A stretch of DNA of 64,000 nt, taken from positions 682,001 to 746,000 of the forward strand of contig NZ_CP096019.1 in NCBI RefSeq assembly GCF_023115355.1, given 5' to 3'. Below are positions 1-64,000 of the stretch, piece after piece. A program made the position numbers and the translations under genes. This DNA is from Halocatena salina (lineage in GTDB: Archaea > Halobacteriota > Halobacteria > Halobacteriales > Haloarculaceae). The notes below the pieces were generated by a model. The model saw nothing but the letters and a program-made list of their open reading frames with translations, was not told the DNA's origin and ran no database searches. The first letter of the stretch is position 1. Each line of letters opens with the position of its first letter.

Positions 1-8
1 GGATAGTG

Positions 9-1763
9 ATGGATAGCACGGCCGTTCGTGATCGTGCTCGTGAACTACCCTGCGAGCCGGGCGTGTACCAGTTCCTCGATGAAGAGAGGGTAGTGTTGTA
101 CGTGGGGAAAGCGGTAGCGTTGCGCGACCGCGTTCGATCCTACGCCGATCCGCGATCCGCACGGATCCGTCGGATGATCGAGCGCGCCGACACCGTGTCT
201 GTTGCAGTGACGGACACCGAAACCCAAGCGCTGTTGCTGGAGGCGAACCTCATCAAGCGCCACCAACCCGCGTACAACGTCCGGTTGAAAGACGACAAGT
301 CGTATCCGCTGGTGCAGCTGACCGATCACTCCGTTCCCCGCGTCGAGATCACCCGAGATCCGGACGAGGCGGCGACTGTGTACGGACCGTACACCGACAA
401 AGGCCGGGTCGAAACTGTGGTGAAGGCTGTTCGGGAGCTGTACGGTGTCCGTGGCTGTTCGGATCACAAGTACGCAAATCGAGATCGGCCCTGTCTCGAC
501 CACGACATCGGTCTCTGTACCGCCCCGTGTACGGGTGAGATCTCTCAAGCGGCGTATTTAGAAGATGTCGAGTCAGTCAAACGCTTTTTTGAGGGAGAAA
601 CGGGCGTGCTCGCCGATCCGCTCGAACGCGCCATGGACACCGCGAGTAACGCCCAGCAGTTCGAGCGCGCCGCGAATCTCCGGGACCGACTCCACGCTGT
701 CGAGGCGTTTCACGGCGAGGGCGGCGAGGCCGTCACCACACGCGAGGATCGGACCATCGACGTACTCGGCGTCGCAATCCAGGGATCGATGGCGACCGTC
801 GCTCGCCTCCACAGCGAGAACGGCAAGCTCGTCGACCGCGAGCGCCACAGTCTCTCCGGGGCTGGCGTCGATTCATCTGCTACCGAGCACACCAGCGAGA
901 GTGCAGCCGTGTTGAGCGCGTTCATTCCCCAATACTACGCCGAGCGCCGTCTACCCGATACGCTGTTGCTGCCCGAGCGACCGACTGACGACGACGTTAC
1001 CAGCTGGTTGGAGACCGAAGGTGTCACGGTGACGGTCCCCGGAGCCGGCCGGGAAGCGAGGCTGGTCGAGCTCGCACTGAAAAACGCCCGGCGAGGGGAC
1101 GACCACACCGACGAGGGGGCGTTGCTCTCCCAGGCGCTCGATCTGGATTCGATCGATCGTATCGAGGGATTCGACGTGAGCCACGCCCACGGACGGGCCG
1201 TCGTCGGCAGCAACGTCACGTTCGTCGATGGCCAACCCGAAACGTCCGCTTACCGCCGGAAAAAACTCACCGACCGAAACGACGATTACGCGAACATGCG
1301 CGAACTGATCGACTGGCGGGCTGAGCGCGCCCGGACAAAACGAGATGACCGTCCCGATCCGGATCTGTTGCTCATCGACGGCGGCTCGGGACAGCTTGAT
1401 GCCGCCCAGCACGCACTCTCGGAATGGGAGTTGGAGATCCCGTGTGTCGCGCTCGCAAAAGCGGAGGAAACGGTCATCACCCCCGACCGGACGTTCGACT
1501 GGGCCAGTGACGCGCCACAGCTCCACTTACTCCAGCGCGTTCGTGATGAGGCCCATCGCTTTGCCGTCCAGTACCACCAAACGCTGCGCGACGATATCCA
1601 AACCGTTCTGGACGACGTTCCCGGCGTCGGACCGAAAACCCGAACGAACCTGCTTCGCCGGTTCGGATCGATCGACAGCGTCCGGACCGCCTCGCTCACG
1701 GAACTCGAAAGCGTCCCCGGCGTCGGAAAACGAACGGCGGAAACGATCGATCAACGGCTGTAA
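9..1763 (+). CDS. uvrC: UvrABC system protein C (excinuclease subunit C)
   Basis: Nuclease subunit of nucleotide excision repair, which makes both incisions around a lesion marked by UvrB. The 584-residue protein has the full domain order: GIY-YIG nuclease near residues 10-90 (GVYQFLD, then VLYVGKA), UVR helix pair near 190-235, the RNase H-like nuclease near 385-500 ([22 protein letters not shown]) and two helix-hairpin-helix motifs at the end ([18 protein letters not shown]). Length is normal for haloarchaea. A GTG lies directly before the chosen ATG, and either could start. The upstream promoter is outside the window. uvrB lies 3 kb away on the other strand; no uvrA is present here. Confidence 0.96.
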
Positions 1764-1821
1764 GATACTGCTATCAGTCGATCCACGAAACGCTTAATCC
1801 TTTCTCGAGGTATGTTATCAT

Positions 1822-2907
1822 ATGGACAGCCCGTTGTACAGATTGGAGCAGCTGACGGCACGATGGACGCTTCGTCAGTTTACGGCGTATTTCATCGCGC
1901 TCTTCGTGCTCGCGGGCGTGTTCGCGCTGTCGGCCATCGATCCCGTGTTTACCGTTGGGCTGGTGGTGCTTGGGGTCGTCATCGCGGGGGTAGCGAGTGC
2001 CGTAGAGATCGTCAGGGCCTACGAGAAGCGAGCGCTTTCGGTGTTCGGCGAATATCGGGGGCTGCTCGGTCCCGGGCTGCATTTCGTCGCGCCGTTCGTT
2101 TCCCGAACGTATCGGTTCGATCTCCGGACACAGACGCTTGACGTTCCCCCACAGGAGGCGATCACGCGGGATAATTCGCCGGTCACGGCCGACGCCGTCG
2201 TGTACATTCGGGTGATGGACGCGAAGAAGGCGTTTCTCGAAGTAGACGATTACCGCCGGGCCACGTCGCTGCTGGCACAGACGACGCTTCGGGCGGTGCT
2301 CGGGGATATGGAGCTCGACGAGACGCTCTCACGGCGCGAGGATATCAACGAACGCATCGGGTCCGAACTCCACGAGCCGACCGACGAGTGGGGCGTGCGG
2401 ATCGAGGCCGTCGAGGTACGGGTGGTGGAACCCACACCGGACGTCGTGAGCGCGATGGAACAACAATCATCTGCGGAACGACGCCGCCGGGCGATGATCC
2501 TCGAAGCACAGGGTGAGCGCGTGAGCGCCATCGAGCGCGCAGAGGGAGACAAACGAGCGAACGTCATCCACGCAGAGGGTGACAAACTGGCCCGGATACT
2601 CCAAGCCCAAGGCAACGCCGTGTCGACAGTGCTCGGTGCGAGAGCAGCCGAGTCGATGGGCGAACGCGCGATTATCGATACAGGATTGGAAACGCTTGGG
2701 GAGATCGGCCAGAACGGTTCGAACGCGTTCGTCCTCCCTCAGGAACTCACGTCGCTGCTCGGTCGCTACGGAACGCAGCTCTCGGGCAGCGACGTTCGAA
2801 CTGACGTTCAAAGGTTGGAAAGCCAGCTGCTCGATCCGGAAACGCGCGAGCTGCTCGATCTCGATTCGATCGAAGCGATCGGTTCAGGTGAGGAAGACCC
2901 GGTGTAA
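1822..2907 (+). CDS. Band 7/SPFH (stomatin-prohibitin) membrane protein
   Basis: Membrane-anchored scaffold protein of the stomatin/prohibitin superfamily. The first 60 residues hold two hydrophobic stretches (about 22-38 and 43-62). The SPFH domain follows (YEKRALSVFGEYRGLLGPGLHF to about residue 240) with the typical EVRVVEPTPDVVSAMEQQ segment, then a charged helical region rich in Glu, Arg and Ala (SAERRRRAMILEAQGE) likely to form a coiled coil. Family members organise membrane microdomains or hold proteases; a NfeD partner, often adjacent in other genomes, is not here. It starts 58 bases after uvrC and may share its transcript. Confidence 0.9.
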   Translation: MDSPLYRLEQLTARWTLRQFTAYFIALFVLAGVFALSAIDPVFTVGLVVLGVVIAGVASAVEIVRAYEKRALSVFGEYRGLLGPGLHFVAPFVSRTYRFDLRTQTLDVPPQEAITRDNSPVTADAVVYIRVMDAKKAFLEVDDYRRATSLLAQTTLRAVLGDMELDETLSRREDINERIGSELHEPTDEWGVRIEAVEVRVVEPTPDVVSAMEQQSSAERRRRAMILEAQGERVSAIERAEGDKRANVIHAEGDKLARILQAQGNAVSTVLGARAAESMGERAIIDTGLETLGEIGQNGSNAFVLPQELTSLLGRYGTQLSGSDVRTDVQRLESQLLDPETRELLDLDSIEAIGSGEEDPV

Positions 2908-2962
2908 TGTCGCGTGGTGTTCATCATTTTGAACGGACGTCGTACTGACGCTCAAAGCCCAC

Positions 2963-3403
2963 TCAGTACCGATCAAAGGGAACGAGCGTGAACCCCAGCG
3001 TCTCAAAGTCGTTGTCGAACCCGAAGACGTGTTCCACGTCGTATTTGCGGGCAAGAACGGCGGTTGAATGATCCACAAAGGAGATGTCCTGATCGTCGTA
3101 CCGCTGAAACCATTCCCACGCAGTCATAAACTCTGTGTGACCCACTGGTAGCAGGTTGAACGTCTCGGATTCGAGAATCATCGTCAGTGCGTCGACCACT
3201 TTCCTGTGACCGACCGAATAGAGCATGGTAGTCGCAAATTCTGAGAGTATGTACCGACTCGTGAACACACGGTGGAAGGTTCTATCCGACCGGATTTCCT
3301 CAAAGAGAGCGTTCGCCTCCTCATGGTGGGAATCCGTCTCGACGAACGCAGCGTAAAAGCCACCCGTATCGACGATGACTGACTCCGCAGAAATATCATT
3401 CAT
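2963..3403 (-). CDS. PIN-domain ribonuclease toxin (VapC-like)
   Basis: Likely RNase toxin of a type II toxin-antitoxin pair. The 146-residue protein is a single PIN domain: an early Asp (IVDTGGFYAAF), a mid-domain Glu (LSEFATTML) and late acidic residues (SFVDHST, FGFDNDFETLGF) form the expected metal-binding quartet. Its start overlaps the stop of the upstream HTH gene by four bases (ATGA), so the two are translationally coupled. It converges with the band-7 gene across 55 bases. Toxin activity is inferred from family and pairing. Confidence 0.85.
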   Translation of the reverse strand: MNDISAESVIVDTGGFYAAFVETDSHHEEANALFEEIRSDRTFHRVFTSRYILSEFATTMLYSVGHRKVVDALTMILESETFNLLPVGHTEFMTAWEWFQRYDDQDISFVDHSTAVLARKYDVEHVFGFDNDFETLGFTLVPFDRY

Positions 3404-3801
3404 TCGTGGGGATCTCCGTAGAGCACATCATCGATCCGTTCGGAGATGTCTGCCGGTGTGTCGCTTGAATACGTCTCGCGGCTGAAAAACGGATCGTTTG
3501 GATTGACAGTAGTGATTTCGAGATCGTTCGCAGACTCATCGACCCGCCACCAGAGTACCGTTCGTCCCGTCTTCCGACGGCGGATCATCCCGTTTTCGTG
3601 GAGACGTTTGAGTTTTCGGCGCGCGGCCTCCGTCGAGCAGCCCAGAATCGTAGCGACATCGCTCGACGTGATCGCTGGTCCATCGACCCGCTCGAAAACG
3701 CCGAGGACACGCTCTGACGTGACCGTTTCGGTGTAGCCATATTGGAATACCCTATTGGAAGTATAGGGATGGGGATGTGGATCCCCGATACCGTGAGCCA
3801 C
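3400..3801 (-). CDS. Winged-helix protein, likely antitoxin/autoregulator
   Basis: Small winged helix-turn-helix protein (SERVLGVFERVDG, SSDVATILGCSTEAARRKLKRLHENGMIRRRK, then the TVLWWRV wing). In haloarchaea such proteins often precede PIN genes and probably act as antitoxin and autorepressor. The first in-frame start is a GTG at 3801, giving 133 residues, but the first 25 residues (rich in His and Pro) do not look like the domain, so the true start may be internal. Inverted and direct repeats at 3741-3768 overlap the 5' part and could be its operator. Confidence 0.72.
   Translation of the reverse strand: MAHGIGDPHPHPYTSNRVFQYGYTETVTSERVLGVFERVDGPAITSSDVATILGCSTEAARRKLKRLHENGMIRRRKTGRTVLWWRVDESANDLEITTVNPNDPFFSRETYSSDTPADISERIDDVLYGDPHE
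3741..3768. promoter_or_regulatory. Operator-like repeats in the toxin-antitoxin 5' region
   Basis: Two copies of ATTGGAA stand 13 bases apart (3741-3747 and 3754-3760). The second lies across an inverted repeat, CCCTAT at 3750-3755 and ATAGGG at 3763-3768 with a 7-base spacer. An AT-rich stretch suited to a TATA box overlaps it. An autoregulatory site for the HTH protein is inferred. Confidence 0.35.
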
Positions 3802-3957
3802 GAAGGGCGTTCCACCGAGGAGTGCTATACTGAAACTGTCTTATGGGCTCGATCCATACCGAATGCTGTCGTTTTCTTAGCGGAAGGTGGGAGCGATGCA
3901 ACTACCACTAGTGCGTGTTGAACCGACTGATAACGACGCAGCGACAGAGGGCCGACC

Positions 3958-4791
3958 ATGGAGCCGGTAGCGCTCGATGACCTTCCGCGACACTCTGCGT
4001 GGGCTATCTCCCTCCTGGATCCATCTCGTGATCCACCGAGCACACCCGGGGCGTACACAGAGATTGCGACGTATGACGACATCTACGCCTATCTGCTCGA
4101 ACAATACCGCGAACAGCCAGTTTCACGAAAAACGTTTTCGAACGAAATCAAATCACGAGGGCGTGGGAATCCGGATGTCATCTCGGTCGAGGAACGTCTC
4201 TATCTCGCCACCACAACAGAACTGCTCGGACGAGAACGGGACGCCGTCCGAGACGCTCTCTATCCGATACTTACCGGTGGTGAAACCGTCGTTGATCTCG
4301 GTTGTGGCTGGGGGGCGACGTTCGGCGTGATTGCCGAGGAATTCCCCGGTGTGACCGTGGTCGGCGGTGAGGTGAGCCAGCACGGCGTTACCCTGGCACG
4401 TGAACTGTACAGCGACACGGACCGGATCTCGACAGAACCGTTCGATTTTTACGGCGAGTGGGACCTTCTTCCGGAAGAGGGTCCCACTGTCGTGTTTACG
4501 CGAGGCGCACTCACGACGATCGACGACGTTGAACCGGTGATCGATCGACTCGCAGCACGCGCAGCGGCCGACGACATCATCGGCGGCGTTCACCTCGAAG
4601 AAACCGGCCCCCACCCCGATACGCTCCTCGGACTGCTCCGTCAGCGGTACGCGACGGCCAACGACTATAACACGGATCTCGTGTCTGTGTTGTCCGAGCA
4701 TCCAGACCTTTCGGTGACGGCTGTCGAATACGATGTGATCGGAGCGAACCCGCTTCACCCCTTGACGGCAGTGCGGTGGCGGCCGATATAG
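3958..4791 (+). CDS. Class I SAM-dependent methyltransferase
   Basis: 277-residue protein with a Rossmann-type SAM-binding fold. Motif I is VVDLGCGWGATFG near residues 112-124, followed by an acidic strand end (VVGGEVSQHGVTLAREL) and a later FTRGALTTIDDVEPVIDRL segment. The roughly 90 residues before the Rossmann fold may form a substrate-recognition cap. The substrate cannot be told from sequence. The ATG at 3958 is the first in frame. It is a single gene, convergent with uvrB, whose stop lies 16 bases away. Confidence 0.8.
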   Translation: MEPVALDDLPRHSAWAISLLDPSRDPPSTPGAYTEIATYDDIYAYLLEQYREQPVSRKTFSNEIKSRGRGNPDVISVEERLYLATTTELLGRERDAVRDALYPILTGGETVVDLGCGWGATFGVIAEEFPGVTVVGGEVSQHGVTLARELYSDTDRISTEPFDFYGEWDLLPEEGPTVVFTRGALTTIDDVEPVIDRLAARAAADDIIGGVHLEETGPHPDTLLGLLRQRYATANDYNTDLVSVLSEHPDLSVTAVEYDVIGANPLHPLTAVRWRPI

Positions 4792-4806
4792 AGAACACCG
4801 ATCGTC

Positions 4807-6894
4807 TCAGAACTCCTCGGTTTCTGGCGCGATTCCCTCTTCGTCCAGTTCGTAGGCGTCCTGGATCTCCCGAATTCGATCCCGAATGTCCGCGGCCAGT
4901 TCGAACTCAAGGTTACTCGCGGCTTCGTCCATCCGTCGTTCGAGATCCTCGATGTACTGTTCGGCTTCGGCGGGCGAGTCGGGTTCGACGCCCGCCACGC
5001 TGCTCGTGTCGGTTTCGCTGCCGGGCAGCGTCGTTTCCCCGACCTCCTTTTGGATCGTTTCGGGCGTGTAGCCGTGGTCTGCGTTGTACTGTTGTTGGAT
5101 CTCGCGCCGACGCTTGGTCTCCTCGATTGCCGCTTCCATCGCGTCGGTCGTTTCGTCGGCATACAACACGACGGTGCCGTTGACGTTGCGGGCCGCCCGG
5201 CCCATCGTTTGGACGAGCGTGGTCGTCGACCGCAGAAAGCCCTCCTGATCGGCGTCGAGGATCGCCACGAGCGACACCTCCGGAATGTCGAGTCCCTCCC
5301 GCAACAGATTGATCCCGACGAGTACGTCGAACTCACCGAGGCGCAGCCCCCGGACGAGTTCGTGTCGTTCGAGCGTGTCGGTCTCGTCGTGCATGTACTC
5401 GACCGCAACGCCAGCCTCATCGAGATATTCGGTGAGATCCTCAGCCATCCGCTTTGTCAGCGTCGTCACCAACACCCGTTCGTCGTTCTCGATTCGGTCG
5501 TCGATGCGGTTGAGGAGATCGTCGATCTGGCCCTCTGTCGATGCGATTTCGATGCCGGGATCCACGAGATGGGTAGGACGGACGATCTGCTCGACGATCT
5601 GATCGGAGTGGTCGCGCTCGTACTCTCCGGGCGTTGCGCTGACGTACAGCGTGTCACTCGTGCGCGCTTCGAACTCCTCGAACGACAGCGGGCGGTTGTC
5701 GTAGGCCGTCGGAAGCCGAAACCCGTTGTTGACGAGCGACTCTTTCCGGGATTTATCGCCTGCCAACTGGCCACGGATCTGGGGTAGCGTCTGGTGGGAT
5801 TCATCGACGACGGTGAGAAAGTCATCCGGGAAATAATCGAGCAGGGTGTACGGAGGATCGCCGGACCCGCGGTCACTCAGATGCACGGAGTAGTTCTCGA
5901 TTCCCGAGCAGTACCCCGCTTCCCTGAGCATTTCGAGATCGAACGTGGTGCGTTCTTCGATGCGCTGGGCGGCGACCAGATCACCTTCCCGTTCGAAATA
6001 CGAGATGCGTTCCTCGAGGAGCTCCTCGATCTCTCCGATCGCTCGCTCGACGCGTTGTTCGGGGATCGAGTAGTGTTCCGCCGGGTGAACGAGCACCGCC
6101 CGCTGTTCGCCTTTCGATTGGCCCTCGACCACGTCGATCTTCTGCATCCGGTCGATCTCCTCGCCCCAGAACTCGATCCTGACGGCGTACCGGCCGTACA
6201 TCGGGAACACCTCCACGGTGTCGCCCCGCACGCGGAACGTCCCCTGTGTGAACTCAACGTCGTTGCGCTCGTAATTGAGATCTACGAGCGCACCCAGCAG
6301 TTCGTCGCGATCGATCCGTTGACCAGTTTCGAGCCGGAGCGACATTTCCTCGTAGTTCCCCGGATCACCCAGTCCGTAGATGGCCGACACCGACGCCACC
6401 ACGATCACGTCGTCTCTGGTGAGCAACGAGCGCGTCGCAGAATGGCGTAGCCGATCGATCTCATCGTTGATCGAAGCGTCCTTGTCGATGTACGTATCGC
6501 TTTGCTCTACGTACGCTTCCGGTTGGTAGTAATCATAATACGACACGAAGTACTCGACGGCGTTGTCTGGAAACAGCGTTCGAAATTCGTCGTACAGCTG
6601 GGCCGCAAGCGTCTTGTTGTGTGCGATCACCAGCGTCGGCTTCTGGACCTCCTCGATTGCCCATGCAACTGTGTTGGTCTTACCAGATCCGGTTACACCC
6701 AGCAACGTCTGCTCTGTCGCACCGTTCTGATACCCCTCCACGAGCTGTTCGATAGCTGAGGGCTGATCGCCTGCCGGCTCGAACGGCGCATCGACCCGAA
6801 ACCGCCGGTTTAGATCCGGTCGATCGGGAGAAAGCGGCGAGGAATCCGCGACGGAATCCGAACGGGAGTCGGAGCTAGGGCTGGGATCGCTCAT
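4807..6894 (-). CDS. uvrB: UvrABC system protein B (excinuclease helicase subunit)
   Basis: DNA-damage verification helicase that hands the lesion to UvrC. Domains in order: Walker A ([10 protein letters not shown]), the damage-binding beta-hairpin region ([22 protein letters not shown]), DESHQTLPQ as the DEAD-like box, helicase C-terminal motifs ([33 protein letters not shown]) and a C-terminal UVR motif ([13 protein letters not shown]) that contacts UvrC. I chose ATG 6894 (MSDPSPSS) because the longer frame begins with a Cys/Trp-rich stretch unlike the family; a short acidic Ser-rich N-terminus is usual in haloarchaea. Length is 695 residues. The promoter probably lies in the 188 bases shared with the divergent gene at 7083. 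Confidence 0.96.
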
Positions 6895-6958
6895 CGAGAA
6901 CGATTGTAGCCGAGAGCACTTCAGCCGCTCGATCCCGGCGGTTCCCGTTCGCTCCCAC

Positions 6959-7020
6959 GGCCACAAAACTTATTATTATCGTATAGACATGTCTGTTGGC
7001 CACAAGACTTATCATAAATA
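6959..7020 (+). promoter_or_regulatory. Duplicated promoter-like element before the secreted PPC protein
   Basis: Two imperfect copies of GGCCACAA[AG]ACTTAT[TC]AT begin at 6959 and 6998, 39 bases apart. Each contains an AT-rich TATA-like segment facing rightward. They sit between divergent uvrB and the gene at 7083. Tandem promoters or duplicated regulator sites are both possible. Confidence 0.45.
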
Positions 7021-7082
7021 TGCGTACACTACTATATGGTTCGATAGCGCTAGTGTCGACCCTCTGTCGGCGGTAGCGCTCG

Positions 7083-8294
7083 ATGAATCATGAAAGGATG
7101 ATTAGGAAAAGAGTAACGACCGGTGTAGTAATCGCAGTGTTGATCATCTCCATCGTAGGAGCTGGTGCGATGGCGACAGGTGTGTTGGCTGCCGACGAGG
7201 GGGACAACGACGACAGCCGTGAGACCGCCACGGAGATGGCTCCCAACAGCACCGAAACCGGCGCACTCGAATCGAACGACACCGACTGGTATGCGTTCGA
7301 CGTAGAAGCTGGTGAGCGGATTTGGGTACACCTCGATCTCGGCGAAAACGATACGACCCTCGACCAAAACACGTCTGCACGACTGGACATCTTCGGACCG
7401 TCCGGCGAGAATGTGAACGACTATCCGCACGACGGGATGGGTCCAGCGTATCGACCAACCGCTGGTGCCCCCATGCAGGCGGCAGGTGGGACGATTGCCG
7501 AACAGTCGGGCACGTACTACGTTCGGGCAAAGGGGACGAACATCACCGATTACGATCTCACGGTTGAGACCCAGCGACTCGACGAACACGATCCGAACGA
7601 ACGGCCAGCAACGGCTACGTCGATCGAGTCCGGCGAGACAGTCTCGGCGGTGATGAGTGGTCCCGATCTGGACACGTACGCGATCGATCTCGAAAAAGGC
7701 GAGACGATCAACGTGACAGCCAACCACAGTGACTCCGTTCTGGTGAACGCCCAGCTTCTTCACCCGAACGCAAGCGATGAGTCTCCAGACCGTTTCGTCA
7801 ATGATCACGTCGTGGAATGGGATTACTCGGATTCGTTCACTCACACGGCGAACACGAGTGGAACGTATTTCGTTTGGATCTCCCCTGAGGAGGAAGGCAT
7901 TGGATCGTTCGATGAGGAGGCTCCATACGATCTGTCCGTTAGCGTCTCAGAAGACGACTCGACCGACGAAAACGATTCGGAGACCGACGACGGACCGACG
8001 GAGACCCCAGAGGACGACGACTCGACCGAATCGACCCCTGATGAGACTGAACAGTCCGATTCGGACGACTCAGCTGATGAAGGCGACTCCACGGACGACT
8101 CGACCGAATCGACCCCTGATGAGACCGACCAGTCCGATTCGGACGAATCGGTAGACGATAGTGATAGTACCGGTGACGATACCGCTACTGAATCACCCAC
8201 GGATACGGACGACACCGACCAGTCCGATTCGGACGGATCAGTAGATAATGTCAGTGACGATGCCGAAGACGCCTCCGACCGGTCGGAGTGCTAA
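7083..8294 (+). CDS. Secreted protein with two PPC-like domains and an acidic Ser/Thr tail
   Basis: Exported protein with an N-terminal signal segment (residues 10-36, ending GVLAADE), then two beta-sandwich repeats of the bacterial pre-peptidase C-terminal (PPC) type. The first covers about 45-160 (DTDWYAFDVEAGERIWVHLDL, GTYYVRAKG) and the second about 170-285 (DLDTYAIDLEKGETINVTANH, SGTYFVWISPEE). The final 120 residues are almost all Asp, Ser, Thr, Glu and Pro with internal repeats. No PGF-CTERM or LPXTG-like sorting signal follows the tail, so the protein may be released or held by charge. PPC domains usually accompany secreted enzymes; no enzyme domain is present. An alternative ATG lies at 7098. 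Confidence 0.75.
   Translation: MNHERMIRKRVTTGVVIAVLIISIVGAGAMATGVLAADEGDNDDSRETATEMAPNSTETGALESNDTDWYAFDVEAGERIWVHLDLGENDTTLDQNTSARLDIFGPSGENVNDYPHDGMGPAYRPTAGAPMQAAGGTIAEQSGTYYVRAKGTNITDYDLTVETQRLDEHDPNERPATATSIESGETVSAVMSGPDLDTYAIDLEKGETINVTANHSDSVLVNAQLLHPNASDESPDRFVNDHVVEWDYSDSFTHTANTSGTYFVWISPEEEGIGSFDEEAPYDLSVSVSEDDSTDENDSETDDGPTETPEDDDSTESTPDETEQSDSDDSADEGDSTDDSTESTPDETDQSDSDESVDDSDSTGDDTATESPTDTDDTDQSDSDGSVDNVSDDAEDASDRSEC
8016..8150 (+). repeat. Two 57-base direct repeats inside the acidic tail
   Basis: Copies at 8016-8072 and 8094-8150 (78-base period, only a few differences) encode STESTPDETxQSDSDxS twice. A third partial copy lies near 8212-8245. Such repeats change length easily by slippage. 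Confidence 0.8.
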
Positions 8295-8419
8295 GCAGTA
8301 GACGACACGTCGACATCCCTTGCTGGCACTGTTCGGCCCTCCCACGAACTGATTTCGATCAGGATACGGATGCGGTCGGTCTCGGAAATCCTAAGTAGCC
8401 GACTCGATTCAGAACGAAC

Positions 8420-8569
8420 ATGGCTAGTTTCCCCGAGGCCGAGGATCGACTCCTCGACAAGCAGATCTGTATGCGTTGTAACGCGCGCAATCCAAAGCGT
8501 GCCACCAGCTGTCGGAAATGCGGCTATAAGAACCTCAGAACGAAGGCCAAAGAGAACCGCGCGGTCTGA
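8420..8569 (+). CDS. rpl40e: 50S ribosomal protein L40e
   Basis: A 49-residue zinc-ribbon ribosomal protein. The translation runs [20 protein letters not shown] and ends TKAKENRAV. Four cysteines in two CxxC pairs ([10 protein letters not shown] and SCRKCGYKN) bind zinc, and the basic tail suits rRNA contact. Length and motif order are those of archaeal L40e, the counterpart of the ribosomal part of eukaryotic ubiquitin-L40 fusions. It lies 27 bases before the convergent Tsr3 gene, another ribosome-related gene. Confidence 0.95.
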
Positions 8570-8596
8570 GACCGTCGACAGCTATCGATTCGAGGA

Positions 8597-9097
8597 TCAC
8601 ACCGATTCTTCGCCGAGGTACTCCGCTTGGACATCGACCACTGCCTCGGAGTCGGCACACGCGGCGTACCGTGACAGGGGTTCCTCGTTCAGTTCGAGGA
8701 ACGTGTGCCCCCACCGGAACTTAGAGAGCAGTCGCTCCGCGTGTTCGCGTTCGCCGAGGATGCACAGCGCGCCGGCGAACGCCTCGACGGTGTTGAGTTG
8801 GAACGGTCGGCCGTAGTTCACGGGATTGGCGGCGACCAGAAACGGGAGCGCTCGGTGGGGGCCTTGTAGCTCGAACGCCTCCTTTTCGGCCGTCTCCCAC
8901 GAACAGTCGAGCGCGACCAGCGCTGTATGGTCCGCGTCGGCTGGAGAGAGCGCTTGATTTGCGAAGGGATTCAGAACGATTCCTGGTGGTGTCGCACCCG
9001 CGGAACGGTGTAGTTCTGCGAGATCGAAGCGTGCGAGTTTGCGGGCGCTACATTTCTCAGGATCGTCGTCACCCTCGTATCGGACGTGAATCTCCAC
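8597..9097 (-). CDS. tsr3: 16S rRNA aminocarboxypropyltransferase, Tsr3/DUF367 family
   Basis: Probably transfers the 3-amino-3-carboxypropyl group of SAM onto a modified uridine in the small-subunit rRNA decoding region, as Tsr3 does in yeast and archaea. The 166 residues show the family signature: [13 protein letters not shown], then [26 protein letters not shown], and the late [19 protein letters not shown] segment. Length fits archaeal members. The assignment rests on these conserved blocks; the activity itself is family knowledge. Confidence 0.9.
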
Positions 9098-9172
9098 ACT
9101 GATACTGGTCGATCCATCGCTAAAAACCGACCGACCACGGTTTTCTTACTGTCACCGTGCTTTGGGTGCGGT

Positions 9173-9505
9173 ATGGACGCGCTCGCTCGTGCGTACTATC
9201 GCGCTATCGACGAAGAGGAGTACGAGACACTCTCCACGCTGCTCGCCCCCGAATTCACTCACGACCGTCCGGACCGAACGATCGACGGACGGGAGGCATT
9301 CGTCCGGTTCATGCGTGACCAACGGCCGGAAACCGATACCACCCACGAGATCACCGACGTGTTCCGAAACGAACACGCGATCGCCGTCCGTGGTGAACTC
9401 ATCCACGCCGACGGGGAAGCGTGGTTCGAATTCGTCGACGTGTTCACCGTCGAAGACGAGTCGATCGTCTCGCTGAAAACGTATTCAGGATCAACGGACG
9501 AGTGA
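9173..9505 (+). CDS. NTF2-like/SnoaL-like small protein
   Basis: 110-residue protein with the alpha+beta cone pattern of the nuclear transport factor 2 superfamily: an N-terminal helix (DALARAYYRAIDEEEYETLSTLL), DRTIDGREAFVRFM, then paired strands (AIAVRGELIHADGEAWFEFVDVFTVEDESIVSLKTY). Members include ketosteroid isomerases and many uncharacterised binding proteins, so function cannot be set. The ATG at 9173 gives the canonical N-terminal helix; the frame is open upstream to 9086 but overlaps the divergent Tsr3 gene. Confidence 0.75.
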   Translation: MDALARAYYRAIDEEEYETLSTLLAPEFTHDRPDRTIDGREAFVRFMRDQRPETDTTHEITDVFRNEHAIAVRGELIHADGEAWFEFVDVFTVEDESIVSLKTYSGSTDE

Positions 9506-9609
9506 GACCCTCCGGGAGAGCCACCACGTTCCAGCCGACCAGTTGTATCTCGAAATCAGGTTCGAATCCGAACCTACATACGCGTCTGAACGATAGTGCG
9601 AGTAGATCG

Positions 9610-9981
9610 ATGGAACGGGCCGATGCGCATCACGGATCAAAAGAGCAGCTCAGCGATGGCATGTGCTACGTTGCCAAATCGTTGAAACAGATCGGCTCGG
9701 AATGGCGGCTGATCGTACTACACGATCTCCAAGGGGATGAAAAGCGGTTCAACGAGTTGAAGCGATCGACCGAAGCGAACTCGCGCACTCTCTCTCGTGT
9801 TCTCGATGACCTCCAGGAGATGGGCTTCGTTACCCGTCGCCTCGAAGAGGACGCTCCCGTTGCGACGTACTACAGCCTGACCGAGAAAGGCGCGTCGTTG
9901 TGCCCGGTGTTCGATGCGATCGAACAGTGGGGGAAACAGTGGATCGAGGCGACGGAGACGAATCCCGGTCAATCCGATTGA
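9610..9981 (+). CDS. HxlR-family winged-helix transcriptional regulator
   Basis: 123-residue DNA-binding regulator. The HxlR pattern is clear: CYVAKSLKQIGSEWRLIVLHDLQGDEKRFNELKRS, then TLSRVLDDLQEMGFVTRRLEED as recognition helix and wing, and YYSLTEKGASLCPVFDAIEQWGKQW as the C-terminal dimerisation helix. HxlR proteins often sense aldehydes or oxidants through cysteines near the N-terminus; here one Cys (DGMCYVAK) is in that position. The target is unknown. The gene converges with the nucleotidyltransferase six bases away. Confidence 0.9.
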   Translation: MERADAHHGSKEQLSDGMCYVAKSLKQIGSEWRLIVLHDLQGDEKRFNELKRSTEANSRTLSRVLDDLQEMGFVTRRLEEDAPVATYYSLTEKGASLCPVFDAIEQWGKQWIEATETNPGQSD

Positions 9982-9987
9982 GTGGGG

Positions 9988-11169
9988 CTATGGGTCCCGA
10001 TGGACCTGTTCACCGGGGAGGGTAGTGGTACCAGGCGCGAGGACGACGCCCGGCGAGAGTGAGGTGTTAACACCAGTTTTAGCGCCATCACCCGCGACGA
10101 TTCCGTACTTTCGACGACCGGTCGACACGCGTTCGCCTTTGACTGTTTGTTCGATGGCTGTCCCGTCGTGGCGGAGGTTTGCGACCTGTGTGCCGGCACC
10201 GAGATTCACGTGTGGTCCGAGGAGACTATCGCCCACATACGAGAGGTGTGGCACGTTTGTATCGTGCATGAGAACGCTGTTTTTGATCTCGACGCCGTTT
10301 CCAACGTGGCAATCGGTTCCGATCCGGGTCGCACCGCGAACGTAGGTGTTGGGTCCGACGCTCGCCCCCGATCGAATCAACGCTGGTCCTTCGATAACAG
10401 TTCCGGCGTCGATCGTTGCGCCCTCCTCCACGACCACGGCGCCCCGAAGCTCTGCGCGCTCGTGGACTTCGCCAGCGACGTTTCGCTCGAGTCCGTCGAG
10501 TTTCCACTCGTTCGCTTCGAGGAGTTCCCACGGCCGACCCACGCCGAGCCACCTGTCGAGCTCGACCGCTCGAACGTTCTGGTGGTCGATGACGCGAGCC
10601 AGGACGTCCGTGAGTTCGTGTTCACCACGCTCGCTTTTGGGAACGTCGAGCCACTCGCGTGCGTCGGCGGGGAAAACGTACGCGCCTGCGTTCACGAGAT
10701 TGCTGGGTGGCTCCGTGGGTTTTTCGACGATTTCCGTGATGTACTCCTCTTCCATCGAGAGCACACCGTAGTCGCTCGGATTGTCGACCCGGACGGAGGC
10801 GACCGCTGGACCGCCCGAGAACAGTTCGGCCATGCTGTCCTGATCGTACAGGTCATCGCCGTTGAGCACCGCAAACGGCCCGGTGATGTGCTCTTTTGCG
10901 GCTCGAACGGCGTGGGCGGTGCCGAGCTGTTCGTCTTGGGTGGAATATTTGATTGGAACGCCACCGTAACGGTCGCCGAAATACGATTTGACGGTGTCTC
11001 CCTCATAGCCCACGACGAACACCAGTTCGTCGGCACCAGCGTCGATGGCTGCGTCTGCGGTGTGTGCCACGAGCGGCCGGTCGCCGACGGGTAACATCGG
11101 TTTGGGAGTCGAGTGGGTCAACGGACGCATCCGCGTCCCCTCTCCTGCTGCGAGGATGATTACCTGCAT
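9988..11169 (-). CDS. Bifunctional sugar-1-phosphate nucleotidyltransferase/acetyltransferase (GlmU-like)
   Basis: Makes nucleotide-activated sugars for the cell envelope and glycoproteins. The N-terminal 230 residues are a nucleotidyltransferase (MQVIILAAGEGTRMRPLT, then PKPMLPVGDRPL, and the ALNGDD-like VLNGDDLYD metal site). Residues about 250-393 form a left-handed beta-helix with hexapeptide repeats (GATIDAGTVIEGPALIRSGASVGPNTYVRGATRIG) like GlmU acetyltransferase domains. Whether it handles glucose, glucosamine or N-acetylglucosamine phosphate cannot be told. ATG 11169 begins the standard motif; upstream codons are unlike the family. Confidence 0.88.
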   Translation of the reverse strand: MQVIILAAGEGTRMRPLTHSTPKPMLPVGDRPLVAHTADAAIDAGADELVFVVGYEGDTVKSYFGDRYGGVPIKYSTQDEQLGTAHAVRAAKEHITGPFAVLNGDDLYDQDSMAELFSGGPAVASVRVDNPSDYGVLSMEEEYITEIVEKPTEPPSNLVNAGAYVFPADAREWLDVPKSERGEHELTDVLARVIDHQNVRAVELDRWLGVGRPWELLEANEWKLDGLERNVAGEVHERAELRGAVVVEEGATIDAGTVIEGPALIRSGASVGPNTYVRGATRIGTDCHVGNGVEIKNSVLMHDTNVPHLSYVGDSLLGPHVNLGAGTQVANLRHDGTAIEQTVKGERVSTGRRKYGIVAGDGAKTGVNTSLSPGVVLAPGTTTLPGEQVHRDP

Positions 11170-11230
11170 ACCGGGATTCGGGACCCCCGCCGGGATATGC
11201 CTACTGTTCTGTGCTACTCGCTTCAAGCGA

Positions 11231-13072
11231 TCAGTAGCTCCGCACTTTCGGTTCGTACTCCTTCGACTCTCCTTCGAGAATCACGTCCGTGTAGTACAGT
11301 TCCGGAGCGCCATCGTTCCACGCGACCATCGTGTGTTTGAGCCACTCTTCGTCTTTGCGTTCCTGGTGGCTTTGGCGCCAGTGTGCGCCACGGAACTCGG
11401 TTCGTGCGAGCGCGCCGAGCGTGAGAACTTCAGCTTGGTCGATGAGGTTGCGCGTCTCGATGGTGTGCATGAGATCGGTGTTGAACGTGCGAGACGGATC
11501 GCTCACACCCACCTCTTGGTACCGTTCCCGACACGCCCGGATATCCTTGAGGGCCTGTTTGAGACCCGCTTCGTTGCGGAAGACGTTCACGTTTTCCGTC
11601 ATCGTCTCTTGGAGATCGGACCGAACGTCGGCGTGGTTGATCCCATCCGTCTCCATCAGGGTCTCGACGCGCTCTTGTTGTCGTTCGAGCGCGCGGTTGA
11701 CGACCTCTTTGGGCGATCCACTGTGTAGCTCGCCGCCGTCAGCGACAGCGTCCTCGCTCCCCGTTTCGACGCGACCGAGTTCGGTTGGTACGTCGACGTC
11801 GGCGGTCTCGGTCCGTGCGGAAGAACCAGTCTCGATCTGTGCGTCGGCCCCGTCCTCGCTGGCGGCGTGACGGCCCGCACGCGCGCCGAACACGATGAGT
11901 TCGGGTAGCGCGTTGCCACCGAGCCGGTTCGCACCGTGAACGCTCACACAGGCACACTCCCCCGCGGCGTACAGTCCATCGATGCAGGTCTCACCGTTCT
12001 CGTCGGTCTCGATACCGCCCATCGCGTAGTGTTGCCCCGGTTTGACTGGCATCGGCTCTTCGAGCGGGTCGACGCCTTCGAAGTCGGTTGCGAGGTGGAT
12101 GATGTTTTCCAACCGGTCGGTGATTCGCTCTTCGCCCAAATGGCGCATGTCGAGGTGGACTGCGTCGTTCTCGTATCCACGACCCTCGTTGACCTCGGTC
12201 ACCTCTGCACGTGCGACGACGTCACGGCTGGCGAGTTCGCCGTCGTTGTTGGCGTACCCATACTCAAACATGAACCGTTCGCCGTTGCTGTTGTACAGGA
12301 TCCCACCTTCGCCCCGAACGCCCTCACTGATCAACACGCCTGTCGAGGGAAGCGTCGTGGGATGGAACTGCACGAACTCCATGTCTTGGAGGGGTACTCC
12401 CGCCCGGTAGGCCATCGCCTGTCCGTCGCCCGTCTGTGCGACCGCGTTAGTCGTGTGGGCGTACATCTGCCCGGGACCACCGGTCGCGATGACGACGCCA
12501 TTGTTAGCGATGAAGCCGTTCAGTTGCCCCGTCTTGATGTCGTAACCGATACAGCCCTGACACACCCGGTCCTCGGGGTCTTCATGGTCCGTCACCGCCA
12601 GATCCATCACGTACTGCTCGTCGTACACCTGGATCCCGCGTTTCACCACCTGCTCGTACATCGTATGCAGGAGATGGTGGCCGGTCTCTGCGCCCGCGTA
12701 CGTCGTCCGCGGGAACGACAGCCCGCCGAACGGACGTTGGGATACCCGTCCGTCATCTTCACGCGAGAATGCCATCCCCCAGTGTTCGAGTTGGATCGTC
12801 TCCTCGGGACTGTCCTGACAGAGCGTTTCGACCGCCGGAGCGTCCCCGAGATAGTCCGACCCCTTCATCGTGTCATAGGCGTGGTCCTCCCACGAGTCAC
12901 CGTCACGGAGCGCCGCATTGATGCCACCCTCCGCCGCGCCCGTGTGGCTCCGAACGGGATGTAACTTCGTCACCAATGCCACGTCCGCACCCTCTTCGTT
13001 GGCAGCGATCGCCGCCCGCAGTCCAGCACCACCCGCACCGACGACGATCACATCGTGTTCGTATAATGTCAT
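11231..13072 (-). CDS. sdhA: Succinate dehydrogenase flavoprotein subunit
   Basis: FAD-bearing catalytic subunit of respiratory complex II, oxidising succinate to fumarate on the cytoplasmic face. N-terminal dinucleotide fold VVGAGGAGLRAAIAA, the flavin-attachment His region (RSHTGAAEGGINAAL), substrate-site residues around QFHPTTLPSTG and GVRGEGGILYN, and HGANRLGGNALPELIVFG. Length of 613 residues is normal. It is the last gene of sdhCDBA, 27 bases after sdhB. Fumarate reductases share this architecture; the haem-b-type membrane subunits next door favour dehydrogenase. Confidence 0.96.
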   Translation of the reverse strand: MTLYEHDVIVVGAGGAGLRAAIAANEEGADVALVTKLHPVRSHTGAAEGGINAALRDGDSWEDHAYDTMKGSDYLGDAPAVETLCQDSPEETIQLEHWGMAFSREDDGRVSQRPFGGLSFPRTTYAGAETGHHLLHTMYEQVVKRGIQVYDEQYVMDLAVTDHEDPEDRVCQGCIGYDIKTGQLNGFIANNGVVIATGGPGQMYAHTTNAVAQTGDGQAMAYRAGVPLQDMEFVQFHPTTLPSTGVLISEGVRGEGGILYNSNGERFMFEYGYANNDGELASRDVVARAEVTEVNEGRGYENDAVHLDMRHLGEERITDRLENIIHLATDFEGVDPLEEPMPVKPGQHYAMGGIETDENGETCIDGLYAAGECACVSVHGANRLGGNALPELIVFGARAGRHAASEDGADAQIETGSSARTETADVDVPTELGRVETGSEDAVADGGELHSGSPKEVVNRALERQQERVETLMETDGINHADVRSDLQETMTENVNVFRNEAGLKQALKDIRACRERYQEVGVSDPSRTFNTDLMHTIETRNLIDQAEVLTLGALARTEFRGAHWRQSHQERKDEEWLKHTMVAWNDGAPELYYTDVILEGESKEYEPKVRSY

Positions 13073-13099
13073 AGTTGTGTTTGACTGTATCAGTCTGAA

Positions 13100-13975
13100 T
13101 TACCAGAACTTGAGGTTGCTTTTCACGGCTTCGCGTTTGAGTTCCTGAATGTGCTCCGTGAGTGGGATGTCTTTCGGACAGACGTTCGTACAGGAGAACT
13201 GAGTTTGACACCGCCACACCCCTTGTTCTTCCTCGATCGTTTCGAGTCGTTGTTGTTTGAGATCCTCGCCTTCGCGTTCGTCCATCACGAAGCGGTAGGC
13301 TTTGTTGATCGCCGCCGGACCGAGATAGTTGCCTCCGGCCGCGATGTTACAGGACGACATACACGCACCACACCAGATACAGCGCGTGCTCATCTTGATC
13401 TTCTCCCTGTTTTCGCGGTCTTGGCGCTGTTCTTCGAGACCTGATGGAAGATCCTCTTCCTGGAAGTAGGGTTCGACCGTGTCCATCTGGTCGTAGAAAT
13501 GTTCCATGTCGACGACGAGATCTTTTACCACCTCCTGATGGGGTAGCGGTTCGACGCGCACCGGCTGGTCGAGGTCGTCGATCTGTGTCTGACAGCCCAA
13601 TCGCTGTGAGCCATTGATGAACAGAGCGTCCGAGCCACAGATCGCCTGCCGACAGGAATGGCGGAACGTGAGCGACGAATCGTAATGGTCGCGCGAGTAA
13701 ATAAGCCCATCTAGCACAGTCATCCCCTTTTTAGAGGGAACGTGGAAGTCGTCGAACCGCGGCTCCTGTTTGTCCTTGACCTCGGGATCGTATCGGAACA
13801 CCTTCAGATGGACCGTCTGTCCGTCCGTTTCGGTCGAATCGCTAGCCTGATCCCGCTGCTCGTTGCGCGCGCGCTTTTTCTCAAGGCGGCGTTGTTGGGC
13901 CGCCGGTCTGTCGGTCGTCTGTTGGTCAGTCCCAGCTTGTGCTTCGGATTCGGATTCTGAAACGTGTGTGCTCAT
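13100..13975 (-). CDS. sdhB: Succinate dehydrogenase iron-sulfur subunit
   Basis: Electron-transfer subunit of complex II. A roughly 55-residue charged N-terminal extension precedes the ferredoxin domain. The [2Fe-2S] site reads SCRQAICGSDA...C, where the third usual Cys is Asp, as in E. coli SdhB. Then come CIWCGACMSSCN and CQTQFSCTNVCPKDI for the [4Fe-4S] and [3Fe-4S] clusters. 291 residues. The stop-to-start spacing in the operon is very small. Confidence 0.96.
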   Translation of the reverse strand: MSTHVSESESEAQAGTDQQTTDRPAAQQRRLEKKRARNEQRDQASDSTETDGQTVHLKVFRYDPEVKDKQEPRFDDFHVPSKKGMTVLDGLIYSRDHYDSSLTFRHSCRQAICGSDALFINGSQRLGCQTQIDDLDQPVRVEPLPHQEVVKDLVVDMEHFYDQMDTVEPYFQEEDLPSGLEEQRQDRENREKIKMSTRCIWCGACMSSCNIAAGGNYLGPAAINKAYRFVMDEREGEDLKQQRLETIEEEQGVWRCQTQFSCTNVCPKDIPLTEHIQELKREAVKSNLKFW

Positions 13976-13978
13976 GGT

Positions 13979-14350
13979 TCAAACGAGTTGTCCGCCAGTC
14001 ATCACCCACGCAACACGGATTCCTTGGGCGATGAGTAGGAGGCTCACGATGATAAGTCCGTACTTGACGATCGTCCGGGGCGTTCCCTCGATGCCCTGAT
14101 TGACGAGAGCGTTGTACACGCCGTTGACGCCGTGGAACGTCCCAGCGATCAGAAACGACACCATCGTCACGAAATACCCCGGCTGACTCATCCGCGCAGT
14201 GGTGCCCGCGAGGGTGATCTCGTACGCGTGGTGCACGAAGTGCAACAGCATGAAGTGAAACGCCAACACACCTACGAGAAACACCGCCGTCACTCGCTGG
14301 AGCAACCATCGCGTGTCGTCCCGCGAGAAAGACGTGTAATGTTCGGCCAT
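13979..14350 (-). CDS. sdhD: Succinate dehydrogenase membrane subunit D
   Basis: Membrane anchor of complex II with three predicted spans: about residues 20-42 (AVFLVGVLAFHFMLLHFVHHAY), 50-75 (FVTMVSFLIAGTFHGVNGVYNAL) and 85-110 (YGLIIVSLLLIAQGI). His residues in the first two spans (FHFMLLHFVHH, FHGVNG) are haem and quinone-site candidates. ATG 14350 (MAEHYTS) is preferred over the codon four residues earlier. It lies one base from sdhC and four bases from sdhB, so it is co-transcribed. Confidence 0.9.
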   Translation of the reverse strand: MAEHYTSFSRDDTRWLLQRVTAVFLVGVLAFHFMLLHFVHHAYEITLAGTTARMSQPGYFVTMVSFLIAGTFHGVNGVYNALVNQGIEGTPRTIVKYGLIIVSLLLIAQGIRVAWVMTGGQLV

Positions 14351-14351
14351 C

Positions 14352-14744
14352 TCAGAACGCACCTCCGAGGAACGTCGGGATGCTTGCGACGGCGATCGCG
14401 CCCGTGAGGATCAACGACGCGTAGAAGCTCTTGTCCTGTGCGTCCAGCCCCAACCCGAGATCAACGAACAACAGCCGAACGCCGTTGAGTATGTGGAACA
14501 CGGCTACCGCCAACAGTCCCACTTCCATAAACCGGACGATGAGCAGAGCTTCAAGCCCTTGGAGCGTTCCGTTGTACATCGATGCGCCCTCGATAGCGGT
14601 GCTGAGTACGGCGATATGCGTGAACAGGTAGCCGATGAGGACCCAACCGGTGAACTTGTGGAACACCCATGCCCACATCCCGGCAGAGAACTCCGTCCAC
14701 CGCCCGAAGTTCTCGACGAGCCCCCGATCGTACGACTGACTCAT
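14352..14744 (-). CDS. sdhC: Succinate dehydrogenase cytochrome b-556 subunit C
   Basis: First gene of the sdhCDBA operon and membrane subunit binding haem b. Three spans are visible ([60 protein letters not shown]). The pattern HKFTGWxxxxYLxxH, with a later FHxxNGVR, is typical of the family and supplies the axial His ligands. ATG 14744 (MSQSYDRG) fits the family; upstream in-frame residues do not. The operon promoter should lie in 14745-14860. Confidence 0.92.
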
Positions 14745-15123
14745 GTGTACCTCGGGGTTTGAACCGGCCAGTATAGTAGTTTGTGAACTATCGACCGTAT
14801 GCCACCCCCGTCTATCAGGGGTCATCGATTACAAAAACCTGTGTGTCACCGGCGTAAAATCGTAGAGCCTTCGCTCTCATCGGGAAGGAGGTGCCCATTG
14901 GGTCGGCCGATCCTACAGATTTAGCGAGTACTACACAGATTCGAGGAGAAAGCCCACGATGGGGCTCGCCGCGAAGAATAGCAAATGAACGTCCGTCGCC
15001 GTGGTAATCGAAACAATGCGATCACCAACTCAGAAGAATAACCCCCGTTTCGTCGTGTGGAGCGATGTCGGACGAACGGTCGCACGAGCACCGACCACCC
15101 CCGATGGACACGATCGATACTAG
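14745..15123. other. Non-coding spacer upstream of sdhC
   Basis: About 380 bases between sdhC and the padR stop. It must contain the sdh promoter (minus strand); candidate AT-rich stretches lie at 14772-14784 and 14828-14838. I see no convincing gene. A short rightward frame from 15066 runs into antisense of padR and has no recognisable product. Confidence 0.5.
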
Positions 15124-15411
15124 TTACGCCTCGACTTCGAGACTGATGTATTGTGCTTCCCAGTCGTTACGGGCGTCGATCTCGCGCTGGCCACGACGCG
15201 TGAGCGTGTAGTAGTTCGTCCGCCGGTCGCGCTGACCCTTTTCGACCAACCCTTTCTCCACTAACGTATCTAAATTCGGATATAATCGACCGTGGTGGAT
15301 CTCCTTTTCGTAGTACTCTTCGAGTTCGTCTTTAATCGCTAGTCCGTGTGGATCGTCGCTGCCAGCAATGACGTACAGTAGATCCCGTTGGAAACCGGTC
15401 AAATCGTGCAT
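15124..15411 (-). CDS. PadR-family transcriptional regulator
   Basis: 95-residue winged-helix regulator: LTGFQRDLLYVIAG, IKDELEEYYEKEIHHGRLYPNLDTLVEKGLVEKG as the helix-turn-helix, and RRTNYYTLTRRGQREIDAR as the wing. Haloarchaea encode many such short PadR proteins, some acting as sensors of redox or toxic compounds. It is divergent from the amphi-Trp gene. A perfect inverted repeat at 15538-15575 lies between them and could be its site. Confidence 0.92.
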   Translation of the reverse strand: MHDLTGFQRDLLYVIAGSDDPHGLAIKDELEEYYEKEIHHGRLYPNLDTLVEKGLVEKGQRDRRTNYYTLTRRGQREIDARNDWEAQYISLEVEA

Positions 15412-15537
15412 GACTGTATACTTCCGGATATTACCGATTCAGCAGCATAAGCGTGTCGGTCGATCATTCACCCGCGTTGAGTGAGTGTGGTTCCCACTCC
15501 TTCGATATTACGATGACAACTAACTGCAAGGTTACTA

Positions 15538-15575
15538 AACAGACAGTACTAAATATATCGCTTGTTTTGTCTGTT
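15538..15575. promoter_or_regulatory. Inverted repeat between padR and the amphi-Trp gene
   Basis: AACAGACA at 15538-15545 is the exact reverse complement of TGTCTGTT at 15568-15575, with a 22-base AT-rich spacer. It lies just upstream of the amphi-Trp TATA box. A dimeric regulator, perhaps the adjacent PadR, is a plausible ligand. Confidence 0.4.
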
Positions 15576-15590
15576 CTAGGCTACCGACTA

Positions 15591-15599
15591 ATTTATATG
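15591..15599 (+). promoter_or_regulatory. TATA box of the amphi-Trp gene
   Basis: ATTTATATG centred 26 bases before the ATG at 15621, the spacing expected of a leaderless haloarchaeal transcript. Confidence 0.6.
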
Positions 15600-15620
15600 T
15601 TGACGTGACCATGGGAGAAC

Positions 15621-15887
15621 ATGGAAGAAACGTTGTTCAGCACCGAGCGCCGTCAGAGGAAAACAGAAATCGCGTCACATCTACGTTCGATCGCTGACAA
15701 ACTAGAGTCAGGAGAGGCGATCACGTTGTCCAACGGAGGGGAGTCGGTGACGTTGGAGGTTCCAGAGCAAGCGACGTTCGAAATGGAGGTTGAGCGCGAA
15801 ACGGGTGACGGTGATCCGGAACTGAGTCTCGAGTTCGAGATCGAGTGGCATGAATCGGGAGAGAGCAGCGGCTTCGTGATCGAGTAG
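15621..15887 (+). CDS. Amphi-Trp domain protein
   Basis: 88-residue protein matching the amphi-Trp domain: MEETLFSTERRQRKTEIASHL at the start, then IADKLESGEAITLSNGGESVTLEVPEQATFEMEVERE and LSLEFEIEW. The alternating hydrophobic pattern and the Trp near the end are the family hallmark. Its role is unknown. The promoter element at 15591 suggests a leaderless message, and regulation by the divergent PadR is possible. Confidence 0.85.
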   Translation: MEETLFSTERRQRKTEIASHLRSIADKLESGEAITLSNGGESVTLEVPEQATFEMEVERETGDGDPELSLEFEIEWHESGESSGFVIE

Positions 15888-15963
15888 TCGATCCGGTGTA
15901 CCGATCCGATAGTATCGATAACGGACTATCCAAGCAGTCCCGGAACCACCTTGGTTTGGAGCG

Positions 15964-16524
15964 TCAGCCAGCGGGACCGATCTCCGTCACCGTGATGGTA
16001 TCCACGTCGGCGGTTGGGGCGGTGTCTGCCGTGACATCGCCACCGGGTTCGGTGACCACATCGACGGCTGCGTGTGGTTCGGCAGAGATAGCAGCTGTCG
16101 CATGCGATTCTACGAAGAGGACACCCGACGCCCTCGAACGGGCCAGCACATTCAACTGCGTCTCAGCACGCACGCGAATCTCAGCCATTGCTGAGACACC
16201 GATCGTGGTCGTGACCACTTCGACGTTCCTGAGTGTGACCTCGAAAGTTCCACTGACCGCAGGATTGACGTCGATGTCCGCCGTCGGATGGAGTTTCACA
16301 CCGATCTCGTTGTCAGCGTCAACAGTCATCGACGCGTCGGCATCGATTTCGGTGGTCCGTTCGATGTCGATGTCTGCCGTTCCCTTGACTGTGAGGACCA
16401 CCGCCCGTTCGGTTTGGGCACTGACTGGTGTTGCGCTGGCTGATCCCACAGCGATAGTGCCGATTGATCCACCGATCGTTTTCAGAACCGTTCGCCGTGA
16501 CAACGATATATCCGTTAATGTCAT
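15964..16524 (-). CDS. Tat-exported protein of unknown function
   Basis: I do not recognise a family. From ATG 16524 the protein has 186 residues and starts with a clear Tat signal (LSRRTVLKTIGGSIGTIAVGSASATPVSAQ), so it leaves the cell folded. The mature part is built almost wholly of short alternating strands rich in Val, Thr, Ala, Asp and Ile, with repeated xADIDxxx motifs (TADIDIERT, TADIDVNPA), suggesting a beta-sandwich or solenoid. It contains no Cys after the signal. A second ATG at 16548 would add eight residues. It is a single gene, 76 bases from the convergent amphi-Trp gene. Confidence 0.7.
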   Translation of the reverse strand: MTLTDISLSRRTVLKTIGGSIGTIAVGSASATPVSAQTERAVVLTVKGTADIDIERTTEIDADASMTVDADNEIGVKLHPTADIDVNPAVSGTFEVTLRNVEVVTTTIGVSAMAEIRVRAETQLNVLARSRASGVLFVESHATAAISAEPHAAVDVVTEPGGDVTADTAPTADVDTITVTEIGPAG

Positions 16525-16685
16525 AATATCATCTATTACAAGGGACATATTGATTCAGTCGAGCTCGTATCGATACCGAATGCATCCGTCGATACATCCA
16601 CACTATCCCAGGATGCTGTCCCTTGCCACGTCTAACTTACCGGACACATATAAACACTACTCCACATATTGTGAATTAATCAAGA

Positions 16686-17639
16686 TCAGTTGAAGGAACA
16701 GATCGGTGTGTACCGTCCAGTAAGCGGTCCATGAACGGGGAAATCGCCCAGGTCACGCCACGAGCCACGGTGGACGAACAGGCGACCGGTGTGCGTTGCG
16801 ATGAGGAGATCGCCGTCGACAGCAGTCATACCAGTGACAGTTTCGTCTGCCGGCGGGATCGGGATCGTGTCGAGTGAGCCGCTTTGTGAACAGGAGAACA
16901 TCGCCGGATCGGTGTCTGGATCGTTCCACGTCGAGGAGTTCGACAGCGCACCAGCCGCATAGACGGCGTCCCCAAGGGCGAACACACATCTGAAATACGA
17001 CTGGGGAACGGATTGATCGAGTCGCTTCCACGTTTGGCCGGCGTCACGCGTCCGGAAGAGTCCGTGGCCAGTCGCAGCGAGATACTCCGCCGGACCGACG
17101 ACACGGAGTTCGTGGACATCGTTGTCGACTCCGTTCGATCGTTGTGTCCAGGTAGCTCCACCGTCGTCGCTGACGTGTACGCCGCCCACCTCGATGGCCG
17201 CGACGATTCGGTTCGGACTGGCGGGATCAGTGTGAAGATCTCGGACGTGAGCACGATCGTCGTGACGGGGAAGTCGCCACGCCTCACGCGAAGGTATATC
17301 CAGAAATCCGTTCAGCTCGGTCCAAGGGATTGTGGCCGTTCCGTCGAGCGCTTCGATCGGTGCCGTGTATATGTGGGCAGGACTCGTTCCGACGTACAAC
17401 TGCGTGCCGTCGGCATCGACGCAGACGGCGTACGTCTCGGCATGAGGAACGTCGAGATCCGTCCACTCGGAGCCATCCATCGACCGGTACAGTCCGGTTT
17501 TCGTGGCCGCGAACAGCCCCACACCGTCTCCGAACTGTCGGAGGCGCATCACTCGACCGGACGAAAGGACCCGTGTCGGTTTTGACGGACCGTCGATCCG
17601 GGTGCGATACACTCCGTCGTCGCTGCCGATGAGGAGCAT
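16686..17639 (-). CDS. BNR/Asp-box beta-propeller protein
   Basis: 317-residue protein made of repeated four-stranded blades. Asp-box motifs are visible (VSDDGGATWTQRS, RTRDAGQTWKRLD, RSMDGSEWTDLD), as in sialidase-like and photosynthesis-stability-factor propellers. There is no signal peptide, and the N-terminus (MLLIGSDDGVYRTRIDG) enters directly into a blade, so it is probably cytoplasmic. No catalytic residues of a sialidase are evident, and function is unknown. Haloarchaea carry many such single-propeller proteins. Confidence 0.75.
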   Translation of the reverse strand: MLLIGSDDGVYRTRIDGPSKPTRVLSSGRVMRLRQFGDGVGLFAATKTGLYRSMDGSEWTDLDVPHAETYAVCVDADGTQLYVGTSPAHIYTAPIEALDGTATIPWTELNGFLDIPSREAWRLPRHDDRAHVRDLHTDPASPNRIVAAIEVGGVHVSDDGGATWTQRSNGVDNDVHELRVVGPAEYLAATGHGLFRTRDAGQTWKRLDQSVPQSYFRCVFALGDAVYAAGALSNSSTWNDPDTDPAMFSCSQSGSLDTIPIPPADETVTGMTAVDGDLLIATHTGRLFVHRGSWRDLGDFPVHGPLTGRYTPICSFN

Positions 17640-18273
17640 GTAGATACGATGGAGAGACGATGGAATAAGTGATTCTGAAGTCGTGTTTCATACGGATGGT
17701 TGTAACGGCGAACGTGCCGTCTCTCCGTCTCTTCTAAGATGAACTGATAGCTTGGTAACGAGGCCGGCGGTGCTTGACCGTGATCGTTTTATCTATGTTT
17801 TCCGATATGTGTGTGTTGGAGTTCGTACTTCCGGCTCGTTCCGACGACCGACGCCTCGGAATCACAGTGTCCGTTCTCGTGTTCGTCTACGCATTCATGT
17901 AGTGACTGTTTCTACTCGGCGTGTAGGCTGTGAGTGGTATATGACTGTTGTACATCATATGCTGGCTTCTGTTCGCTGTAGCGGATATCGCTGACGCACT
18001 CCAACGCATCGCTCACCAACGAGAAGGCGATGACCGATTGAAGTAGCGACTCCGAGATGATGAATGTGAGTAGAAAGGAAAGCAGCCCAGCCGGGATGAA
18101 AACGCCCGGCAAGGCATGCCGCCCTGAATTGGTCCCCGCTGACGCTTCGGCCCTCCAAGCGAAGCGTCAATCCAACCAAGTGGCTTCATTAGTATAAACT
18201 TACCGGGTCAGGAAGCCCGTTCACCATGATAGCGGCACCCGTGATCCCTTCTCGATGATTCTCGGAACCGATA
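17640..18273. other. Gene-poor spacer with hairpins; possible decayed insertion
   Basis: About 630 bases without a convincing gene. A weak minus-strand frame (17912-18112, TTG start) would encode a 66-residue hydrophobic peptide, but I do not trust it. The right part (18091-18170) carries strong inverted repeats listed separately. Base composition is more AT-rich than in flanking genes. Confidence 0.5.
18091..18169. repeat. Hairpin pair, possible IS/MITE end
   Basis: GCCGGG and CCCGGC close a stem at about 18091-18110. GACGCTTCG and CGAAGCGTC form a 9-base-pair stem with a 10-base loop at about 18140-18167. A GGCATGCC palindrome stands between them. No coding gene spans them. Resemblance to ends of IS200/IS605-type elements is inferred, not shown. 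Confidence 0.35.
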
Positions 18274-18420
18274 TCACATGTGTTCTTCTTCGAGAACCCA
18301 TCCGATAGCGCGTCGATAGTACGTAAACATCTGACGGACACCCTCGTGACGCATCTCTTCGTCGTCAAGTTCCTCTTTGAGAAACTCGTACTGATCTCGG
18401 ATCTCTTCTTCGTTTCGCAT
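18274..18420 (-). CDS. Short haloarchaeal hypothetical protein
   Basis: A 48-residue frame starting MRNEEEIRDQYEFLKEELDD and ending WVLEEEHM. It is strongly acidic, helical and has the charged composition of haloarchaeal proteins, unlike the longer overlapping frame (18189-18497), which is Cys/Arg/Ser-rich and looks like a shadow. The helix pattern with YYRRAIGWVL suggests a small coiled-coil or subunit-binding peptide. I recognise no family with certainty. Confidence 0.6.
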   Translation of the reverse strand: MRNEEEIRDQYEFLKEELDDEEMRHEGVRQMFTYYRRAIGWVLEEEHM

Positions 18421-18517
18421 GGCTGTGAGAACTGTCGCGCACAGCAAAAGACTATGGACTCGATACCTGCGGTGCGGTCACAGGGGGTCACGACCACTCG
18501 GCAGCGGTCTCGTGATG

Positions 18518-19040
18518 TTAGGATTCTTTCCGTGCTGTGAGCGGCTGTCGACGAGCCAGCACGCAGTCGAACGCTGGATGCTCGGTGAAATGATGGACGA
18601 GCATGTGTCGACGACCGCCCGTCAATCCAGGCTGTTCGACGTCCTCAGCAGTGAACTTGGTGGGAAGCTTCCCGTACAGTTCATCAAGCGCTGCGAACGA
18701 ATCGAACACTTTCCGATGGCCAGAGGAGTCCGCACGACGGCGAACGACGACGTACGAGCCGTCCGGGCGATGCTCACAGGCCGTGTGAGTGAACGTTTCG
18801 GTGTGATACAGTGCTTCGTCCAGGGCGGCGTGGAGATCGCGCGCCTCCGCTGGCGTCAGCACGTGAGTCGTCCCCGACAGTTCGAGATGAACCCCGTCTT
18901 TTTCACGTTCGACCGACCCTTTGGCCGCCTGTTGTGATGCGATCGTCCGCGTTAATTCAGTGCGGGAGAATTTCTCGACCAGCCACGTTGCTGTGGCTTC
19001 CTCTATCCTCTTTCGTAGACGCCGATGGGTTCGACGACAT
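18518..19040 (-). pseudogene. Haloarchaeal DUF7528-like protein with a broken 5' frame
   Basis: The conserved part (about 18518-18905) reads LELSGTTHVLTPAEARDLHAALDEAL, HRPDGSYVVVRRRADSSGHRKVFDSFAALDELYGKLP, GLTGGRRHMLVHHFTEHPAFDC, which I believe is the family called DUF7528. This frame has no ATG, GTG or TTG between the domain and the divergent gene. A well-placed ATG at 19040, about 30 bases downstream of a TTATTACA element, opens a different frame (MSSNPSASTKEDRGSHSNV) that stops after 27 codons. A one-base frameshift near 18955-18965, a sequencing error or an unusual start codon could explain this. Confidence 0.6.
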
Positions 19041-19137
19041 CGTATCTGACGATACGTGTGCGACGTGTAATAACTGTTGGTCGGCTCAGTCCGGCGGAGC
19101 CGCCCAGCTTTTTGCGCTCGGCCGATAAATGATACAC

Positions 19138-19845
19138 ATGAAAATCCGAGGCCAGCGCGAGTGTCGAGAGTGTGGAACGCGATGGTCGTACTACGAGACC
19201 GGCGACGTGTCCTGTCCGGACTGTGATAGCCTCCGGAGTCGCGGGCTGGATGAGCGGACCAAACACACCGATGCACCCACGGCACTCGATCTCTCACCAG
19301 CGCGGTCGTTGGTCGAGGAGGAAGGAATATCTGAAGCATTACAAGACGCGACCGAACGGTGTCGAACGTACATCACCCACATAGGCTTCATCCACGCGGG
19401 AGAACTCACACCGCTGTCGGAGACGTATCTCGCGGCAACCGAACTCGTCTACAGCGCCCGGGAGTTGCGGAGATCGATGCGGATCGACGACGATACGGAG
19501 TTGTATCTGCTCTCGCTGCTCAAGGGCGCGGACGAGGGGAACCGCCCCGATCCTGAAGTCGTTCCGAAATCGATGCAGACGGCCCGCGGACTGGCGTCTG
19601 CAGCGGCTGTAGACGACTACCGACAGGCGTTCAACTGGTATCTCGATGAGCATCCTGACCAGCAAGCGGCAGCCGTCTTGCAGACGGTTTCGGAACACGT
19701 TCGCCGGATCGAAGCCCTGGACGGTGACGTTGATCCTATGGTGGCCGAACGGCTAGTTGCGTCCGTTCGAGATCTTCGAAAGCACGTCTGTACGGGGGCC
19801 GACACGCTCACGACAGCCCAGTCTCGTCTCGAGGAACTGCAGTGA
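19138..19845 (+). CDS. DUF7117-like zinc-ribbon protein
   Basis: Haloarchaeal conserved protein of unknown role, which I believe belongs to DUF7117. The N-terminus is a TFIIB-like zinc ribbon with two CxxC pairs (RECRECGTRW and VSCPDCDSLRSRG). The rest, to residue 236, is helical (TYLAATELVYSARELRRSM, LYLLSLLKGADEGNRPDPEVVPKSM). A zinc ribbon plus helical body suits a nucleic-acid or protein adaptor. Start 19138 (MKIRGQREC) fits the ribbon; an ATG at 19129 would add three residues. It is divergent from the damaged gene at 18518. Confidence 0.75.
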   Translation: MKIRGQRECRECGTRWSYYETGDVSCPDCDSLRSRGLDERTKHTDAPTALDLSPARSLVEEEGISEALQDATERCRTYITHIGFIHAGELTPLSETYLAATELVYSARELRRSMRIDDDTELYLLSLLKGADEGNRPDPEVVPKSMQTARGLASAAAVDDYRQAFNWYLDEHPDQQAAAVLQTVSEHVRRIEALDGDVDPMVAERLVASVRDLRKHVCTGADTLTTAQSRLEELQ

Positions 19846-19986
19846 CGCGTGCTCTTGTCGTCAGCTTGTGACTCACCAATCGACCACCCACCGATTAGGC
19901 AGATGGTGCGTCGAGATTCGGTATGACCGGCGTTGGCCCACCCGGTGGGTTGTGGGTGGATACTGTTGGTCGGCTTCATCCCCGTC

Positions 19987-20061
19987 GCCAGACTACGTCT
20001 GGCGGGCAACCAGAACACTTTGTGTTCTAGTGACGCCCTGAAGGTCGAGGTTTTCGCCTCG
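19987..20061. repeat. Hairpin array (19.99 kb)
   Basis: Three consecutive stem-loops: GCCAGAC-TAC-GTCTGGC (19987-20003), AGAACAC-TTT-GTGTTCT (20012-20028) and CGAGG with CCTCG around a six-base loop (20046-20061). The first two have perfect 7-base-pair stems and three-base loops, like those at 23.75 and 25.55 kb. They directly precede the CoA-transferase remnant. A decayed insertion element or its structured RNA is inferred. Confidence 0.6.
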
Positions 20062-20096
20062 AATTCCCGTAATCGACTGCTCTGGAGTGATCAGCG

Positions 20097-20330
20097 GCGG
20101 TTTGCGACGATGCAACTCGCAGATTTCGGTGTGGATGCTGTGGTGGTCGAACACCCGACGTGCCACGATCCGATCCGGAACTGGGCACCGTTCGATGAGT
20201 GGCTGTCGCTCTGGTGGTAGTCGAGTATCTCGGTCCCCGTCTCGGGGAACACAACGACGAGATCCATCTCGAGGAGCTTGGACTCGATCCGAAACTGTAT
20301 GAAACACTCCAGCGCGAGGGTATCGTATGA
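20097..20330 (+). pseudogene. Family III (CaiB/BaiF) CoA-transferase, internally deleted remnant
   Basis: Two short pieces of one enzyme lie end to end. The first (20097-20217) reads FATMQLADFGVDAVVVEHP, then CHDPIRNWAPFDEWLSLWW, which is the N-terminal CoA-binding region of family III CoA-transferases. It meets a TAG at 20218. In another frame, VEYLGPRLGEHNDEIHLEEL and the following LGLDPKLYETLQREGIV (about 20221-20330) match the enzyme's C-terminal tail. About 300 residues are missing. The tail's TGA overlaps the ATG of the next gene (ATGA), so the intact enzyme was once co-translated with the LeuA-like protein. Confidence 0.7.
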
Positions 20331-21406
20331 GATTCTGTGACGTGACACTCCGGGAGGCCACCCAGATACCGGGGCGGGAGTACACTGTTGAGCAAACGAT
20401 CGCGGCGGGTCGAGCGCTCGATGAGCTGTCTCTGTCGCTCGTTCAGACGGGATTTCCGGCGACGGGCGAACACGACACGACGGTCACACAGCGGTTGGCC
20501 GACGTGCTCGAGAACGACGTGGTTGCGATCGCCCGGGCGAGAGACGACGACGTCGATGCCGCACTTGAGGCGGACGCTGACGTGGTGGAGGTGTTCGTTC
20601 CGGTGTCCGATCGGCAGCTGAACGCGATACTCGGACTGTCGAGGGATGAGGCGTTCGAGTCCGCACAGGATGCGATCGATCGGGTACGTGACGGCGGTGC
20701 ACGTCCACATCTCACGCTGATGGACGCGTTTCGCACCGACGCTGATGACGTCGCGCCGGCGTTCGAGCGGTTCAACGTGTCGATCACGCTGACCGATACG
20801 GTCGGTGCGCGCACGCCCTCGTTCGTCGCTGGATATCTGCGGTCGCTGGCCGGACTGGGGGTTTCACTCGATCGAATCGGCGTCCATTTCCACGACGATC
20901 TGGGCGTCGCCACCGCTAACGCCCTCGTTGCCGCCCGGCTCGGCGTCGATCGGGTGGACGTGAGCGTCGCATCGCTGGGCGAGCGCGCGGGCAATCCCGC
21001 TCTTGAGGAAGTCGCCGTCGCGCTCGAAGCGGACGGCCACGACACCGGTCTCGCACGCGACCAGCTCATTCCGGCGTGCCGGGCGGTGCTCGACGCGCTC
21101 GACGAACCGGTCGATCCCCGCGCGCCGGTCATCGGGGAGGCAGTTACATCCCACGAGTCCGGGCTGCACACGGCGGCAATGCTCGAGGACCCGGCGACGT
21201 TCGAGCCGTACGATCCCGAAACGTTTGGCGGCGAGCGACGGCTCCTGTTCGGCGCACATACCGGACGAGAGGCGGCGACACGGCTGCTCGAACGAGCCGA
21301 CAAGGAACCGACAGAGGAACTGATCGACGCGCTGCTCGACCGGCTCGCAGAGACGGAGGAGCCGATCGAGTTGGACGAGGCGGTAGCGATAGCAGAGCAG
21401 CTGTGA
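20327..21406 (+). CDS. LeuA/HMGL-family acyltransferase or lyase
   Basis: 359-residue TIM-barrel enzyme of the 2-isopropylmalate synthase/homocitrate synthase/HMG-CoA lyase superfamily. The metal and catalytic motif is FCDVTLREATQIPG at the start, with DTVGARTPS and the metal-binding HFHDDLGVATAN. SHESGLHTAAMLEDP matches the region that closes the synthase active site. It lacks the C-terminal LeuA regulatory domain, so it resembles homocitrate/citramalate-type or re-citrate-type enzymes. It was formerly linked to a CoA-transferase, now deleted, which hints at a CoA-ester pathway. Substrate is not determinable. Confidence 0.8.
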   Translation: MRFCDVTLREATQIPGREYTVEQTIAAGRALDELSLSLVQTGFPATGEHDTTVTQRLADVLENDVVAIARARDDDVDAALEADADVVEVFVPVSDRQLNAILGLSRDEAFESAQDAIDRVRDGGARPHLTLMDAFRTDADDVAPAFERFNVSITLTDTVGARTPSFVAGYLRSLAGLGVSLDRIGVHFHDDLGVATANALVAARLGVDRVDVSVASLGERAGNPALEEVAVALEADGHDTGLARDQLIPACRAVLDALDEPVDPRAPVIGEAVTSHESGLHTAAMLEDPATFEPYDPETFGGERRLLFGAHTGREAATRLLERADKEPTEELIDALLDRLAETEEPIELDEAVAIAEQL

Positions 21407-21550
21407 CACCCGCCCAGCTACTGCTGAGATCTCCATTTGTAAAGAACAAGGAGAATATCTACGCTTTTAGGCGTGGGATGAATCCGACACTCTGACCGAC
21501 AACTAACCGACGACATTCCAGCCGGATATTCCACCGCCAATAACCACTTT

Positions 21551-21997
21551 TCATTGCTCTCGATAGTACTCGACTACATCGAGCACTGATCGAACTTCGT
21601 CGTTCAGAAAATCGCTGTCGTTGGTTGCCAGCGTTGCTCCGTTCATTCGCGCGACCCCTGCGATCATCGCGGCCGTGGCTGTGAGTGGTGTCCTTCGATC
21701 GATGAGATCCCGCTGCAAGCGAGCGGTTTCGAGCGCCGACCGATGATCGTGTTGTAGCACATCTAGGCCGAGCCAGCCGATGGCTTCCCGAATATCATCG
21801 AGATCGCCATGGAACTGGCCGTGGTGTGCTCCTATATACAGCTCGACCATCGTCGTCGCGGTGACCACGAGATCCTCGTGTTGGTGGGCGTCGAGAAACT
21901 CCTGTGCCGGTTCGTGACCGGTGAGATAGTCGCTAACGAGATTCGAATCGAGACAGAGCATCGAATTATCGACCCAGTCTTCGATGTTCTCGTCCAT
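21551..21997 (-). CDS. PIN-domain protein (VapC-like)
   Basis: PIN nuclease: MLCLDSNLVSDYLTGHEPAQEF with the first Asp, TTMVELYIGAHHG with the Glu, TPLTATAAMIAGVARMNGATLATNDSDF with the late acidic residues. The first 12 residues (DENIEDWVDNS) precede the usual PIN start at 21961 and look like the tail of an antitoxin; a GGAGGGA stands right before 21997. No separate antitoxin gene with a start codon is visible upstream, where the open frame (KQARRELREG) may be a remnant. Toxin activity is inferred. Confidence 0.8.
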   Translation of the reverse strand: MDENIEDWVDNSMLCLDSNLVSDYLTGHEPAQEFLDAHQHEDLVVTATTMVELYIGAHHGQFHGDLDDIREAIGWLGLDVLQHDHRSALETARLQRDLIDRRTPLTATAAMIAGVARMNGATLATNDSDFLNDEVRSVLDVVEYYREQ

Positions 21998-22084
21998 TCC
22001 CTCCCGAAGCTCGCGCCGCGCCTGCTTAACACCTATAACTGTTATACCAGCCGATCTATCGCCCCCTCTTGATTCCTGGATGAA

Positions 22085-22606
22085 TCAATGGCTCCCTCGT
22101 TGTCCGAGTAGTTCGACCACGAGATCACGGGTGTAGGTGTCTGCCGGTACCGACGTGTGCCACTCGACCGAACTGATCGATTCGTCGGGAAGCCCGGGAT
22201 CGTCGGCCACATCCGTCGTCTCGGGCGTCGCCTCGAACATCGCAAAGCGGAACACGAACGATTCGGCCGTCGTCTGGTGGGAGAACGTCTGTTCGGCGAT
22301 CCCCGCTAGTCCGGAGAGTGAAACGTCCACACCCGTCTCTTCGCGTACCTCCCGGACGGCACCCATCTCTGGCGACTCCTCGGCTTCGAGTCGCCCCCCG
22401 GGGACGTACCACTGGCCGTTTTCCCGGACGAGTAACACCCGATCGGCGGCGTCAACCACCAGCGCGCCGACGCCCCAGCCGCGTGGAGACGCTCGCATTG
22501 AAGCAAACGCCTCGGCGTCGAGTTCGTGGTTCGCCTCGTGGTGAACGACGTCCTCATACCGCGCGCGAAGCGTCTCGGCCGTCGAATCCGGATCGATTCG
22601 ACTCAC
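22085..22606 (-). CDS. NUDIX hydrolase
   Basis: 173-residue pyrophosphohydrolase. The Nudix box is complete (GGRLEAEESPEMGAVREVREETGVDV), carrying the Glu residues that bind Mg. The N-terminal 55 residues (ETLRARYEDVVHHEANHELDAEAF) are typical of a haloarchaeal subgroup. Substrate is unknown; nucleotides, coenzymes or ADP-ribose are possible. Its ATG overlaps the folD stop (ATGA), so it is translated from the folD message and may serve cofactor metabolism. Confidence 0.88.
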   Translation of the reverse strand: MSRIDPDSTAETLRARYEDVVHHEANHELDAEAFASMRASPRGWGVGALVVDAADRVLLVRENGQWYVPGGRLEAEESPEMGAVREVREETGVDVSLSGLAGIAEQTFSHQTTAESFVFRFAMFEATPETTDVADDPGLPDESISSVEWHTSVPADTYTRDLVVELLGQRGSH

Positions 22607-23496
22607 GGAAGTTCGACGTCGACGCCGGTCTGTGCGCTCGCGGCTTTCACCGTGTTGTACAACAGCATGGCACGCGTCATGGGACCGACACCACCCGGCA
22701 CTGGCGTGATGACGCCCGCTTTCTCTTTTGCGCTCTCGAAATCGACGTCTCCAACGAGTTCGTATCCTTTCTCGGTCTCGGCATCCACGGAATTGACGCC
22801 CACATCGATCACCGTCGCGCCCTCGCGGAGCATCGTCCCGTCGATGAGTTCCGGCACACCCGCAGCTGCGACGACGATGTCCGCCGTGCGCGTTTTCGCC
22901 GCGAGATCCTCAGTGTGAGAGTGACACACCGTCACTGTGGCGTTGCCGCCCGGTGCTTTCTGAATGAGGAGATTCGCCAGCGGCTTGCCGACGATCTCCG
23001 ATCGGCCGACGATCACTACCTCTTTCCCGTCGGGATCGACGCCTGCGGCGTCGAGAAGTTTCTGTACACCGTGGGGCGTGCACGGCTTGAACCGCGACTC
23101 ACCACCCACCAGCCGACCGACGTTCTCGGGATGGAAGCCGTCGACGTCCTTTTCCGGGTCGATACTCCGTACGACGCGGCGCTCGTCCACGTGCTCGGGA
23201 ACCGGCAACTGCACGAGAATACCGTGTACTGCCGGATCGTCGTTGAGATCCTCGATCGTCTCGTACAACTCCGTGGCGGGCGCGTCGGCGTCGATCTCGA
23301 CGTGAATCCCGTTGATGCCGACCTCCTCACAGTCGCGCTGTTTCATCGAGACGTACGTCTCGCTCGATGGATCGGTGCTCATCAACACCGTCGCCAATCC
23401 GGGCGTCACACCAGCAGTCGTAAGCGTATCGATGTTGTCAGTGAGCGAATCGCGGATATCGCTGGCGACGGCGTCACCATCGAGAACGGTGGTCAT
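22603..23496 (-). CDS. folD: Methylenetetrahydrofolate dehydrogenase/methenyltetrahydrofolate cyclohydrolase
   Basis: Bifunctional folate enzyme converting methylene-THF to formyl-THF with NADP. Key blocks: the catalytic YVSMKQRDCEEVGI (Lys in YxxxK), the VQLPVPEHVD substrate loop, PCTPHGV, and the Rossmann motif VVIVGRSEIVGKPLANLL with CHSHT. 297 residues from ATG 23496. It is usually next to glyA in haloarchaea; here the two are 580 bases apart with a probable decayed insertion between. Confidence 0.95.
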   Translation of the reverse strand: MTTVLDGDAVASDIRDSLTDNIDTLTTAGVTPGLATVLMSTDPSSETYVSMKQRDCEEVGINGIHVEIDADAPATELYETIEDLNDDPAVHGILVQLPVPEHVDERRVVRSIDPEKDVDGFHPENVGRLVGGESRFKPCTPHGVQKLLDAAGVDPDGKEVVIVGRSEIVGKPLANLLIQKAPGGNATVTVCHSHTEDLAAKTRTADIVVAAAGVPELIDGTMLREGATVIDVGVNSVDAETEKGYELVGDVDFESAKEKAGVITPVPGGVGPMTRAMLLYNTVKAASAQTGVDVELP

Positions 23497-23640
23497 TGTG
23501 TGAACGAGGGCACCCAATCGTCATAAAACGCACGAACCTGTGTGTATTCCCGTTACGAATCCGTCGAAATATACACGTTTGTGAGGGTGCCATAGAACAC
23601 AGCACATACGAGGACGAATAGGGTAACCAGTTGGCCAGTC

Positions 23641-24040
23641 GCTCGATGTGAACGTGGCGTGCTCCCCGGACTGAAGTCGTGGGTCTCCCGAGGTTCCGAT
23701 GTTACGCCCGTCGATTCGGATGGTTGGGAGTCTACGCTTCGTGGGCCGACGACGCACTGGCAGCGTCGTTCGAAAGACCTCTGGTCTTTCGTGATCTCGC
23801 AAGAGCTGCGCTCTTGTGGACCTCGCGGCGGTCCCCTCCGTTCAGTGATGAGACACCGAGGGTGTCTCGAACCACCGCACTACTGTTACTCGTTCCCCGC
23901 GAGAGGTAGCGAGGTACCTCCTTGTTTTGCGTCGGCTGGCGTGGTTGGCTTACTTCTTTGATTTCGGCTGTCGCCGTGACAAACACCGAATCACTGTCAA
24001 TTTCCCACGCATACACCATACAAATGAAATCAGTATGCAA
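23641..24040 (-). mobile_element. Probable IS200/IS605-type remnant between glyA and folD
   Basis: On the minus strand an open frame of 103 codons (24040-23732) runs VSQPRQPTQNKEVPRYLSRG and ends SNDAASASSAHEA, a style I associate with haloarchaeal TnpB tails, though not verified. It overlaps the hairpin array at 23749-23868. Further on, 23664-23683 can fold as an imperfect hairpin built on CCCACGACT, the motif commonly found at the right end of such elements. No complete transposase or left end is seen. Low to moderate confidence. Confidence 0.4.
23749..23868. repeat. Hairpin array (23.75 kb)
   Basis: Four perfect stem-loops in 120 bases: ACGACGC/GCGTCGT (23749-23769, seven-base loop), CGAAAGACC-TCT-GGTCTTTCG (23771-23791), CAAGAGC-TGC-GCTCTTG (23800-23816) and GAGACACC-GAG-GGTGTCTC (23850-23868). 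Three of the four have three-base loops. The density suggests a folded RNA rather than single terminators. Confidence 0.75.
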
Positions 24041-24075
24041 CGTGTGTTACTGTTCTACGATATTCCGGACCGTAC

Positions 24076-25323
24076 CTATTCGTACAGCGGATGCTCTGCA
24101 CAGAGTGTTTGAACGTCTTCCGCGACTGCATCTTTCACGTCCGAGTCGTCGGGGCTGTCGACGACGCGGGCGATGCAGTCAGCGACCTGTTCGATCGCCG
24201 TCTCATCGAAGCCCCGAGTGGTGAGCGCGGGCGTTCCAGCGCGGATGCCGCTGGCCACGAACGGAGATCGTGTCTCGCCGGGGACGGTGTTGGCATTCAG
24301 CACGATCCCCACCTCTTCGAGCGCGCGCTCGACCTCCTTCCCGGTCGTGTCAGGGTGTGAATCCCGAAGGTCGACGAGCACGAGATGAGTATCGGTCCCA
24401 CCCGAAACGAGGCTCAGTCCGTGCTCAGACAGCCGTTCTCCGAGGGCGCTCGCATTAGCAACGACTTGAGCAGCGTACTCCTCGAATTCGGGTTGGAGTG
24501 CCTCCTTGAAGCCAACGGCCTTGCCCGCGATGTTGTGCATCAACGGACCGCCCTGCATTCCGGGAATGATGGCACTGTCGATCGCATCGGCGTGTTCCTC
24601 GCTGGACATGATGATACCACCCCGTCCCGCGCGAATCGTCTTATGCGTCGAGCCAGTAACGAAGTCCGCGATGCCGACCGGAGAAGGGTGTTCGCCGGCG
24701 GCGACAAGCCCCGTGATGTGAGCAATATCGGCGAGGTGATAGGCATCGACGCTCGTTGCGATCTCCTGGATCCGTTCCCAGTCGACCTGTCGGGGGTACG
24801 CCGAATAGCCCGAGACGATTATGTCCGGTTCGAACTCGGTGGCGTGGGCTGCCAGCGCGTCGTAATCGATATACCCCGTTTCGGGATCGACCTCGTACTG
24901 TTCGACCTCGTACACCTGTCCCGCGAAGTTCTTCGGATGGCCGTGGCTGAGGTGGCCGCCGTGAGTGAGATCGAGCGAGAGGATTTTATCGCCGGGATCA
25001 AGCGCCGCGAGATACACGCCCATGTTGGCCTGAGATCCGCTGTGTGGTTGGACGTTAACGTACTCAGCGCCCCACAGTTCCGTTGCACGGTCGATGGCGA
25101 GCTGCTCGACCGTATCGGCACACTCACAGCCGCCGTAGTACCGAGCATCGGGGTAGCCCTCGGCGTATTTGTTCGTGAGAGTGCTGCCTTGGGCTTCGAG
25201 AACCGCACGGCTGACGTGGTTCTCGCTGGCGATCATGGCGAGCGTCTCGCGCTGGCGCTCGACCTCACCGACGAGCGCGTCAGCGACCTCCGGATCCGTC
25301 TCCCGGACGTGGTTGTACTCCAT
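24076..25323 (-). CDS. glyA: Serine hydroxymethyltransferase
   Basis: PLP enzyme interconverting serine and glycine while charging tetrahydrofolate. The PLP lysine lies in TGSTHKTIRAGRGG. Other family blocks: IASENHVSRAVLEAQGS near the start, NKYAEGYPDARYYGG, VNVQPHSGSQAN and GYSAYPRQVDW. 415 residues, the normal length. It feeds the folate pool used by FolD downstream. It stands alone at its 5' end; the divergent hairpin region and CHAT gene begin some 200-380 bases upstream. Confidence 0.96.
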   Translation of the reverse strand: MEYNHVRETDPEVADALVGEVERQRETLAMIASENHVSRAVLEAQGSTLTNKYAEGYPDARYYGGCECADTVEQLAIDRATELWGAEYVNVQPHSGSQANMGVYLAALDPGDKILSLDLTHGGHLSHGHPKNFAGQVYEVEQYEVDPETGYIDYDALAAHATEFEPDIIVSGYSAYPRQVDWERIQEIATSVDAYHLADIAHITGLVAAGEHPSPVGIADFVTGSTHKTIRAGRGGIIMSSEEHADAIDSAIIPGMQGGPLMHNIAGKAVGFKEALQPEFEEYAAQVVANASALGERLSEHGLSLVSGGTDTHLVLVDLRDSHPDTTGKEVERALEEVGIVLNANTVPGETRSPFVASGIRAGTPALTTRGFDETAIEQVADCIARVVDSPDDSDVKDAVAEDVQTLCAEHPLYE

Positions 25324-25690
25324 ATCCGTCTTCCAGTCCGCTCACACTATAATCTACCCGTCTAGTGGTGGCCTTCCGGTGTCGATGGCTATTTTGTGCT
25401 GGGTGGATATCATCCAGTCGTTCGCAAACGTGATCGAGCACGCACGGTTCGGCGACCAGGGAGCTGCTGTCTGGCGAGCGGTGGCGGTGTGGTTAATGGG
25501 AATACACTCACCGCAAGCGCTAGCGAGCGGTTTTTTAGTCCTCTCAGATGGACGACGTCCATCTGGGAGCCTGCAAGAGCGAAGCCCTTGGAATGTAGGT
25601 TTTTTGCGTTCGGGTGAACGAAGCTCACCACTCACGCAAAAAAAGTGGGTCTAGACTTCCGGAGTCGGTACCTATTTGTTGCTCTAACAA
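25324..25690. other. Spacer with hairpins upstream of the CHAT gene
   Basis: About 370 bases without a credible gene. A 73-codon plus-strand frame (25396-25617, ending PLECRFFAFG) overlaps the hairpins and may be the tail of a lost TnpB-like gene; this is weak. The glyA promoter must lie just right of 25323. Confidence 0.45.
25545..25643. repeat. Hairpin array (25.55 kb)
   Basis: CAGATGGAC-GAC-GTCCATCTG (25545-25565) is a perfect 9-base-pair stem with a three-base loop. TTTTTTGCGT (25600-25609) and ACGCAAAAAA (25634-25643) form a 10-base-pair stem enclosing GGTGA/TCACC. The T-rich arm could also act as a terminator. The geometry matches the arrays at 19.99 and 23.75 kb. Confidence 0.7.
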
Positions 25691-25705
25691 TACCAGTTAC
25701 TGGTA
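25691..25705 (+). promoter_or_regulatory. Perfect palindrome on the CHAT start codon
   Basis: TACCAGT-T-ACTGGTA, 7-base arms around one base. Its last base is the A of the chosen ATG at 25705. A bound dimer would block initiation of a leaderless transcript. The ligand is unknown; TbsP next door is a candidate. Confidence 0.5.
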
Positions 25706-27345
25706 TGAGTCGGGGCGTTGCCGGAGGGAGCCAATCGGTCAATCAGCCACTAGGTCCTGCCACGTTTACGATCCCCAAATCCCCAGAGGGCGTGGCGACG
25801 GCGATCTCAGTCCTCTCTGCCGGTCTGTCGACGACGGGCCCAGAGCGTTCGCACCCGGGCTACCGGATGCATCCACCGCTCGTTGAGGTCGGGACCGAAA
25901 CGTACGTGCCACCGCGCGTACGCCGGATGGTCCCACAAACGGAGATCGTCATCGACGTTCCTGCGAGCTATGACGAGCTGTTTGTAGTCGCGCCGCTCGC
26001 GTACTACCTCGGGGCTTCCGTCCGGATCGGCTCGGAAACACCCTGCATCCGCGCACCAGGCGTTCACCGTTCGTTCGGATCGTTACCTGATCTCAAATAC
26101 GAAGTGGCTGAACTGCTTCGTCGAGTGTTTTTCCTCGACTGTCTCGTTCGGGACGTTGCGGACGAGGAACCACCCTACGAGCGGGCCGCGCTCGGCGACA
26201 TTGGTCTCGACCCGGAGGCGTTGCGAACCGCAACGCCGGCCGAACGACTCTCGGCATATCTGGGGGTAAAGCAGGGAACGATCATGTCCAACCTCCCGAT
26301 GTGGCATCTCTCTACGTACGTCGCTCCCAGCCCCGATATGATCTCGTGTCTTCCGTTCTTGCTCGACGATCTCAGCCTCATCTATCCGCCCGATTCCGAA
26401 GACATGGATCGGAACGGGCTGTTACAACGAGCACTCGATGATTTCTACCGAGGACCGGTCGCATCGGTTGATATCGTCGCCCCCAAACTCCAACCGGCAG
26501 ATCTACACGCGTGGCTCGCCGACGACGTTCCGGCTGATGCGTACACGCCGTCGGTTCAGGCGTACCGCAACCGGCTGGCGACGTCCCTTCCCGAAACACC
26601 ACTCGACGTTACGGTCGTCCTCAACGACAGCATGATGGACGGGGAATACGAGGAGGTCGCAGAGGTCTATGACGACACCGACCAGACGACGACCATGCAC
26701 CGATCGGTGACCGTCGACGAGTTAGCACAGATCTTCGAAGCCGAATCGGATTTCGTCCACTTCATTGGACACTGTGAGGTCGGCGGGCTACAGTGTCACA
26801 ACGGCGAACTCGACATCGAGAGTCTTTCCTCAGTCGGCGCCCGTACGTTCTTCCTCAACGCCTGTGGCTCCTACTATCAGGGGCAAGCGCTCGTCGAGCG
26901 CGGAAGCGTCGCCGGTGCCGTCACGCTTCGGAAGGTGCTCAATAAACCGGCGATCCGCGTCGGAACGACGTTCGCTCGGCTGTTCGTCACCGGATTCGGC
27001 ATCGAACGCGCGATGCAACTCGCCCGCAGGCGGATCACGATGAGCACGGATTACGCCGTCGTCGGCGATGGGACGTACGCACTCACCGACGAGAAGGTCG
27101 CCGTAGCGCGTTTGAACAAAAACGGTAGAAATTACACGCTCAACTACACCGTCTCTCCGAACCGTCATCCCGGAGAGTGTTACTACGCGCCGTTCGAACT
27201 TTGGCCGCGGCTCACCGGCTCACAAGCGACGACCGATCTCGCCCCCAAGGACGTCCCGCGAGTTCTCGAATCGCTGTCCTGCCCGGTGATCCATGACGGC
27301 GAGCTCAGCTGGGCGGAGGACCTCGCTAATGATTTTTGTCAGTAG
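25705..27345 (+). CDS. CHAT-domain (caspase-like) protease
   Basis: 546-residue protein whose C-terminal half looks like a CHAT cysteine-protease domain. DFVHFIGHCEVGG places the catalytic His at residue 356, and FFLNACGSYYQG places the Cys at 387. Helices follow (VERGSVAGAVTLRKV, IERAMQLARRR). The N-terminal 330 residues show no TPR repeats and match no domain I know (YDELFVVAPLAYYLGASVRIG, LPMWHLSTYVAPSPDM). CHAT proteases act in stress and defence systems in other microbes; here substrate and trigger are unknown. An ATG at 25645 would add 20 hydrophobic residues inside the hairpin spacer; the palindrome and context favour 25705. Confidence 0.75.
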   Translation: MSRGVAGGSQSVNQPLGPATFTIPKSPEGVATAISVLSAGLSTTGPERSHPGYRMHPPLVEVGTETYVPPRVRRMVPQTEIVIDVPASYDELFVVAPLAYYLGASVRIGSETPCIRAPGVHRSFGSLPDLKYEVAELLRRVFFLDCLVRDVADEEPPYERAALGDIGLDPEALRTATPAERLSAYLGVKQGTIMSNLPMWHLSTYVAPSPDMISCLPFLLDDLSLIYPPDSEDMDRNGLLQRALDDFYRGPVASVDIVAPKLQPADLHAWLADDVPADAYTPSVQAYRNRLATSLPETPLDVTVVLNDSMMDGEYEEVAEVYDDTDQTTTMHRSVTVDELAQIFEAESDFVHFIGHCEVGGLQCHNGELDIESLSSVGARTFFLNACGSYYQGQALVERGSVAGAVTLRKVLNKPAIRVGTTFARLFVTGFGIERAMQLARRRITMSTDYAVVGDGTYALTDEKVAVARLNKNGRNYTLNYTVSPNRHPGECYYAPFELWPRLTGSQATTDLAPKDVPRVLESLSCPVIHDGELSWAEDLANDFCQ

Positions 27346-27372
27346 ATGAATAATAGTTTCATCGTATTCATC
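27345..27372. promoter_or_regulatory. Inverted repeat upstream of tbsP
   Basis: GATGAATA (27345-27352) and TATTCATC (27365-27372) are exact reverse complements with a 12-base spacer. A TATA-like TATTAAATA lies about 26 bases further (27398-27406), followed by ATG 27434. An operator for TbsP autoregulation is inferred. Confidence 0.4.
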
Positions 27373-27433
27373 GTCTTCGGTTTTTGAATAACGCAGATAT
27401 TAAATAGTATGGGGGTATAAATATTCAACACCG

Positions 27434-28246
27434 ATGCGTTCGAACATACTAGAATCGGGTGTCGAGGGTCTCCTGGAATCCGTTCTCGGGGACGCCACTG
27501 GCGAACTGTATCTGATCAATCCATCGCGTGAGATTCTGGAAGTGTCGATTCCAGCGATCGAGCAAGCGGAAGACGTTTCGGTGCGTCTCCTCGCTGGCGA
27601 GCGCGTTTTGAAGGACGTTCTCGACGATTTCATCGTCGGGAGCACTGCTGCAGATCTCATCGAAGCGGATCGACTCGCGCTCCGAACGTTCGACGAGCCG
27701 ACGAACACGCTCATCGTCTCCGATGATGCCGTGACGGCCGTCGTTTCCGCCGGTGGGAAGGTCGCCGGACTCGTGACCGACGATACGGAGTTCGTATCGG
27801 CCACCCGTGAACAGTACGAAAGTGAGTGGGACTCTGCGGAGCAGTTCAAGCTCCGAACGCCTCCGATCTCTCGCGTTCGATCGACGCTTTCCGAAGAGAT
27901 CGGTGCCGACGTGGCCGAGGACTTCGACGGCGTCCTCACCTCGCTCGAAACCGCACGCGGCAACGGCGAAGGACTAGACGAAGTCACCATCAGTCTACTC
28001 GTCGCGGCGAAAAACGAGGAGCTGCTGTACGACATCAGCAAATGGGGGGAAGATGTCGGCATTGCGAGCAAGGCGACGTTCTCGCGCACCAAAACCCGTC
28101 TCGAAGAGATGGGACTCGTCGACACCGAGAAAGTGCCGATCGACGTGGGTCGCCCACGCCTGCGTCTCATCCTCGGTGACGACCGGCTTCAGAGCACCAG
28201 CTCCGACGATCTCGCCAACGTCGCTCAGAGCTTGATGGCCTCCTAA
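27434..28246 (+). CDS. tbsP: Transcriptional regulator TbsP (DUF5821)
   Basis: 270-residue haloarchaeal regulator of the DUF5821 group, known as TbsP from work on suppressors of the sugar regulator TrmB. The N-terminal 150 residues resemble a sugar-sensor or TrmB-like domain (LYLINPSREILEVSIPAIEQAEDVSVRLLAGERVL, LIVSDDAVTAVVSAGGKVAGL). A C-terminal winged helix follows (ISLLVAAKNEELLYDISKW, IASKATFSRTKTRLEEMGLVDTEK, DVGRPRLRL). It probably controls central carbon genes. It has its own promoter 89 bases after the CHAT gene. Confidence 0.85.
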   Translation: MRSNILESGVEGLLESVLGDATGELYLINPSREILEVSIPAIEQAEDVSVRLLAGERVLKDVLDDFIVGSTAADLIEADRLALRTFDEPTNTLIVSDDAVTAVVSAGGKVAGLVTDDTEFVSATREQYESEWDSAEQFKLRTPPISRVRSTLSEEIGADVAEDFDGVLTSLETARGNGEGLDEVTISLLVAAKNEELLYDISKWGEDVGIASKATFSRTKTRLEEMGLVDTEKVPIDVGRPRLRLILGDDRLQSTSSDDLANVAQSLMAS

Positions 28247-28353
28247 GAGACCGAAGACACCGGTATCGACGCCGACAGCGTCGTCCCCGGCCCGATTCGG
28301 ATCTTTCTATGGTCCGGGGGGTTCGATTCTATCACTGGAGCTGTAAGGCTACC

Positions 28354-28373
28354 CAGACGATCACAGACGATCA
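28354..28373. repeat. Tandem 10-base duplication before the YcaO gene
   Basis: CAGACGATCA occurs twice in direct tandem, one helical turn apart, 47 bases upstream of ATG 28420 and just upstream of a T-rich TATA-like stretch near 28390. It could be a regulator site or slippage. Confidence 0.5.
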
Positions 28374-28419
28374 CGAGTGAATCCGTGTTCCTTTTTCGTA
28401 TCAGTTCGTTCAGTGAGTC

Positions 28420-30120
28420 ATGTCTGTCACTGTCGTCGGCTCCGGGCCTGCGGTAGATGCCATTGAGGCGGCCGTTTCCGACATTGATCACGAGTTATCC
28501 GTTCGATCAAGGGTCGAGACGCTTGCGGACGATCTCGCTGTCGTCGTGGGAGTAGTCGGATCGGACGTGTTCTCGATCGCAAACGAGGAGGCACGATCGA
28601 ACGGAACACCGTGGATTGCCGTCGAACTCGGCGGTATCGGGGGATGTTCCCATCCATCGGTCGACGTTGCCGTATCGGGCTATGGGGTTTCCACCGCGTG
28701 TTTCGATTGTCTTCGAACGCGCGTTCGATCCGGACTCGACGACTCAGAGGCTGATTCTTCCGATATTGACCCAGAAACGGCACGCTTTGGTGGTGCTCTA
28801 GCCGGACGGGAGACCGTCAAGACGGTGTCCGGATCGTCGTCGCTGTTCGGTCGCGTGATCGAGGTGCCACACGCACGGCGACGGATCTACTCCGTTCCGG
28901 GCTGTTCGTGTACGGGACACCGAGAGTGGACGCTGTCGAGAGCGCACGAGGAACGATCGTTACAGGCGACGCTCGAACGAGCCGAGCGAGCGGTCGACGA
29001 TCGGATCGGACTGATCAACGAGGTGGGTGAGGCCGAGTCGTTCCCGGTGCCGTACTACCTCGCACAGCTCGCCGACACTACCGGGTTCAGCGACGCGCAA
29101 GCGAGCCAACAGGCTGCCGGTGTCGCACTAGGATGGGACGAGGCGTTCATGAAAGCGCTCGGTGAGGGACTCGAACGCTACTGTGCTGGCGTGTACGATT
29201 CCGATGCCCTCTACACCGCACGCGCGGGGAATCTCTCGGCACCGATTCAGCCATCGACGTTCGTTCGTCCCGATGATCCGGATGACACCGCTCCGATAGA
29301 GTGGGTGCCCGGTGAAGATCTACACACCGGTGAGACGGTGTCTCTTCCTGCCGCCCGGGTGTTGTTCCCCTATGAAGGACCGGGACCGACCATCACGACG
29401 GGACTTGGACTCGGAAGTTCGGGCGCGGCGGCGTTGATCGCTGGGGTAACGGAGATCATCGAACGGGACGGTGCGCTGTTGGCGTGGTACTCGACGTACG
29501 AACCCCTGGAGCTGTCGATTGACGATGAGGAGTACGAGACACTCGTCGCCCGAGCAAGAGCGGAAGGGCTGTCGGTGACCGCGTCGCTGTTGACCCAAGA
29601 TGTCGATATCCCAGTGATCGGCGTGGCCGTCCACCGAGATGAGGAGTGGCCGGCGTTCGCTCTCGGTCTGGCAGCCGATCTCGATCCGATCGCTGCCGCT
29701 CGATCGGCGTGTACCGAAGCGCTTCAAAACTGGACGGAGCTTCGTCGGATGGGTAAAACCGGTTCCCGAAATGCTGGCGGCCGGATCGGTCATTTCGCAT
29801 CACGCCCACCCGCGACAGAGGAGTTCACTAACCCCAAGCAGACGATTCCAGCAGCGAGCATCGCGGCGGACGGTCCCACGGGAGCAGATGCGCTAGATCT
29901 GCTCCTCGAACGGCTCAGTGATGTCGGACTCGACGCTTATGCCGCCCGACTGACGACGCCGGACGTGGAGGCGCTCGGTTTCGAGGCCGTCCGTGTGCTC
30001 GTGCCACGAGCACAACCACTGTTCATCGGTGAGTCGTACTTCAGCGAGCGGGCGCGGACGGTTCCCTCAGAGCTGGGCTTCGAACCACGACTCCAGCGCG
30101 AACACCATCCGTATCCGTAG
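28420..30120 (+). CDS. YcaO protein with fused N-terminal E1-like domain
   Basis: 566-residue protein. The first 190 residues resemble the degenerate E1/ThiF-like domain of azole-peptide cyclodehydratases (VTVVGSGPAVDAIEAAV, STACFDCLRTRV; a CxxC plus CSCTGH may bind zinc). Residues about 190-560 are a YcaO domain, which uses ATP to activate a peptide backbone amide: GWDEAFMKALGEGLERYCAG, GLGLGSSGAAALIAGVTEIIERDGALL, ARSACTEALQNW carry the ATP-site Glu residues. The C-terminus ends HHPYP, reminiscent of the PxPxP tails of cyclodehydratases. No TfuA partner or precursor peptide is visible within a few kb. Thioamide, azoline or another amide modification are all possible. Confidence 0.85.
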   Translation: MSVTVVGSGPAVDAIEAAVSDIDHELSVRSRVETLADDLAVVVGVVGSDVFSIANEEARSNGTPWIAVELGGIGGCSHPSVDVAVSGYGVSTACFDCLRTRVRSGLDDSEADSSDIDPETARFGGALAGRETVKTVSGSSSLFGRVIEVPHARRRIYSVPGCSCTGHREWTLSRAHEERSLQATLERAERAVDDRIGLINEVGEAESFPVPYYLAQLADTTGFSDAQASQQAAGVALGWDEAFMKALGEGLERYCAGVYDSDALYTARAGNLSAPIQPSTFVRPDDPDDTAPIEWVPGEDLHTGETVSLPAARVLFPYEGPGPTITTGLGLGSSGAAALIAGVTEIIERDGALLAWYSTYEPLELSIDDEEYETLVARARAEGLSVTASLLTQDVDIPVIGVAVHRDEEWPAFALGLAADLDPIAAARSACTEALQNWTELRRMGKTGSRNAGGRIGHFASRPPATEEFTNPKQTIPAASIAADGPTGADALDLLLERLSDVGLDAYAARLTTPDVEALGFEAVRVLVPRAQPLFIGESYFSERARTVPSELGFEPRLQREHHPYP

Positions 30121-30186
30121 CCACACGACCCCGGACGAGTCCGTCGTCCGAACCCATATTGTCCTGACAGCCACACCATCGATCGA

Positions 30187-31841
<1,655 letters not shown>

Positions 31842-31907
31842 CTACCGCACGTTCCGGTTCCGTCCGTGTTTACACTTCCGATCCCCCTCGTCGAAAACCC
31901 GCGACGG

Positions 31908-32699
31908 CTAGTCGACCGTATGCACGACATCGAGTGCTTCCTCGTGGAGCCGACCATTGGTGGCGACCAGACCAGGTGCGTCGTATCGCCACCGGTTGCC
32001 GTCGACATCGGTGACAGTGCCTCCAGCTCGTTCGACCATGAACGCCCCTGCGATCGTATCCCACGGGTGATGATCGACGGTCGAGATCGCTACGTCGAGT
32101 CCCCCACTGGCAACCCGCGAGAGCGAACCTTGTGTGCAGCCCGAACGACGGAGATCACCGAACATTTCGACAGCCTCCCCGACGGCCGTGATGAACTCGT
32201 CGTGGGGGCTGGCTCCCCCCCACAACGTCGGTGACACGACTCCCGCGTTCGGCTCCGTTTCCGTACTCACCGTGATCGGCGTGTCGTTCCGGGTGATACC
32301 GTCCGGACCAGCAATGTAAGTGTCATCGAGCGCAGGAAACACGTTTGCCGCGGCCACACACTCGCCGTCCACGACACACGCCACACTCGTCGCCCACGTC
32401 CGCACGCCACGGATGTAGTTGCTCGTTCCGTCGATCGGATCGATCACCCACGCCGCACCTCGATCGGGAACGGTGTCGTGTGTGCCCCTTTCCTCTCCAA
32501 CGATCACCTCGCCCGGATACGCGTCCGTGAGCACCGATGCGACCCGATCCTGTGTGTCGCGGTCGGCTTGGGTGACGGGGTCCGTCTCGTGGGCTTTCGT
32601 CTCGACAGCGATGTCAGTGCGAAACGACTCCATCGCCACGTTCGCCCCCGCGTTTGCCGCCCGTCGTGCAACCGTGACCCGTCGCTCGGCATCGACCAT
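31908..32699 (-). CDS. Inositol monophosphatase-family phosphatase
   Basis: 263-residue Mg-dependent phosphatase of the IMPase/archaeal FBPase superfamily. Metal motifs: VGEERG (Glu), AAWVIDPIDGTSNYIRG (the DPIDGT signature) and VDHHPWDTIAGAFMVERAGG (WDxxAG). Archaeal members can act on inositol-1-phosphate or fructose-1,6-bisphosphate, and which applies cannot be told. Length is typical. The gene is monocistronic, transcribed away from the tRNA. Confidence 0.9.
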   Translation of the reverse strand: MVDAERRVTVARRAANAGANVAMESFRTDIAVETKAHETDPVTQADRDTQDRVASVLTDAYPGEVIVGEERGTHDTVPDRGAAWVIDPIDGTSNYIRGVRTWATSVACVVDGECVAAANVFPALDDTYIAGPDGITRNDTPITVSTETEPNAGVVSPTLWGGASPHDEFITAVGEAVEMFGDLRRSGCTQGSLSRVASGGLDVAISTVDHHPWDTIAGAFMVERAGGTVTDVDGNRWRYDAPGLVATNGRLHEEALDVVHTVD

Positions 32700-32813
32700 G
32701 GGATCCCCTGTCGTCCCGATCGGACAAAGCTCCGTCGGTCAGAACATGTCTACGAGTTCCGGTTACATCCACCGACGGAGCAACCGCTCAGGAGTGTTGT
32801 GAATGGAGCGAGG

Positions 32814-32878
32814 GCAAGATCGAACCCCGTGGAGGCGATCTTGCACGCACTCGCAATGAGTAGGTGGGTGCGAGTGCG
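32814..32878. other. Two strong hairpins just 3' of tRNA-Leu
   Basis: GCAAGATCG (32814-32822) pairs with CGATCTTGC (32836-32844), 9 base pairs. CGCACTCGCA (32846-32855) pairs with TGCGAGTGCG (32869-32878), 10 base pairs. The right arm of the second reaches into the tRNA acceptor stem (32875-32881). Trailer folding or termination is possible. Confidence 0.6.
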
Positions 32879-32958
32879 AGGGGCAGGATTTGAACCTGCG
32901 GACCTCTACAGGAGCGGATCTTGAGTCCGCCGCCGTTTCCTAACTTGGCTACCCTCGC
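32875..32958 (-). tRNA. tRNA-Leu (anticodon CAA)
   Basis: Minus strand reads GCGAGGG at the 5' end and CCCTCGC plus A at the 3' end, a perfect 7-base-pair acceptor stem. The anticodon stem-loop is GCGGA-CTCAAGA-TCCGC, giving CAA. The T arm GCAGG-TTCAAAT-CCTGC is canonical. A long variable arm (CTCCTGTAGAG) marks a class II tRNA. About 84 nucleotides, with no intron and no encoded CCA. Confidence 0.96.
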
Positions 32959-33057
32959 ACGGATACACATCGTTTCTCGGGGGGTTAAAGCGTTGCGAAC
33001 CGATCCCCCCTAACGGAAATATTAACTTCTAATAACCGAACGGCTATAGGTTAACAC

Positions 33058-33486
33058 ATGACCGTTGTCAGCGTCTCCATGCCGGATGCACTCCTCGAAC
33101 GGCTCGATACGTTCGCGGACGAACACGGCTACACAGGGCGAAGCGAGGTCGTCCGCGAAGCGTCTCGAAATCTACTCAGCGAGTTCGAGGACAAGCGCCT
33201 CGAAGACCGCGATCTACTAGGTGTTGTGACAGTACTTTTCAATTATGAAACATCAGATGTCGAACAACGGATGATGCAGCTGCGTCACGAACACGAACTC
33301 CTCGTTTCCTCGAACGTCCACAACCACGTCGGTGATCGGTACTGCATGGAACTGTTCGTCGTCGAAGGCTCGCTCGAAGAGATATCGACGTTTGTGGGGA
33401 AAATCCGCGCGACACAGGACACGCTATCGATCGATTACTCCGTCATTCCAGTGGACGGATTCGAGCACACACTGACCACTGAATGA
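33058..33486 (+). CDS. nikR: Nickel-responsive regulator, NikR family
   Basis: 142-residue metalloregulator. The N-terminus is a ribbon-helix-helix DNA-binding domain ([38 protein letters not shown]). The C-terminal ACT-like domain keeps the nickel ligands: His in [12 protein letters not shown], and Cys in DRYCMEL. With nickel bound it would repress uptake genes, none of which are here. The AT-rich leader has repeated TTAAC/GTTAA near 33022-33055, which could be an autoregulatory site. Confidence 0.9.
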
Positions 33487-33499
33487 CGTCACTCCACCC

Positions 33500-33982
33500 A
33501 TGACTGACCACACCCGGGCCGACGCACCACCGCCAGACGTCGGAAATCCAACCGGCTGGTGTCCCGACCGACACTGCTGGGAACATGGCACGCTCCGGCA
33601 AGCGGTGGTTCACGGCGTCCGTCTGTACAACGCCGGTGCGTTCCACGAATCACACGACTGTTTCGAAGCGGAATGGTACAACTACGGCCGAGGCACCACC
33701 GAAAGCGCCTTCGCTCACGGCATGGTCCAAGTCGCAGCAGGCGCGTACAAACACTTCGATTTCGAAAACGACGAAGGGATGCGGAGCCTCTTTCAAACTG
33801 CATTGCAGTACTTTCATGGCGTTCCTCGGGACTACTACGGCGTCGACGTACTCGACGTGAGAACGACGCTCACGAACGCCTGCAACGATCCTAGCGTGTT
33901 ACACGACTGGCGGATCACGCTCGACGAAACACGTCCCGAGGCACGTCCGGTCGACTTCGAATATGCGTCATCGATAACGTAA
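33500..33982 (+). CDS. DUF309-family protein
   Basis: 160-residue helical protein with the family signature [18 protein letters not shown] and [24 protein letters not shown]. The conserved His, Glu and Asp residues suggest a metal or substrate site, but no activity is established. It starts 13 bases after nikR in the same direction, so co-transcription is likely, which is suggestive given its His/Glu-rich core. Confidence 0.88.
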
Positions 33983-34108
33983 AAACAACTACGACAAATC
34001 CTCTGACAGTTTACGGCGAAAAATGCCAGAGAGTGATACATTGATAAGGTATGCGTATGACGACAACAAACCGCATAATTGATTACGGGGTCCGTGGTAT
34101 TCCAACAC

Positions 34109-34891
34109 ATGCGCGTTGAACAGTTGGGCGAAGGCGAACCGAACTTCGCGGTTGTTGGATCGATACATGGTGACGAGCCGTGTGGCGCGCATGCGATCGA
34201 AACGCTACTCGATGCTGATCTGTCCATTGACCGACCAGTAAAGCTCATCATTGCGAACGAGCGAGCGCTCGATCGTAACGTGCGTTATACAGAGACCGAT
34301 CTGAACCGCGTCTTTCCGGGCGATCCCGATGCTGACGCCTACGAGACACGACTGGCACACGAACTGTTGAAGGAAATCCGTGGCTGTACGACGCTGTCGT
34401 TGCACTCGACGCAGTCGTACAGTCGTCCGTTTGCTATCGTCGATGAAACTGGGCCACTCGCGGAAACGATCTGTCCGCATTTATCGATCGACGTGCTCGT
34501 TGAAACGGGGGGATTCGTCAAGAACACGCTCGTCGGCTACGTCGACGTCGTCGAAGTTGAGTGTGGGATGCAAGGCTCCCAGCAAGCTGCGGAGAACGCC
34601 GTCGAACTCGTTCAGGAATTTCTCGGAGCGGCTGGTGTGCTTTCCGGACCAGTCGAGACTGAAACGAGTACGGTTCCCATCTACCAGTTACAGCGTCAGA
34701 TCCCGAAGGATCCCGAATCATCGTACGCGGTTCACGTAGAAAATTTCGAACGAGTCGATGCTGGTGCACCCTATGCCACCAGCGACGAGACGGAGATACG
34801 CGCTGAGGAGCCGTTTTATCCAGTCCTTATGTCCTCACAAGGATATGAGAGACAGCTCGGATACGCGGCCGATCGGAGCGGCACCTTGTAG
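34109..34891 (+). CDS. Succinylglutamate desuccinylase/aspartoacylase-family hydrolase
   Basis: 260-residue zinc carboxypeptidase-like amidohydrolase. Zinc ligands are in VVGSIHGDEPCGAHA (HGDE) and TLSLHSTQS (second His). The Arg-containing DLNRVFPGDPDA motif is diagnostic. The Glu near VVEVECGMQGSQQAA would be the general base. Substrate is probably an N-acyl amino acid or a related amide. ATG 34109 (MRVEQLGEG) is chosen; it follows an AT-rich leader (34040-34080). Confidence 0.85.
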   Translation: MRVEQLGEGEPNFAVVGSIHGDEPCGAHAIETLLDADLSIDRPVKLIIANERALDRNVRYTETDLNRVFPGDPDADAYETRLAHELLKEIRGCTTLSLHSTQSYSRPFAIVDETGPLAETICPHLSIDVLVETGGFVKNTLVGYVDVVEVECGMQGSQQAAENAVELVQEFLGAAGVLSGPVETETSTVPIYQLQRQIPKDPESSYAVHVENFERVDAGAPYATSDETEIRAEEPFYPVLMSSQGYERQLGYAADRSGTL

Positions 34892-34892
34892 C

Positions 34893-35342
34893 TCATTCCG
34901 ATTCGTTGGAATCGAGTTCTACGAGCGTGAGATCTCGATCGAGCATACAGAAGTCGTGCGGTGGGTCCCCGATCACCTCCCGGATAGTGTACGACGTGTC
35001 GAACTCCGCACCCATCGGTTCACAGTAGGGGTGACTCGGACAGTCGGTGTGGGGACACGGCCCTTCGAGTTGAGCCGTGGATCCGGCGTACGCGCTGGTC
35101 GACGGGACCGTCGCGCGTACGGATGTCGGCTCGACATCGACGGCGGTGACGCCCGTATCGTGGACGGCACACTCAAGCGTTCCGGAGTTCCGAACGTTCG
35201 TAACGCGGTATCGAACATCCTCCGTGAGGTTGAGACACTGCTCCCGGTATGGACAGCCCTCACAGGCAGGAGATGCGCCCTGATAGACGAACTCGGTTCC
35301 CTCCTCTGCGAGTCGTGTCCCGATGAGCGTAACGGAGGTCAT
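34893..35342 (-). CDS. UPF0179-family cysteine-rich protein
   Basis: 149-residue archaeal conserved protein with several Cys clusters (PACEGCPYREQCLNL, LECAVHD, CPHTDCPSHPYC, DFCMLDRD) that could bind zinc or an iron-sulfur cluster. Function is unknown. The Cys spacing in the first cluster (CxxCxxxxxC) and the length fit UPF0179. It converges with the hydrolase at 34891. Confidence 0.88.
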   Translation of the reverse strand: MTSVTLIGTRLAEEGTEFVYQGASPACEGCPYREQCLNLTEDVRYRVTNVRNSGTLECAVHDTGVTAVDVEPTSVRATVPSTSAYAGSTAQLEGPCPHTDCPSHPYCEPMGAEFDTSYTIREVIGDPPHDFCMLDRDLTLVELDSNESE

Positions 35343-35410
35343 AGGGGAAATAACGATCCTGTGGGGTTAAGCTTCCCGCACTATCATCTTTTTTCCGCTC
35401 GGGTGGTGAC

Positions 35411-35791
35411 TCAGGAGTCCGTCCCCGTCAGCTCGTCGAGCGCCTCGAAATACGCCGGCCGGGGCACCTGATACAGCTCGCGGTAATCGATCTCTCCGGC
35501 TCCAAAGCGCTCACAGAGCGCCACCGCACCCTCGATCGCGGCCGCGCGGCTCTCGAATCGGCCGGGATCGTACTCTACCTCCGGTTCCAAAAACAGCGTG
35601 ACGAACCACGTGTCTGTCTCCGTCCGTTGTCCTCCCGGTCTGCGATCGCGCTGGCCACGCGTCACGTACACCGTCGGCAGACACGGCGGGGGAAACGAAC
35701 CTCCATCGAACACGTCAGGCCGGTAGGCGAGAATGACGCGCTCGTTTGCTTCGTTCCAGAGCCGCCATCCAGCAGGCGGGTCGATCTCCAT
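35411..35791 (-). CDS. DUF5820-family haloarchaeal protein
   Basis: 126-residue protein (PPAGWRLWNEANERVILAYRPDVFDGGSFPPPCLPTVYVTRG, then WFVTLFLEPEVEYDPGRFESR and a C-terminal helix). I assign it to the haloarchaeal DUF5820 group by these blocks; role unknown. ATG 35791 (MEIDPPAGW) fits, since the longer frame to 35899 reads through the promoter region. Confidence 0.8.
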   Translation of the reverse strand: MEIDPPAGWRLWNEANERVILAYRPDVFDGGSFPPPCLPTVYVTRGQRDRRPGGQRTETDTWFVTLFLEPEVEYDPGRFESRAAAIEGAVALCERFGAGEIDYRELYQVPRPAYFEALDELTGTDS

Positions 35792-36213
35792 ATTCCCTAT
35801 TGGCTGACCGCCACAATGAGCAGTACGATCGAAGACGACCGCCACACGTCTGCCGTGGGTTGACAGGGATATATAAATGCTGAGTGAGATTCGGTACATC
35901 TCTGTCCACCCAGCAACGACGGCCGTCGGTTTTATCTACCAATCCACACGTTTGATAGTGGTATCGTGGGAAGACTTATGTATGTGAAGGACTAACGTGA
36001 TATATAGTATCGGGGATTGATCCGTTCGGGGAGTCTCTCACTGTGGTGTCGGGTCAGTGATCCGTGCTGGCCCGACCGAACACGGCGTATTCGGGCCAGT
36101 GACGTCCGGTCGGACGTTGGTCGTCGCATTCCGATCCACAAGAGGGGACACTCGCGCGGTATCCATTCCCGAGACTAGCGCAGTCGGGAGAACCAGACCG
36201 ACTCCGTGATACC
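35792..36213. promoter_or_regulatory. Long structured leader of the prkA operon
   Basis: 420 bases without a gene. A TATATAG at 36001-36007 would start transcription near 36030, giving a leader of about 185 bases. Two perfect hairpins lie in it: CTGGCCCGA/TCGGGCCAG (36067-36099) and ACGTCCG/CGGACGT (36102-36117, two-base loop). The left part holds the DUF5820 promoter. Control at the RNA level is inferred. Confidence 0.5.
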
Positions 36214-38286
36214 ATGACAGGTGATATGGCAACCCTCGAAGACCTCAGCAAGGCGTACCAAGATTCGATCCCCGCTGACTTGCGACACACCCACTCCTTC
36301 GAGTGGTATCTGGAGACCGTCCACGAGGAGCCGACGATTGCCCGCAGCGCTCACCAGCGTGTCGCGGACATGTTCGATTACTACGGCACCGAATACGATG
36401 AGGACGCCGGTGTCGTCGAGTATCGTCTCGCCAGCAAAGATCCGTTGTTCGACGGTGAAAACACCTTCTACGGACGAAGCATTCACGAGGCCATCCACGA
36501 GTTCGTGAACAAAGTAAAATCGGGTGCTCGTGGTCTCGGACCCGAAAACCGGATCAAGCTTCTGCTCGGTCCCGTCGGATCAGGAAAATCCGACTTCGAC
36601 CGGCAGGTGCGTCGGTACTTCGAGGATTACACCCTCAGGGACGACGGCCGGATGTACACGTTCCGGTGGACGAACCTCTGTGACGTGATCCACGATCAAG
36701 ATCCGGCGGACGACGTGGTCCGTTCGCCGATGAACCAGGATCCACTCGTGTTGTTACCGCAGGCCCAGCGTGATGGGATCATCGAGACACTCAACGAACG
36801 GCTCGATGCACCCTACACCATCCGTAACGAGCAGTCGCTCGATCCGGCCAGCGAGTTCTACATGGACAAGCTGCTCGAACAGTACGACGACGATCTCAAA
36901 CAGGTGCTCGAAAACCACATCGAGATCATTCGCGTCGTGGCCGACGAGAACAAGCGGCTGGCGATCGAGACGTTCGAACCGAAGGACAAGAAAAACCAAG
37001 ATGAAACGGAACTTACCGGTGATGTAAACTATTCGAAAATCGCCGTCTACGGCGAATCCGATCCGCGGGCATTCGATTACTCGGGGGCGTTCTGTAACGC
37101 CAATCGAGGCATCTTCAGCGGTGAGGAGCTGCTCAAGCTCCAACGTGAGTTCCTATACGATTTCCTACACGCGAGTCAGGAGCAGACGATCAAACCAAAG
37201 AACAACCCGCGTATCGACATCGATCAGGTGATCGTCGGTCGTACGAACATGCCCGAGTACAAAGAGAAAAAGGGCGACGAGAAGATGGAGGCGTTCAACG
37301 ACCGGACGAAGCGGATCGACTTCCCCTACGTGCTCCAGTACGAAGAGGAGGCGAAGGTGTATCAGAAGATGCTCAACAACGCCGATCTCCCCGACATTCA
37401 CGTCGAACCCCACACCCTCGAGATGGCGGGACTGTTCGGTGTGCTCACCCGAATCGTTGAGCCTGACGGCGGACAGATCGGCATCGTCCAGAAGGCGAAA
37501 GCGTACAACGGGGAGGGCGACGAGATCGACGACGTGGATCTGAAAAAGCTTCACGACGAAGCCGAAGAGACAGCAGAGGTGGGCGAGGGGATGGAGGGCG
37601 TCTCGCCGCGCTTCGTGAGCGACGAGATCGCCGAAGCGATCATGGACAGCATGCACCGCAGTCGGGAGTTCCTCTCCCCGTTGACGACGTTCAACCACCT
37701 CGAGGCCAACCTCGAAAACCACGGTTCGATCGCAGAAGAGCATTTCGAGCAGTATTACCGGTATCTCGAACTGGTACGCGAGGAGTACAAAGAGCGTGCG
37801 ATCGAGGACGTGCGCCATGCGCTGGCCTACGACGTCGATGAGATCCGACGGCAGGGCGAGAAGTACATGGACCACGTCATGGCGTACATCGATGACGACA
37901 CGATCGAAGACGAGATCACCGGCCGGGAGTCCGAACCCGACGAGACGTTCCTCCGGTCGGTCGAGGAGAAGCTCAACATCCCCGAAGACCGAAAAGACGA
38001 CTTCCGTCAGGAAGTATCGAACTGGGTGTCACGCCGTGCGAGGGAGGGGACGAGCTTCAACCCCCAAGACAACGACCGACTGCGCCGAGCACTCGAACGG
38101 AAGTTGTGGGAAGACAAAAAACACAACATCAACTTCTCTGCACTCGTTTCCAGCGGCGAGACCGATGACGACGAGCGCAACGCGTGGATCGAGGCACTCA
38201 TCGATCAGGGGTATTCCCACGAAGGGGCAAAGGAGGTGCTCGAATTCGCTGGTGCGGAGGTGGCCAAAACCGAACTCGAAGAATGA
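36214..38286 (+). CDS. prkA: PrkA-type serine protein kinase, first paralogue
   Basis: 690-residue P-loop kinase. N-terminal AAA-like domain: Walker A in LLLGPVGSGKSDFDRQVRRYF, followed by long helical regions; the C-terminus (from about 560) is the kinase-like all-helical domain of PrkA. Family members phosphorylate proteins in nutrient stress and sporulation (Bacillus PrkA, E. coli YeaG). It opens the four-gene operon; its stop overlaps the next ATG. ATG 36214 (MTGDMATLEDLSKAY) fits haloarchaeal homologues; ATG 36226 is possible. Confidence 0.93.
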   Translation: MTGDMATLEDLSKAYQDSIPADLRHTHSFEWYLETVHEEPTIARSAHQRVADMFDYYGTEYDEDAGVVEYRLASKDPLFDGENTFYGRSIHEAIHEFVNKVKSGARGLGPENRIKLLLGPVGSGKSDFDRQVRRYFEDYTLRDDGRMYTFRWTNLCDVIHDQDPADDVVRSPMNQDPLVLLPQAQRDGIIETLNERLDAPYTIRNEQSLDPASEFYMDKLLEQYDDDLKQVLENHIEIIRVVADENKRLAIETFEPKDKKNQDETELTGDVNYSKIAVYGESDPRAFDYSGAFCNANRGIFSGEELLKLQREFLYDFLHASQEQTIKPKNNPRIDIDQVIVGRTNMPEYKEKKGDEKMEAFNDRTKRIDFPYVLQYEEEAKVYQKMLNNADLPDIHVEPHTLEMAGLFGVLTRIVEPDGGQIGIVQKAKAYNGEGDEIDDVDLKKLHDEAEETAEVGEGMEGVSPRFVSDEIAEAIMDSMHRSREFLSPLTTFNHLEANLENHGSIAEEHFEQYYRYLELVREEYKERAIEDVRHALAYDVDEIRRQGEKYMDHVMAYIDDDTIEDEITGRESEPDETFLRSVEEKLNIPEDRKDDFRQEVSNWVSRRAREGTSFNPQDNDRLRRALERKLWEDKKHNINFSALVSSGETDDDERNAWIEALIDQGYSHEGAKEVLEFAGAEVAKTELEE

Positions 38287-40559
38287 CGCGGGAGTTCATC
38301 CATCAGGCGGACCGAGAACTGACCGCAGCCTACGAGGAGCCGATGTCACTCGAACAGTACATCGACCGCATTCTCGAACGGCCACAGTTGGCTGCTCACG
38401 CCAGCAAATATCTCCTCGAAGCGATCGAATCCGCCGGGACGCGGTCAGTAGTCGAGGAAGGCGAAGAAAAGGAACGGTATCGGTTTTTCGACGATCCCCA
38501 CAACGACGGTGAACACGCCATTCTCGGCAACACGGAGGTGCTCAACGAGTTCGTTGACGACCTCCGATCGATCGCCGCAAAGCGGGGCAAAGAGGAGAAG
38601 ATCGTCTGGCTCGAAGGCCCGACGGCGACGGGAAAATCGGAGCTGAAGCGCTGTCTCATCAATGGGCTTCGAGAATACTCAAAGACCGACGCAGGACGAC
38701 GATACACCATCGAGTGGAACATCTCCGGTGCACGAGAATCCGGTGGACTGACCTACGGTGATCAGCAGGTCAGCGACGAAGACGAATGGTACGCGAGTCC
38801 GGTCCAATCTCACCCGTTGTCGGTCTTTCCACCGGCGGTTCGTGAACGACTACTCAACCAGTTGAACGAGCGTCTGGAAGACCATATTCCAGTGCAAGTC
38901 GACAGCCGATTGGACCCGTTCTGTCGTGAGGCGTACGACTATCTCGAAGAGCAGTATCGCCGAGAGGGACGTGAAGAGCTGTTTTCGGCGGTAACGGGTT
39001 CCGAACATCTTCGAGTGAAGAACTTCGTCGTCGATGTCGGCGACGGGATCGGCGTGCTCCACTCCGAAGACGAGGGCACGCCCAAAGAGCGGCTGGTCGG
39101 CTCGTGGATGCGGGGCATGTTACAGAAGCTAGATTCCCGGGGGAGAAAGAATCCACAGGCGTTTAGCTACGATGGGGTGCTGTCACAGGGTAATGGGCTG
39201 TTGACGCTGGTCGAAGACGCCGCCCAACACGCCGACCTGCTCCAGAAGCTACTGAACGTGCCCGATGAGCGGCACGTGAAACTGGACAAAGGCATCGGGA
39301 TGGACATCGACACGCAGCTCATCATCATCTCCAATCCGGATCTCGAAGCCAAACTGAACCAGCACGCCGATCGACAGGGCCAAGATCCACTGAAGGCACT
39401 CAAACGCCGACTCGACAAACACGAGTTCAGGTATCTCACGAACCTCTCGCTCGAAGCCGAGCTGCTCCGGCGGGAGCTGACCAACGAGACGGAGGTGTGG
39501 GTCGCCGATTCCTACGACCAGCTCGAAGAGATGATCCGTGAACCGTTGGTGCTCACGGTCAGGGACAGCGAGCATCAGGTGATCGACCGGGAGCTTGCGC
39601 CTCACACCATCGAGGCAGCCGCGCTGTATGCGGTCGTCACGCGTCTCGACACTGACGATCTACCGCCGGGACTCGATCTCGGAGACAAGGCGCGGCTGTT
39701 CGACGCCGGCTACATCCACGACGGCGACGATCGGTTAGAGAAAGACGAGTTCGACTTCGCTGACGACACCACCGACGGGGAGCACGGCATTCCCGTGACG
39801 TACACGCGGGACATCATCGCTGATCTCCTGTATGAAACGCAGGATCGTCACCACCCCGATCTCTCCGTCGAGGACGTGCTCATGCCCCGGGACGTGCTCG
39901 ATGCGATGGCGGACGGGCTGATAGACGCGCCGGTGTTTTCGGACACCGAACGCACGGAGTTCGAAAACCGTGTGGTACAGGTGAAAAACGGAATCTTCAG
40001 CGCCCAAGAGGAGGATGTGCTCGCAGCCATCATGCGGGACAAACGCGTCGACGTGGAGACCGTCGAGGAGTACGTCGAACACGTGTATGCGTGGGCCGAA
40101 AACGAGCCGATCGTGAACGACCGTGGCGAGCACGAGGAGCCGGATCCGCTCAAGATGAAGATATTCGAAATCAAGCATCTCGGTCGCTTCGACGAAAAAC
40201 ACTACGCGGGAACCGATCCTTCCGAAGCCGTCAGATCGTTCCGCACCGAGAAGATCATCACCGCCTTGAACCGACATGCGTGGGCCAACCGTGACGAACA
40301 GTTCCGGGCTCAGGACGTGAATCCCAAAGAGATCCCGGTGATCCGAACGGTGCTCGGCAGTCACGACTGGGACGAAGTCCGTCGGACGTTCGAGGACTTC
40401 GACCCTCGCCAATGGGATGACCCCCCCACTGGAACGGAGACGGCGGATGTAAAGGAGACTACTATCGAGAACATGATCGACATGTTCGAGTACAGCGAGG
40501 CGTCCGCCGAGTTGACGAGTCGGCACGTCATGGGACAGGTGAGCTACAAATGGGACTGA
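38283..40559 (+). CDS. prkA: PrkA-type serine protein kinase, second paralogue
   Basis: 758-residue relative of the preceding kinase. Walker A reads [16 protein letters not shown], preceded by an N-terminal helical region with [30 protein letters not shown]. The AAA core continues with [26 protein letters not shown], then [20 protein letters not shown]. The protein has diverged well from the first copy, so the pair may act as a heteromer. ATG 38283 overlaps the previous stop (ATGA), and its own end overlaps the DUF444 start by ten bases. Confidence 0.93.
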
Positions 40560-41860
40560 GAGACGACTTAGAACGGTATCGCGAGGTCGGTGAGGAGCGC
40601 CGCCAAGACCTCGCGGAGTTCATTCAGTACGGCGATCTCGGCCAGAGCCTCCCCGATGAGATCCACATTCCGATCAAGATCGTCGATCTACCAGCCTTCG
40701 AGTACGACCAGCGCGATCAGGGCGGCGTCGGCCAAGGCCAAGACGGTGCTCCCGACGTGGGCGATCCCGTCGGTCAACCCCAACCCGGCGACGGTGACGA
40801 AGACGGTGAGCCGGGTGAGGAGGGTGGTGAACACGAGTATTACGAGATGGATCCCGAGGAGTTCGCCCAAGAACTCGACGACGAACTCGGGTTGGATCTC
40901 GAACCGAAGGGCAAGCGGGTCGTCGAAGAAAAGGAGGGTGAGTACACCGATATCACCCGGACGGGACCGGCCAGTACACTCGATTTCGACCGGCTGTTCA
41001 AATCCGGTCTCAAGCGCAAGCTGGCGATGGATTTCGACGAGGAGTACGTTCGTGCGGTACTGAAAGTCGATGGGATGGGACCACAAGCGGTGTTCGAGTG
41101 GGCACGCGGAGAGAACATCCCGGTCTCGCGGGCGTGGATCGAAGACGCGTACGCGGGATTGACACAGACAGAGCGCTCCGAATACGAGAGCATCGAGGCG
41201 ATGGAGGCAGCGGTCGATCGGACTCCGACTGCCACTCGGATCCGAGAGGAAGGGATCGAAGACATCCCGTTCCGGCGCGAGGACGAACGGTACCGGTACC
41301 CAGAAACCATCGAGGAAAAGGAGCGCAACGTCGTCGTGGTGAACATCCGTGACGTATCCGGATCGATGCGGGAGAAAAAGCGGGAGTTGGTCGAGCGGAC
41401 GTTCACGCCACTCGATTGGTATCTGACGGGAAAATACGACAACGCCGAATTCATCTACATCGCTCACGACGCCGACGCATGGGAGGTTTCCCGCGAGGAG
41501 TTCTTCGGCATTCGCTCGGGTGGTGGGACGCGCATTTCGAGCGCGTACGAGTTGGCGGCACAGCTCCTCGAAGAGTATCCCTGGAGCGATTGGAATCGGT
41601 ACGTGTTCGCGGCGGGCGATTCGGAGAACTCCTCGAACGATACCTCCGAGCGGGTTATCCCGATGATGCAAGCGATCGACGCGAATCTTCACGCCTATGT
41701 CGAAACACAGCCCAGTGGGAACGCGATCAACGCGACACACGCCGAAGAGGTCGAGCGACATTTCGGAGAGAGCGAATCCGTGGCGGTCGCGTACGTGACC
41801 AGTCCGGGGGACATCGTAAATGCCATCTACACCATCTTGAGCACCGAGAGCAATGAGTAA
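40550..41860 (+). CDS. DUF444/YeaH-family von Willebrand factor A protein
   Basis: 436-residue protein with a Gly/Asp/Glu-rich segment near residues 60-100 ([16 protein letters not shown]) and a C-terminal vWA domain. The metal-ion site is [17 protein letters not shown] (DxSxS), with [10 protein letters not shown] and [10 protein letters not shown] supplying further ligands. Homologues (YeaH) accompany PrkA/YeaG and SpoVR/YcgB across bacteria and archaea. It probably binds the kinases or another target. Translation is coupled to both neighbours. Confidence 0.9.
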
Positions 41861-43850
41861 GCCATCGACAGACAGAGCGGACAAACAGCGCATTGCAGAG
41901 GAACTCAAGCCAGTCGTGCGCGAAGCCCACGCGCTCGCAGGAAAGCTCGGTCTCGATCCGTATCCGGTGAACTACTGGATCGTCGATTACGACGAGATGA
42001 ACTCACTCGTGGCGTACAACGGGTTCCAAGAACGGTATCCCCACTGGCGGTGGGGGATGACCTACGACCAACAGCGCAAACAGCGCCAGTTTCTGGGTGG
42101 GAAGGCCTACGAGCTGGTCAACAACGACAGCCCGGCGCACGCCTTCTTGCAGGAATCGAACGCCATGGCTGATCAGAAGGCGGTAATCACCCACGTTGCA
42201 GCTCACGCAGATTTCTTCGCCAACAACCAGTGGTACGGGCTGTTCACCGACGACCCGAACGCAGCCCGAATGCTCGCCAGCCACGCCGACACCATCGAGT
42301 CCTACATGGATGATCCGGAGATCGACCGCGAGGCAGTCGAAAAATGGATCGATAACGTGCTCTGCTTGGAAGATTGTATCGATCAACACCAGCCGTTCTC
42401 GACGGTCGATGATTGGTTGGATGAGACGCCGTCCGAGGCCGACATCAACGAGAAGCTAGAAGAACTCGACCTGAGTGAGGAGGTGCTCGGACAGGTGTTT
42501 GACGAGGAGTGGCTAGACCAACAGCGCGAAACCGAGGGCGTCACCTCCTTCCCCATCGAGCCGGAACACGATCTCATCTCGTTTCTACGCACCCACGGGA
42601 TGGGGTACGACGAGGACGCAGAGAAGGCAGTCGAGTTCGAAGATTGGCAGCGCGAGATCATGGAACTGCTCCGCCGAGAGGCGTACTACTTCGCCCCCCA
42701 AAAGATGACCAAGGTGCTCAACGAGGGATGGGCTGCATACTGGGAGTCGATCATGATGGGCGAAGAGGGATTTGCGGCCGAAAACGAGTTCATTCATTAC
42801 GCCGACCACCAGGCGAAGGTGCTCGGATCGCCCGGCTTCAATCCGTACAAACTGGGCAAAGAGCTGTGGGAGTACGTCGAGAATGTGACTAACCGTCGTG
42901 AGGTGGTCGAGCACCTGCTCCGGATCGAGGGCGTGACGTGGCGGAACTTCCACGATACGGTCGATCTCGATGACGTGTTGGAATCGCTCGATCCCGATCC
43001 GATCGTGGATCGAGTAGCAAGCGAGACGCTCGACCAACTCGATCCAGCGGATCCTCGCGTCGATGTCGACGGACTCGAACGGGCCAAAGCGGGCGAGATC
43101 GACGTCGATCGGTTCCCGTGGAAGGTACTCACCTACGATGGGATCGCAGAACGCCACTACTCGCTCGCAAAGCCCCAAAATCGGGGCTTTTTGGCGCAGA
43201 TCACTCAGAACGACGTCGAACGGATCGCTCGGTACATGTTCGACGACGCGCGATACGCTTCCATCGAGGAAGCACTTGAGAACGTGGATTACCGCGCCGG
43301 TTGGAACCGAATGTACGAGATCCGCGAGAGCCACAACGACGTGACGTTTCTCGATGAGTTCCTCACACAGGAGTTCGTCGAGGAACACGGCTACTTCACC
43401 TATGAGTACATGGAAACCACGGAAGATTACCGCGTGACCAGCACCGACGTCGAGGACGTGAAGAAAAAGCTCATGCTCCAGTTCTCGAACTTCGGCAAAC
43501 CCACCGTCGTCGTCGAAGACGGTAACTACAACAACCGAAACGAACTGTTGCTCTCCCACCAGTACAACGGAGTTATGCTCGACGTCGAACAGGCCCATCA
43601 GGTCCTCAAACGCGTGTTCAAACTGTGGGGACACCCCGTGAACCTGAAAACCATCGTCAAGGAACTCTCCGAAAACGACATCGAGGTGGCCCGGCGGCGC
43701 GACAGCGAACCCACTCCAGAGGAAACCGGAAAACTCCTCCGGTACGACGGGGAGAACCTTTCGATCACGGATCTACCGTGGAAGGAGGTCGAACACCTCG
43801 CCGCCACCGACGTGGATTACGACACCAAACCCGACGAGTGGCTGGCGTGA
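41853..43850 (+). CDS. SpoVR-family protein
   Basis: 665-residue protein of the SpoVR/YcgB family, last of the operon. Conserved stretches: [43 protein letters not shown], and [24 protein letters not shown]. Its role in Bacillus is in spore cortex formation and in E. coli in stationary-phase fitness; haloarchaea do not sporulate, so a general stress function with PrkA is more likely. It starts eight bases before the DUF444 stop. Confidence 0.92.
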
Positions 43851-44014
43851 CGGTCTGCGTGAGTGAGAGCCGTCTCACAGAGTCAGTCTCACCGAGTACG
43901 TCACCACGGATCACGGGACAGGTTCCGTAGCGTCGTTCGGAAACAGACACACCACTCCCGGCGTGATGCAGTACACAAAGCGATCGCTGGTGAGAATTGT
44001 GACCGGAGCCGTCC

Positions 44015-44476
44015 CTATTCGTACAGCCACCCCTCATCGATCCGTTCGTAGTCGATGAGTTCGTCCGGATCGAAAAAGAGGTCAATTTCGCGCTCGTTCG
44101 AACCCGGGTCCTCGTGATCCGAGCCGTGGATGACGTTCCGTCCGAGATCCAGCGCGTAATCGCCACGGATCGTACCGGGCGCAGCCTCGGCGGGGTCGGT
44201 TGCACCCATCATCTGACGGACCTGCCGGATCGCGTCCTCGCCTTCCCACACCATCGCAAACACGGGTCCAGACGTGATAAACGACGTCAGACCGTCGAAA
44301 AACGGCTTGTCGACGTGCTCGGCGTAGTGTTCACGAGCGAGCTCGTCATCGATCTGCATGAACTTCCCGCCGACGAGCTTCAGCCCCCGGTCCTCGAGAC
44401 GGGAAACGATCTCACCGATCAATCCCCGTTGCACCGCGTCGGGCTTTGCCATCACGAACGTGCGTTCCTCGGTCAT
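44015..44476 (-). CDS. ndk: Nucleoside diphosphate kinase
   Basis: 153-residue enzyme balancing NTP pools by transferring the gamma phosphate through a phosphohistidine. Motif [24 protein letters not shown] contains the catalytic His. [25 protein letters not shown] is the N-terminal hallmark. It is the last gene of a ribosomal operon, and its ATG overlaps the rpl24e stop (ATGA), as in many archaea. Confidence 0.96.
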
Positions 44477-44802
44477 TCGGTCTCCTCCGGCATCTCCTCG
44501 TCGGAATCTGACGTTTCGGTTTCCGTATTGGGCTGATCGGCGGCTCCCGGTTCGCCCTCGACACCCGTATCCGTCGCTTCGTCTCGGTCGATATCGGCAA
44601 TCACGTCGTCATCCTCGGTGTCTCGCTCTGGACGACCCGCTTCCGTCCATTCGAGATCACGGGATTCGCGGCCCATGAAGTAGTTTTTCTCGCATTTCGA
44701 ATCCTTGAAATGCAGAACGGTACCGTCGTTGCGGACGTACATGATGCCCGTTCCGGGTTCGATTTCCTCGCCGCTGAAATCGCAGGTTCGTGTCGTTGGC
44801 AT
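44473..44802 (-). CDS. rpl24e: 50S ribosomal protein L24e, with acidic extension
   Basis: The first 60 residues are L24e ([48 protein letters not shown]). Two of the four zinc-ligand positions are changed (Ser in CDFS, Lys in HFKDSKC), so zinc binding may be lost. Unlike the usual length of about 60 residues, the protein continues to 109 with a tail that is nearly all Asp, Glu, Thr, Pro and Gly. The tail may be disordered on the ribosome surface. Confidence 0.93.
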
Positions 44803-44805
44803 CGT

Positions 44806-45027
44806 TTATTGGCCTCCGATGGCGTCTGCTTCCCGGGCGGTTTCACGGAGCTGTAGGACATCGCCCTCGCGTACCGGCCCGAGAACGTTCCGTGTGATAA
44901 TTCGACCTTGGTTGCCGCCGGAGAGAATGCGACATTTGACCTGCATGGCTTCGCCGTGCATACCGGTCTTGCCAACGATTTCGACGACTTCCGCGGCCGT
45001 CGCACCCTCCTGATCTTCCGCGCTCAT
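44806..45027 (-). CDS. rps28e: 30S ribosomal protein S28e
   Basis: 73-residue small-subunit protein near the mRNA exit. The beta-barrel ([26 protein letters not shown]) and the tail [20 protein letters not shown] are standard for archaeal S28e. It lies between rpl7ae (adjacent codons) and rpl24e (three bases), so all are one transcript. Confidence 0.96.
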
Positions 45028-45390
45028 TTACCTGAGATCCTCGAGTTTGTTCGTGATATCCTCAACGCTGCTTTCGGCCTCTCCGGCGTCAACGAGCGCC
45101 GCAGCTGCGCTTCCGACTTCGAGACCGGCGGCGTGACCGATGTCATCCTGTGTTTCGACGAAGACGTAAGGGATGTCCTTTTCGTCACACAGCTCCGGAA
45201 GGTGCATGACGACCTCCTCGGGCTGTACGTCTTCGGCGATGTACACCAACTCCGCGCTGGTGCGCTCGATCGCCTTCGTCGTCTCGTTCGTCCCTTTTTT
45301 CACCGAGCCTGTGTCCCGGGCGACCTGCAGCGCCTCGATGGCGTCTTCAGCAAGATCGGCCGGAACGTCGAAATCTACATAAACTGACAT
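45028..45390 (-). CDS. rpl7ae: 50S ribosomal protein L7Ae
   Basis: 120-residue kink-turn RNA-binding protein that belongs to the 50S subunit, box C/D and H/ACA RNPs and RNase [48 protein letters not shown] holds the RNA-binding signature ([15 protein letters not shown]). First gene of rpl7ae-rps28e-rpl24e-ndk. ATG 45390 (MSVYVDFD) has a GGAGG about ten bases upstream. Confidence 0.96.
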
Positions 45391-45704
45391 TGTTGTATTG
45401 CCTCCCATGTGGTGGCTCGCACTCCCCCGCCTCGTGGATGTGAGAACACTCCAGTCGATATGTCTTCCTCACGATCCACTGCCGATTCAGTTACCGGGTA
45501 CGTCCGGTTGCTTGTCGAGCAACGCTCGACACAGTCGGCGAGTTGTCCCTGGCTGGGAGTATCATCAACCCCACACGGGTTGTACACCGACTTACTGTAG
45601 CCGTCCATAAAAGCGCTTCCGAACACACGCGACCGTGTGGGATCGACACACGACGGAGCAACGATGACCGGTGGAGGCTTGAGAGTCGGGCTGTTGGTTC
45701 GGAT
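45391..45704. other. Divergent promoter region rpl7ae/tmcA
   Basis: About 310 bases. A CATAAAAG at 45607-45614 is a rightward TATA candidate for tmcA; the leftward leader holds GGAGG before rpl7ae. The tmcA frame is open from 45543, but those residues (Arg/Ser/His-rich) do not look like protein. No other gene seen. Confidence 0.5.
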
Positions 45705-47915
45705 ATGCTCAGGGAAGTCGTGGACACACTTCTGGCCGAGGCCAAGCGCGCGAACGAGCGACGGCTGCTCGTGCTCACCGGCTCCCATGAGACCGCTCTC
45801 GACGCCGCGACAACGGTGGTCGACGCTGTCGGTTCCGACGATGCGGTGCTCGTCGGACACCGGACGGTCGGAGGCCTCGAACGCCTCCCGCCGTCCCAAG
45901 TGGAGAAACTACTCGGGACGACACACGACGGTATCATCGTCGACCTACACGAGGAGTGTCGTCCTAACACCATCGGCCGTGTCGCTGGCGCGGTCGACGG
46001 CGGGGGACTATTCGTGTTGTTGACACCGCCGTTCGATTCGTGGATCGATCGACGCGACCAGTTCGACGACACTCTCGCTGTCCCGCCCGACGACGTCGCG
46101 GAGGTGACGGGACGATTCCGTCGTCGTCTGATTTCGCTGCTCCGACTCCACGAAGGGATCGCCATCGTGGATCTACCGACTCGGACGGTGGTTCAGGACG
46201 GCAAGACCGACCCATCGCCGATGATCACGGCGGTTCAGCCGAGACCACCGCCGGACCACGCGTTTCCGGAGGCTGCCTATCGGGCCTGTCTCACCACGGA
46301 CCAAGCCCGGACGCTCCGAGTGCTCGAACGACTTCGTGAACCGGGCTGTGCAACCGTCGTCGAAACCGATCGTGGCCGGGGAAAATCCAGTGCGGCGGGT
46401 CTCGCAGCCGGTTCGCTCGCGGTCGCTGGTCGACACGTTCTCGTGACCGCGTCGGCCGTGACTGGCACTACGGAGGTGTTCGCCCGTGCTCGGGAGCTGT
46501 GTGAACAGCTCGACGTGCTTGGAGAAACGACCGAGACCGATCTCCGCACGACGACTGGTGGACGGGTGTACTTCAAACCGCCCGACAGTGCGACGTCGTT
46601 TCCGAACGATCCCGACGCCGTCGTCGTTGATGAAGCCGCAGCGCTTCCAGTGGGGCTGCTCGAACGCTTTCTCACCTCCACGCCGGTGGTGTTCACCACG
46701 ACCATCCACGGGTATGAAGGCGCTGGCCGTGGGTTTTCCGTGCGGTTCCGGGATCGACTCGAAGACAGCACGCTCGACGTTACCGAATGCACGATGGAGA
46801 CCCCGATCCGGTATGCACCCACGGATCCGATCGAACGATGGGCGTTCCACGCGCTGTTACTCGATGCGCGGCCAGCCGTCGACCAGCTGGTGACCGACGC
46901 ACGACCGAACACTGTCGTCTACGAGCGACCGACGCCAGCCGAGCTGCTGGACGACGAACACCGGCTTCGAGAGCTGTTCGGTCTGCTTGTTCTCGCTCAC
47001 TACCGAACCGAACCCGACGATCTCGCCCGCGTGCTCGATGCGCCGAACCTCTCCGTTCGGACACTGACACACGAGGGACACGTCGTAGCGGTCGCGTTGC
47101 TCGCCCGCGAAGGTGGTCTTCCTTCGGAAACGAGACGCGCAGCCTACCGTGGCGAACGGCTACGAGGGAACATGTTACCGGATCTACTCACGGGCCAACT
47201 CCGCGATCCCGAGGCGACGAAACCGATTGGACGACGGGTCATGCGCATCGCTACCCACCCGGCAGTGCGCTCTCACGGTCTCGGAACGCGGCTACTGGAA
47301 GCGATCCACGCCGAATTCGACGCCGACTGGTTCGGCGTCGCCTACGGAGCAACGCCCGAACTCATTCGGTTTTGGAACCGTAATGGATATCGAATGGTAC
47401 ATCTTTCAACGACCAGAAACGAGACCAGTGGCGAACACAGCGCAGTGATGCTCCGTCCGGGGACGTCCGGACTGTACGATCGCCACACTCGATGGTTTCG
47501 CACCCGGATCGGTGGGATGCTGACGGACACACTTTCCGAGGTCGATCCGGACGTCGTGCGGGCTGCCCTCGGGGCGATCGATACGCCTATCACAGCGGAC
47601 CTCACCGATCGAGAATGGCGACTCGTTGCCAGCGCGGCGTACGGTCCCGGTCAGTTCGATATGCATCCCGAGCCGTTCCGACGCCTTGCGCTTGCCGCTT
47701 TGAGTGACCGGGCGTGTGGGTCGCTCTCGCCCCGGCAGGAACGACTGCTCGTCACCCGAGTGTTACAGGCTCGCCCGTGGTCGATCGTGGCCTCTGCGCT
47801 TGATTTTCATTCATCGAGTGGCTGTCGACGGGCGCTTGGCCGGACGCTCCGCCCGCTGGTCGACCGGTACGGAACGAGCGCGGCCGAAGACGAACGGAAG
47901 TGGTACGATGAGTGA
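45705..47915 (+). CDS. tmcA: tRNA(Met) cytidine acetyltransferase TmcA
   Basis: Acetylates cytidine in tRNA (and, in some archaea, rRNA and mRNA) using ATP and acetyl-CoA. Domains in order: N-terminal TmcA region, an RNA-helicase-like ATPase with Walker A (TDRGRGKSSAAGLAAG) and Walker B (VVVDEAAALPVGLLE), a GNAT domain (MRIATHPAVRSHGLGTRLLEAI, then LIRFWNRNGYRMVHLS) and a helical tRNA-binding tail. 736 residues from ATG 45705 fits the family; the upstream in-frame extension is discarded. Confidence 0.93.
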   Translation: MLREVVDTLLAEAKRANERRLLVLTGSHETALDAATTVVDAVGSDDAVLVGHRTVGGLERLPPSQVEKLLGTTHDGIIVDLHEECRPNTIGRVAGAVDGGGLFVLLTPPFDSWIDRRDQFDDTLAVPPDDVAEVTGRFRRRLISLLRLHEGIAIVDLPTRTVVQDGKTDPSPMITAVQPRPPPDHAFPEAAYRACLTTDQARTLRVLERLREPGCATVVETDRGRGKSSAAGLAAGSLAVAGRHVLVTASAVTGTTEVFARARELCEQLDVLGETTETDLRTTTGGRVYFKPPDSATSFPNDPDAVVVDEAAALPVGLLERFLTSTPVVFTTTIHGYEGAGRGFSVRFRDRLEDSTLDVTECTMETPIRYAPTDPIERWAFHALLLDARPAVDQLVTDARPNTVVYERPTPAELLDDEHRLRELFGLLVLAHYRTEPDDLARVLDAPNLSVRTLTHEGHVVAVALLAREGGLPSETRRAAYRGERLRGNMLPDLLTGQLRDPEATKPIGRRVMRIATHPAVRSHGLGTRLLEAIHAEFDADWFGVAYGATPELIRFWNRNGYRMVHLSTTRNETSGEHSAVMLRPGTSGLYDRHTRWFRTRIGGMLTDTLSEVDPDVVRAALGAIDTPITADLTDREWRLVASAAYGPGQFDMHPEPFRRLALAALSDRACGSLSPRQERLLVTRVLQARPWSIVASALDFHSSSGCRRALGRTLRPLVDRYGTSAAEDERKWYDE

Positions 47916-48390
47916 ACTAGTGTTGCTCCTTGCAGTGGTGTTGTTGCTCGTCGGTGTGGTCGGAAGCGTTGTTCCGATGATGCCGGGCGCACCCCTCTCG
48001 CTGTCGGGTGTGGTTCTTTACTGGTGGTCGACGGGTTTTTCCGATCCCGGTCTGGTAGCGGTGTTCGTCCTCACCGTACTCGGTCTCAGCGCGGTGCTCG
48101 CCGATCTTTTCGGCGGAGCGATCACCGCTCGCGTCGGCGGTGCCTCGCTCGTGACGACTGGACTCGCGGCCGTCGTCGGCGTCGTGTTGCTGTTTCTCAC
48201 TGGCCCGGTCGGGCTGTTGGTCGGCATCGCTGGAACCGTCTTCCTCGCGGAATACGTCCGTCACCGAGACGCTAGAGCGGGCGTGAAAACCGCGCTGTTC
48301 GCAACGGCTGGCGTCGTCGGGTCGGCCGCCATGCAACTACTGCTCACCGCCAGTATGTTCGTGCTTTTCGTGTTTGCAGTGTTCCTGTAG
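47908..48390 (+). CDS. DUF456 membrane protein
   Basis: 160-residue protein of nearly continuous membrane spans (VLLLAVVLLLVGVVGSVVPMMPGAPLSLSG, VAVFVLTVLGLSAVLADLFGG, SLVTTGLAAVVGVVLLFL, LLVGIAGTVFLAEYV, FATAGVVGSAAMQLLLTASMF). VPMMPGAPLS is a DUF456 hallmark. Function unknown. Its ATG lies inside the last codons of tmcA, so the two are translated together. Confidence 0.88.
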   Translation: MSELVLLLAVVLLLVGVVGSVVPMMPGAPLSLSGVVLYWWSTGFSDPGLVAVFVLTVLGLSAVLADLFGGAITARVGGASLVTTGLAAVVGVVLLFLTGPVGLLVGIAGTVFLAEYVRHRDARAGVKTALFATAGVVGSAAMQLLLTASMFVLFVFAVFL

Positions 48391-48403
48391 GATCTGAGGA
48401 GTC

Positions 48404-48580
48404 TCAGCACGTGCAGTTGCCGCCACAGTCCCCACCACAGTCACAGTCCGGACCACACGTACACTCTCCACACCGGTACACGTAGCCACCGCCCGATTTA
48501 CCTGTCGACCAACGGTTTGTGACGCGTCGCATCACCGGCGCAATGCACTGATCAAGTCCGATCGAACGCTTCGTTTGCAT
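48404..48580 (-). CDS. Cysteine-rich metallothionein-like miniprotein
   Basis: 58-residue frame starting MQTKRSIGLDQCIAPVMRRV and ending in RCGECTCGPDCDCGGDCGG and NCTC. Eight of the last 22 residues are Cys, in CxxC, CxC and CxxxC spacings, with Gly and Asp between, the look of a metal-thiolate protein. The N-terminal half is basic. An internal ATG would give 42 residues. AT-rich promoter-like DNA (TTAATATATTAA around 48630-48645) lies upstream, divergent from the next small gene. No family recognised; metal storage or a metal-sensing peptide are both possible. Confidence 0.6.
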   Translation of the reverse strand: MQTKRSIGLDQCIAPVMRRVTNRWSTGKSGGGYVYRCGECTCGPDCDCGGDCGGNCTC

Positions 48581-48740
48581 GATGATTGACTCCGTGTCGA
48601 AAAACGACAGATCGAAATAAAATACTATTGTTTAATATATTAATACAACTTATACCAATTATAGTGTGGAGATTAATAACAAGCGGATCAACCGCTGGTG
48701 TGGTCGGAACGCCTGTCAGGATCGGTGTGCTACGGATGGT

Positions 48741-48902
48741 ATGTCGTGTGATGTTTCGGAGTGTGAGAACAGTGCTGCGGTTCGACTCCACGTGCCGTGG
48801 GCAGACACCAGAGCCGTCTGTCCAGCCCACGCGCGGGCGTTAGCCCAGCAGGATGGTGTTGTGGCTGAGCCGCTCGATGGAACCGAAGAGCAGTGGCCCT
48901 AA
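48741..48902 (+). CDS. Small haloarchaeal Cys/His protein
   Basis: 53 residues (MSCDVSECENSAAVRLHVPW, then CPAHARALAQQDGVVAEPLDG). CxxxxC and a later CxxH make a single zinc-binding site likely. Haloarchaea carry many such small zinc proteins with unknown roles. It ends four bases inside the stop of the convergent GNAT gene. The frame is open to 48666, but those upstream codons do not look haloarchaeal. Confidence 0.65.
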   Translation: MSCDVSECENSAAVRLHVPWADTRAVCPAHARALAQQDGVVAEPLDGTEEQWP

Positions 48903-49630
48903 AGTGAAACAGCCATCATCACCTCATCGATGTATTCACCATCGATGAGGTAATGATCTTCCCGAACCGCTTCGGTTTCCCAGCCATGGCTGTCGAGGAA
49001 TTCGATCGCCTCTTCATTGGTGGAGGGAACGCTGTTGTACACCTTTTCATACTCCTGTTCGGTGGCCCACTCCAGTCCGCGTTGGAGCAGGTGGCTTCCG
49101 ATCCCGTACCCGCGATACGCAGGAAGGACGCCGACGGTGAGTTCCGCGGTGTGACTCAACTTTTCGATTTCGGGCGCGTTGAGATGCACCCATCCAACCA
49201 CGTCCTCGTTGACTGTCGCAACGAAAAACACGCGGGATCGGAGATCGTTGTGTCGGAGTAAGACGTTCTCGTGATCAACGATGTCCGCGATGTTTTCGGC
49301 AACGATGTACGTCTCGTCGTCGATGGCCATCCGAATGGCCCCGACAAGTCCGCTGAGATCGCTCTCGTGGGCTTGACGGATCACGACTTCGACATCGTCC
49401 TCCGAAAACCGTTGTTCGGTCCCGCTCTCGAACGCGACCGAAAGATGATTGTCGTCCTCTCTGATAATCCCATCGCGCTTTAGGATCGCTACGTGATGGC
49501 CGAACGCCGACGGTTCCATGTTGAGTGCTGTTCGTGCCGCCTCGTACTCGACAGTCCCGTATCGCTCGACATGTTCGTACACATCCTTCCGGTCTCGGTG
49601 GGTGAATTCGAGCTCATCGGAGAACTGCAT
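48899..49630 (-). CDS. HTH-GNAT fusion protein
   Basis: 243-residue protein. The first 75 residues form a winged helix (RKDVYEHVERYGTVEYEAARTALNMEPSAFGHHVAILKRDGIIREDD). Residues about 80-243 are a GNAT acetyltransferase (VVIRQAHESDLSGLVGAI, TVGVLPAYRGYGIGSHLLQRGLEWA, AIEFLDSHGWETEAV). Regulator-enzyme fusions of this kind are common in haloarchaea; the acyl acceptor and target genes are unknown. ATG 49630 (MQFSDELEF) chosen over codons five residues upstream. Confidence 0.85.
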   Translation of the reverse strand: MQFSDELEFTHRDRKDVYEHVERYGTVEYEAARTALNMEPSAFGHHVAILKRDGIIREDDNHLSVAFESGTEQRFSEDDVEVVIRQAHESDLSGLVGAIRMAIDDETYIVAENIADIVDHENVLLRHNDLRSRVFFVATVNEDVVGWVHLNAPEIEKLSHTAELTVGVLPAYRGYGIGSHLLQRGLEWATEQEYEKVYNSVPSTNEEAIEFLDSHGWETEAVREDHYLIDGEYIDEVMMAVSL

Positions 49631-49655
49631 GAGTAATAATATCACACCTCACTAC

Positions 49656-50048
49656 TTAACCATTTGTGCTGGGGTGGCCTGTAGCACGCCGTGGAACCTG
49701 GGTCAACAGCTGTGCCGTATCCTTGATGTTGTGGGTCTCAAGCAGCAGTTCGGCAACTTCGCGAACAGTGAATTCGGCGTCGATTGACACGTCATAGCAC
49801 CGAGCGTACAGGGTGAGCCAGTCGTTCATCGCGCGTTCGAGCCGTGACAGTTCGGCGGGAGAGAACCGGCCCGGTCCGTCGGTGGCGTGTGCTTCGATGT
49901 ACAAGCCGACGGCAGGCCCGACACCGTTGCGAAGCAATCTCACTGCCCGTTGCTCATCAGGGGGATCCACCGGTGGGTCGAACGTCGCTCGATCCTGACG
50001 GGCCTGTTCGGCCAGCGTAGCGATCCGCTCGTGGCGTTCGGTGTTCAT
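49656..50048 (-). CDS. Unrecognised protein next to fixCX
   Basis: 130 residues with no family I can name. Mostly helical: ERIATLAEQARQDRATFDPP, VRLLRNGVGPAVGLYIEAHATDG, FSPAELSRLERAMNDWLTLYARCYDV, and a C-terminal EFTVREVAELLLETHNIKDTAQLLTQVP. The acid content suits a real haloarchaeal gene. It follows fixC by ten bases, so it is probably the last gene of the fix operon and may assist that pathway. ATG 50048 (MNTERHERI). Confidence 0.65.
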   Translation of the reverse strand: MNTERHERIATLAEQARQDRATFDPPVDPPDEQRAVRLLRNGVGPAVGLYIEAHATDGPGRFSPAELSRLERAMNDWLTLYARCYDVSIDAEFTVREVAELLLETHNIKDTAQLLTQVPRRATGHPSTNG

Positions 50049-50058
50049 GCTCTGTGGG

Positions 50059-51726
50059 TTAGCCGCGATTGAATTCGACTCCCTTGCCACCACCCGGATG
50101 TTCCCAATCGGTGTCGGCAACGACAGCACACGTCCCACACTCGATACACGGCTGGGTGTCGAGACTCACGACGTGTTTCGTGTCGCCGTTGGTCGTGATC
50201 GTCTCCTCCCGGTAACAGCCGCCACCGAAGTCCGTCGCACTGACGGGACACGCAGAAACGGCCGTTCCGCTCGCTTCCACTGAGCTGTCGCGCAGCCGAA
50301 TGTGGGGATTACCGATATCCGTATCATACGTCAGTTCACCGATCCGTTCTTCCAGACTCGGTGGCTCGACGGTGGATCGGTCACGAACAGGAGCACCGAG
50401 CTCCTCCGCGATGACCGTCGGAAGCGTGACGTAGGGCGTCCGGGTGTCCGGGATCGACATCGACATGAACGGTGAACTGTACAGCCGTTCTACCAGCCCG
50501 ATGGCGTCCATCGCTTTGAGTCCGACGCGACCGATGGGTGAAGTGAGCAGCCGATCGACCGTATCAGTCGTCTTCTTCCGTTCACCGATCGGTCGCAGTC
50601 GTTCGTAGCGCTTCGGTCTGAGCTTCTTCATCATACCACTCTCTTTCAGCTTCCGCTCGTATCGCTTGCCCACCGAGTCAGGATTGTTTCGGCGTTTGGC
50701 TGTTGCGAACGCTTCGGCGGCCAGCGCGCCGGCGCTCACTGCGTGATTCATTCCCTTGATGATCGGGCCTTGAGCCTGCATCTGTCCGGCTGCATCGCCC
50801 ACGAGCACGAGGCGGTCTTTGTGTGGCGACGTATGGGCCACCTTCTTAGAGTCGGGAACGAGCTTCGCAGCATATTCCACCTCGGTGTACTCCTCGCCGA
50901 GCCACCGGGCCAACAGTGGATGTGTGAGCAACGCGTTCAACAACTCGTGTGGCTCGGCGCGTTCCTCGACGAGGCTGTCGAGGTGGAACACGGCACCGAT
51001 CGATAGCGAATCCGTGTTGGTGTACAGAAAGCCCCCACCACGGACTCCATCAAACAGATCGCCCGAAAACAGGTGTGCGACACCCTCATTCGGATCGATT
51101 CCGAATTGATCGTCGACGTCGGGCATGTCGACGGTTGCCTTGACGCCCTGGAACCACTCTTCGGGTTCATCCCAATCCATCAAGCCAGCATCGCGTGCGA
51201 GTTCGCTGTTCACCCCATCGGCAGCCACGATGAGATCCGCCCGGATGGGATCGATCTCGTCGCAGGTGACGCCCACGATCTCCCCGTCTTCCCGGAGGAG
51301 TCCGTTTGCGCGAATTCCCGTCAGCAGTCCGCCACCCGTTTCACGGGTGCGCTCGTGGACTCGCTCTGCGAGCCACGAATCCATCCGCCGTCTGAGGACG
51401 GCGTCGGACCACTCCGTATCGTGTTCGTGCAGGGAGGTGAGATCGTATTCCTTTACCATCTCTCCGGCGACGTTCTGCATGTAATACTCCGTGATCGGTC
51501 GTTCTGTCACCGTCTCACGGATGTCTGGAAACAGATCGTCGATCGTGTAGGGTGCCGATTTCTCGGCGTAGAGTAGTCCGCCAGAAACGTTCTTTGCGCC
51601 CGCGTCGACGCCACGCTCTAACACGAGCGTTTCGATGCCCTCGTCCGCCAACTTTGCTGCTGTGGCCGCACCGCCGGGACCGGCCCCGACGACGACGGCT
51701 TCGTAGTGTTCGTACGTTTCACTCAT
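50059..51726 (-). CDS. fixC: FixC-FixX fusion: ETF-quinone oxidoreductase with ferredoxin domain
   Basis: 555-residue membrane-associated flavoprotein passing electrons from ETF to quinone. The N-terminal FAD fold is VVVGAGPGGAATAAKLADEGIETLVLERG, and AAGQMQAQGPIIKGMNHAVSAGALAAEAF is the quinone-oxidoreductase region. The last about 80 residues (HIRLRDSSVEASGTAVSACP, QPCIECGTCAVVADTDW) are a FixX-like ferredoxin, fused rather than separate. ATG 51726 chosen. It overlaps fixB by eight bases. Confidence 0.92.
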   Translation of the reverse strand: MSETYEHYEAVVVGAGPGGAATAAKLADEGIETLVLERGVDAGAKNVSGGLLYAEKSAPYTIDDLFPDIRETVTERPITEYYMQNVAGEMVKEYDLTSLHEHDTEWSDAVLRRRMDSWLAERVHERTRETGGGLLTGIRANGLLREDGEIVGVTCDEIDPIRADLIVAADGVNSELARDAGLMDWDEPEEWFQGVKATVDMPDVDDQFGIDPNEGVAHLFSGDLFDGVRGGGFLYTNTDSLSIGAVFHLDSLVEERAEPHELLNALLTHPLLARWLGEEYTEVEYAAKLVPDSKKVAHTSPHKDRLVLVGDAAGQMQAQGPIIKGMNHAVSAGALAAEAFATAKRRNNPDSVGKRYERKLKESGMMKKLRPKRYERLRPIGERKKTTDTVDRLLTSPIGRVGLKAMDAIGLVERLYSSPFMSMSIPDTRTPYVTLPTVIAEELGAPVRDRSTVEPPSLEERIGELTYDTDIGNPHIRLRDSSVEASGTAVSACPVSATDFGGGCYREETITTNGDTKHVVSLDTQPCIECGTCAVVADTDWEHPGGGKGVEFNRG

Positions 51727-53368
51727 CAGTATCACCTCTGGCGTCCGCTCCGACGCCGCCGTCAGCGACCGCTTTCAGATCCAGTTCCCCGGCTTTCAGT
51801 GCTGCCGTCAGTTGCGGTAGCACCTCGAACAGATCGCCTTCGATGAAGTAATCGCTGAAATCACGGATTCGTGCGTCGGGATCGGTGTTGACCGCGATGA
51901 TCGTTTCCGATTCGTCCATGCCGACCTTGTGCTGGATGGCACCGCTGATACCCGCAGCGATGTACAGTTTCGGCGCAACGATCTGACCGGTCTCACCGAT
52001 CTGACGCTCTTCGCGGGTGTACTCCTCGACATGTCCCGCGAAATCGTACGATCCGGTGACGATCCCCCGAGAGACACCGATACCAGCGTCTTCGAACGCA
52101 TCGGCCAGTTCGACACCGAGTTCCATCCCTTGGGTCGGATCGTCACCGATTCCCCGACCGAGCGCGACGATCACGTCGTGGTCCGACAGATCCACCCCGG
52201 TGTCGAGTCGGTCGTGGGCCACCACCTCGACCTGAAGCCACTCGGAGTCAAGCTCGATTTCGTGTTCGACGAGCTGTCCGTTCCGGTCGCCGTCGAACTC
52301 GGGTAGCTCGAAACTGCCCGGTATCACTGATGCTCCTTGGGGATGGAACTCCCGCGCAGGATTGTCCAAACAGAGGATGGTCGAGTACTCGAAGCCACTG
52401 AAATCCGGACGCTTCATGTGTAAGACACGCTTGAACGTCTTATTCTCCCCCGGCCGTCCGGTTTTGACGGGATTGCTGATGACGCTTTCCTCGATGTACA
52501 GCCCTGAACAGTCGCTTGCCAGCCCGCTGTCAAGTTCGGCTTGGACCTGTGCTGAGAGATCCCGCCCGTTGTTCGTCGCCGGAAACAGCGTGTAGCGCGG
52601 CTCGTCGTAATCGCGCCAGTCCTCCGTAGAACGAGCCATATCGGCGAAGATCTCAGTGTACGGCGTATGCCGGAACCGGTCGAGTCGGTCGTCTTCGTAG
52701 TAGACGGCGACGTCCGCCCCATAGCCGATGGTTTCCTCCGCGAGATCAGCGATGTCGTCGCCGATCACCACGGCGACCACGCGCTCGTCGGTGTCGTTGC
52801 TGTCGTTGTACTCGTCCATCAGCCGACGGGCCTTGCCGAGCATCTCTTTCGAGACGTCGAGCAGCGCTCCCGATTGAGTCTCACAGTACACCCACATGTC
52901 GCGGTATGTGCCGTTCTCGAGCGCGCGGACGTGAGCTTTGTCCGCCGTCGGGTGGTCGAGTTCGGGATATTTCTCTTCAGGAGACCGTTGGGTTTGCTCG
53001 ACGTCCGCCTCGTCGCTGCCAGCCACCGAGTCGATGCGGTTCTCGATGAGCCGTATCGCGCTGTCGCGGTTTTGGCCGTCAGTCTCGCGTTCGAGCAGCG
53101 ATTCGAGCGTCTTCATCTCATCGATGTCTTGGAGGGCGTTACCGAGATCGGCGACTGACATCTCGGTGAGATCGAGATCCCCACCGTCGGTGTCGTCATC
53201 CTCGCTGAACTTCTCGATCCGGCTTTCGAGGAGCGTTTTCGCCCCTTGCCGATCCTTGTCGTTCCGTTCGATCTCGAGGATCTCTTCGAGCGTGGCCACG
53301 TCTTCGATCTCTTTGATCTCCGGGCCGAGTTCCGCGATGGTGTACTCACTCGGGTCGATCTCCGCCAC
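51719..53368 (-). CDS. fixB: Electron transfer flavoprotein alpha subunit (FixB), with N-terminal extension
   Basis: 549-residue ETF alpha subunit. The C-terminal FAD domain is clear (VIVALGRGIGDDPTQGMEL, GQTGQIV-like IGETGQIVAPKLYIAAGISGAIQHKVGM, IIAVNTDPDARIRDFSDYFIEGD). Unusually, two related 50-residue helical modules precede it (SEYTIAELGPEIKEIEDVATLEEILEIE and TEMSVADLGNALQDIDEMKTLESLLERE). I chose GTG 53368 (MAEIDPSEY); a TTG six bases earlier overlaps the fixA stop. Confidence 0.92.
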   Translation of the reverse strand: MAEIDPSEYTIAELGPEIKEIEDVATLEEILEIERNDKDRQGAKTLLESRIEKFSEDDDTDGGDLDLTEMSVADLGNALQDIDEMKTLESLLERETDGQNRDSAIRLIENRIDSVAGSDEADVEQTQRSPEEKYPELDHPTADKAHVRALENGTYRDMWVYCETQSGALLDVSKEMLGKARRLMDEYNDSNDTDERVVAVVIGDDIADLAEETIGYGADVAVYYEDDRLDRFRHTPYTEIFADMARSTEDWRDYDEPRYTLFPATNNGRDLSAQVQAELDSGLASDCSGLYIEESVISNPVKTGRPGENKTFKRVLHMKRPDFSGFEYSTILCLDNPAREFHPQGASVIPGSFELPEFDGDRNGQLVEHEIELDSEWLQVEVVAHDRLDTGVDLSDHDVIVALGRGIGDDPTQGMELGVELADAFEDAGIGVSRGIVTGSYDFAGHVEEYTREERQIGETGQIVAPKLYIAAGISGAIQHKVGMDESETIIAVNTDPDARIRDFSDYFIEGDLFEVLPQLTAALKAGELDLKAVADGGVGADARGDTDE

Positions 53369-53370
53369 GA

Positions 53371-54225
53371 TCAATCACCCCCCACAGCCAACGGCTGCAT
53401 CTCATCGAACACTTCGATCATCCCGTCCTCGTCGGTCGGGTCGATCATGGTCGCTTCGCGTTCGGCAGGGGGTTTCGGGATCGGATCGACCGAGGAAACG
53501 ATCGTCGGTGACCCATCCAATCCGATGTAGTCCGGATCGAGATTCAGATCCTCGTGGTCCCACGTCGTCAAGTGCTGTTCGTGCTCCTCGGCGCGGTCGG
53601 TCGTCCGTTCGCGCAGGTCTTTCAGCACCAACCGCTCGCCAGCCGTTCGGTAGCTCGTATCGAACTCCGGATCGACGACGATGAACGCGGGCAGGTCGGT
53701 CTCGACGGTCTCGACCTCCTCGATATCGCCTTCGACCAACCGCTGTGCCCGTACCGTCCGCTCCGTTTCGTCCACATCGAGCGAAATGACGTGTGTGATC
53801 ATGGGAAGATCGAGCGCCCAACAGGTTTGGGGACCGGTGTGGCCCGTCTCTCCGTCGGCAGTCTTGAATCCCGCAAAAATGAGATCGGGAACCCCGAGTT
53901 TCTCTAACCCTGTTGCGAGAGTGATCGCTGTCGCCCACGTGTCCGAGGCCGCAAGCTCACGATCCGACAACAGATACAGATCGTCGGCGTACACCGATTC
54001 CATCGCTTCTTGGAGCACGTCACCGTACCCCGGTGGACCCATACTCATCACGCTTACCCGACCGCCATGGCGTACTTTCGTCTGGAGCGCTCCGTGGAGC
54101 GCGTGCTCGTCGTTCGGGTTCATCACTGTCGGCGTCTTTCCCCGTTCTAGGTGCCCGTCCTCATCGAACGAGACCTGTCCTTCGCGGAAATCCGGTACTC
54201 CTTTCGTGAGAACGATCGAGTGCAT
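53371..54225 (-). CDS. fixA: Electron transfer flavoprotein beta subunit (FixA)
   Basis: 284-residue ETF beta subunit that binds AMP and pairs with FixB. TKGVPDFREGQVSFDEDGHLERGKTPTVMNPNDEHAL, then VSVMSMGPPGYGDVLQEAMES and LSLDVDE-like ISLDVDETERTVRAQRLVEGDIEEVETDLP-type blocks mark the family. An ATG two codons earlier (54231) is equally possible. Second gene of the ferredoxin-fixABC cluster. Confidence 0.92.
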   Translation of the reverse strand: MHSIVLTKGVPDFREGQVSFDEDGHLERGKTPTVMNPNDEHALHGALQTKVRHGGRVSVMSMGPPGYGDVLQEAMESVYADDLYLLSDRELAASDTWATAITLATGLEKLGVPDLIFAGFKTADGETGHTGPQTCWALDLPMITHVISLDVDETERTVRAQRLVEGDIEEVETVETDLPAFIVVDPEFDTSYRTAGERLVLKDLRERTTDRAEEHEQHLTTWDHEDLNLDPDYIGLDGSPTIVSSVDPIPKPPAEREATMIDPTDEDGMIEVFDEMQPLAVGGD

Positions 54226-54369
54226 TGACATCAGTTTCCCTGTCTGGCTATGACTACCACGGGACGTTAATAGCTTTTTACCAAGCCATCAAATTTTATA
54301 TGGTTAATGGAAATGAACTAGCAACTACCGCGAGTTGACTGGAGGGTGACGGACGGCTCGTCCAGTCGA

Positions 54370-54699
54370 TTAGATGCGTCCAGCACGACCGGGATCGACA
54401 TCGATGGCGTCGACGGGACAGACGTCGACACAGAGCATACAGTCGATGCACTGAGCTTCGTGTGTCGGTTCGGCTTTGATCTCGCTTTCGGGGTGACCAG
54501 GGGTATCGACCCACGTGAAAACGTCTACCGGGCAGTCCTCAAGACACGCGCCGTCGCCGATGCAGATGTCGTAGTCGACAGCAACGTGCGTGCCGTGGAT
54601 ACCGAGTTCCTCCGGTGGGTCGGTCGGTCCCCAAACGTCTACGCCGTTTTCCTCCCCGGCGTGCTCTTTGTTTTCTTCGAACTGTGGGTCGATAGGCAT
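54370..54699 (-). CDS. Seven-iron ferredoxin
   Basis: 109-residue soluble ferredoxin. A charged extension (about 1-38) precedes the fold. The first cluster site is CIGDGACLEDCP, with Asp in place of one Cys, expected to bind [3Fe-4S]; the second is CIDCMLCVDVCP, a complete [4Fe-4S] site. It lies upstream of fixA with a 138-base gap and may supply or receive electrons from KorAB and the ETF system. Confidence 0.93.
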   Translation of the reverse strand: MPIDPQFEENKEHAGEENGVDVWGPTDPPEELGIHGTHVAVDYDICIGDGACLEDCPVDVFTWVDTPGHPESEIKAEPTHEAQCIDCMLCVDVCPVDAIDVDPGRAGRI

Positions 54700-54792
54700 C
54701 GATAACTAGATGGTTCGTTGGCAGACACTTAAACGTGTTCCCGGCTGTTATCAAGGTCGCTCGTGCGTCTGATTATCGTGTGACGTGTCGTG

Positions 54793-56511
54793 TTAGGGGT
54801 GAGCGAAGTAGGCGACTGCTTCGTCACTCATCTCGTCGATCCGGGCGAACCCGACGCGTTCGAACTGGACGATGTCGTCGGGGGCGTACTCCCGGAGACC
54901 GGGTTCTGCGTGTCCTGTCATCGTTCCGTCCATGGTTCGCACGGTGAGCGGGACGTTTTCGTCCGCCGGGACCCAGTGGACGACCGGGACGCCTTCCTCC
55001 CGGACGGCTTCGATCCCATCGCCGGTGAACTCGAATGCGTCGCGGGTGTGACGGACGCAGCCGTACCCCTTGAGCCAGACACGCTCACCGTTGGACGGTA
55101 CGTCTGCCGGTTCGACACGGACGGCACCGTCGACGGGGATGGTTCGGTCACCTCGATCCTCGTGGTCGGGGTGAACAGGGGGTGTTCCGGTGTCCGGACC
55201 GTTCACCACAGGCTTTTCGACGCCGTTCCGCACGAAAAACGCCCGATCGGTGTCATCGTCGATCAATTCGCGGTTGGCGGCGTACACCGCCGACAACGCG
55301 AGATCCACGTCGCTCGTCGAGGTTCCGAGTTCGACAAGCGCCGAAACGATCGCCTCACCCTGAATTCCCCGCTTTCGGAGGCTTGCGAGCGTCGGCGCGC
55401 GGGGATCGTCCCAGCCGTCGAGTTCACCCTCCGCAATGAGCGCTTTGATCGTTGAGGTACTCATCTTCACGTCGTAGGCATCGATCTGTACGTGACCCCA
55501 GTGGACCACTTCGGGATACTCCCAGTCGAAATACTCATACAGGAACCGCTGTCGGCGCGCCGAATCCTGTAAGTCGATCCCCCGAATGATGTGGGTGATT
55601 TCCATGAGATGGTCATCGATCCCACTCTGGAAATCCAAGATCGGCCAGCACCGATAGCCAGCTGCCTCCTCGCGGGGATGAGACCTCTCGATCATCCGGA
55701 AGGCAGCCCAGTCCCGGAGTGCGGGGTTTTTGTGCTCGATGTCGGTTCGAACCCGGAGCGTGATGTCACCGGGATCGTACTCGCCAGCGATCATCGCCTC
55801 GAACTCCTCCATAACGGTCTCGATGTCCTTACCACGGTGCGGACACGGCTCTCCGGCGTTTTTCAGCTCTGAGAACGCCTCCGCCGAACAGGTACACGTG
55901 TACGCACCCCCGAGCTTGATCAGCTCGCGTGCGTATTCATAATACGTTTCGAGCCGGTCGGAGGCACGGATCACCGCGTCCGGTTCGAATCCGAGATACT
56001 GTATGGCGTCAAGGATAGCGTCGTAGGCGTCGAGATCCGGACGTTTGGTTTCGGGATCTGTGTCGTCGAATCGACAGAGCATCCAGCCGTCGTACCGTTC
56101 TTTGTACGTTCCGATGACCGCGGGCATCCGAGCGTTGCCGAGGTGCCACGGTCCGTTGGGGTTCGGGGCCAGCCGCATCCGGACTTCGTCGTACGCCTCG
56201 ACGTTAGGAAGCTCACCCAATGGGTCGTGATCCTCGTCGGTTTCGGTCTCGGCGGTGAGTTCTGCGAGCTGATCCGGATCGAGTTCCGCGAGCCGCTCGC
56301 GGCGCTCGGCCGGCGACAAGGCGTTGATCCGCTCGATGACCGGCGCGATGAGCTCAGGGATCCGGTCCCCGTGTTCCCGAAACGCCGGATTCTCGCCCAT
56401 GAGCGGTCCCATGATCGCTCCGACCTGAGCTTCGTTGCCGTGTTTGAGCGCGTTGTACAGCGCGCTCACCTCCGCCTCGCGCTCGATGCGCTCTCTGAGA
56501 TCGTCGTCCAT
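54793..56511 (-). CDS. gltX: Glutamate-tRNA ligase
   Basis: 572-residue archaeal-type GluRS, non-discriminating in lineages without GlnRS. The class I signature is RLAPNPNGPWHLGNARMPAVIG (HLGN in place of HIGH). The KMSKS counterpart is DVKMSTSTIKALIAEGELDGWDDPRAPTLASL. The N-terminal 85 residues are an archaeal helical extension. ATG 56511 (MDDDLRERIE) is chosen; the longer frame reads through antisense. Downstream gene of the rnj-idsA cluster. Confidence 0.95.
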   Translation of the reverse strand: MDDDLRERIEREAEVSALYNALKHGNEAQVGAIMGPLMGENPAFREHGDRIPELIAPVIERINALSPAERRERLAELDPDQLAELTAETETDEDHDPLGELPNVEAYDEVRMRLAPNPNGPWHLGNARMPAVIGTYKERYDGWMLCRFDDTDPETKRPDLDAYDAILDAIQYLGFEPDAVIRASDRLETYYEYARELIKLGGAYTCTCSAEAFSELKNAGEPCPHRGKDIETVMEEFEAMIAGEYDPGDITLRVRTDIEHKNPALRDWAAFRMIERSHPREEAAGYRCWPILDFQSGIDDHLMEITHIIRGIDLQDSARRQRFLYEYFDWEYPEVVHWGHVQIDAYDVKMSTSTIKALIAEGELDGWDDPRAPTLASLRKRGIQGEAIVSALVELGTSTSDVDLALSAVYAANRELIDDDTDRAFFVRNGVEKPVVNGPDTGTPPVHPDHEDRGDRTIPVDGAVRVEPADVPSNGERVWLKGYGCVRHTRDAFEFTGDGIEAVREEGVPVVHWVPADENVPLTVRTMDGTMTGHAEPGLREYAPDDIVQFERVGFARIDEMSDEAVAYFAHP

Positions 56512-56632
56512 GCGTGTAGAGAAACGACGGGGGATCAAAACCGGCGTGGATCGAAGGTGGTGGTATCGCCGCTGACGAGCGTTGCTGAGAACGATCACCA
56601 CCTTCCGAACCCCGCTGGGCCCGATGAGGAGA

Positions 56633-57667
56633 CTAGTACCGCCGTTCGATGAGATAGTCCGCGATCTCACCCAGCACAGACTGGGCCTCACAGTCGGGCA
56701 GCACTTCGAGACGGTTTTTTCCGTTCGTAATCAGATCGCGCGCCGTGTTCCGGGCGTACTCGATGCTTCCGGCGTCTTCAAGCGTCTCGACAGCCGCCTC
56801 GATGTCGCGTTCTGTCACCGACTCCACGCTGTCTGTAGCGACGAGTTCGTCGATATCGATGCCCTGCTCTTTGGCGTGGAGCGTGATGAGCGTTCGTTTC
56901 CCTTCAACCAGATCGCTCCCTCGCTGTTTGCCGAGTCGCTCGCTCGGGACAGTGAGATCGAGGAGATCGTCCTGAACCTGAAAGGCCATTCCGACGTCGA
57001 TTCCATACTGGTGTAAGGCCTCGACGGTTTCGTCGTCAGCACCGAGCAAGATCGCCGGAATGCTCGCCGACGCGGCGTACAGAACAGCCGTTTTCAACTC
57101 GATCATTTCTAGGTACTGAGTCGTCGTAATGCCTTCGCTCCGTTCGAACGCAACGTCGAGCGCTTGGCCCTCGCAGATCTCCGTGCAGGTTGTCGCTAGT
57201 TCTTTGAGCGCACGGACGCTCCGACTGGCCGATGCATCGGTGTCGAGCATACATTCGAAGGCCTTCGAGTAGAGGGTATCCCCGGCGAGGATTGCGGTGT
57301 CGAGGTCGTACGCCTCGTGGACCGACGGAACCCCACGTCGAAGGTCGTCATCGTCCATGATATCGTCGTGGATCAACGTGAACGACTGGATAATCTCGAC
57401 GCTCACAGCCGCACTCATGACGTCGATACCCTGTGGACCGAACGATCGGTACTCGTCGCTCAACGGCTCGGTGTCAGTGAGCGCTTCTGCGACGAGTAAC
57501 AGCACGCTCGGCCGGAGCCGTTTCCCACCTGCGTCCAGCAGATGACGAGAGGCGGCATACAACTGTTCAGGGTGATCGATCGGGAGCGTCTCGGTCAGGG
57601 CGTCGTTCACGAGACCACGACGCTTGGTGAGGGCTGCGGTTACTCGGTCGCGGTCTATCGAACTCAT
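56633..57667 (-). CDS. idsA: Geranylgeranyl/farnesyl diphosphate synthase
   Basis: 344-residue prenyltransferase supplying isoprenoid chains for archaeal ether lipids. The first Asp-rich motif is FTLIHDDIMDDDDLRRG (DDxxDD type); the second is AFQVQDDLLDLTVPSERLGKQRGSDL (DDxxD). Chain length (C15 to C25) depends on residues before the first motif and cannot be fixed by eye. It lies 22 bases downstream of the RNase J gene. Confidence 0.94.
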   Translation of the reverse strand: MSSIDRDRVTAALTKRRGLVNDALTETLPIDHPEQLYAASRHLLDAGGKRLRPSVLLLVAEALTDTEPLSDEYRSFGPQGIDVMSAAVSVEIIQSFTLIHDDIMDDDDLRRGVPSVHEAYDLDTAILAGDTLYSKAFECMLDTDASASRSVRALKELATTCTEICEGQALDVAFERSEGITTTQYLEMIELKTAVLYAASASIPAILLGADDETVEALHQYGIDVGMAFQVQDDLLDLTVPSERLGKQRGSDLVEGKRTLITLHAKEQGIDIDELVATDSVESVTERDIEAAVETLEDAGSIEYARNTARDLITNGKNRLEVLPDCEAQSVLGEIADYLIERRY

Positions 57668-57689
57668 AGTTGGACTGGTAGTAGTAGAT

Positions 57690-59042
57690 TTACTCCACGA
57701 GTTGAATCATGTTTCCATTGCTGGTCACGTGGAGATCGTCCTCGAGCGTGTACCCCTGTGACTTACAGAGGTCGACGTACGGCGCAAAGCCCTCCATGTT
57801 TTGGTGGGCCGGAATGACGTGTTGGGGCTGGAGAGCTTGGAGCATCTCATAATGACCTTCTTCGCTTAGGTGGCCGGAGACGTGGACATCGTCGTAGATG
57901 CGCGCGCCCTGCATTTTGAGGAGGCGCTCGGACTGGTAGCGCTGTCCTTCGTTGGTCGGCTCGGGAATGATCCGCGCCGAGAACACCACTTTGTCCCCGT
58001 CCTCGAGCTCGTAGGGGGTCTCACCGCGACCCATCCGTGTGAGCATCGCACGCGGCTCTCCCTGGTGGCCCGTGACGATGGGGAGGAAGTTCTCCTTCCC
58101 CTCGTTCATGATCCGCTTGAACGTCCGATCAACGGATTTTCGGTGGCCGTACATCCCCAGTCCCTCTGGGAAGTCGACGAAGTCCAACCGTTCGGCCGTC
58201 CCGGAGTATTTCTCCATCGACCGGCCGAGCAACACTGGCTGCCGACCGATGTCGTCAGCGAACTCGACGAGACTCCGAACACGCGCGATGTGACTCGAGA
58301 ACGTGGTGGCGACGATGCCGCCGTCGTAGTCCTCCATGCTGTACAACACGTCTTTGAGGTGACTGCGCGCGACGGATTCGCTCGGCGTACGACCCTTCCG
58401 TCCCGCGTTGGTGCAGTCCTCGATGTACGCGAGCACGCCCTCACCTTCCCGGCCGATCTCGCGGAAACGCTTCATGTCGATCGGATTACCGATGACCGGG
58501 GTGTGATCCATGCGCTTGTCCAACCCATAGACGATCGACCCCTCGGGGGTGTGAACGACAGGGTTGATGGCGTCGATGATCGAGTGAGTAACGTTGACGA
58601 ACTCCAGTTCGACGTTGCCCGAATCACCGATCTGTCGGGTTTCACCCGCGCTCATCTTCACCAGATCGTTTTTCACCCCGAACTTCTCTTCGGACTGGAT
58701 CTGTTGATTCACCAGTTCGATCGTGAACGGCGTGGCGACGACGGGCGCGTCGTATCGGTGTGCGAGCTTCGAGATCGCTCCAATGTGGTCCAAGTGTCCG
58801 TGGGTCGGAACGATCGCCTGCACGTCACCTTCGAGATCCGACATCACGCGGTCGTCCGGAATCGCGTTCATGTCGATGAGATCGAGGCTGTGCATGCGCT
58901 CGGTCTCGACGTTGTCATGTATCAGTACCTGTGAGAGGTTCAGACCCATATCGAAGACGATCACGTCGTCTCCGGTACGGACGGCCGTCATCTGGCGGCC
59001 AACCTCTTCGTATCCACCGATCGTTGCAATTTCGATTTCCAT
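57690..59042 (-). CDS. rnj: Ribonuclease J
   Basis: 450-residue metallo-beta-lactamase/beta-CASP nuclease, the archaeal 5'-3' exonuclease. Motifs: [16 protein letters not shown] (HxHxDH zinc site), [14 protein letters not shown] and [19 protein letters not shown] (beta-CASP), [15 protein letters not shown] and [20 protein letters not shown] 59042 ([10 protein letters not shown]) matches the family start. It heads a transcript with idsA and gltX, an arrangement common in haloarchaea. Confidence 0.95.
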
Positions 59043-59315
59043 TGTAGACCTCCGAGTACGCCGCCCGAAGGCGCAATTGTCGCGTCGTGCGACCGTACAG
59101 CCCACCGGCGAGAACAATCGTGTTTTCGGCAGTTGCCGCTCGCCGGTCGCCCGCTTGCACCCTGGGGCGACCGTGCTCTCGGTTACAGCACAGTACTGGC
59201 TGCTGTGTTAAAAGCTACGTGGCTTCGGGCCGTTCTCGATGATCGGCCGTTTCACGCTCTCTTTCGGATGATCCGTCCGTTCAAAGGATGAGCGTTCGCT
59301 GTGGACCACGCGCCA

Positions 59316-59525
59316 CTACTCCAAGCGGCTCACACCAGTCCACGAGAGAACGCCCCGGACGAACAGGAAACAGACGAGTACGAACCCACCCAACAGCGTC
59401 GGCGCAGCGAGCACTCTCGCAGTGTGGTAAGGAAGGACGATGCGTGAAAACCCGAGAATCACGAAGCTCACGACGATCAGAGCGAACGCGATGACCGAAA
59501 GCGTGCCGTACGTGTGGCGTCGCAT
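59316..59525 (-). CDS. Small two-span membrane protein
   Basis: 69 residues with two hydrophobic segments (LSVIAFALIVVSFVILGFSRIVL and AAPTLLGGFVLVCFLFVRGVL) and a basic N-terminus. I recognise no family. Such proteins are frequent in haloarchaea. Coding potential is supported by the clean span pattern; expression is not proven. Confidence 0.6.
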   Translation of the reverse strand: MRRHTYGTLSVIAFALIVVSFVILGFSRIVLPYHTARVLAAPTLLGGFVLVCFLFVRGVLSWTGVSRLE

Positions 59526-59574
59526 AGCGATACCACGAGACTAGTCACCGAAACGGTATCGACTGCGAAGCGAG

Positions 59575-60228
59575 CTACGCATCGGGAGCAGGGCCGAAGC
59601 TCTCTGTTTTGGCTGCGTCCGTGTCCACGCCGACAGCACCAAGAGCGTCGGTCGCCAGCTCGAGAAAGTCGGCGAATCCATACACGAACGGTTGTGGCTC
59701 TGCGCCAGCTGTCGCATTCTCGATCGCTGCCGGGAGAGCGTCACCCTCGGAAACGACGAACACCGTCGCTCCCTGCTCCGACAGCGCACTAAGACGCTTT
59801 TCATGGATCGGATCCTCATCGACGTACACGACGGCCGTTTCTCCACCGTCCGCTACGGTTCGTTCTGCGATTCCGACAGCCGGACCGACCCCAGGCCCGC
59901 CCGCGACGATGAGCGTCTGTGCCTCGTCTTCGTAGTAGGCGTTCCCGAACGGCCCAGCCACGCCGATCGTATCGCCCGACTCCAAGGCTGAGAGATACGG
60001 ACCGAACGTTCCCGTTGGATCGATCGTCAGTGTCGTTTCGAACGTCTCCGTAATGTGGGGTGAAGAAATCGTGTAAAACCGAGAGACCTCTTCGTCGTCA
60101 ACTGTGGCTGACAGCTTGACGAACTGCCCCGGACGAGCGTCGAAACCCTCCGGAGAACGGAGTTCGAGCGCAACGGCGTCACTCCCAACGGTTCGAACCG
60201 ACACCACTGGAACGTGGGTGGCGTTCAT
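59575..60228 (-). CDS. FNR-like FAD/NAD(P) oxidoreductase domain protein
   Basis: 217-residue flavoprotein of the ferredoxin-NADP reductase fold. FAD-binding region: RPGQFVKLSATVDDEEVSRFYTISSPHI with the RxYxxSS pattern; NAD(P) part: TLIVAGGPGVGPAVGIAERTVADGGETAVVYVDED. It lacks a ferredoxin or globin partner domain, so it presumably works with a separate electron acceptor. ATG 60228 (MNATHVPVVSVRT). It may be regulated in the AT-rich gap ahead of korA. Confidence 0.85.
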   Translation of the reverse strand: MNATHVPVVSVRTVGSDAVALELRSPEGFDARPGQFVKLSATVDDEEVSRFYTISSPHITETFETTLTIDPTGTFGPYLSALESGDTIGVAGPFGNAYYEDEAQTLIVAGGPGVGPAVGIAERTVADGGETAVVYVDEDPIHEKRLSALSEQGATVFVVSEGDALPAAIENATAGAEPQPFVYGFADFLELATDALGAVGVDTDAAKTESFGPAPDA

Positions 60229-60593
60229 ACTACCTCGTTTCCGTCCATACACGTTAGTCCACTGCATTACCGCAGGACGAAACGAACGCCGCCTCTCATG
60301 ATCAAAACGCGGCTTCTCTGACACGTTGCCGTCACACATCACCACCCCACTTTCCACACCGGACTATCATAATAATCTGATACGAGTGAATATACTATAT
60401 TGATAAATACGATGAGTGAAGCAGTCCCAGAAATTCAAAATATGTATTTCATGGCTATATCAGTGCGTTATAACTGTGATAATTCGATTACAGTGACGTC
60501 ACGTATTTATGACACTATTATTGCAATTTTGGTAGAATCGATATTAAGCATTCAGAAGTCTTTTGGACCGGCGAGAGGTACGTTTGAAACAGT
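60229..60593. promoter_or_regulatory. AT-rich divergent promoter region before korA
   Basis: 365 bases, markedly AT-rich from about 60360. GTGACGTCAC at 60493-60502 is a perfect 10-base palindrome about 90 bases before the korA ATG. A GATATTAAG near 60539 is a possible TATA box. A plus-strand frame through here (from 60400) runs into korA and looks spurious. Confidence 0.45.
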
Positions 60594-62357
60594 ATGCACA
60601 AAGATCTCAATTGGGCCATCGGCGGTGAGGCTGGCGATGGCATCGATTCAACAGGGAAAATATTCGCGCAGGCCCTCTCGCGTGCGGGTCGGCACGTGTT
60701 CACCTCTAAGGACTTCGCGTCACGGATCCGTGGTGGGTACACGGCGTACAAAGTTCGAACGTCGGTGGATAAAGTCGAGAGCGTCGTCGATCGGCTCGAT
60801 ATCCTGATCGCACTCACCCAGCGCACGGTGGATGAGAACCTCGATGAGCTACACGAAGGGAGCGTCATCATCTACGACGGTGAACGCACGACGATGCAAG
60901 ATCTCGAGATTCCAGAGGGGATGATCGGGCTAGACGTTCCACTAAAGAGCCTCGCAGAGGACGCTGGCGGCGCAATCATGCGCAACATCGTCGCGCTCGG
61001 AGTGGCCTGTGAAGTCGCTTCGTTCCCGATCGAGAAACTGGACGAGTCTTTAGAAAAGCGGTTCGGTGATAAAGGCACCTCAATCGTCGAGAACAACAAG
61101 GAGGCCGCACGTCTCGGACAGGAGTACGTCACAGGGAACTACGACCACGATTTCGAGTACGAACTCGAAACGACGGACAACGACTACGTACTCCTGAACG
61201 GGGATGAAGCAATCGGCATGGGAGCGATCGCCGCCGGCTGTCGGTTCTACGCCGGTTATCCGATCACGCCAGCCACGGACGTGATGGAATATCTTACCGG
61301 TCGGATCGAGCGCTACGGCGGATCCGTCGTCCAAGCGGAAGACGAGTTGTCGGCGATCAATCTCGCACTCGGCGCGGCACGAGCTGGTGCACGGGCGATG
61401 ACAGCAACCTCGGGACCGGGGATCGATCTGATGACGGAGACGTTCGGGTTGGTCGCAACGACCGAAACGCCGCTAGTCATCTGTGACGTGATGCGCTCGG
61501 GTCCGTCTACGGGGATGCCGACCAAACAAGAGCAGGGCGATCTCAACCAGTTGTTGTACGGTGGACACGGCGAAGTCCCCCGATTTGTGGTTGCGCCGAC
61601 GACGGTTGCGGAGTGTTTCCACAAAACCGTCGAGGCGTTCAATCTCGCAGAGAAGTACCAGGTGCCGGTGTACGTTACGAGCGACCTCTCGCTCGCAGTT
61701 ACCGAGCAGACGTTCGCGCCTGAGGAGTTCGATATGGACGAGATCGAGATCGAGCGCGGTAATCTCGTCGAACCGTCGGACGTAGAGGCGTGGCAGAACG
61801 ATCAGGGTCAGTTCCAGCCCCACTACCCGACCGACGACGGCATCAGTCCCCGAACGCTGCCCGGCACGCCCGGCGGCGCTCACATGACGACGGGATTAGA
61901 ACACGACGAACTCGGTCGGCGGACCGAGGATACGGACGTCCGTATCGAACAAGTTGACAAACGCACACGGAAGGTCGAAACCGCGATCGAACGCGAAAAC
62001 TGGGAGTACCGCGAGTTCGGTGATGAGGACTCGGACACCCTCGTCATCTCGTGGGGATCGAACGAAGGTGCGATCCGTGAGGCGATGGAGTTCCTCGAAG
62101 ACGACGAGATTTCCGTTCGGTTCCTTTCTTGTTCGTACATGTTCCCGCGAGCGGATCTGACCGAGGAGATCGAGAGCGCTGAAGAAGTGATCGTCGTCGA
62201 ATGTAACGCCGGTGGGCAGTTCGCGGATCTCCTCGAACACGACACGCTTTCCCGCGTCGATCGGATCAACAAATACAACGGCGTCCGGTTCAAGGCCGAC
62301 GAACTCGCATCCGAGATCAAAGACGTGCTCGCAACGGGCACGGAGGTGACAGCATGA
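60594..62357 (+). CDS. korA: 2-oxoacid:ferredoxin oxidoreductase, alpha subunit (KorA)
   Basis: 587-residue subunit of the CoA-dependent 2-oxoacid dehydrogenase that reduces ferredoxin. The N-terminal part is the fused gamma domain (NWAIGGEAGDGIDSTGKIFA, FASRIRGGYTAYKVRTS). The pyruvate/oxoglutarate domain follows (GCRFYAGYPITPATDVMEYL, SAINLALGAARAGARAMTATSGPGIDLM). I favour 2-oxoglutarate, closing the citrate cycle, because the GDGIDSTGKIFAQ start matches haloarchaeal KorA as I recall it; pyruvate remains possible. Confidence 0.85.
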   Translation: MHKDLNWAIGGEAGDGIDSTGKIFAQALSRAGRHVFTSKDFASRIRGGYTAYKVRTSVDKVESVVDRLDILIALTQRTVDENLDELHEGSVIIYDGERTTMQDLEIPEGMIGLDVPLKSLAEDAGGAIMRNIVALGVACEVASFPIEKLDESLEKRFGDKGTSIVENNKEAARLGQEYVTGNYDHDFEYELETTDNDYVLLNGDEAIGMGAIAAGCRFYAGYPITPATDVMEYLTGRIERYGGSVVQAEDELSAINLALGAARAGARAMTATSGPGIDLMTETFGLVATTETPLVICDVMRSGPSTGMPTKQEQGDLNQLLYGGHGEVPRFVVAPTTVAECFHKTVEAFNLAEKYQVPVYVTSDLSLAVTEQTFAPEEFDMDEIEIERGNLVEPSDVEAWQNDQGQFQPHYPTDDGISPRTLPGTPGGAHMTTGLEHDELGRRTEDTDVRIEQVDKRTRKVETAIERENWEYREFGDEDSDTLVISWGSNEGAIREAMEFLEDDEISVRFLSCSYMFPRADLTEEIESAEEVIVVECNAGGQFADLLEHDTLSRVDRINKYNGVRFKADELASEIKDVLATGTEVTA

Positions 62358-63220
62358 GCTCAGACGTTCGATTCACTGATTTCAAATCCGACAAGCAACC
62401 GACGTGGTGTCCCGGCTGTGGTGACTTCGGGACGATGAACGGCATGATGAAAGCACTCGCAGAAACGGGCAACGATCCCGACAACACGTTTGTCGTCGCC
62501 GGGATCGGTTGCTCGGGGAAGATCGGGACGTACATGCATTCGTACGCGCTCCACGGCGTTCACGGTCGTGCGCTCCCGGTCGGAATCGGCGTGAAAGCCG
62601 CAAACCCCGAACTGGAAGTGATGGTCGCCGGCGGCGACGGTGATGGCTACTCGATCGGCGTCGGCCACTTCATTCACGCGGTACGCCGGAACATGGACAT
62701 GACGTACGTCGTCATGGACAACCGGATCTACGGCCTGACGAAAGGGCAGTTCTCCCCGACGAGCCGGGAGGACTTCGAGACATCCACCTCTCCTGAAGGA
62801 CCGAAACAAGCCCCCGTCAACCCGCTTGCGCTCGCGCTCGCGGCTGGTGGGACGTTCATTGCCCAGTCGTTCTCTTCTGACGCCCAGCGCCACGCCGAGA
62901 TCGTCAAACAAGCCGTCGAACACGACGGCTTTGGCTTCGTCAACGTGTACAGTCCCTGTGTGACGTTCAACGACGTGGACACGTACGATTACTTCCGTGA
63001 TTCGCTGGTCGATCTCGGCGAAGACGAGGAGTACGACGCCTCCGATTACGATCAGGCCACGGAGGCCATTCTCGACAATGACGTCGAATACCAAGGTGTT
63101 ATCTACCAGGATGAAGAGAGCACGTCCTACAACGAAGCTCACGGGTTGACCGAAAACATGTCGGATATCCCTGACGGTGCACCCGACGACGCGATGGACC
63201 TCGTTCGAGAGTTCTACTAA
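62354..63220 (+). CDS. korB: 2-oxoacid:ferredoxin oxidoreductase, beta subunit (KorB)
   Basis: 288-residue thiamine-diphosphate subunit. FKSDKQPTWCPGCGDFG at the N-terminus holds a CxxC. The TPP/Mg motif is VAGGDGDGYSIGVGHFIHAV, continuing to VVMDNRIYGLTKGQFSPTS. YSPCVTFN is a further conserved site. Its ATG overlaps the korA stop (ATGA), so the subunits are made in equal ratio. Confidence 0.9.
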   Translation: MSSDVRFTDFKSDKQPTWCPGCGDFGTMNGMMKALAETGNDPDNTFVVAGIGCSGKIGTYMHSYALHGVHGRALPVGIGVKAANPELEVMVAGGDGDGYSIGVGHFIHAVRRNMDMTYVVMDNRIYGLTKGQFSPTSREDFETSTSPEGPKQAPVNPLALALAAGGTFIAQSFSSDAQRHAEIVKQAVEHDGFGFVNVYSPCVTFNDVDTYDYFRDSLVDLGEDEEYDASDYDQATEAILDNDVEYQGVIYQDEESTSYNEAHGLTENMSDIPDGAPDDAMDLVREFY

Positions 63221-63503
63221 CACACGATAGCGCGACTGATCGGCTTCGATTGCTGTTCAGCGGTGTCCGTTCTCGACCGAATACACCGAGTGAACGTGTT
63301 GTTTCTTACGGCTGAATTCTCACTTCTCGATAGTTGGACGCATATCGAGATACAGCAGTAGCGGGTTTATAGAAAAATACTATAAACATGGGCTACATTC
63401 CCACATATATACATAATTACGACAATTATTAGAAATAATCATTGGGGATTATCCATAATGGAAAACATTTTCAATGAACAACTTGGATGAGGGTTTGTGA
63501 CAC
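63221..63503. other. AT-rich spacer before the permease gene
   Basis: 283 bases, the last 150 very AT-rich (TATAAACATG, ATATATACATAAT near 63381-63416). Likely holds the permease promoter. No gene or strong hairpin seen. Confidence 0.4.
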
Positions 63504-64000
63504 ATGGTACTTGAATTCGTAGATAGTTCATTGATCACGTTCATCGTTGGACTCGTTATGGTCGTCGTCTTGCTCGCCGTCTGGGATCTTCCGGCGTTCG
63601 TGGGACTGGCGATCGCTACGTTCGCAGTCGGACTCGTCAATGCGGTGTTCCTAGGGGACTTCACGTACGGTGATGCTGCGGCGAGGACGGCGACGGAGTT
63701 CGGCAACGGGATGGCAGGAATCGGGATTCCGATTCTCATGGCAGCCATCATCGGAAAATCGATGCTCGAAAGCGGAGCTGCCCAGCGCATCGTCCGCGCG
63801 TTCCAGTCAGTCGTCGGTGAGAGCAACTCCGATTTCGCTCTGTGGGGGAGCAGCGCTGTGTTGGCGATTCCGGTGTTCTTCGACAGCGTGTTCTACCTGC
63901 TAGCGCCGCTAGCGCGCTCAATGCGCGCTCGTGTCGGGAAGAATTATACGCTGTACATCGTGGCCGTCGGGGCCGGGGGTGCGACGGCCCACGTGTTCGT
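63504..64000 (+). CDS. GntP-family permease, partial at window end
   Basis: The frame from ATG 63504 stays open to the window edge (at least 165 residues). Hydrophobic spans and the motifs LVMVVVLLAVWDLPAFVGLA, then GFGNGMAGIGIPILMAAIIGKSMLESGAAQRI-type sequence (read here as EFGNGMAGIGIPILM, IIGKSMLESGAAQRIV), and LAIPVFFDSVFYLLAPLAR match gluconate/organic-acid permeases of the GntP family. A typical member has about 450 residues, so roughly two thirds lies outside. Substrate unknown. Confidence 0.82.
   Translation, partial: MVLEFVDSSLITFIVGLVMVVVLLAVWDLPAFVGLAIATFAVGLVNAVFLGDFTYGDAAARTATEFGNGMAGIGIPILMAAIIGKSMLESGAAQRIVRAFQSVVGESNSDFALWGSSAVLAIPVFFDSVFYLLAPLARSMRARVGKNYTLYIVAVGAGGATAHVF

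Follow-up and report, generated by a model that had tools for sequence, protein, structure and literature searches.

What does the YcaO protein encoded at positions 28420..30120 (+ strand) of the 64,000-nucleotide stretch of Halocatena salina DNA analyzed here (the window) act on, and with which chemistry? YcaO enzymes carry out an ATP-dependent phosphorylation of a backbone amide oxygen. Attack by a Cys, Ser or Thr side chain then yields an azoline, and attack by sulfide a thioamide. The open reading frame is exact at these coordinates and encodes a protein of 566 aa, which the first-pass annotation had read as an E1-like region fused to a YcaO region, acting either in the biosynthesis of a RiPP or in the modification of a cellular protein.

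The gene is orthologous to the published haloazolisin ycaO, and its family is thus already known; orthology to the Haloferax mediterranei gene was judged by description, position and one-copy universality. Previous studies described the haloazolisin YcaO as a haloarchaeal, truncated C-D fusion without the leader-binding region (Cox 2015, PMC4603692; Costa 2023, PMC9953058). Costa 2023 deleted ycaO in H. mediterranei and reported the gene in all haloarchaea (PMC9953058). Growth of the deletion strain was normal, and apart from FTIR shifts and slightly enlarged halos no phenotype was reported (PMC9953058), so any role of the gene is not essential under those conditions. New here are the distribution of the gene in 391/392 genomes and its tracking of organismal families, together with the finding that a conserved linked precursor, dehydrogenase and TfuA are lacking and that the leader-binding half is missing.

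The gene was found in 391/392 haloarchaeal genomes, representing 83/84 genera, and was mostly single-copy. The sole genome without it, G218, is 92% complete and forms a family of its own (f11). Outside the class, among the matches listed in the phylum, similarity was confined to the YcaO region (query residue 179 onward, ≤77 bits). A tree of the YcaO sequences required 11 changes for 11 taxonomic groups, the minimum being 10 and the mean after shuffling 37.7, and this nearness to the minimum is consistent with vertical descent; the YcaO trees were quick trees, with long branches in some rows (L087, L038 and several accessory rows). As a RiPP control, the profile of the class II lanthipeptide synthetase LanM showed a patchy distribution (8/97 genomes). 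The H. salina genome itself carries two genes for class II lanthipeptide synthetases (DUF4135), at G000:C3:388991-390154 and G000:C1:1452604-1453755. In a plasmid collection the universal type of ycaO occurred once, on a 987-kb Natrinema replicon, and accessory types were found on Haloplanus and Halorubrum plasmids. The Natrinema copy (CP031304.1:616657-618228) is 53.7% identical over residues 64-566, and no annotated gene is listed there.

The YcaO domain occupies residues 237-531 (29128..30012, + strand), where the protein matched the Pfam profile PF02624 with an E of 1e-46. Three ATP/Mg motifs were located on the same strand: KALGEGLER with K245, E249, E252 and R253 (29152..29178, +), a second with E345, E348, R349 and D350 (29452..29469, +), and a third with E433, Q436 and E440 (29716..29739, +). 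All of these residues are invariant in 67/67 orthologs, except for K245 (66/67). The catalytic motifs are intact, and the domain with its ATP/Mg-binding Glu, Arg and Gln residues places the protein in the YcaO superfamily. One ortholog, at locus L075, carries an acidic low-complexity insertion of ~45 aa inside the domain, and a similar split match was seen in a genome of the same genus (G061).

The first-pass annotation had pointed to a comparison with TIGR03604, the SagD profile. This was the best NCBIfam profile for the window protein (E 1.8e-64), which reached 218 bits, just short of the 219.25 set as cut-off, and it matched 57/57 relatives (best E 2.7e-86). The profile for McrA-glycine thioamidation, TIGR03266, remained below its cut-off of 365 bits (87 bits, E 9.2e-25), and that for S12/uL16-type YcaOs, NF040716, gave a marginal match in only 3/57 relatives (best E 0.007). 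The window genome contains no RimO match over cut-off and no McrA. A link to RimO was therefore rejected, and the annotation's own counter-proposal, a YcaO subfamily with another established role such as that associated with RimO, does not apply.

The protein ends in HHPYP (30103..30117, + strand), which bears out the suggestion of a tail of the cyclodehydratase type: HP[YF]P forms the extreme C-terminus in 66/67 orthologs. At the exception, L097 (genome G085), ycaO appears to be frameshifted near the C-terminus (split match), through either a sequencing error or real decay. An HPxP end was present in 0/20 McrA-type YcaOs of the same phylum, where the lone sequence flagged by the pattern ends in PKPSR and has no such tail.

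These results bear on the possibility that the enzyme forms thioamides, i.e., that it converts a backbone amide of a conserved protein into a thioamide, in the manner of the McrA and Escherichia coli uL16 enzymes, with sulfide supplied by general metabolism. The YcaOs so far known to act on cellular proteins form thioamides (PMC13063428), the E. coli YcaO likewise works without TfuA, and the near-universal, vertical and slowly diverging pattern is the same. However, the profile is SagD-type rather than McrA- or uL16-type, the tree placed the universal YcaO apart from the McrA-type group, the tail is that of cyclodehydratases, and TfuA was found in 0/97 genomes. We therefore regard thioamide formation as unlikely.

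Residues 1-174 (28420..28941, + strand) form a truncated E1/ThiF-like (C-protein) domain. With the window protein alone, the N-terminal match to E1 profiles was below threshold (TIGR03603, E 0.34). At the level of the family the homology is real, as the first-pass annotation had supposed, and the refuting case it had named, an N-terminus without E1-like homology, does not apply: TIGR03882 matched 13/57 relatives (best E 2.2e-8), and a family profile aligned with LynD over residues 124-231 (domain E 0.014) and with MoeB (E 0.066). A profile-profile comparison (hhalign) with haloarchaeal TOMM C proteins gave a probability of 98.9 and an E of 1.2e-17. The fold claim is carried by an AF2 model of residues 1-174 (pLDDT 81, pTM 0.83), for which the best Foldseek matches, by query length, were the E1-like parts of LynD (TM 0.68) and TruD (0.64), followed by MccB, ThiF, MoeB and UBA5. 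The full-length model was poor (pLDDT 53, 7 sequences), and its fold search served as support only. TIGR03693 (ocin_ThiF_like) had no match in 59 genomes, in which the control had no match either.

In C proteins, the half that precedes the E1 fold carries the leader-binding element. Residues 2-175 of the universal protein paired with positions 142-347 of the C-protein template in the hhalign comparison, and the first 141 positions had no counterpart. Because the alignment starts at template position 142, the protein begins at the start of the E1 fold, and the N-terminal leader-binding (RRE) half, ~140 residues of C proteins, is missing from it. Cox 2015 likewise noted a truncation of the haloarchaeal protein (PMC4603692).

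The E1-like domain contains two cysteine pairs that may form a Zn tetrathiolate, C94-x-x-C97 (28699..28710, + strand; 63/67 orthologs) as the first half of the putative site and C162-x-C164 (28903..28911, + strand; C162 in 63/67, C164 in 62/67) as the second. Four orthologs, at L074, L078, L085 and L096, lack all four cysteines. Their joint loss fits one metal site, and it suggests either that Zn binding may be dispensable or that the N-terminus is decaying in these sequences.

A truncated E1 half, the appearance of MusD among the best structural matches and the mild phenotype of the deletion (PMC9953058) would agree with a protein that is non-catalytic or acts otherwise, e.g., in ATP-dependent peptide cleavage as MusD does, or as a scaffold. 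A mere scaffold is disfavored by the catalytic residues, which are invariant across deep divergence, and nothing specific speaks for MusD-like proteolysis; we consider either role very improbable.

The neighborhood of the gene is only partly conserved. The transcriptional regulator gene tbsP (27434..28246, + strand; NF047393, E 1.9e-117) lies upstream of ycaO on the same strand in 40/67 loci, with glyA (SHMT) further upstream in the window. In family f3, however, tbsP, glyA and folD were near ycaO in 0/20 loci. We therefore rejected tbsP as a functional or operon partner and do not think that this conserved upstream neighbor is a chemical partner. Between glyA and tbsP, the window encodes another 566-aa protein (25645-27345), which resembles CHAT domains weakly (E 1.7e-4, below cut-off) and is conserved at this place in 24/67 loci. 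Across the 67 loci, no gene follows ycaO everywhere. The GNAT acetyltransferase gene downstream in the window (30187-30669), the product of which resembles ArsN2 (E 1.7e-21, below cut-off), was present after ycaO in 2/67 loci only and was rejected as a partner.

The first-pass annotation had reported no precursor, TfuA or dehydrogenase nearby, and this was confirmed over a wider sample. No dehydrogenase, protease or transporter, partners that TOMM clusters often but need not contain, was among the conserved neighbors of the universal ycaO, TfuA was absent as described above, and a short-ORF scan of 63 loci, run with a positive control, found no conserved precursor. The short ORFs that did recur around the universal gene looked, by eye, like shadow frames rich in Arg, antisense frames or tRNA-like read-throughs, and were rejected.

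The control came from the haloarchaea themselves. Some genomes carry a second YcaO, at ~25-36% identity. In most of the 22 accessory loci (L098-L119), a C protein is encoded upstream and a SagB-type dehydrogenase is also present, the profile assignments having been checked for four proteins. The short-ORF scan of the 22 accessory YcaOs recovered precursors in nine loci, belonging to two families that are rich in Cys and Thr; one ends ...PACCSAAGNSDVTVLDP, and the other has cores such as GGVSTCTTTSTCRGTTTSTTVSTN. Since the scan finds precursors at accessory loci, its negative result at the universal locus is informative. At L098 (core 11071-11127) and L099-L102, the precursor is acidic, ~70-80 aa long, with a conserved, leader-like start GISEWIRKQVGPEAENRG and the end CCSAAGNSDVTVLDP; these cassettes comprise C protein, YcaO, SagB and precursor, and they likely represent a genuine azole-peptide family. 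Precursors of the second family (MKLE.E...GV.PI.GGVSTC, with a Cys/Thr/Ser-rich core; L108:6759-6878, L111:6219-6341, L113:6683-6808 and L116:12188-12310) adjoin genes for SagB, C protein, YcaO and ABC transporters, and their products are candidate linear azole peptides of haloarchaea.

The universal and accessory enzymes also differed in conservation. Among six genomes that carry both types, the universal YcaO was the more conserved in 15/15 pairs (median 62% vs 32%), a comparison that is supportive only, given that genome pairs are non-independent and the accessory set mixes subtypes. Slow divergence has been described for YcaOs with a static protein substrate as compared with RiPP enzymes (PMC13063428).

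A genuine RiPP enzyme, in the sense of haloazolisin or as the maker of a universal RiPP-derived cofactor, would have to rely on an unlinked precursor and on a separate, unlinked leader-binding protein. Both the E1-like domain and the tail are TOMM-type, and cassettes that include precursors do exist for the accessory YcaOs of haloarchaea. However, the 63 loci yielded no conserved precursor although the positive control worked, and stand-alone leader-binding C proteins were patchy and lay mostly within accessory clusters; TIGR03882 was over its cut-off in 7/97 genomes, where five of the places correspond to C proteins from accessory clusters and one to the universal protein (G021). Likewise, the precursors proposed by Costa 2023 differ among Haloferax species, overlap folD and carry stop codons in two species (PMC9953058). 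Because the gene is near-universal, mostly single-copy and vertically inherited and has neither a leader-binding half nor a linked precursor, a RiPP enzyme is disfavored, and we judge it improbable. Universality by itself would also fit a conserved cofactor of RiPP origin whose precursor is unlinked.

Altogether, of the alternatives raised at the outset, the RiPP enzyme lost ground and the modification of a cellular protein is favored. We infer a housekeeping modifier of a cellular substrate, acting by side-chain attack or through an unspecified nucleophile, and hold this to be somewhat more probable than its negation. The missing leader-binding half, the missing precursor and the universality of the gene favor a conserved protein as the substrate. 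The SagD-type profile, the tail and the retained E1-like domain favor an azoline as the product, though azoline formation specifically has, in our estimate, a little less than an even chance. The same E1-like domain also characterizes peptide-modifying cyclodehydratases and as such counts against a cellular protein. We think that the target is a conserved cellular protein, or a conserved peptide encoded elsewhere, and that the enzyme is not at the center of a local RiPP cluster.

In the mechanism that we propose, a conserved protein substrate would be recognized directly, with the truncated E1-like domain serving as a docking and activating scaffold that replaces the leader-binding module. The YcaO domain, with ATP/Mg, would phosphorylate a backbone amide oxygen of the substrate, and a neighboring Cys, Ser or Thr side chain would then close the azoline ring. 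It is conceivable, if not quite probable, that throughout the haloarchaea the universal YcaO introduces an azoline (or thioamide) into a conserved cellular protein.

The near-universal occurrence of a peptide-natural-product enzyme throughout an archaeal class suggests a protein or cofactor modification still to be discovered. If a cellular protein is indeed the substrate, it would join McrA and uL16 as the third protein substrate of YcaO enzymes and, if the product is an azoline, be the first heterocyclized cellular protein of such kind, to our knowledge. Genome-mining annotations in which the universal ycaO is scored as a RiPP cluster throughout the haloarchaea would need correction, and the gene would be separated from the azole-peptide clusters that are likely real.

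Among known systems, haloazolisin is the closest: as here, its gene lies near an upstream gene (unnamed there, tbsP here) and SHMT and is found in all haloarchaea. It was published as a TOMM cluster with precursors, whereas no linked precursor was found for the gene described here, which, unlike in that cluster framing, stands apart from genuine accessory TOMM cassettes. The accessory SagC/SagD/SagB cassettes (L098-L119) share the YcaO superfamily and a similar tail, and their C proteins match the universal N-terminus, but they encode discrete C and D proteins, are linked to SagB in most cases, and are patchy and sometimes plasmid-borne. The fused cyanobactin heterocyclases LynD and TruD, the best fold matches, likewise have an E1-like domain followed by YcaO, but they possess an N-terminal leader-binding domain, which the window protein lacks, and act on a cluster-encoded precursor, whereas no precursor was found here. 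Finally, the E. coli YcaO (uL16 thioamidation) and the McrA-type YcaOs resemble the proposed enzyme in having cellular-protein substrates, no local precursor and wide conservation in their clades, but they belong to other YcaO subfamilies, and the E. coli YcaO has a TPR domain.
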